Assembly: GCA_947380285.1 (NCBI GenBank)
Contig: CANCQD010000054.1
Span: 1-15,028, forward strand
Length of the DNA: 15,028 nt
Direction: 5' to 3'
Source of the DNA: Burkholderiaceae bacterium
Lineage (GTDB): Bacteria > Pseudomonadota > Gammaproteobacteria > Burkholderiales > Burkholderiaceae
Every line of letters starts with the position of its first letter. Positions within the stretch are counted from its first letter, which is position 1. Under the pieces are notes generated by a model, which was given only the letters and a program-made list of their open reading frames with translations, did not search any database and had not been told where the DNA came from. Shown in pieces: positions 1-15,028 of the stretch. The translations under genes and the position numbers were made by a program.

Positions 1-232
1 CTCTGCCAAAAGCGGAGGACTTAGGTGCGTAATACAGCCCTTGCGCCAGCTTTTCTAAATCACCCGCATCAACCAATTGTTTTAAATGACGGTCAACTGC
101 ATTGGAGTCACCTAAAAGATCCTCTCTTCTATAGACATGACCCCCCTTAAGGTGCGAGCGAAGTCTCCCCAATGCGCTATTGCGCACTTTAGGCGAAGTA
201 CTTAAGGAGGCTTTTACTGGCTCTTTTTGCAT
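1..232 (-). CDS. AbiEi/DUF6088-like winged-helix protein (partial, 5' end only)
   Basis: The visible 77 codons begin MQKEPVKASLSTSPK and contain a short winged-helix-like segment: a helix with RLRSHLKGGHVY, then DLLGDSNAVDRHLKQLVDAG, then a wing ending QGLYYAPKSSAFG. The alternation 'single rule for each site, then G-LYY-P' resembles DUF6088/AbiEi-type N-terminal domains, which in type IV toxin-antitoxin systems bind DNA and neutralise an AbiEii nucleotidyltransferase toxin. The gene runs off the left edge, so any partner toxin (expected downstream, to the left) is not visible. The ATG at 232 is chosen because upstream in-frame starts are absent and a good promoter lies just behind it. No clear Shine-Dalgarno is present, and the predicted leader is under 20 nt. 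It lies outside the tRNA-bounded block. A solitary regulator of the same fold is an alternative. Confidence 0.6.
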   Translation of the reverse strand, partial: MQKEPVKASLSTSPKVRNSALGRLRSHLKGGHVYRREDLLGDSNAVDRHLKQLVDAGDLEKLAQGLYYAPKSSAFGR

Positions 233-255
233 GATTTTTTATTGAATTTTCATGC

Positions 256-284
256 ATATTAGCATAGGCACAGGATCTTAACAA
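256..284 (-). promoter_or_regulatory. Sigma70-type promoter for the AbiEi-like gene
   Basis: On the minus strand TTGTTA (279-284) and TAATAT (256-261) are separated by exactly 17 nt, and TGC just upstream of the -10 makes it an extended -10. Transcription would start near 249, giving a leader of about 17 nt before the ATG at 232. Inferred by eye from consensus matching. Confidence 0.5.
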
Positions 285-311
285 TCGTTACTTTAAGCAA
301 CGCTCAAAAGA

Positions 312-347
312 CAAACCCCCACCATTTCTGATGAGGGTTTGCTTTTC
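312..347 (-). terminator. Rho-independent terminator beyond the displaced tRNA half
   Basis: CAAACCC (312-318) and GGGTTTG (335-341) form a stem around a 16-nt loop. Read on the minus strand it is followed by TCTTTT, a short U tract. It starts 7 nt after the CCA end of the tRNA fragment at 348-392, which is where a tRNA terminator would sit. It is therefore probably the original terminator of the rpoD-tRNA transcript, displaced by the insertion. It is also the first hairpin downstream of the acyl-CoA ligase gene, so it may now end that operon. A CTTTTC run on the plus side means it could act in both directions. Confidence 0.55.
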
Positions 348-392
348 TGGTGGGCCCACCAGGACTTGAACCTGGGACCAAAGGATTATGAG
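348..392 (-). repeat. Displaced 3' half of the tRNA(CAU) gene; putative attachment site (distal)
   Basis: These 45 bases are identical to 9304-9348, the 3' part of the intact tRNA gene, from the anticodon loop through the T arm and acceptor strand to CCA, in the same orientation. Identity stops abruptly at both edges (347 versus 9303, 393 versus 9349). No D arm or 5' acceptor strand follows, so this is not a functional tRNA. Exact repeats of a tRNA 3' half starting at the anticodon loop are the classic att core of tyrosine integrases. Confidence 0.85.
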
Positions 393-520
393 AGCAGATA
401 TCCAAAGAAAACCACTAGCATTTCAAGAGGTTACGCCTCCTGTTTATCGGTGTGTGACTATTTGTGTGACTAGATTAACAAGATCACAACAAACACAATC
501 TCACTCTTTGGTTTTCAAAA
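393..520. other. Island left end with phased direct repeat, candidate integrase arm sites
   Basis: No gene is visible in this stretch. TGTGTGACTA occurs twice, at 451-460 and 463-472, start to start 12 bp apart, close to one helical turn. Such repeats next to an att core are typical of arm-type binding sites of tyrosine integrases. A short dyad GAGG-TTACG-CCTC lies at 426-438. I find no terminator hairpin between the end of the ligase gene and 393. Confidence 0.4.
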
Positions 521-2029
521 TTAATTCTGTGTAGAAAGGGCTAGAGATTTTGCCTCTTCCAATAATCGTGCTTTGTCAATCTTATTGGTTGAAGCCAGAG
601 GTAACTCGTTGAGAAACCATATCCAACGTGGATGCTGATATGCAGGCGCATGTTTTAAACAATACTGCTTGAGTGAGTCTGAAGACAATAGATTGCCAGG
701 TTTAATTACAACAAAGGCGGCAGGCTTATATCCTTTAATCTCATCCTCCACTGGAACGACTGCAGCCTGCTGAACTAATGGATGGGACTCAAGTAATCTT
801 TCGACCTCACTGGGATAGATATTCTCACCACCCGATACAAACATATCGTCGCTGCGTCCTATGAATGAATAGAATCCATTTTCATCCACTCGAAACATAT
901 CGCCAGTAACGTAAAAGCCATCTTCCGTAAAGGGAGACTTTAATGCTGGAACTCTAGTTAATGCTTTATGGTAACCAAGCATTAACCCAGGCGATTTTAA
1001 TTCTAAGACCCCATTTACGAGCCTCAATTGAACATTGGAGTGAGGATAACCAACAGATAAAGGCGGCTGCTCCAAACCTTTGGGATGTGGTCCAAAAACT
1101 ACTGGACCTCCCTCAGTAGTCCCATATGCATTAGTTACAAGTACTTGAGGCAATACCTCTTTAATTGACTTAAGTAGACTACTTGAAACGGGCGCAGATC
1201 CCATACGCAAATACTGAACCGAAGAAAAATCTGTCTTTTGAATCAACTCTTTTTCTTGAAGCATCATTGCAATCATTGGAGGAACTGCTGTTAACCAAGT
1301 ACATTGATATTGTTGAATCGCCTCTAAATAGGACTTGGCTGTAAATTGGGGCAAAAGCACAATACTGGCATGTGCCATCAAAGATAATTTAATTAAAGCC
1401 AGTGCGTTCATGTGATACAAGGGGGCAGCTACTAAAAATCGATGATGAGACCAATCGTTTTTTCCAATCCTAGTTTTTGCAACCCAAAGATGGCTCTGGT
1501 GCGATAACTGAACTCCTTTCGGTTTTCCAGTAGATCCAGACGTATACAACAACATGGCCACCTGATCTGACTCAGGCTTAACTGCAACAAACTCCCCAAA
1601 CTCAAGAAAAGAATTGAACCCCTTCGGACCAGGATCGTCAAAATTCACTTTAGTTAAGCCATCGGGCACATCTTCACTGCGCTTAGCATCGCAAAATACC
1701 AATTGAGCATCAGCATCTCGTAGAACAAACTCGATCAATGCAGGTGGAAACTTAAAGTTCACTGGAACTGCAACTAGTCCAGCTCTCATTATTCCAAGAT
1801 AAGTAAATATAAATTCAGCTCGATTAGCTGAAAGAATAGCAACCCGCTCGCCGCTCTTAAAACCAAGCCCTGATAATCGTCGAGCTACAGCATTGCAATG
1901 TTGCTCAATCTGAGCATAAGTGTATTCACGAGGACCGCTCTCGCCTCCTAAATCAATTAAGCCGATCTTTGTCTGATCGAGATCTTGGCGAATAATTTCG
2001 CCAAGATTACTGAAATTGGGCAGCCCCAT
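521..2029 (-). CDS. AMP-dependent acyl-CoA synthetase/ligase (ANL family)
   Basis: A 502-residue adenylate-forming enzyme that should activate a carboxylic acid with ATP to an acyl-AMP and then to an acyl-CoA in the cytoplasm. The family motifs are all visible in order: phosphate-binding loop YTSGSTGKPKG (162-172), YGTTE (302-306), YVTGD (373-377), the hinge block starting GRSDDMFVSGGENIYP (391-406), and a C-terminal STNKIDK with the catalytic lysine at 483. The length is usual for class I CoA ligases. The residue before that lysine is Asn where Gly is commonest, a mild deviation. The substrate cannot be told; medium-chain or aromatic acids are possible. It is the last gene of the minus-strand cluster, starting 14 nt after the thioesterase stop, with only a weak AAGAA ribosome site, so translational coupling is likely. 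Confidence 0.9.
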   Translation of the reverse strand: MGLPNFSNLGEIIRQDLDQTKIGLIDLGGESGPREYTYAQIEQHCNAVARRLSGLGFKSGERVAILSANRAEFIFTYLGIMRAGLVAVPVNFKFPPALIEFVLRDADAQLVFCDAKRSEDVPDGLTKVNFDDPGPKGFNSFLEFGEFVAVKPESDQVAMLLYTSGSTGKPKGVQLSHQSHLWVAKTRIGKNDWSHHRFLVAAPLYHMNALALIKLSLMAHASIVLLPQFTAKSYLEAIQQYQCTWLTAVPPMIAMMLQEKELIQKTDFSSVQYLRMGSAPVSSSLLKSIKEVLPQVLVTNAYGTTEGGPVVFGPHPKGLEQPPLSVGYPHSNVQLRLVNGVLELKSPGLMLGYHKALTRVPALKSPFTEDGFYVTGDMFRVDENGFYSFIGRSDDMFVSGGENIYPSEVERLLESHPLVQQAAVVPVEDEIKGYKPAAFVVIKPGNLLSSDSLKQYCLKHAPAYQHPRWIWFLNELPLASTNKIDKARLLEEAKSLALSTQN

Positions 2030-2043
2030 GAATTAATTCTTGA

Positions 2044-2475
2044 CTAGACTTTTGGAGGTGGAGGAGGAGCGGTGGAATATACACCTCTTCCGCTAGCGCA
2101 TAAGGCGCCGTCTTTGTCAAAAACCTGAGCCTCAGAAACGCTAAATTGATTGCCAAATTTAATTACCTTACCTTTGGCGATTAAATTTCCAGGCATCGCT
2201 GCTCTATGGTAATCGACCCTTAAATCGATCGTCGGAACTCCTCGCCCAGTCTTGGAGACCAATGCCCAGTCAGCAACTAAATCAACTAAAGCAGCCAAGA
2301 TACCGCCATGGGTATATTTTCGATCTGGGTTTACGACCCACTCTTCTCGCCAAGTTGCCTCAATTTCAATACAACCATCTCCAACTGATAGTACTTTTAA
2401 TCCGAGCCACTCATGAAAAGGACCGCGTCTCAGTTTTTCTTCTACCTCTAGGGCCGTTAATTGCACATCTGACAT
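2044..2475 (-). CDS. PaaI-type hotdog-fold acyl-CoA thioesterase
   Basis: A 143-residue hotdog protein expected to hydrolyse an acyl-CoA thioester. The signature is THGGILAALVDLVADWA at about 55-71, with HGG (56-58) and the likely catalytic Asp65 on the long helix. The start at 2475 (ATG, MSDVQLTALE) is preferred over an in-frame TTG at 2493, because AAAGGTGA sits 5-6 nt before this ATG. The TTG would begin at the very end of the upstream gene without a ribosome site. The protein ends in five prolines (137-141) followed by KV, an odd tail outside the fold. It lies between the MDR oxidoreductase (19-nt gap) and the CoA ligase (14-nt gap). The ligase-thioesterase pair may balance CoA pools, or the thioesterase may release the end product. 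Confidence 0.85.
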   Translation of the reverse strand: MSDVQLTALEVEEKLRRGPFHEWLGLKVLSVGDGCIEIEATWREEWVVNPDRKYTHGGILAALVDLVADWALVSKTGRGVPTIDLRVDYHRAAMPGNLIAKGKVIKFGNQFSVSEAQVFDKDGALCASGRGVYSTAPPPPPKV

Positions 2476-2494
2476 ATCGTCACCTTTATTCAAA

Positions 2495-3499
2495 TTATGG
2501 AGTAATTACTACTTTACCGATCACTTCTCGATCTTGAATTAAACGCAAACCCTCTCGCGCCTCTTCAAGCGATAGGACCTTATCAATGACTGGAGTAATT
2601 TCACCTTTTGATATCATCTCCATCAAGGCAGTGAGGTCCTCAATATAAAAACTGTTCGATCCAATCACCTGCAACTCAAAACTCCAAATGTAGCGTAAGT
2701 CTTCTTTAGGATCATGTCCCGCAGTTGCTCCACACACGAGTAATTTCCCACCACGCTTGATACATCTTAACGAGGGAACCCATGTCTCTCCACCAGTAAA
2801 ATTGATGACAACATCTACCCCACCCTCATGATTTCTTCGCTGTGGTTTGCCATATTTTTCGACGGTCCATTTTGAAAAATCGACCTCTTTATAGTTGATT
2901 ACCTCATCAGCGCCGACTTCTTTTAATCTTGCCAATTTATCATCACTACTTGCACAGGCAATCACTTCAGCGCCTAACTGTTTCGCTAAAATGACGCAAC
3001 CTGTACCGACGCCTCCTGAGGCTCCGAGAATTAAAACACGATCTCCTTTTTTAACTGTATTGTGAGTCACCAACATGCGATGGGCAGTTCCATAGGCTAC
3101 TGGCAAGGAGGCTGCCTGAACAAAACTCACTGCATCCGGAATTTTGATCAGTTGCTCTGCTGAAACTAAACAATACTCAGCCATACCCCCATCCAGCATT
3201 TCCCCCATCAAGCCATGCGTTTTATTTAAAGGATTAACTAATACGCGATCTCCGAGCGTCCACCCTTTCACATTGGCGCCAATTTCTACAATCTCACCGG
3301 CCATATCTAGGCCAATAATTACTGGAAGCGGTACTTTAATGCCAGGCATTCCCTTCACAGTAAAAACATCGTGGTAATTGAAAGATGAAGCACCCACCTT
3401 AATGATGACATGATCATCTTTGATAGTGGGTTTTGGGTAGTCCCCGACAAACTCTAATTTATCTAAATTACCATGCTCGCGCAGTACTAATGCCCTCAT
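2495..3499 (-). CDS. Zinc-independent MDR-family NAD(P)H oxidoreductase (quinone/enoyl reductase type)
   Basis: A 334-residue medium-chain dehydrogenase/reductase. The GroES-like N-terminal domain is followed by a Rossmann domain whose dinucleotide loop is GASGGVG (159-165). Classical zinc alcohol dehydrogenases carry a catalytic Cys near residue 40, a GHE motif and four structural cysteines near 95-115. Here these are Asn41 (SFNYHDV), GLD (63-65) and none. It therefore belongs with the zinc-less quinone oxidoreductase/enoyl reductase branch, which reduces C=C bonds or quinones with NADPH, although automatic annotation often says zinc-binding alcohol dehydrogenase. The ATG at 3499 is preceded by AAGGAG, the strongest ribosome site in the window. 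It is followed closely by the thioesterase and ligase; 148 nt separate it from the Bug gene upstream. Confidence 0.85.
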   Translation of the reverse strand: MRALVLREHGNLDKLEFVGDYPKPTIKDDHVIIKVGASSFNYHDVFTVKGMPGIKVPLPVIIGLDMAGEIVEIGANVKGWTLGDRVLVNPLNKTHGLMGEMLDGGMAEYCLVSAEQLIKIPDAVSFVQAASLPVAYGTAHRMLVTHNTVKKGDRVLILGASGGVGTGCVILAKQLGAEVIACASSDDKLARLKEVGADEVINYKEVDFSKWTVEKYGKPQRRNHEGGVDVVINFTGGETWVPSLRCIKRGGKLLVCGATAGHDPKEDLRYIWSFELQVIGSNSFYIEDLTALMEMISKGEITPVIDKVLSLEEAREGLRLIQDREVIGKVVITP

Positions 3500-3647
3500 A
3501 CTCTTCTCCTTAAAATAATTTAAATATCCATTAATTTTGTAAACATAAATTTATCCATAGATCTCTCTATAGAACGCCCTGTTCAAATGAGTTGGCATTC
3601 AGGAGATAGGAAACGGCTTAATCTCCTTGCTCGATCATTTGCAAGGC

Positions 3648-4628
3648 TCAATCTAACTGCTGTAATTTTCCCTCTTTAACCATTCTTGCCCATAGCGCCA
3701 CATCTGCTTCATACCACTTTGCAAATTCCAAGCCAGGACCTGGCAATGGAGTTGCGCCAATGGTTTGTAACCTTTCCTGAACACTACTGGTTTTAATGGC
3801 TTCTAATATTGCCACTTCTAATTTCTTCTGAATATCTGGTGGGGTTTTAGAGGGAACAAAAAAACCGAACCAAGTACCAAATTCGAAACCAGGATATCCT
3901 GACTCCGCGATGGTTGGGACATCTGGTAACAATTTAGAGCGAGACTTTGAGGTAATTGCCAACGCCCTCACTTGCCCCCCTTTAACTTGCGGGTAGGAAG
4001 ATCCCATGACATCGAACAGAACAGTAATTCTTCCGGCAATCAGATCTGGGTATACCGCCCCGCTACCTTTATATGGGACGTGAACCATATCAATACCTGC
4101 CGCTGACTTAAATAATTCACCGACTAAGTGGCTACCAGTATTGTTACCAGAAGAGCCAAAACTCGCTTGCTCTTTATTTGCCTTAATGGCTAGCACTAAA
4201 TCTTTGAGGGTTTTATAAGGGGAGTTATTGGATACTAACAATAGACTGGGGACTGAAGCAACTCCCGCCACCGCAGCGAGGTCGGTCTGAGGATTAAAAT
4301 TAATTTTTGAAAGGCTAGGACTAGTTGCCAAGCTAACTGACGCAAAAAGAAAAGTATATCCATCGGGCTTTGCAGATTTGGCAACATATTCAGCGCCAAT
4401 ATTGCCGCCAGCACCCGGCTTAAGCTCTACGACAACACTTTGCTTCATAATCCTGGATAACTCAACTGAAATGGCTCTACCGATAACGTCCGCTGAACCA
4501 CCTGCAGCATAAGGTACCACCATTACCAGCGGTTCAGAAGGATAAGTATTGGCATGGCACAAGAATCCTGTTAGCAAAAAAGTTATGCCAACCAAAAAAT
4601 GTCGAGTAATACAATAAATATTTTTCAT
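3648..4628 (-). CDS. Bug/TctC-family periplasmic solute-binding receptor
   Basis: A 326-residue tripartite tricarboxylate transporter-type binding protein. With the ATG at 4628 the product starts MKNIYCITRHFLVGITFLL, a clear signal peptide, with likely cleavage after CHA (residue 26). An upstream in-frame ATG at 4679 would put 17 residues before the signal and has no ribosome site, whereas AAGGG stands 7 nt before 4628. Family marks are VPYAAGGSAD (38-47), PGAGGNIGA (71-79) and PDGYT (88-92). These proteins bind carboxylates or amides in the periplasm. No TctA or TctB membrane subunit is encoded here, so it must borrow a membrane pair from elsewhere or act as a sensor. A Cys occurs at residue 24, but FLC is a poor lipobox. 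Confidence 0.92.
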   Translation of the reverse strand: MKNIYCITRHFLVGITFLLTGFLCHANTYPSEPLVMVVPYAAGGSADVIGRAISVELSRIMKQSVVVELKPGAGGNIGAEYVAKSAKPDGYTFLFASVSLATSPSLSKINFNPQTDLAAVAGVASVPSLLLVSNNSPYKTLKDLVLAIKANKEQASFGSSGNNTGSHLVGELFKSAAGIDMVHVPYKGSGAVYPDLIAGRITVLFDVMGSSYPQVKGGQVRALAITSKSRSKLLPDVPTIAESGYPGFEFGTWFGFFVPSKTPPDIQKKLEVAILEAIKTSSVQERLQTIGATPLPGPGLEFAKWYEADVALWARMVKEGKLQQLD

Positions 4629-4756
4629 GGATAAGCCCTTCAGGTCATCAGGAGAATTTTTAAGGTATGTCAAATACATTTTTTAATCATCATTCAGGCG
4701 CTCTTTAAAATAATTTGACTCATGCTGAAGAATTAAATTAAAAAAATAAATTTGGA

Positions 4757-5491
4757 CTACCACTTAAAATCCTCCTGGCTAAGCGTGTATATTTTGCTTC
4801 CGTCACTATTTTCTATCTGACATTGGGTAATCAAATTAGGGGACTCTAACGCCTCTCCATGAATTCTGAGCAGGCAATTACCTAGATCAATAGTGTAATC
4901 ATTCATCCAACTGTGAGAGCTATCTGTAAGGGAGCCCTGTAGTTTTAGTAATTTAGCAAATACTTGATAAGTTTGGGCAGGATTCGATGATCCGACTCTA
5001 ATCTCTTTCAAATGGATTAGCCCATTTGAATGCTCCATATCCCCTGCTATCCAGACATACTCGGGCGTCAGATGCTGGCAAAAATAGATCCGCAGCCCCG
5101 GAATAGGTTGAGCTGTAAAACGAACAGCTTTAAATAAGGCTTGCTTTATTTCTCCATCAATCTGCACTGGCCGAGATAAATCTTGCACTGGATTGGGGGC
5201 AAAACCTGATTCCATTAAATCCTGATAGCAAGCACCTGCATCTGATGTTCTAAAAACCAAGGCATCAAGTCCACAAGGTCGGTCGGCTATTTCCTGTCTA
5301 ATTGACTGAGCTTGTGACTCCCAACCTAAAATTTCTAAATAGGCACTATCAAGCATAATTAGTCGATTGAGTGATCCTAAGTTATGTCTTGCTAGGTCGG
5401 TTAAATGAAACCCCTTCGCCTCAAGAGTTTGGGCAGCCACCTCCATTTTGTCTCGTCCAGTAATAACGAGATGATCGAATTTATATACCAT
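4757..5491 (-). CDS. VOC-superfamily (glyoxalase-like domain) protein
   Basis: A 244-residue protein beginning MVYKFDHLVITGRD, the usual first strand of a vicinal-oxygen-chelate fold, followed by YLEILGWES (51-59) and, in the second half, YFCQHLTPEYVW (136-147) and HSNGLIHLKEI (154-164). Possible metal or substrate ligands are His7, Glu53, His140 and His160/Glu163. It resembles the glyoxalase-like (Glyoxalase_3) group, whose reactions are mostly unknown; isomerase, lyase or dioxygenase chemistry are all found in the superfamily. The start lies 10 nt after the lyase stop codon with GAGG unusually far upstream, so translation is probably coupled to the preceding gene. The pairing with a PLP lyase is the best clue to function, and I cannot name a substrate. 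Confidence 0.75.
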   Translation of the reverse strand: MVYKFDHLVITGRDKMEVAAQTLEAKGFHLTDLARHNLGSLNRLIMLDSAYLEILGWESQAQSIRQEIADRPCGLDALVFRTSDAGACYQDLMESGFAPNPVQDLSRPVQIDGEIKQALFKAVRFTAQPIPGLRIYFCQHLTPEYVWIAGDMEHSNGLIHLKEIRVGSSNPAQTYQVFAKLLKLQGSLTDSSHSWMNDYTIDLGNCLLRIHGEALESPNLITQCQIENSDGSKIYTLSQEDFKW

Positions 5492-5501
5492 CTGGTAAAG
5501 G

Positions 5502-6719
5502 TTACCTCACTGCCAATGCTGCATCAAGTGCTTGCGAAAAATCCCCAATCAAATCTTCAGCGCCTTCGAGTCCAGCATGCAATCTAATGAGATGACCTAA
5601 TTTAAGGTCATTTGAATCATCAAGTCTATGAAGGGGGTCAGCTAAGAGCGCTAAACTTTCAAATCCGCCCCAGGACAAACCAATCCCGAAAATTTTAAAT
5701 TCTTTAAATAGTATCGAGAGCTGATTTTTAGACATGGGGTGAAGGATGATGCCAAATAATCCGCTAGCCCCTAAGAAGTCACGCTGCCATAATTCAAACC
5801 CAGGATTACCAGGCAGAGCGGGATGGAGTACTTGTGCAACTGCTTTGTGATTCTGAAGCCAATGAGCCAGTTGTAAACCATTTTTCCAGTGTCTTTCCAT
5901 GCGAACGGACAGTGTTCTTAATCCCCTCATCGCTAGAAAAATATCATCTGGCCCCGCTGTTTCACCAAAAATATGTGCGCTGGCTTGCAAACTAGGCCAC
6001 GCCCTTTCATTAGCCGTAGCCACACCGAGCAAACCATCTGAATGTCCAATTAGATATTTCGTTGCCGCATGAATAGAGATATCAACACCATGCTCAAATG
6101 GCCGAAAGTACAAGGGCGTTGCCCAGGTGTTATCCATTACTACATAGGCATTAATGGAGTGAGCGATCTCTGCAATCGCTGGAATATCTTGCATCTCAAA
6201 TGTCATTGATCCCGGGGATTCGACATAGATCACCCGCGTTTTGTCTTTCAATTTAAGGGATAAGTCACTTAAGTTTGTGGGGCTGAAAAACTCCACCTCA
6301 ATATTCATACGCCTAAGGACCTGCTCAGCAAAATTTCGAGTAGGTCCGTAAACACTATCGCTGATCAATAAATGGTCACCGGCCTTTAGGAGACCAATGA
6401 GGGCGTGAGTACATGCCGATAGTCCAGAGGGAAATACCAGAGACTGATAACCACCTTCCAACTCAGCAATTGCAGATTCAAATGCTTTGGTCAAAGGCGA
6501 CCCAAAGCGACCATAGCTAGCCATCGGATTACTTTCGCTCCTACGTAAATCCCACTCCTCTAAGGATTGAGCCAAGATGGTTGAACCTCTAAATACCGGC
6601 ATATTTACAAACCCAGCATATTCAGAGGAATTCCTACCAATATGGGAAAGTAAGGTGTCTTGCCCACCCGTCACATTCCTAGAGTGAGGGCTATCTATTG
6701 CTTTTATCGATTCTTTCAT
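5502..6719 (-). CDS. metC: Cystathionine beta-lyase-type PLP enzyme (Cys/Met metabolism family)
   Basis: A 405-residue gamma-family PLP enzyme. The PLP lysine is Lys221 in ATKYLIGHSDG, the ring-binding Asp196 is in VMDNTWATPL, the phosphate and neighbouring-subunit residues are in YGRFGSPL (69-76), and the carboxylate Arg379 is in RLHAGLE. SWGGFES (349-355), with the tryptophan after Ser, is characteristic of cystathionine beta-lyase rather than gamma-synthase. Such enzymes cleave C-S bonds of cystathionine, cysteine or cysteine conjugates to pyruvate, ammonia and a thiol. The ATG at 6719 is chosen; a TTG at 6740 would add seven residues, and neither has a clear ribosome site. It heads the minus-strand operon, is divergent from an Lrp regulator and is followed at 10 nt by the VOC gene. 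On an island, a role in catabolism rather than methionine synthesis is plausible, so the symbol describes family only. Confidence 0.88.
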   Translation of the reverse strand: MKESIKAIDSPHSRNVTGGQDTLLSHIGRNSSEYAGFVNMPVFRGSTILAQSLEEWDLRRSESNPMASYGRFGSPLTKAFESAIAELEGGYQSLVFPSGLSACTHALIGLLKAGDHLLISDSVYGPTRNFAEQVLRRMNIEVEFFSPTNLSDLSLKLKDKTRVIYVESPGSMTFEMQDIPAIAEIAHSINAYVVMDNTWATPLYFRPFEHGVDISIHAATKYLIGHSDGLLGVATANERAWPSLQASAHIFGETAGPDDIFLAMRGLRTLSVRMERHWKNGLQLAHWLQNHKAVAQVLHPALPGNPGFELWQRDFLGASGLFGIILHPMSKNQLSILFKEFKIFGIGLSWGGFESLALLADPLHRLDDSNDLKLGHLIRLHAGLEGAEDLIGDFSQALDAALAVR

Positions 6720-6750
6720 AATAGCAATGTTATGCTTCAAAAATCGAAAT

Positions 6751-6805
6751 TAAATACCAATTAATATCTAAAAATTGAATATTAATAGAAAATTATACTT
6801 AATAT
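6751..6805. promoter_or_regulatory. Divergent control region with three TTAATAT boxes (candidate Lrp operator)
   Basis: The very AT-rich gap between the lyase and the regulator carries TTAATAT at 6761-6767, its reverse complement ATATTAA at 6779-6785 and a third direct copy at 6799-6805. The first two form a 25-bp dyad. A weak minus-strand promoter, TTCAAT (6774-6779) with TATTTA (6751-6756) at 17 nt, overlaps the dyad. For the regulator, TATACT (6794-6799) is a good plus-strand -10 without a convincing -35. Lrp-family proteins bind AT-rich dyads and often regulate themselves and a divergent neighbour. Confidence 0.4.
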
Positions 6806-6825
6806 TTATTTAAGTAGAGAAAATT

Positions 6826-7308
6826 ATGCTAGATAATAAGTTAGATAGGCTGGATTGCAAAATCCTCGCCCTACTGCAAGAAGATGCATCCCTTTCTATT
6901 GGGGATATTGCAGAAAGCGTAGGCCTCACTACAACTCCTTGTTGGAAAAGAATTCAGAGATTAGAAAAGCAAGGAGTCATTAGAAAAAGAGTGGCTCTTC
7001 TTAATCCACCGCAACTCAATCTTGGTTTAATCGCCTTTATCTCAATAAAAACCAATCAACATAAGATTGAGTGGTTTGAATCCTTTCATCGCATTGTTAG
7101 TGCAATCCCAGAAGTAGTCGAGTTCTACCGTGTCACTGGCAATACAGACTATCTTTTAAAAGTAGTTCTATCCAGCATAGAGGACTACGACAGAGTCTAT
7201 AAAATCTTAATTAAGGGTGTTGACTTGGTAGATGTCAGCTCTATGTTTGCGATGGAACAAATTAAATACACTACCGCACTACCCTTGAATCAAGTCAACT
7301 TAAGTTAA
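6826..7308 (+). CDS. Lrp/AsnC-family transcriptional regulator
   Basis: A 160-residue regulator. The N-terminal helix-turn-helix spans about residues 22-53 (LSIGDIAESVGLTTTPCWKR then IQRLEKQGVI), the classic Lrp signature including T-PCW-R. The C-terminal part is the RAM effector-binding domain, with GNTDYLLKVV at about 105-114. Length is normal. It should bind DNA as dimers or octamers and respond to an amino acid. It is transcribed away from the cystathionine beta-lyase-like gene. The same pairing, an Lrp-type regulator divergent from a sulfur amino acid lyase, is known for mdeR-mdeA in Pseudomonas putida, so a sulfur amino acid is the natural effector guess. Its stop lies 5 nt from the convergent gamma-glutamyltransferase stop. 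The ribosome site (AGAGA) is weak. Confidence 0.92.
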   Translation: MLDNKLDRLDCKILALLQEDASLSIGDIAESVGLTTTPCWKRIQRLEKQGVIRKRVALLNPPQLNLGLIAFISIKTNQHKIEWFESFHRIVSAIPEVVEFYRVTGNTDYLLKVVLSSIEDYDRVYKILIKGVDLVDVSSMFAMEQIKYTTALPLNQVNLS

Positions 7309-7313
7309 AAAGA

Positions 7314-8963
7314 CTAGTAGACCGCTGCCTGACCATCTCGACGTGGGTCGCTAGCGGCAATATAACCATCCTCAAGATCATCAGATAAGCGCCAAATAAA
7401 TTGACCGGCTCCAAAATCCATATAAGGATCATCTACTTTTTTCAATGTGTGACCCATTTCAGTTAATCCTTTAACGGTCGCGGGGTTCATATTGGACTCA
7501 ACATCTAAAGTAAAGTCTCGATTGACCTTCCAACGAGGCGCATCACAAGCTGCCTGAGGCTGCTGTCGATAAGTCAACATTCTGAGAACAGTTTGCAAGT
7601 GGCCTTGTGGCTGCATATCTCCGCCCATCACACCAAAACTCATTTGCGGAATGGTGACTCCTCCTTCTTTGCGAGTTAAGAAAGCCGGAATAATGGTGTG
7701 AAATGGTCGCTTCCCTCCAGCTACTACATTGGTAGAACGAGGATCCATCGAGAAACCAAACCCCCTGTTTTGCATGCTCACTCCCCAGTCAGGAACCACA
7801 ATACCCGAGCCAAAGCCCATGTAGTTACTCTGAATAAAGGATATCATGCGGCCATTTTCATCAGTAGCGGATAGGTAAACAGTGCCCCCTGAACTGGGGA
7901 GCCCAAACTGAAAGTTCGTTGCCTTGTGGGGGTCAATTAATTTTGCACGATCTGCTAAATAGGCTGGATCAAGCATTTGCTCAGGCGTTACATCCATGGA
8001 CCTAGGATCTGCTACATACTTATAAACATCCGAAAAAGCCAACTTCATTGCCTCAATTTGCAGATGCTGACTGAGTGCTCCATCCAGCGGTAAATTTTGC
8101 AGATCAAAATTTTGCAAGATCCCCAAAGCCATTAATGCCCCTATACCCTGTCCATTAGGAGGTATCTCATGCATTGAATAGGTCTTACCATCCGCACCTT
8201 TTACATCCTGCTCTATTGTGCCAACCCATTCTGGGCGATATGAAGCAAGGTCCTGCAGTGAAAGAGCTCCACCATTGCTTTTAGAGAAACCAGCAATGGC
8301 ATGCGCAACTTCACCTTCATAAAATTCTCGAATTCCACTCTTGGCAATCTTTTTCAATGTACGAGCAGCCGCTTGAAAACGAAATATTTCACCGATTTCA
8401 GGGGCACGTCCATGGGGCATAAAGGCTTGAGCAAATCCAGGCTGATTCTGCATCTCTGGAATAGCGGCCGCCCACTTATGGGCTACCACAGGAGCCAATG
8501 CATAACCCCGCTCAGCAATCTCAATAGCTGGTTGCAATAAATCACTTAAGGGCAGGGAACCAAAACGCGTATGTAAGGCTTCCCAGCCTGCAAGCGCGCC
8601 TGGAACGGTGACCGAATCCCAGCCACGCATAGGCCTCTCAGCCAAACCATTACCATCACGACCATATTTACTCGCAAAGTATTCTGGACTCCAAGCGCTA
8701 GGGGCTACCCCAGATGAATTTAAACCATGCAATTCTTTACCATCCCAAACAATAGCAAAGCAATCACTACCCAAGCCATTGGATACTGGCTCCACAATCA
8801 TTAATGCTGCTGCTGCTGCAATAGCCGCATCAATAGCATTGCCGCCTTGTTGAATGATTTTCAATCCCGCCTGCGCAGCATAAGGATGAGAAGTTGACAC
8901 AACATTACGCCCCATCACAGGGACCCTAATGGTTGGGTATGGGTTATTCCAATTAAATTTCAT
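7314..8963 (-). CDS. Gamma-glutamyltransferase family protein (Ntn hydrolase)
   Basis: With the ATG at 8963 the product has 549 residues and begins MKFNWNNPYPTIRVPVMGRN, typical of the cytoplasmic-looking GGT branch. The family makes a proenzyme that cleaves itself before a threonine, which becomes the nucleophile; here that is Thr361 in SSGGTVYLSATD. Other GGT marks are GGNAIDAAIAAAAAL (about 40-54), PPNGQGIGAL (268-277) and GGDMQPQGH (447-455). It would hydrolyse or transfer gamma-glutamyl groups, for example from glutathione. No signal peptide is visible, unlike periplasmic GGT. A TTG at 9032 would add 23 residues without a ribosome site or family match, so it is rejected. It is transcribed separately from the lyase operon, convergent with the Lrp gene. 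Acylase activity on other amides is possible. Confidence 0.9.
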   Translation of the reverse strand: MKFNWNNPYPTIRVPVMGRNVVSTSHPYAAQAGLKIIQQGGNAIDAAIAAAAALMIVEPVSNGLGSDCFAIVWDGKELHGLNSSGVAPSAWSPEYFASKYGRDGNGLAERPMRGWDSVTVPGALAGWEALHTRFGSLPLSDLLQPAIEIAERGYALAPVVAHKWAAAIPEMQNQPGFAQAFMPHGRAPEIGEIFRFQAAARTLKKIAKSGIREFYEGEVAHAIAGFSKSNGGALSLQDLASYRPEWVGTIEQDVKGADGKTYSMHEIPPNGQGIGALMALGILQNFDLQNLPLDGALSQHLQIEAMKLAFSDVYKYVADPRSMDVTPEQMLDPAYLADRAKLIDPHKATNFQFGLPSSGGTVYLSATDENGRMISFIQSNYMGFGSGIVVPDWGVSMQNRGFGFSMDPRSTNVVAGGKRPFHTIIPAFLTRKEGGVTIPQMSFGVMGGDMQPQGHLQTVLRMLTYRQQPQAACDAPRWKVNRDFTLDVESNMNPATVKGLTEMGHTLKKVDDPYMDFGAGQFIWRLSDDLEDGYIAASDPRRDGQAAVY

Positions 8964-9258
8964 ATTCACGCTTATTGGGAAGTAATTTGAGTTGAGTTCA
9001 AAACAGTATTCATTGCGCCCTACTTTTTCCAACTATATCAGCAAGCTTTTAAGAAGTACTAAGACTGAATACTTAGGCTACTGATTGCAATTTTTTAATA
9101 TTTCTCACCAGCTAAACTGAACTCTGTTAGTCAAACTAGCCCCGAACAATTGCGCGCATAAATCAATAAGTAGTTCATTGCTCCAATGGCTGACCTATAT
9201 ATTTATTGGGGCTCCCATGGAGGATGTGTAGAGATTGCTTACACACCTTGTGATACAG
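8964..9258. other. Intergenic region upstream of the gamma-glutamyltransferase; island right end
   Basis: I see no gene here. On the minus strand TATAGT (9033-9038) could be a -10 for the transferase, but no good -35 fits. TGTGTA (9225-9230) and TACACA (9240-9245) form a dyad. GGTGTGTAA read on the minus strand (9239-9247) matches GGTGTGTGA at 449-457, at an equal distance (57 bp) from the tRNA repeat at the other end of the island. It is a candidate integrase arm site. Confidence 0.35.
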
Positions 9259-9260
9259 AA

Positions 9261-9296
9261 AGAAAAACGACTTAGGAATTTCTCCCTAAGTCGTTG
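9261..9296 (-). terminator. Rho-independent terminator of the rpoD-tRNA transcript
   Basis: A perfect 11-bp stem, AACGACTTAGG (9266-9276) with CCTAAGTCGTT (9285-9295) and an 8-nt loop, is followed on the minus strand by a T-rich run. It begins 8 nt after the tRNA CCA end. If the island model is right, this terminator came with the island. Confidence 0.85.
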
Positions 9297-9303
9297 ATTT
9301 CAT

Positions 9304-9348
9304 TGGTGGGCCCACCAGGACTTGAACCTGGGACCAAAGGATTATGAG
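9304..9348 (-). repeat. Putative attachment site (proximal), inside the intact tRNA gene
   Basis: This is the 45-bp partner of 348-392. It covers the anticodon loop to the CCA end, so insertion rebuilds a functional tRNA. Under the island model this 3' half is the incoming copy and the native one is at 348-392. Confidence 0.8.
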
Positions 9349-9380
9349 TCCTCTGCTCTAACCAACTGAGCTATAGGCCC
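9304..9380 (-). tRNA. tRNA with CAU anticodon, probably tRNA-Ile2 (lysidine type)
   Basis: The 77 nt fold into a full cloverleaf: acceptor GGGCCTA with TGGGCCC, D arm GCTC/GAGC, anticodon stem GAGGA/TCCTT with loop CTCATAA (anticodon CAU), T arm CCAGG/CCTGG with TTCAAGT, and an encoded CCA. CAU could mean elongator Met, initiator Met or Ile2. The initiator is excluded by the paired first base (G1-C72). C4-G69 and C5-G68 are the pairs used by TilS to recognise tRNA-Ile2 in E. coli, whereas elongator tRNA-Met has others, so I favour Ile2. Many annotations would call it tRNA-Met. It begins 13 bp after the rpoD stop, leaving no room for a separate promoter except inside rpoD. Its 3' half is duplicated at 348-392. 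Confidence 0.9.
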
Positions 9381-9393
9381 GTTAGTCTTCGAA

Positions 9394-11868
9394 TCAATCT
9401 TCCTCGAGGAAGGTCTTGAGTTTGTCGCTACGGCTTGGATGACGCATCTTGCGAAGAGCCTTAGCTTCAATCTGACGGATACGCTCACGGGTAACGTCAA
9501 ACTGCTTACCTACTTCTTCGAGAGTGTGATCGGTACTCATCTCAACACCAAAGCGCATACGCAATACTTTTGCTTCACGTGGAGTTAATGAATCAAGAAC
9601 ATCCTTCACTACGTCACGCATAGACTCATGCAACGCTGCTTCAGCTGGAGCTAATGTATTACCATCTTCAATGAAATCGCCTAAATGAGAATCCTCGTCG
9701 TCGCCAATTGGTGTCTCCATAGAGATTGGCTCTTTAGCAATCTTCATGATCTTACGAATCTTATCTTCAGGAATCTCCATCTTCAGCGCTAAGGTTGCAG
9801 CATCTGGCTCATGACCAGTTTCTTGCAAAATCTGACGGCTGATACGGTTCATCTTATTGATCGTCTCAATCATATGAACAGGGATACGGATAGTACGCGC
9901 CTGGTCAGCAATCGAACGAGTTATTGCCTGACGAATCCACCATGTTGCATAGGTAGAGAACTTATAGCCACGACGGTATTCAAACTTATCTACCGCCTTC
10001 ATCAAACCGATATTACCTTCTTGAATCAAGTCCAAGAACTGCAAACCACGGTTGGTATATTTTTTAGCAATCGAGATAACCAAACGTAAGTTGGCTACTG
10101 TCATCTCACGCTTCGCTTCGCGGGCACGCTTCTCACCTGCGATCATTTGCTTGTTTACTTCTTTTAATTCTGGAAGTGGAATAACGACATTCTTTTGAAT
10201 ATCAATCAACTTCTGTTGTAGCTCCTGGATAGCTGGAACATTACGCTGCAAGAGTGCGCTATATGGTTTGTTCTCATTGAGCAACTTTTCAGTCCAAGTC
10301 AAATTCATGGACATCTTAGGGAAGTCTTTTAATACCTCACTACGATTAACACCGACTTTGTCCACCAATAAACTAACGATGCCACGCTCGAGCTTCCAAA
10401 CTTGGTCAACTTGTGATCGCATCGTATCGCATAACTTCTCAACACTCTTGGCTGTTAAGCGGAAACCCAGTAACTCGGCACGAATCGCTTCTTGCGCTTT
10501 CAAATAAGCAGGGCAGTTATAGCCATCTTTTTCAAAAGCACGACGTATCTTGTCAGCTTGTGTACGAACAATCGCAAATTTCTCCAAAGAAATCTGCTTT
10601 AACTCCTCTAACTGCTTGGCATTAGCTGTAGCAGCACCGCCGCCACCCCCGCTACCTTCGTCTTCTCCGCCATCTTCTTCGCCTTCTTCGGCATCTGGAT
10701 CAATTTCTGGCTCTTCAGGTCCAAGCTTAATATCTTCTGCGTTGGGATCAACCAAGCCATCAACAAACTGGTCGATCTCCATCTCGCCACTAGCAATCTT
10801 GTCAACGTTGTTCAGAATCTCGGCAATCGTTACAGGGCAAGCAGCCAAAGCCATGACCATATCTTTGAGGCCAGCTTCAATCTTCTTCGCAATAACAATC
10901 TCGCCTTCGCGAGTCAACAAATCAACTGTACCCATCTCACGCATATACATACGCACTGGATCGGTAGTACGGCCGAATTCAGAATCCACAGTAGAAAGCG
11001 CTGCTTCCGCCTCTTCTTCAGCCTCTTCTTCTGACGCTGCAGCTGAAGCGTTGTCAGACAAAATTAATGTTTCAGCATCAGGAGCCTGTTCGTAAACAGT
11101 AATGCCGATATCGTTGAGCAAGCTGATCAAAGTCTCTAATGCATCTGCATCAGATAACTCATCGGACATTACGTCATTCATCTCGCCATGGGTTAAGTAA
11201 CCTTTGGACATACCCATCTTGATCAGAGTCTTCAAGCGAGCACGACGTAATTCTTGTTGCTCTTCTGTACCTAACTGTTGTGCTGCAAATTCTTTTAAGA
11301 GCGCCTTCTCTTTGGCCTTACGCTCACGCGCTTTTTGACGATCAGTTAAGACTGGTTCTACATTTTCCGCAGGAGCATCAGCCTTAGCTTTACGGCCGCG
11401 CTTCTTCTCATCCTCAGCTGCTGGCACTTCAAGTTCAGCAACCTTAGCTTTTTTGTCTTTAGTTTCTTTAATTTCTTTAGCTAGCTCAGCCTTGGGTGCA
11501 GGCAATGCATTGCCTTTTTTTGCTGGCTCAACTTTAACTTCTGCTTTTGCAGGAGCCTTGGTAACTGGCTTCGCTGGTACTTTTGCAACTGGCTTTGCAA
11601 CAGCTTTTGTTGGTTTTTCTGGTGCCTTAGTTGAAGCCTTAGCTGGTGCCTTAGGCGCTGGTTTTGCAGCAGCCTTCACTGGTTTAGCTGGAGTCTTCGC
11701 TTTAACGATTGGTTTTGCTGGTACTTTCGCTTTGGAAACGGGTTTAGCTGCCGCCTTTACTGGATTTGCCGGAGTTTTTGCTTTAGTCGCTGGTTTTGCA
11801 GCGGCTTTGACTGGTTTAGCTGGAGCTTTCGCTTTTGGAGCTGGTTTTTTGGTCTTGGTATTCGGCAT
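9394..11868 (-). CDS. rpoD: RNA polymerase primary sigma factor RpoD (sigma 70)
   Basis: An 824-residue housekeeping sigma factor that directs RNA polymerase to most promoters. Residues about 8-117 are a Lys/Ala/Pro repeat tail. Region 1.1 follows at about 205-280, an acidic stretch at 279-289, region 1.2 at 295-335 ([11 protein letters not shown]), the non-conserved region with an acidic/Gly-rich insert (385-412), region 2 at about 590-665 ([19 protein letters not shown], then the -10-recognising [13 protein letters not shown]), region 3 at 668-745, and region 4 at 756-822 with the -35 helix-turn-helix [20 protein letters not shown] (782-801). It is longer than the 613-residue E. coli protein mainly through the N-terminal tail and inserts. 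The ATG at 11868 lacks a strong ribosome site. It lies downstream of dnaG, as in the macromolecular-synthesis operon, and has a probable promoter of its own in the 233-bp gap. Confidence 0.98.
11550..11835 (-). repeat. Degenerate in-frame repeats encoding the K/A/P-rich RpoD tail
   Basis: The codons for about residues 12-106 repeat a pattern near [17 protein letters not shown]. The units [34 protein letters not shown] and [17 protein letters not shown] follow each other with a shorter unit between. The DNA copies differ mainly at third positions, so the repeat is old or under protein-level constraint. Confidence 0.8.
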
Positions 11869-12012
11869 TTATTAGCACTTACTCACATTACTGTTATTGA
11901 TATCGACTGATGAAACACAGCCCCGCGTTACTCACTTACCCACTTACCCCAAATTTCTTCAAAATAAAGCGCAAGTGGCTGAATTAAATCGGTTTTTTCT
12001 TGGGAACAGAGG

Positions 12013-12041
12013 ATTATAGTCGATTGCGACTTTTTTGACCC
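12013..12041 (-). promoter_or_regulatory. Probable rpoD promoter in the dnaG-rpoD gap
   Basis: A perfect -10, TATAAT, lies at 12013-12018 on the minus strand. The -35 position (GGTCAA or GGGTCA at 12035-12041) is poor, and a run of six A lies just inside it. Transcription would start near 12006, giving a leader of about 138 nt. This leader has the direct repeat CTTACCCACTTACCC on the plus strand. Confidence 0.5.
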
Positions 12042-12094
12042 TGTATTACCTAAAGATATGGGGTAATTTCAGCGAATTTCTAGGTTTATTTACA

Positions 12095-12114
12095 GAAATT
12101 CTTAAGAGAATTTC
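12095..12114 (-). other. Hairpin overlapping the dnaG stop codon
   Basis: GAAATTCT and AGAATTTC form a perfect 8-bp stem with a 4-nt loop, covering the dnaG stop at 12102-12104. The stem is AT-rich and no U run follows, so it is a weak terminator at best. It may act as an mRNA end or processing signal between dnaG and rpoD. Confidence 0.35.
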
Positions 12115-14075
12115 AGCTTTTCGCCCAATTCACGATAACGGGCTCGATCCTGCTCAGTGGAAGTGCTTCCAGCGATCTTTTGAGCAATTTCGGTCATTTC
12201 TTGCTTCAGATGGGTTAACTCTAGCTTCTTGAATGCCCCCTCAAGATCAGCGGTCGCACCTTCCAATTCTAAATCGGAACCCATCACCCGATTTCTCAGG
12301 ACTTCGTACAAGGGAGCTAACTCACTACGCGAGAGTTGATCTTGGAACATCGCAAATGCACCAGCACCTGCAATCGCGGGTTTACCACCTTCACCCGGAA
12401 TGAATTCAACTAAATCACACTGCGCTAAAAGATCACTCATTAAAGCATGTGCTTTTGCAGATCTTTGTTCAGCCGCCTTTAATGCGAGTGTCCGCTTACT
12501 CGCATCCAAGGCTTTTCCTAGATGCGGAAACTGAATGATGACGCGCAGCATTTGTTCAGCCAAATCCGTTGGCGCTTTAGGAGGTTCAATATTTTGTGTG
12601 GCTACCCGCTTTGCGGATCCCTTGGAAGCTTGCCAAGGGGCACCCTGCCTATTGCTTGAGAAATTATTTTGATTACCTTGGCTACCTTGATAACCTTGAC
12701 CACTTTGAGTCCGCACTTGCACTGGCTGATAAGTTGTTTGACGCACAGGTGCAGGCGCTACCGTTAAACCACAAAATGCTTCAAGTTCTGCTGGAGTCGT
12801 ATTCGTACGAATCGCTAATTCGCGCAAGATTTGCGTACGCAAGGCAATTGGAGGCATTGAAAGTAAAAGCGGCTTAGCAGCATGATGGGTATGAGCCCTG
12901 CCCTCAGGAGTGGTTTGCTCATGACCTTCGCTAACAACTTTAAAGAAAAAGCTGGAGATAGACATTGCTTCTTTGATGACTTTCTCAAAAGCAGGCGCGC
13001 CATATGCACGTACATAACTATCGGGGTCATGTTCAGTCGGCAAAAATAAGAAGCGAATTTCTTTATCGTCCGACATTAAAGGTAAGCAAGCTTCTAGCGC
13101 ACGTTGCGCAGCACGTTGACCGGCAGAATCACCATCAAATGAAAAGACTACTTTATCGGTTTGACGCAGCAACATGCGTACATGGTTTGCGGTACAAGCT
13201 GTACCTAAGGTTGCAACTGCGTTCGGAAACCCCAATTGCGCTAAGGCAACGACATCCATATAACCTTCGCATACCAGGACATATTCTTGTGCGCGAATCG
13301 CTTGTCTTGCTTCAAATAATCCATAGAGCGTATTGCCCTTGGAGAACAGCGGCGTTTCTGGAGAATTTAAATATTTTGGTTCACCCTGATCGAGAATGCG
13401 TCCACCAAAGCCAATTGTTTGGCCCTTGGGATTGCGAATAGGGAACATGATGCGATCACGAAAACGGTCATAACGCTTTACGGGCTGCCCGCCTTCAGAT
13501 TGCTCACCCTGAATCAGTAAGCCACCCTCCAATAAAGTTTTAGCCATCTCATCATTGGAGTAGGTGCCAAATACCGCCTCTAAACCCTGCCACCCATCGG
13601 GTGCATATCCAAGGGCATAGCGCTTAGCAATCTCACCGGTAAGTCCACGACCCTTCAAATACTCAACAGCCCTTGTATTACCTTTGAGTTGCTGACGATA
13701 CCAATCTGCAGCTGAACTCATGACCTCACTCAATGCCATTGCTTGCTGCTGTCTTGCTACATCATTCGCAGTACGCTCTTCACGAGGTACATCTAAACCT
13801 GCAGAACGCGCTAAATCTTCAATAGCATCAACATAACCAAGACCAGAGTATTCCATTAAAAAACTAATGGCAGAACCATGCGCACCACAACCAAAGCAGT
13901 GATAAAACTGTTTAGTTGGGGATACCGAAAATGAGGGGGATTTTTCTGAATGGAAGGGACACAAACCCTGAAAGTTTGCGCCCGCTTTTTTTAACTTAAC
14001 ATGTTGCCCAACCACATCAACGATATCAACCCGATTTAAAAGATCGGCAATGAAGGATTGTGGGATGAGTGCCAT
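12102..14075 (-). CDS. dnaG: DNA primase DnaG
   Basis: A 657-residue replication primase that makes RNA primers with the DnaB helicase. The N-terminal CHC2 zinc ribbon uses Cys39, His42, Cys60 and Cys63 (CPFH and CFGC). The TOPRIM catalytic core has Glu270 in LVCEGYMDVV and Asp314/Asp316 in SFDGDSAGQ, the acidic metal-binding residues. A Gln/Gly/Asn/Ser-rich linker at about 445-495 leads to a C-terminal helical domain that should bind DnaB. Length is slightly above E. coli (581), mostly from the linker. The ATG at 14075 matches the family N-terminus (ALIPQSFIADLL) but has no Shine-Dalgarno; a GAAAGAA-TTT-TTCTTTC hairpin lies at 14088-14104 just upstream. It is downstream of yqeY with a 49-nt gap. 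Confidence 0.98.
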   Translation of the reverse strand: MALIPQSFIADLLNRVDIVDVVGQHVKLKKAGANFQGLCPFHSEKSPSFSVSPTKQFYHCFGCGAHGSAISFLMEYSGLGYVDAIEDLARSAGLDVPREERTANDVARQQQAMALSEVMSSAADWYRQQLKGNTRAVEYLKGRGLTGEIAKRYALGYAPDGWQGLEAVFGTYSNDEMAKTLLEGGLLIQGEQSEGGQPVKRYDRFRDRIMFPIRNPKGQTIGFGGRILDQGEPKYLNSPETPLFSKGNTLYGLFEARQAIRAQEYVLVCEGYMDVVALAQLGFPNAVATLGTACTANHVRMLLRQTDKVVFSFDGDSAGQRAAQRALEACLPLMSDDKEIRFLFLPTEHDPDSYVRAYGAPAFEKVIKEAMSISSFFFKVVSEGHEQTTPEGRAHTHHAAKPLLLSMPPIALRTQILRELAIRTNTTPAELEAFCGLTVAPAPVRQTTYQPVQVRTQSGQGYQGSQGNQNNFSSNRQGAPWQASKGSAKRVATQNIEPPKAPTDLAEQMLRVIIQFPHLGKALDASKRTLALKAAEQRSAKAHALMSDLLAQCDLVEFIPGEGGKPAIAGAGAFAMFQDQLSRSELAPLYEVLRNRVMGSDLELEGATADLEGAFKKLELTHLKQEMTEIAQKIAGSTSTEQDRARYRELGEKLKFS

Positions 14076-14124
14076 GTGGCTAGTATGAAAGAATTTTTCT
14101 TTCTTGGGGAGCCGCTTAAATTAC

Positions 14125-14571
14125 TTACTTCGCTAGCGCGGCTTTTACTAGGCCAGAAACTTTGCCCATATCTGCTTTGCCAGCCAATTGAGCCTTCAGT
14201 ACGCCAATGACTTTACCCATATCTTGTGGGCCTGCAGCGCCAGTAGTAGCAACTGCAGCGGCCACTGCAGCTTCGACTTCAGCGTCAGATAACTGCGCAG
14301 GTAAATAAGCTTGTAGTATCGCTATCTCGGCAGCTTCAATGGCCACCAAATCATCGCGCCCCGCCTTTTCAAACTGAGAGATCGAATCTTTACGTTGCTT
14401 CATCATTTTTTCAACAGTAGCAACCACACCAGCATCATCAATCACTATGCGCTCATCTACTTCACGTTGCTTAATTGCCGCCAACAAAAGACGGATCGCT
14501 CCTAGGCGCTCAACATCTTTTGCGCGCATAGCGTTTTTCATATCTTCGGTAATTTGTTCTTTTAGACTCAT
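14125..14571 (-). CDS. yqeY: GatB/YqeY-domain protein
   Basis: A 148-residue protein matching the YqeY family over its full length: MSLKEQITEDMKNAMRAKD at the start, LGAIRLLLAAIKQ, then the helical C-terminal half with LPAQLSDAEVEAAV and DMGKVIGVLKAQL. The C-terminal half resembles the tail domain of the amidotransferase subunit GatB, which contacts tRNA, but stand-alone YqeY has no firmly assigned role. The ATG at 14571 has AGGA 9 nt upstream. Its position between rpsU and dnaG is common in betaproteobacteria and other groups and suggests shared expression with translation and replication genes. An AACGTT-G-AACGTT palindrome (14598-14610) stands in its leader. Confidence 0.95.
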   Translation of the reverse strand: MSLKEQITEDMKNAMRAKDVERLGAIRLLLAAIKQREVDERIVIDDAGVVATVEKMMKQRKDSISQFEKAGRDDLVAIEAAEIAILQAYLPAQLSDAEVEAAVAAAVATTGAAGPQDMGKVIGVLKAQLAGKADMGKVSGLVKAALAK

Positions 14572-14630
14572 GGCTTTATTCCTAGTATTGAATACAGAAC
14601 GTTGAACGTTTATTTAATAATAGCGATTAA

Positions 14631-14668
14631 AAAGCAAAAACCCGCTGCGTTTCACCGTCAGCGGGTTT
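14631..14668 (-). terminator. Rho-independent terminator after rpsU
   Basis: AAACCCGCTG (14638-14647) pairs perfectly with CAGCGGGTTT (14659-14668), and the minus-strand transcript continues with TTGCTTTTT. This is a strong GC-rich terminator placed between rpsU and yqeY. The same position has a partial terminator in the E. coli rpsU-dnaG-rpoD operon, letting S21 be made in excess. Confidence 0.88.
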
Positions 14669-14669
14669 C

Positions 14670-14694
14670 AAAGCTTCTCGGTGAAGAGAGCTTT
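14670..14694 (-). other. Second hairpin with a loop complementary to the terminator loop
   Basis: AAAGCTTCTC (14670-14679) and GAGAGCTTT (14686-14694) form a stem with one bulge. The stretch CGGTGAA (14679-14685), covering the loop, is the exact complement of TTCACCG (14651-14657) in the loop of the adjacent terminator. A 7-bp kissing interaction or an alternative fold is possible. Confidence 0.55.
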
Positions 14695-14703
14695 TAAATT
14701 CTA

Positions 14704-14916
14704 TTAGTAAAGCTTCTTAGGCAACATTTGGCTGCGAATACGCTTGTAATGGCGCTTAGCAGCTGCAGCCTTCTTACGCTTACGCTCAGCCGTTGGCTTC
14801 TCGTAGAACTCGCGTGCACGCAAGTCTGTCAAAAGGCCATTCTTTTCAATGGTGCGCTTGAAACGGCGCAATGCCACTTCAAATGGTTCGTTTTCGCGGA
14901 GGCGGACTGTAGTCAT
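14704..14916 (-). CDS. rpsU: 30S ribosomal protein S21
   Basis: A 70-residue basic protein of the usual S21 length, with [18 protein letters not shown] at the N-terminus and the very basic C-terminal [20 protein letters not shown]. It sits on the small subunit near the anti-Shine-Dalgarno end of 16S rRNA. The ATG at 14916 is preceded by AGTTAAATAAGT, with no recognisable Shine-Dalgarno, which is notable for the gene of a protein acting at that site. It is the first gene of the cluster, divergent from tsaD, and followed by two hairpins including a strong terminator. Confidence 0.98.
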
Positions 14917-14969
14917 ACTTATTTAACTCGTATATGCTCGATAAATATCGAAAAATTAACTGAATTGCG

Positions 14970-14978
14970 ATTCTAGCA
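14970..14978 (-). promoter_or_regulatory. Extended -10 promoter of rpsU
   Basis: TGCTAGAAT on the minus strand is a TGn-extended -10, about 54 bp ahead of the rpsU start, with no clear -35. Transcription would start near 14963, in the 77-bp gap shared with tsaD. Confidence 0.45.
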
Positions 14979-14993
14979 CGACCAAACCAAAAA

Positions 14994-15028
14994 ATGATTG
15001 TTTTAGGAATAGAAACTTCTTGTGACGA
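14994..15028 (+). CDS. tsaD: tRNA threonylcarbamoyladenosine transferase TsaD (partial, first 11 codons)
   Basis: The last 35 bases read MIVLGIETSCD, the highly conserved N-terminus of TsaD/Gcp, which with TsaB and TsaE makes the t6A modification of ANN-decoding tRNAs. Location divergent from rpsU is the standard order in many proteobacteria. The gene continues beyond the window. Confidence 0.9.
   Translation, partial: MIVLGIETSCD

Follow-up and report, generated by a model that had tools for sequence, protein, structure and literature searches.

A metabolic cassette without an integrase at a probable tRNA-Ile2 gene downstream of rpoD in Polynucleobacter

In Dehalococcoides, the ssrA-specific genomic islands stand in tandem downstream of one RNA gene, have direct repeats of the 3' end of that gene as their borders and carry niche metabolic cargo; 15 of 31 lack an integration module and were proposed to be cis-mobilizable, according to the consulted parts of PMC3146451. 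Additive flexible genomic islands, such as those of Alteromonas (PMC4119200) and those at the tRNA-Lys repeats of Ca. Methylopumilus (PMC10872708), likewise combine a tRNA landing site and repeated tRNA ends with strain-variable cargo in aquatic bacteria, as far as these sources describe them in the parts consulted. The tycheposons, in the portions of PMC10872708 and PMC11389934 consulted, are also tRNA-bordered cargo elements of aquatic bacteria, and the latter source describes CALIN, integron arrays without an integrase, as cassettes with conserved ends that are moved in trans. In this study, we describe a cassette system in Polynucleobacter, a genus that can reach very high abundance in fresh water (PMC7522526) and in which genomic-island exchange is given as a major driver of the flexible genome (PMC5644125), both as stated in the sections consulted. 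We regard this system as the same kind as the Dehalococcoides ssrA islands and the additive tRNA islands. The ssrA islands differ in their tmRNA target, 20-bp repeat and serine-type recombinases, as reported in the same parts of PMC3146451, whereas the Polynucleobacter cassettes have a probable tRNA-Ile2 target, a probable anticodon-loop crossover, tyrosine-type candidates, ends with a replacement terminator, and mini-elements and a putative intron at the same place. The additive islands, unlike these cassettes, are described without conserved ends or a crossover in the consulted text of PMC4119200 and PMC10872708.

The window, that is, the whole stretch of 15,028 bp that was analysed, contains an intact tRNA gene with the anticodon CAT at 9304..9380 (minus strand; ARAGORN and Rfam tRNA), which in Polynucleobacter, a freshwater bacterium, adjoins rpoD. 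An exact 45-bp direct repeat in the same orientation was observed at 348-392 and 9304-9348, with a spacing of 8956, and extends from the anticodon loop CTCATAA (386-392 and 9342-9348) to the CCA. Such a match by chance in 15 kb is negligible (reckoned from about 10^8 pairs x 4^-45), and the duplicated tRNA 3' half described in an earlier note on this DNA was thus confirmed at all 45 positions. The intact gene is expected to be the insertion target and proximal border, and the half copy at 348..392 (minus strand) the distal border. ARAGORN labelled the gene tRNA-Met, which reflects the CAT anticodon alone; this assignment was rejected on the basis of the best matches in E. coli, which among the matches listed were six records annotated as tRNA-Ile (84.4% over 77 nt). 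Because of these matches, and because genome G001 has a separate CAT tRNA of different sequence, the gene in the window is probably tRNA-Ile2(CAU).

Eight genes lie between the repeats and make up 92% of the island as coding sequence; Pfam and NCBIfam placed them in metabolic, transporter and Lrp families. Those on the minus strand encode a member of the AMP-forming acyl-CoA ligase family (521..2029; PF00501), a hotdog thioesterase (2044..2493; PF03061, TIGR00369), a member of the zinc-type alcohol dehydrogenase / quinone oxidoreductase family (2495..3499; PF00107, PF08240), a TctC-type solute receptor (3648..4679; PF03401), a glyoxalase-like protein (4757..5491; PF13468), a cystathionine beta-lyase-like PLP enzyme (5502..6740; TIGR01324, 437 bits against a cut-off of 365.9) and a member of the gamma-glutamyltranspeptidase family (7314..9032; PF01019, 2.7e-146, and below the TIGR00066 cut-off with 322.9 vs 357.85). 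An Lrp/AsnC-type regulator (6826..7308; PF01037, PF13412) lies on the plus strand. The cargo genes probably form a small set for catabolism or scavenging, and from the presence of the transpeptidase and the C-S lyase we would guess that its substrates are perhaps gamma-glutamyl or sulfur amino-acid conjugates. None of the eight genes is a recombination or transfer gene, and when the window was searched by tblastn with IntA/RecB-type recombinase queries, nothing credible was obtained (best E 0.47). Both results agree with the earlier claim that no recombinase lies between the repeats, and no remains of an integrase relic were found in the island either. In this respect the island differs from an autonomous tyrosine-integrase element at a tRNA, which holds its integrase inside the element. 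It also differs from the tycheposons, whose tRNA border it shares, since the consulted parts of PMC10872708 and PMC11389934 describe these as carrying a tyrosine recombinase of the xerD type. As in an integrase-less island, attL/attR-like repeats flank the unit at an RNA gene and its ends recur elsewhere.

Fifty-two further copies of the tRNA 3' half were found in 39 of 100 rpoD-downstream stretches of the genus, making 56 with the window and locus L229 added, and none was on the opposite strand. The sequence TCTGCTCTCATAA occurred in 87 of 186 genus genomes, compared with 8 for the reversed-pattern control, and on contigs with a known place of rpoD, 73 of the 85 listed matches lay downstream of rpoD in the tRNA direction and no more than 100 kb away. 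One of these 85, in G110, is outside the 100 kb. The junction including the tRNA half was present in 18 of 398 family genomes, all of which belong to the genus set, and the site was empty or held other cassettes in other species. Carriage by phages found no support, as three exact junction patterns gave 0 matches in viral contigs (diverged copies could still exist); nor did carriage by plasmids, where no match extended more than 17 bases beyond the tRNA.

The cargo itself was rare: a close relative of the lyase was detected in one of 186 genomes (E <= 1e-90), and the whole cassette recurred in one of 186, G173, inside a tandem array with half-tRNA copies at both borders. The two cassettes were 89.5% identical over 9040 bp, and their genes 87-95%; in place of CTCATAA, the left border in G173 had a short remnant of an intron ahead of the 3' half. 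Because G173 gave no rpoD or dnaG match, G091, the closest relative of the window among the genomes compared (dnaG 92.8% nt), was used as a stand-in for the window in the housekeeping comparison, and G173 and G091 were 77-86% identical in eight regions around EF-Tu-family genes. G091 carries a different 4.5-kb cassette at the tRNA, and the gene set of the window was absent from the G091 stretch examined. Related gene sets occur at other places in some genomes.

These recurrent ends, the empty-type sites and the same cassette in G173 support the earlier proposal that the island was inserted as a unit at the tRNA. The inserted unit is, however, larger than the proposed 393-9303, since it also includes one of the two half-tRNA copies. 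On this comparative evidence we consider it likely that 393-9303 is one cassette of an element system which would insert at tRNA-Ile2 downstream of rpoD, with the recombinase supplied in trans. Neither of the arrangements that the note had named as contrary to insertion was encountered: the sole other genome with the genes has half-tRNA borders rather than a site without the repeat, empty-type sites exist, and the distribution, with a close lyase relative in one of 186 genomes, is not vertical. The composition was less informative. The tetranucleotide distance was 0.280 between the island and the rpoD side, against 0.272 for one half of the rpoD side compared with the other, and the GC content was 42.8% and 45.4% in the island and the rpoD side, respectively, so that the k-mer comparison suggested by the note did not discriminate and a foreign composition of the island is unsupported. 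A metabolic block inherited vertically, in which the tRNA half was duplicated locally, would fit a composition near that of the flank and the related gene sets elsewhere, but the single lyase relative, the lack of the gene set in the examined stretch of G091, and the empty and alternative sites make this reading highly improbable.

The ends of the island, about 143 bp on the proximal and 128 bp on the distal side, recur around different cargo. The conserved proximal end (9158..9303, minus strand), with a replacement terminator and arm-like repeats, recurs after tRNA or half-tRNA copies, and its likeness in other loci was 88% in L116, 86% in L229, and 85% in both L164 and L140. Directly after the tRNA it has a terminator hairpin of 13 pairs with a T-rich tail (9266..9295, minus strand), detected by a pattern scan whose overall yield was no higher than in shuffles; terminator-like sequence followed 152 of 158 CCA ends, compared with 80 of 400 places taken at random. 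Two motifs on the minus strand were read from the sequence, namely the inverted motif GGTGTGTA..CTACACAT (9224..9247), which has similar counterparts in related proximal ends, and the direct repeat TAGTCACACAAATAGTCACACACC (449..472), which recurs in distal ends; both are presumed to be arm-like in function.

The conserved distal end (393..520, minus strand) closes with the letters TCTGCT, ahead of CTCATAA. Across 35 loci its profile matched 42 times, in each case on the strand of the tRNA, and exact CTCATAA came next in 38 of these matches. The profile was built from 26 ends picked for preceding a 3' half, of which that of L172 was a false inclusion, and 25 of the 28 matches that precede a 3' half belong to this training set; the 17 matches outside it, found independently, stood before CCAGAGAACC sequence (nine), a mini-element (four), a 3' half (three) and another sequence (one). 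CTCATAA was altered in about four of the 42 (L120, L137, L149 and L176), and the weakest match, L137 (a 152-bp 'cassette' with CTCATAA lost), may be false. Beyond CTCATAA the sequence was non-tRNA in 13 of the 42 borders, leaving out L120 with its possible diverged half-tRNA; in L122, L183 and L201 the right border was TCTGCT-CTCATAA and then a mini-element. Because the distal ends run into exact CTCATAA and these 13 then into non-tRNA sequence, the 7-bp anticodon loop (9342..9348 at the proximal border, minus strand) is the probable site of crossover. The earlier note had taken the tRNA 3' part as a 45-bp att core, a reading that we reject because the 13 borders have little beyond CTCATAA in common with the tRNA. 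At the right borders, sequence comparison placed the probable crossover in the 7-bp loop, as in islands with an anticodon-loop attB. Integron junctions are marked by an attC core motif. CALIN arrays have this core; the Polynucleobacter junction is tentatively read as CTCATAA, and its anchor is the tRNA gene.

The same borders bear on RecA-dependent homologous recombination (natural transformation being one example), in which cassettes would be exchanged through the 45-bp halves and the shared ends and no site-specific recombinase would take part. The 45-bp repeats and 130-bp ends offer homology for it, a high rate was reported for P. asymbioticus in the consulted part of PMC5644125, and the odd left border in G173 would fit. 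However, the non-tRNA borders leave little more than 7 bp in common, and those in L122, L183 and L201 are base-exact; accordingly, we consider this process an unlikely source of the insertions. Once borders exist, homologous recombination may swap whole cassettes.

Recombinases of the IntA and RecB types were counted in the cassettes by tblastn with IntA/RecB-type queries, which were used because Pfam misses the IntA of locus L179. These types were found in 4 of 41 cassettes, leaving 37 without known types, and three of the four (L147, L184 and L192) are 10-16 kb long and may have a separate element nested inside. The search for other recombinase families covered PF00589 in 38 genomes, and the places of the matches listed were compared with the stretches examined by eye. 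In L179, a 429-aa IntA lies beside the tRNA together with a matching distal end (E 4.8e-30), and the proximal end is weakly like that of the window (79% over 49 nt, E 9.5e-5). This IntA shares the R, R-H and Y positions of its family. Since it gave no match in Pfam, and since six of its eight relatives (57-64% identity) stand by tRNA-Phe and two have no tRNA in the stretch examined, the L179 element is regarded as a candidate helper.

An autonomous island that entered with its own integrase, lost the gene by later deletion and is now fixed would also leave a window without an integrase, and in L179 an integrase does lie beside the tRNA in an element whose distal end is related. Against this, the ends stay conserved although the known types are missing from 37 of 41 cassettes, the coding density leaves the eight genes with no relic found among them, and the copy in G173 is integrase-less as well, so that the cassette moved or was inherited in that state. 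Decay of this kind seems quite improbable to us. The earlier note had left the choice between a decayed and a trans-mobilised island; because absence of a recombinase is the rule while the ends stay conserved, the evidence favours trans (or cis) mobilisation, without proof, over simple decay.

Under the preferred reading of a cassette mobilised in trans, a tyrosine recombinase from an L179-like relative or another mobile element in the cell would bind the arm-like repeats at both cassette ends. The circular cassette would then recombine with the anticodon loop CTCATAA; an intact tRNA would be rebuilt beside rpoD, its 3' half and terminator now being those of the cassette, and the displaced 3' half would be left at the far end of the cassette. 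Arrays would grow as new cassettes enter at the tRNA or at the CTCATAA of the resident distal end. If cassettes share one landing site and have defined ends, this would account for the passage of metabolic sets such as the present one between species, would provide a sequence signature for cassette mining, and would offer a testable helper-and-satellite system with a tRNA gene as the target.

Beyond the distal border, the terminator at 312..347 (minus strand) belongs to a type that stands behind the first tRNA in 44 of 97 related loci, for example L193, and an AbiEi-like (DUF6088) N-terminal part (2..232, minus strand; weak Pfam match below the cut-off) runs off the window edge. L190 has a full-length homologue with an AbiEii partner and a distal end, and the AbiEi-like gene, previously taken as native flank, looks like the start of the next cassette. 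The order predicted by the note for an empty site, tRNA, terminator and AbiEi-like gene, was found in L190 (387 bp at 91.5%), but there the tRNA is interrupted and the terminator is a variant of that in the window. We read the interruption as a group I intron.

It is conceivable, though we think it somewhat doubtful, that Polynucleobacter has an integron-like capture system with the tRNA-Ile2 loop as the landing site and the 128-bp distal end plus CTCATAA as the cassette site. Replacement terminators would preserve a proper end of the tRNA gene, and a pool of integrase-less cassettes spanning the genus would draw on one or a few recombinases supplied in trans. At the same tRNA position, a group I intron would abolish CTCATAA as a site and may act as a shield for the gene, and a cassette landing at an upstream half-tRNA would restore an intron-less tRNA. 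A hint of such shielding comes from the window-type terminator, which stood behind the first tRNA in 14 of 57 loci without an intron, compared with 2 of 40 in which the tRNA is interrupted (Fisher p 0.012, kinship uncorrected); for distal ends, the corresponding counts were 23 of 57 and 10 of 40 (p 0.13, kinship likewise uncorrected).

The 45-bp direct repeat described in the earlier note proved exact, with 348-392 identical to 9304-9348, and ARAGORN placed a tRNA on the minus strand at 9304-9380, the 3′ half of which is the second repeat copy. The label tRNA-Met, assigned by ARAGORN from the CAT anticodon, was dropped because the top E. coli matches (six records listed) were annotated as tRNA-Ile, with 84.4% across the full 77 bases, and because a second CAT tRNA, unlike the window tRNA in sequence, was present in the genus genome G001. 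These findings suggest that tRNA-Ile2 is the better name. The surrounding genes read as rpoD, dnaG, a yqeY-like gene, and rpsU. This neighbourhood and the top named RpoD matches point to Polynucleobacter as the source of the window.

Between the repeats, Pfam and NCBIfam identified an acyl-CoA ligase, a hotdog thioesterase, a zinc-type dehydrogenase, a TctC receptor, a glyoxalase-like protein, an Lrp-type regulator, and a gamma-glutamyltranspeptidase (GGT)-family protein, and a cystathionine beta-lyase exceeded the cut-off of TIGR01324. No recombinase turned up there, and IntA and RecB-type tyrosine recombinase queries gave a lowest E value of 0.47 in the window.

RpoD was located in 170 of the 186 genus genomes, and the rpoD-downstream stretch was taken for 100, some shortened by a contig end. 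Of these 100 loci, 97 had a recognisable tRNA, which was uninterrupted in 57 and carried an insert of 150-350 bp in the anticodon loop in 40. The insert usually lies between CTCAT and AATCC of tRNA-Ile2, the probable crossover position of the cassette, and its ends differ in about four of the 40. The Rfam model RF00028 scored above the cut-off in four of six tested loci (L119, L123, L144, and L145) and below it in L117 and L122; we read the insert as a putative group I intron. A literature search for Polynucleobacter and group I introns found no paper. Beyond the tRNA, 52 extra copies of the 3′ half were spread over 39 of the 100 loci (56 copies including the window and stretch L229), and none of the 56 was on the opposite strand. 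Copies in L136, L146, L149, L183, L229, and others have an intron 3′ end just before them, and several of these come after a reading frame with a common ending, possibly an intron-borne gene.

The terminator type found after the distal half-tRNA of the window stands after the first tRNA in 44 of the 97 loci, which is the empty-type arrangement. The predicted order of tRNA, terminator, and AbiEi-like gene was observed in L190 (91.5%, 387 bp), with an interrupted tRNA and a variant terminator. The window gene set was absent from all 100 stretches, which held scattered weaker single-gene matches, TctC foremost. In L190, the AbiEi-like gene has an AbiEii partner (Pfam) and a distal end lies 1.9 kb from the tRNA; L211 holds an AbiEi/AbiEii pair by similarity, with a distal end at 2.0 kb. 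Judging from these pairs, positions 1-347 of the window appear to open a second cassette, of the defence type, and the window itself appears to be a piece of a cassette array. The AbiEi-like gene is accordingly not borne out as a plain flank of the island, its counterparts sitting in units with a distal end.

Two stretches reappear around other cargo in other loci: roughly 143 bp following the tRNA, and the 128 bp that lead up to the distal repeat. A profile was made from 26 distal ends picked for preceding a 3′ half, one being a false inclusion. With an E-value ceiling of 1e-4 it gave 42 matches, which were spread over 35 loci and always lay on the strand of the tRNA. Twenty-eight stand before a 3′ half, 25 of which are the training set. 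Among the 17 independent matches, nine precede CCAGAGAACC, four a 0.2-kb mini-element, three a 3′ half, and one, in L120, another sequence that may be a diverged half-tRNA. Exact CTCATAA follows 38 of the 42 matches and is changed in L120, L137, L149, and one of L176. Because this 7-bp anticodon loop is kept even before sequence other than a 3′ half, the crossover is probably there, the 45-bp identity being a by-product.

The proximal end carries a terminator with it; a terminator-like structure follows 152 of 158 CCA ends versus 80 of 400 random places. ACACACC-type repeats are present in both cassette ends and look like putative integrase arm sites. The sequence TCTGCTCTCATAA occurred in 87 of the 186 genus genomes, and a reversed-pattern control in 8; among the matches listed on contigs with rpoD placed, 73 of 85 lay on the downstream side of rpoD, in the tRNA direction and no more than 100 kb away. 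The exact 21-bp junction was found in 18 of 398 family genomes, all 18 belonging to the genus-search set, and in none of the 337 outside it. Another kind of proximal end, CATAACCAGAGAACCTAA, mostly with GTGTGTAGGCAAT-type repeats further along, comes after distal ends in L131, L147, L155, L168, L172, L180, L184, and L192, and after other sequence in L186, L194, and L200.

A close relative of the lyase (E ≤ 1e-90) was detected in one of the 186 genomes, G173 (92% aa), a contig of which holds the entire window cassette (89.5% across 9040 bp). Its tandem array runs half-tRNA, 3.6-kb cassette, half-tRNA, the window's cassette, half-tRNA, and further genes, presumably for tricarballylate use. The half-tRNA left of the window's cassette is preceded there by a short intron remnant instead of CTCATAA. 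Gene by gene, the cassettes share 87-95% identity, whereas G173 and G091, the closest compared relative, used as a proxy for the window in the housekeeping comparison (dnaG 92.8%), share 77-86% in eight regions around EF-Tu-family genes. The tRNA site of G091 is occupied by a different, 4.5-kb cassette. Taken together, these findings point to transfer of the cassette between species. Diverged ligase, thioesterase, dehydrogenase, Lrp, and TctC sets occur in G157, G145, G146, G147, G134, G144, and G181 (stretches L230-L236); GGT was found in four of these seven stretches and the lyase was matched in none.

IntA or RecB-type recombinases were found in four of 41 cassettes (L147, L179, L184, and L192). 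In L179, a 429-aa IntA adjoins the tRNA, the distal end of the element fits the profile (E 4.8e-30), and its proximal end weakly resembles that of the window. In G004, which has a cassette, PF00589 matched just two proteins, likely to be XerC and XerD, and the IntA query gave no candidates. Eight relatives of the L179 IntA (57-64% identity) were compared: six adjoin tRNA-Phe, one of them stop-broken, and the fetched stretches of two held no tRNA. Given these tRNA-Phe neighbours and the weak proximal likeness, the L179 element stays a candidate helper for integrase-less cassettes. Elements of 5.3-6.2 kb between rpoD and the tRNA (L144, L146, L160, and L193) carry an IntA (~404 aa) and a short second tyrosine recombinase (~220 aa), together with a conserved protein of 146 aa (DUF6641 in L193). 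They left a 5′ half-tRNA copy beside rpoD, and their ends are unlike those of the cassette.

The nearest described counterpart found, from the portions of the papers covered, is the ssrA islands of Dehalococcoides, 31 in tandem, 15 without an integration module and proposed to be cis-mobilizable (PMC3146451). The additive tRNA-gene islands of Alteromonas (PMC4119200) and Methylopumilus (PMC10872708), as far as those portions go, also resemble the Polynucleobacter cassettes. Among the matches listed on Polynucleobacter genomic islands, tRNA, and microdiversification, titles and abstract openings held no description of the site; the P. asymbioticus islands paper (PMC5244307), outside that scope, may touch it.

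In 43 of the 100 loci (e.g. L119, relative positions 15-247), 38 of which also have an interrupted tRNA, two tRNA 5′ halves enclose a mini-element of ~200-250 bp. L188 has two such mini-elements in succession, and most mini-elements bear ACACACC-type repeats resembling the cassette ends. Among the smallest cassettes is one of 0.77 kb in L176 (relative positions 93-860), with a single BLUF blue-light sensor gene (PF04940).
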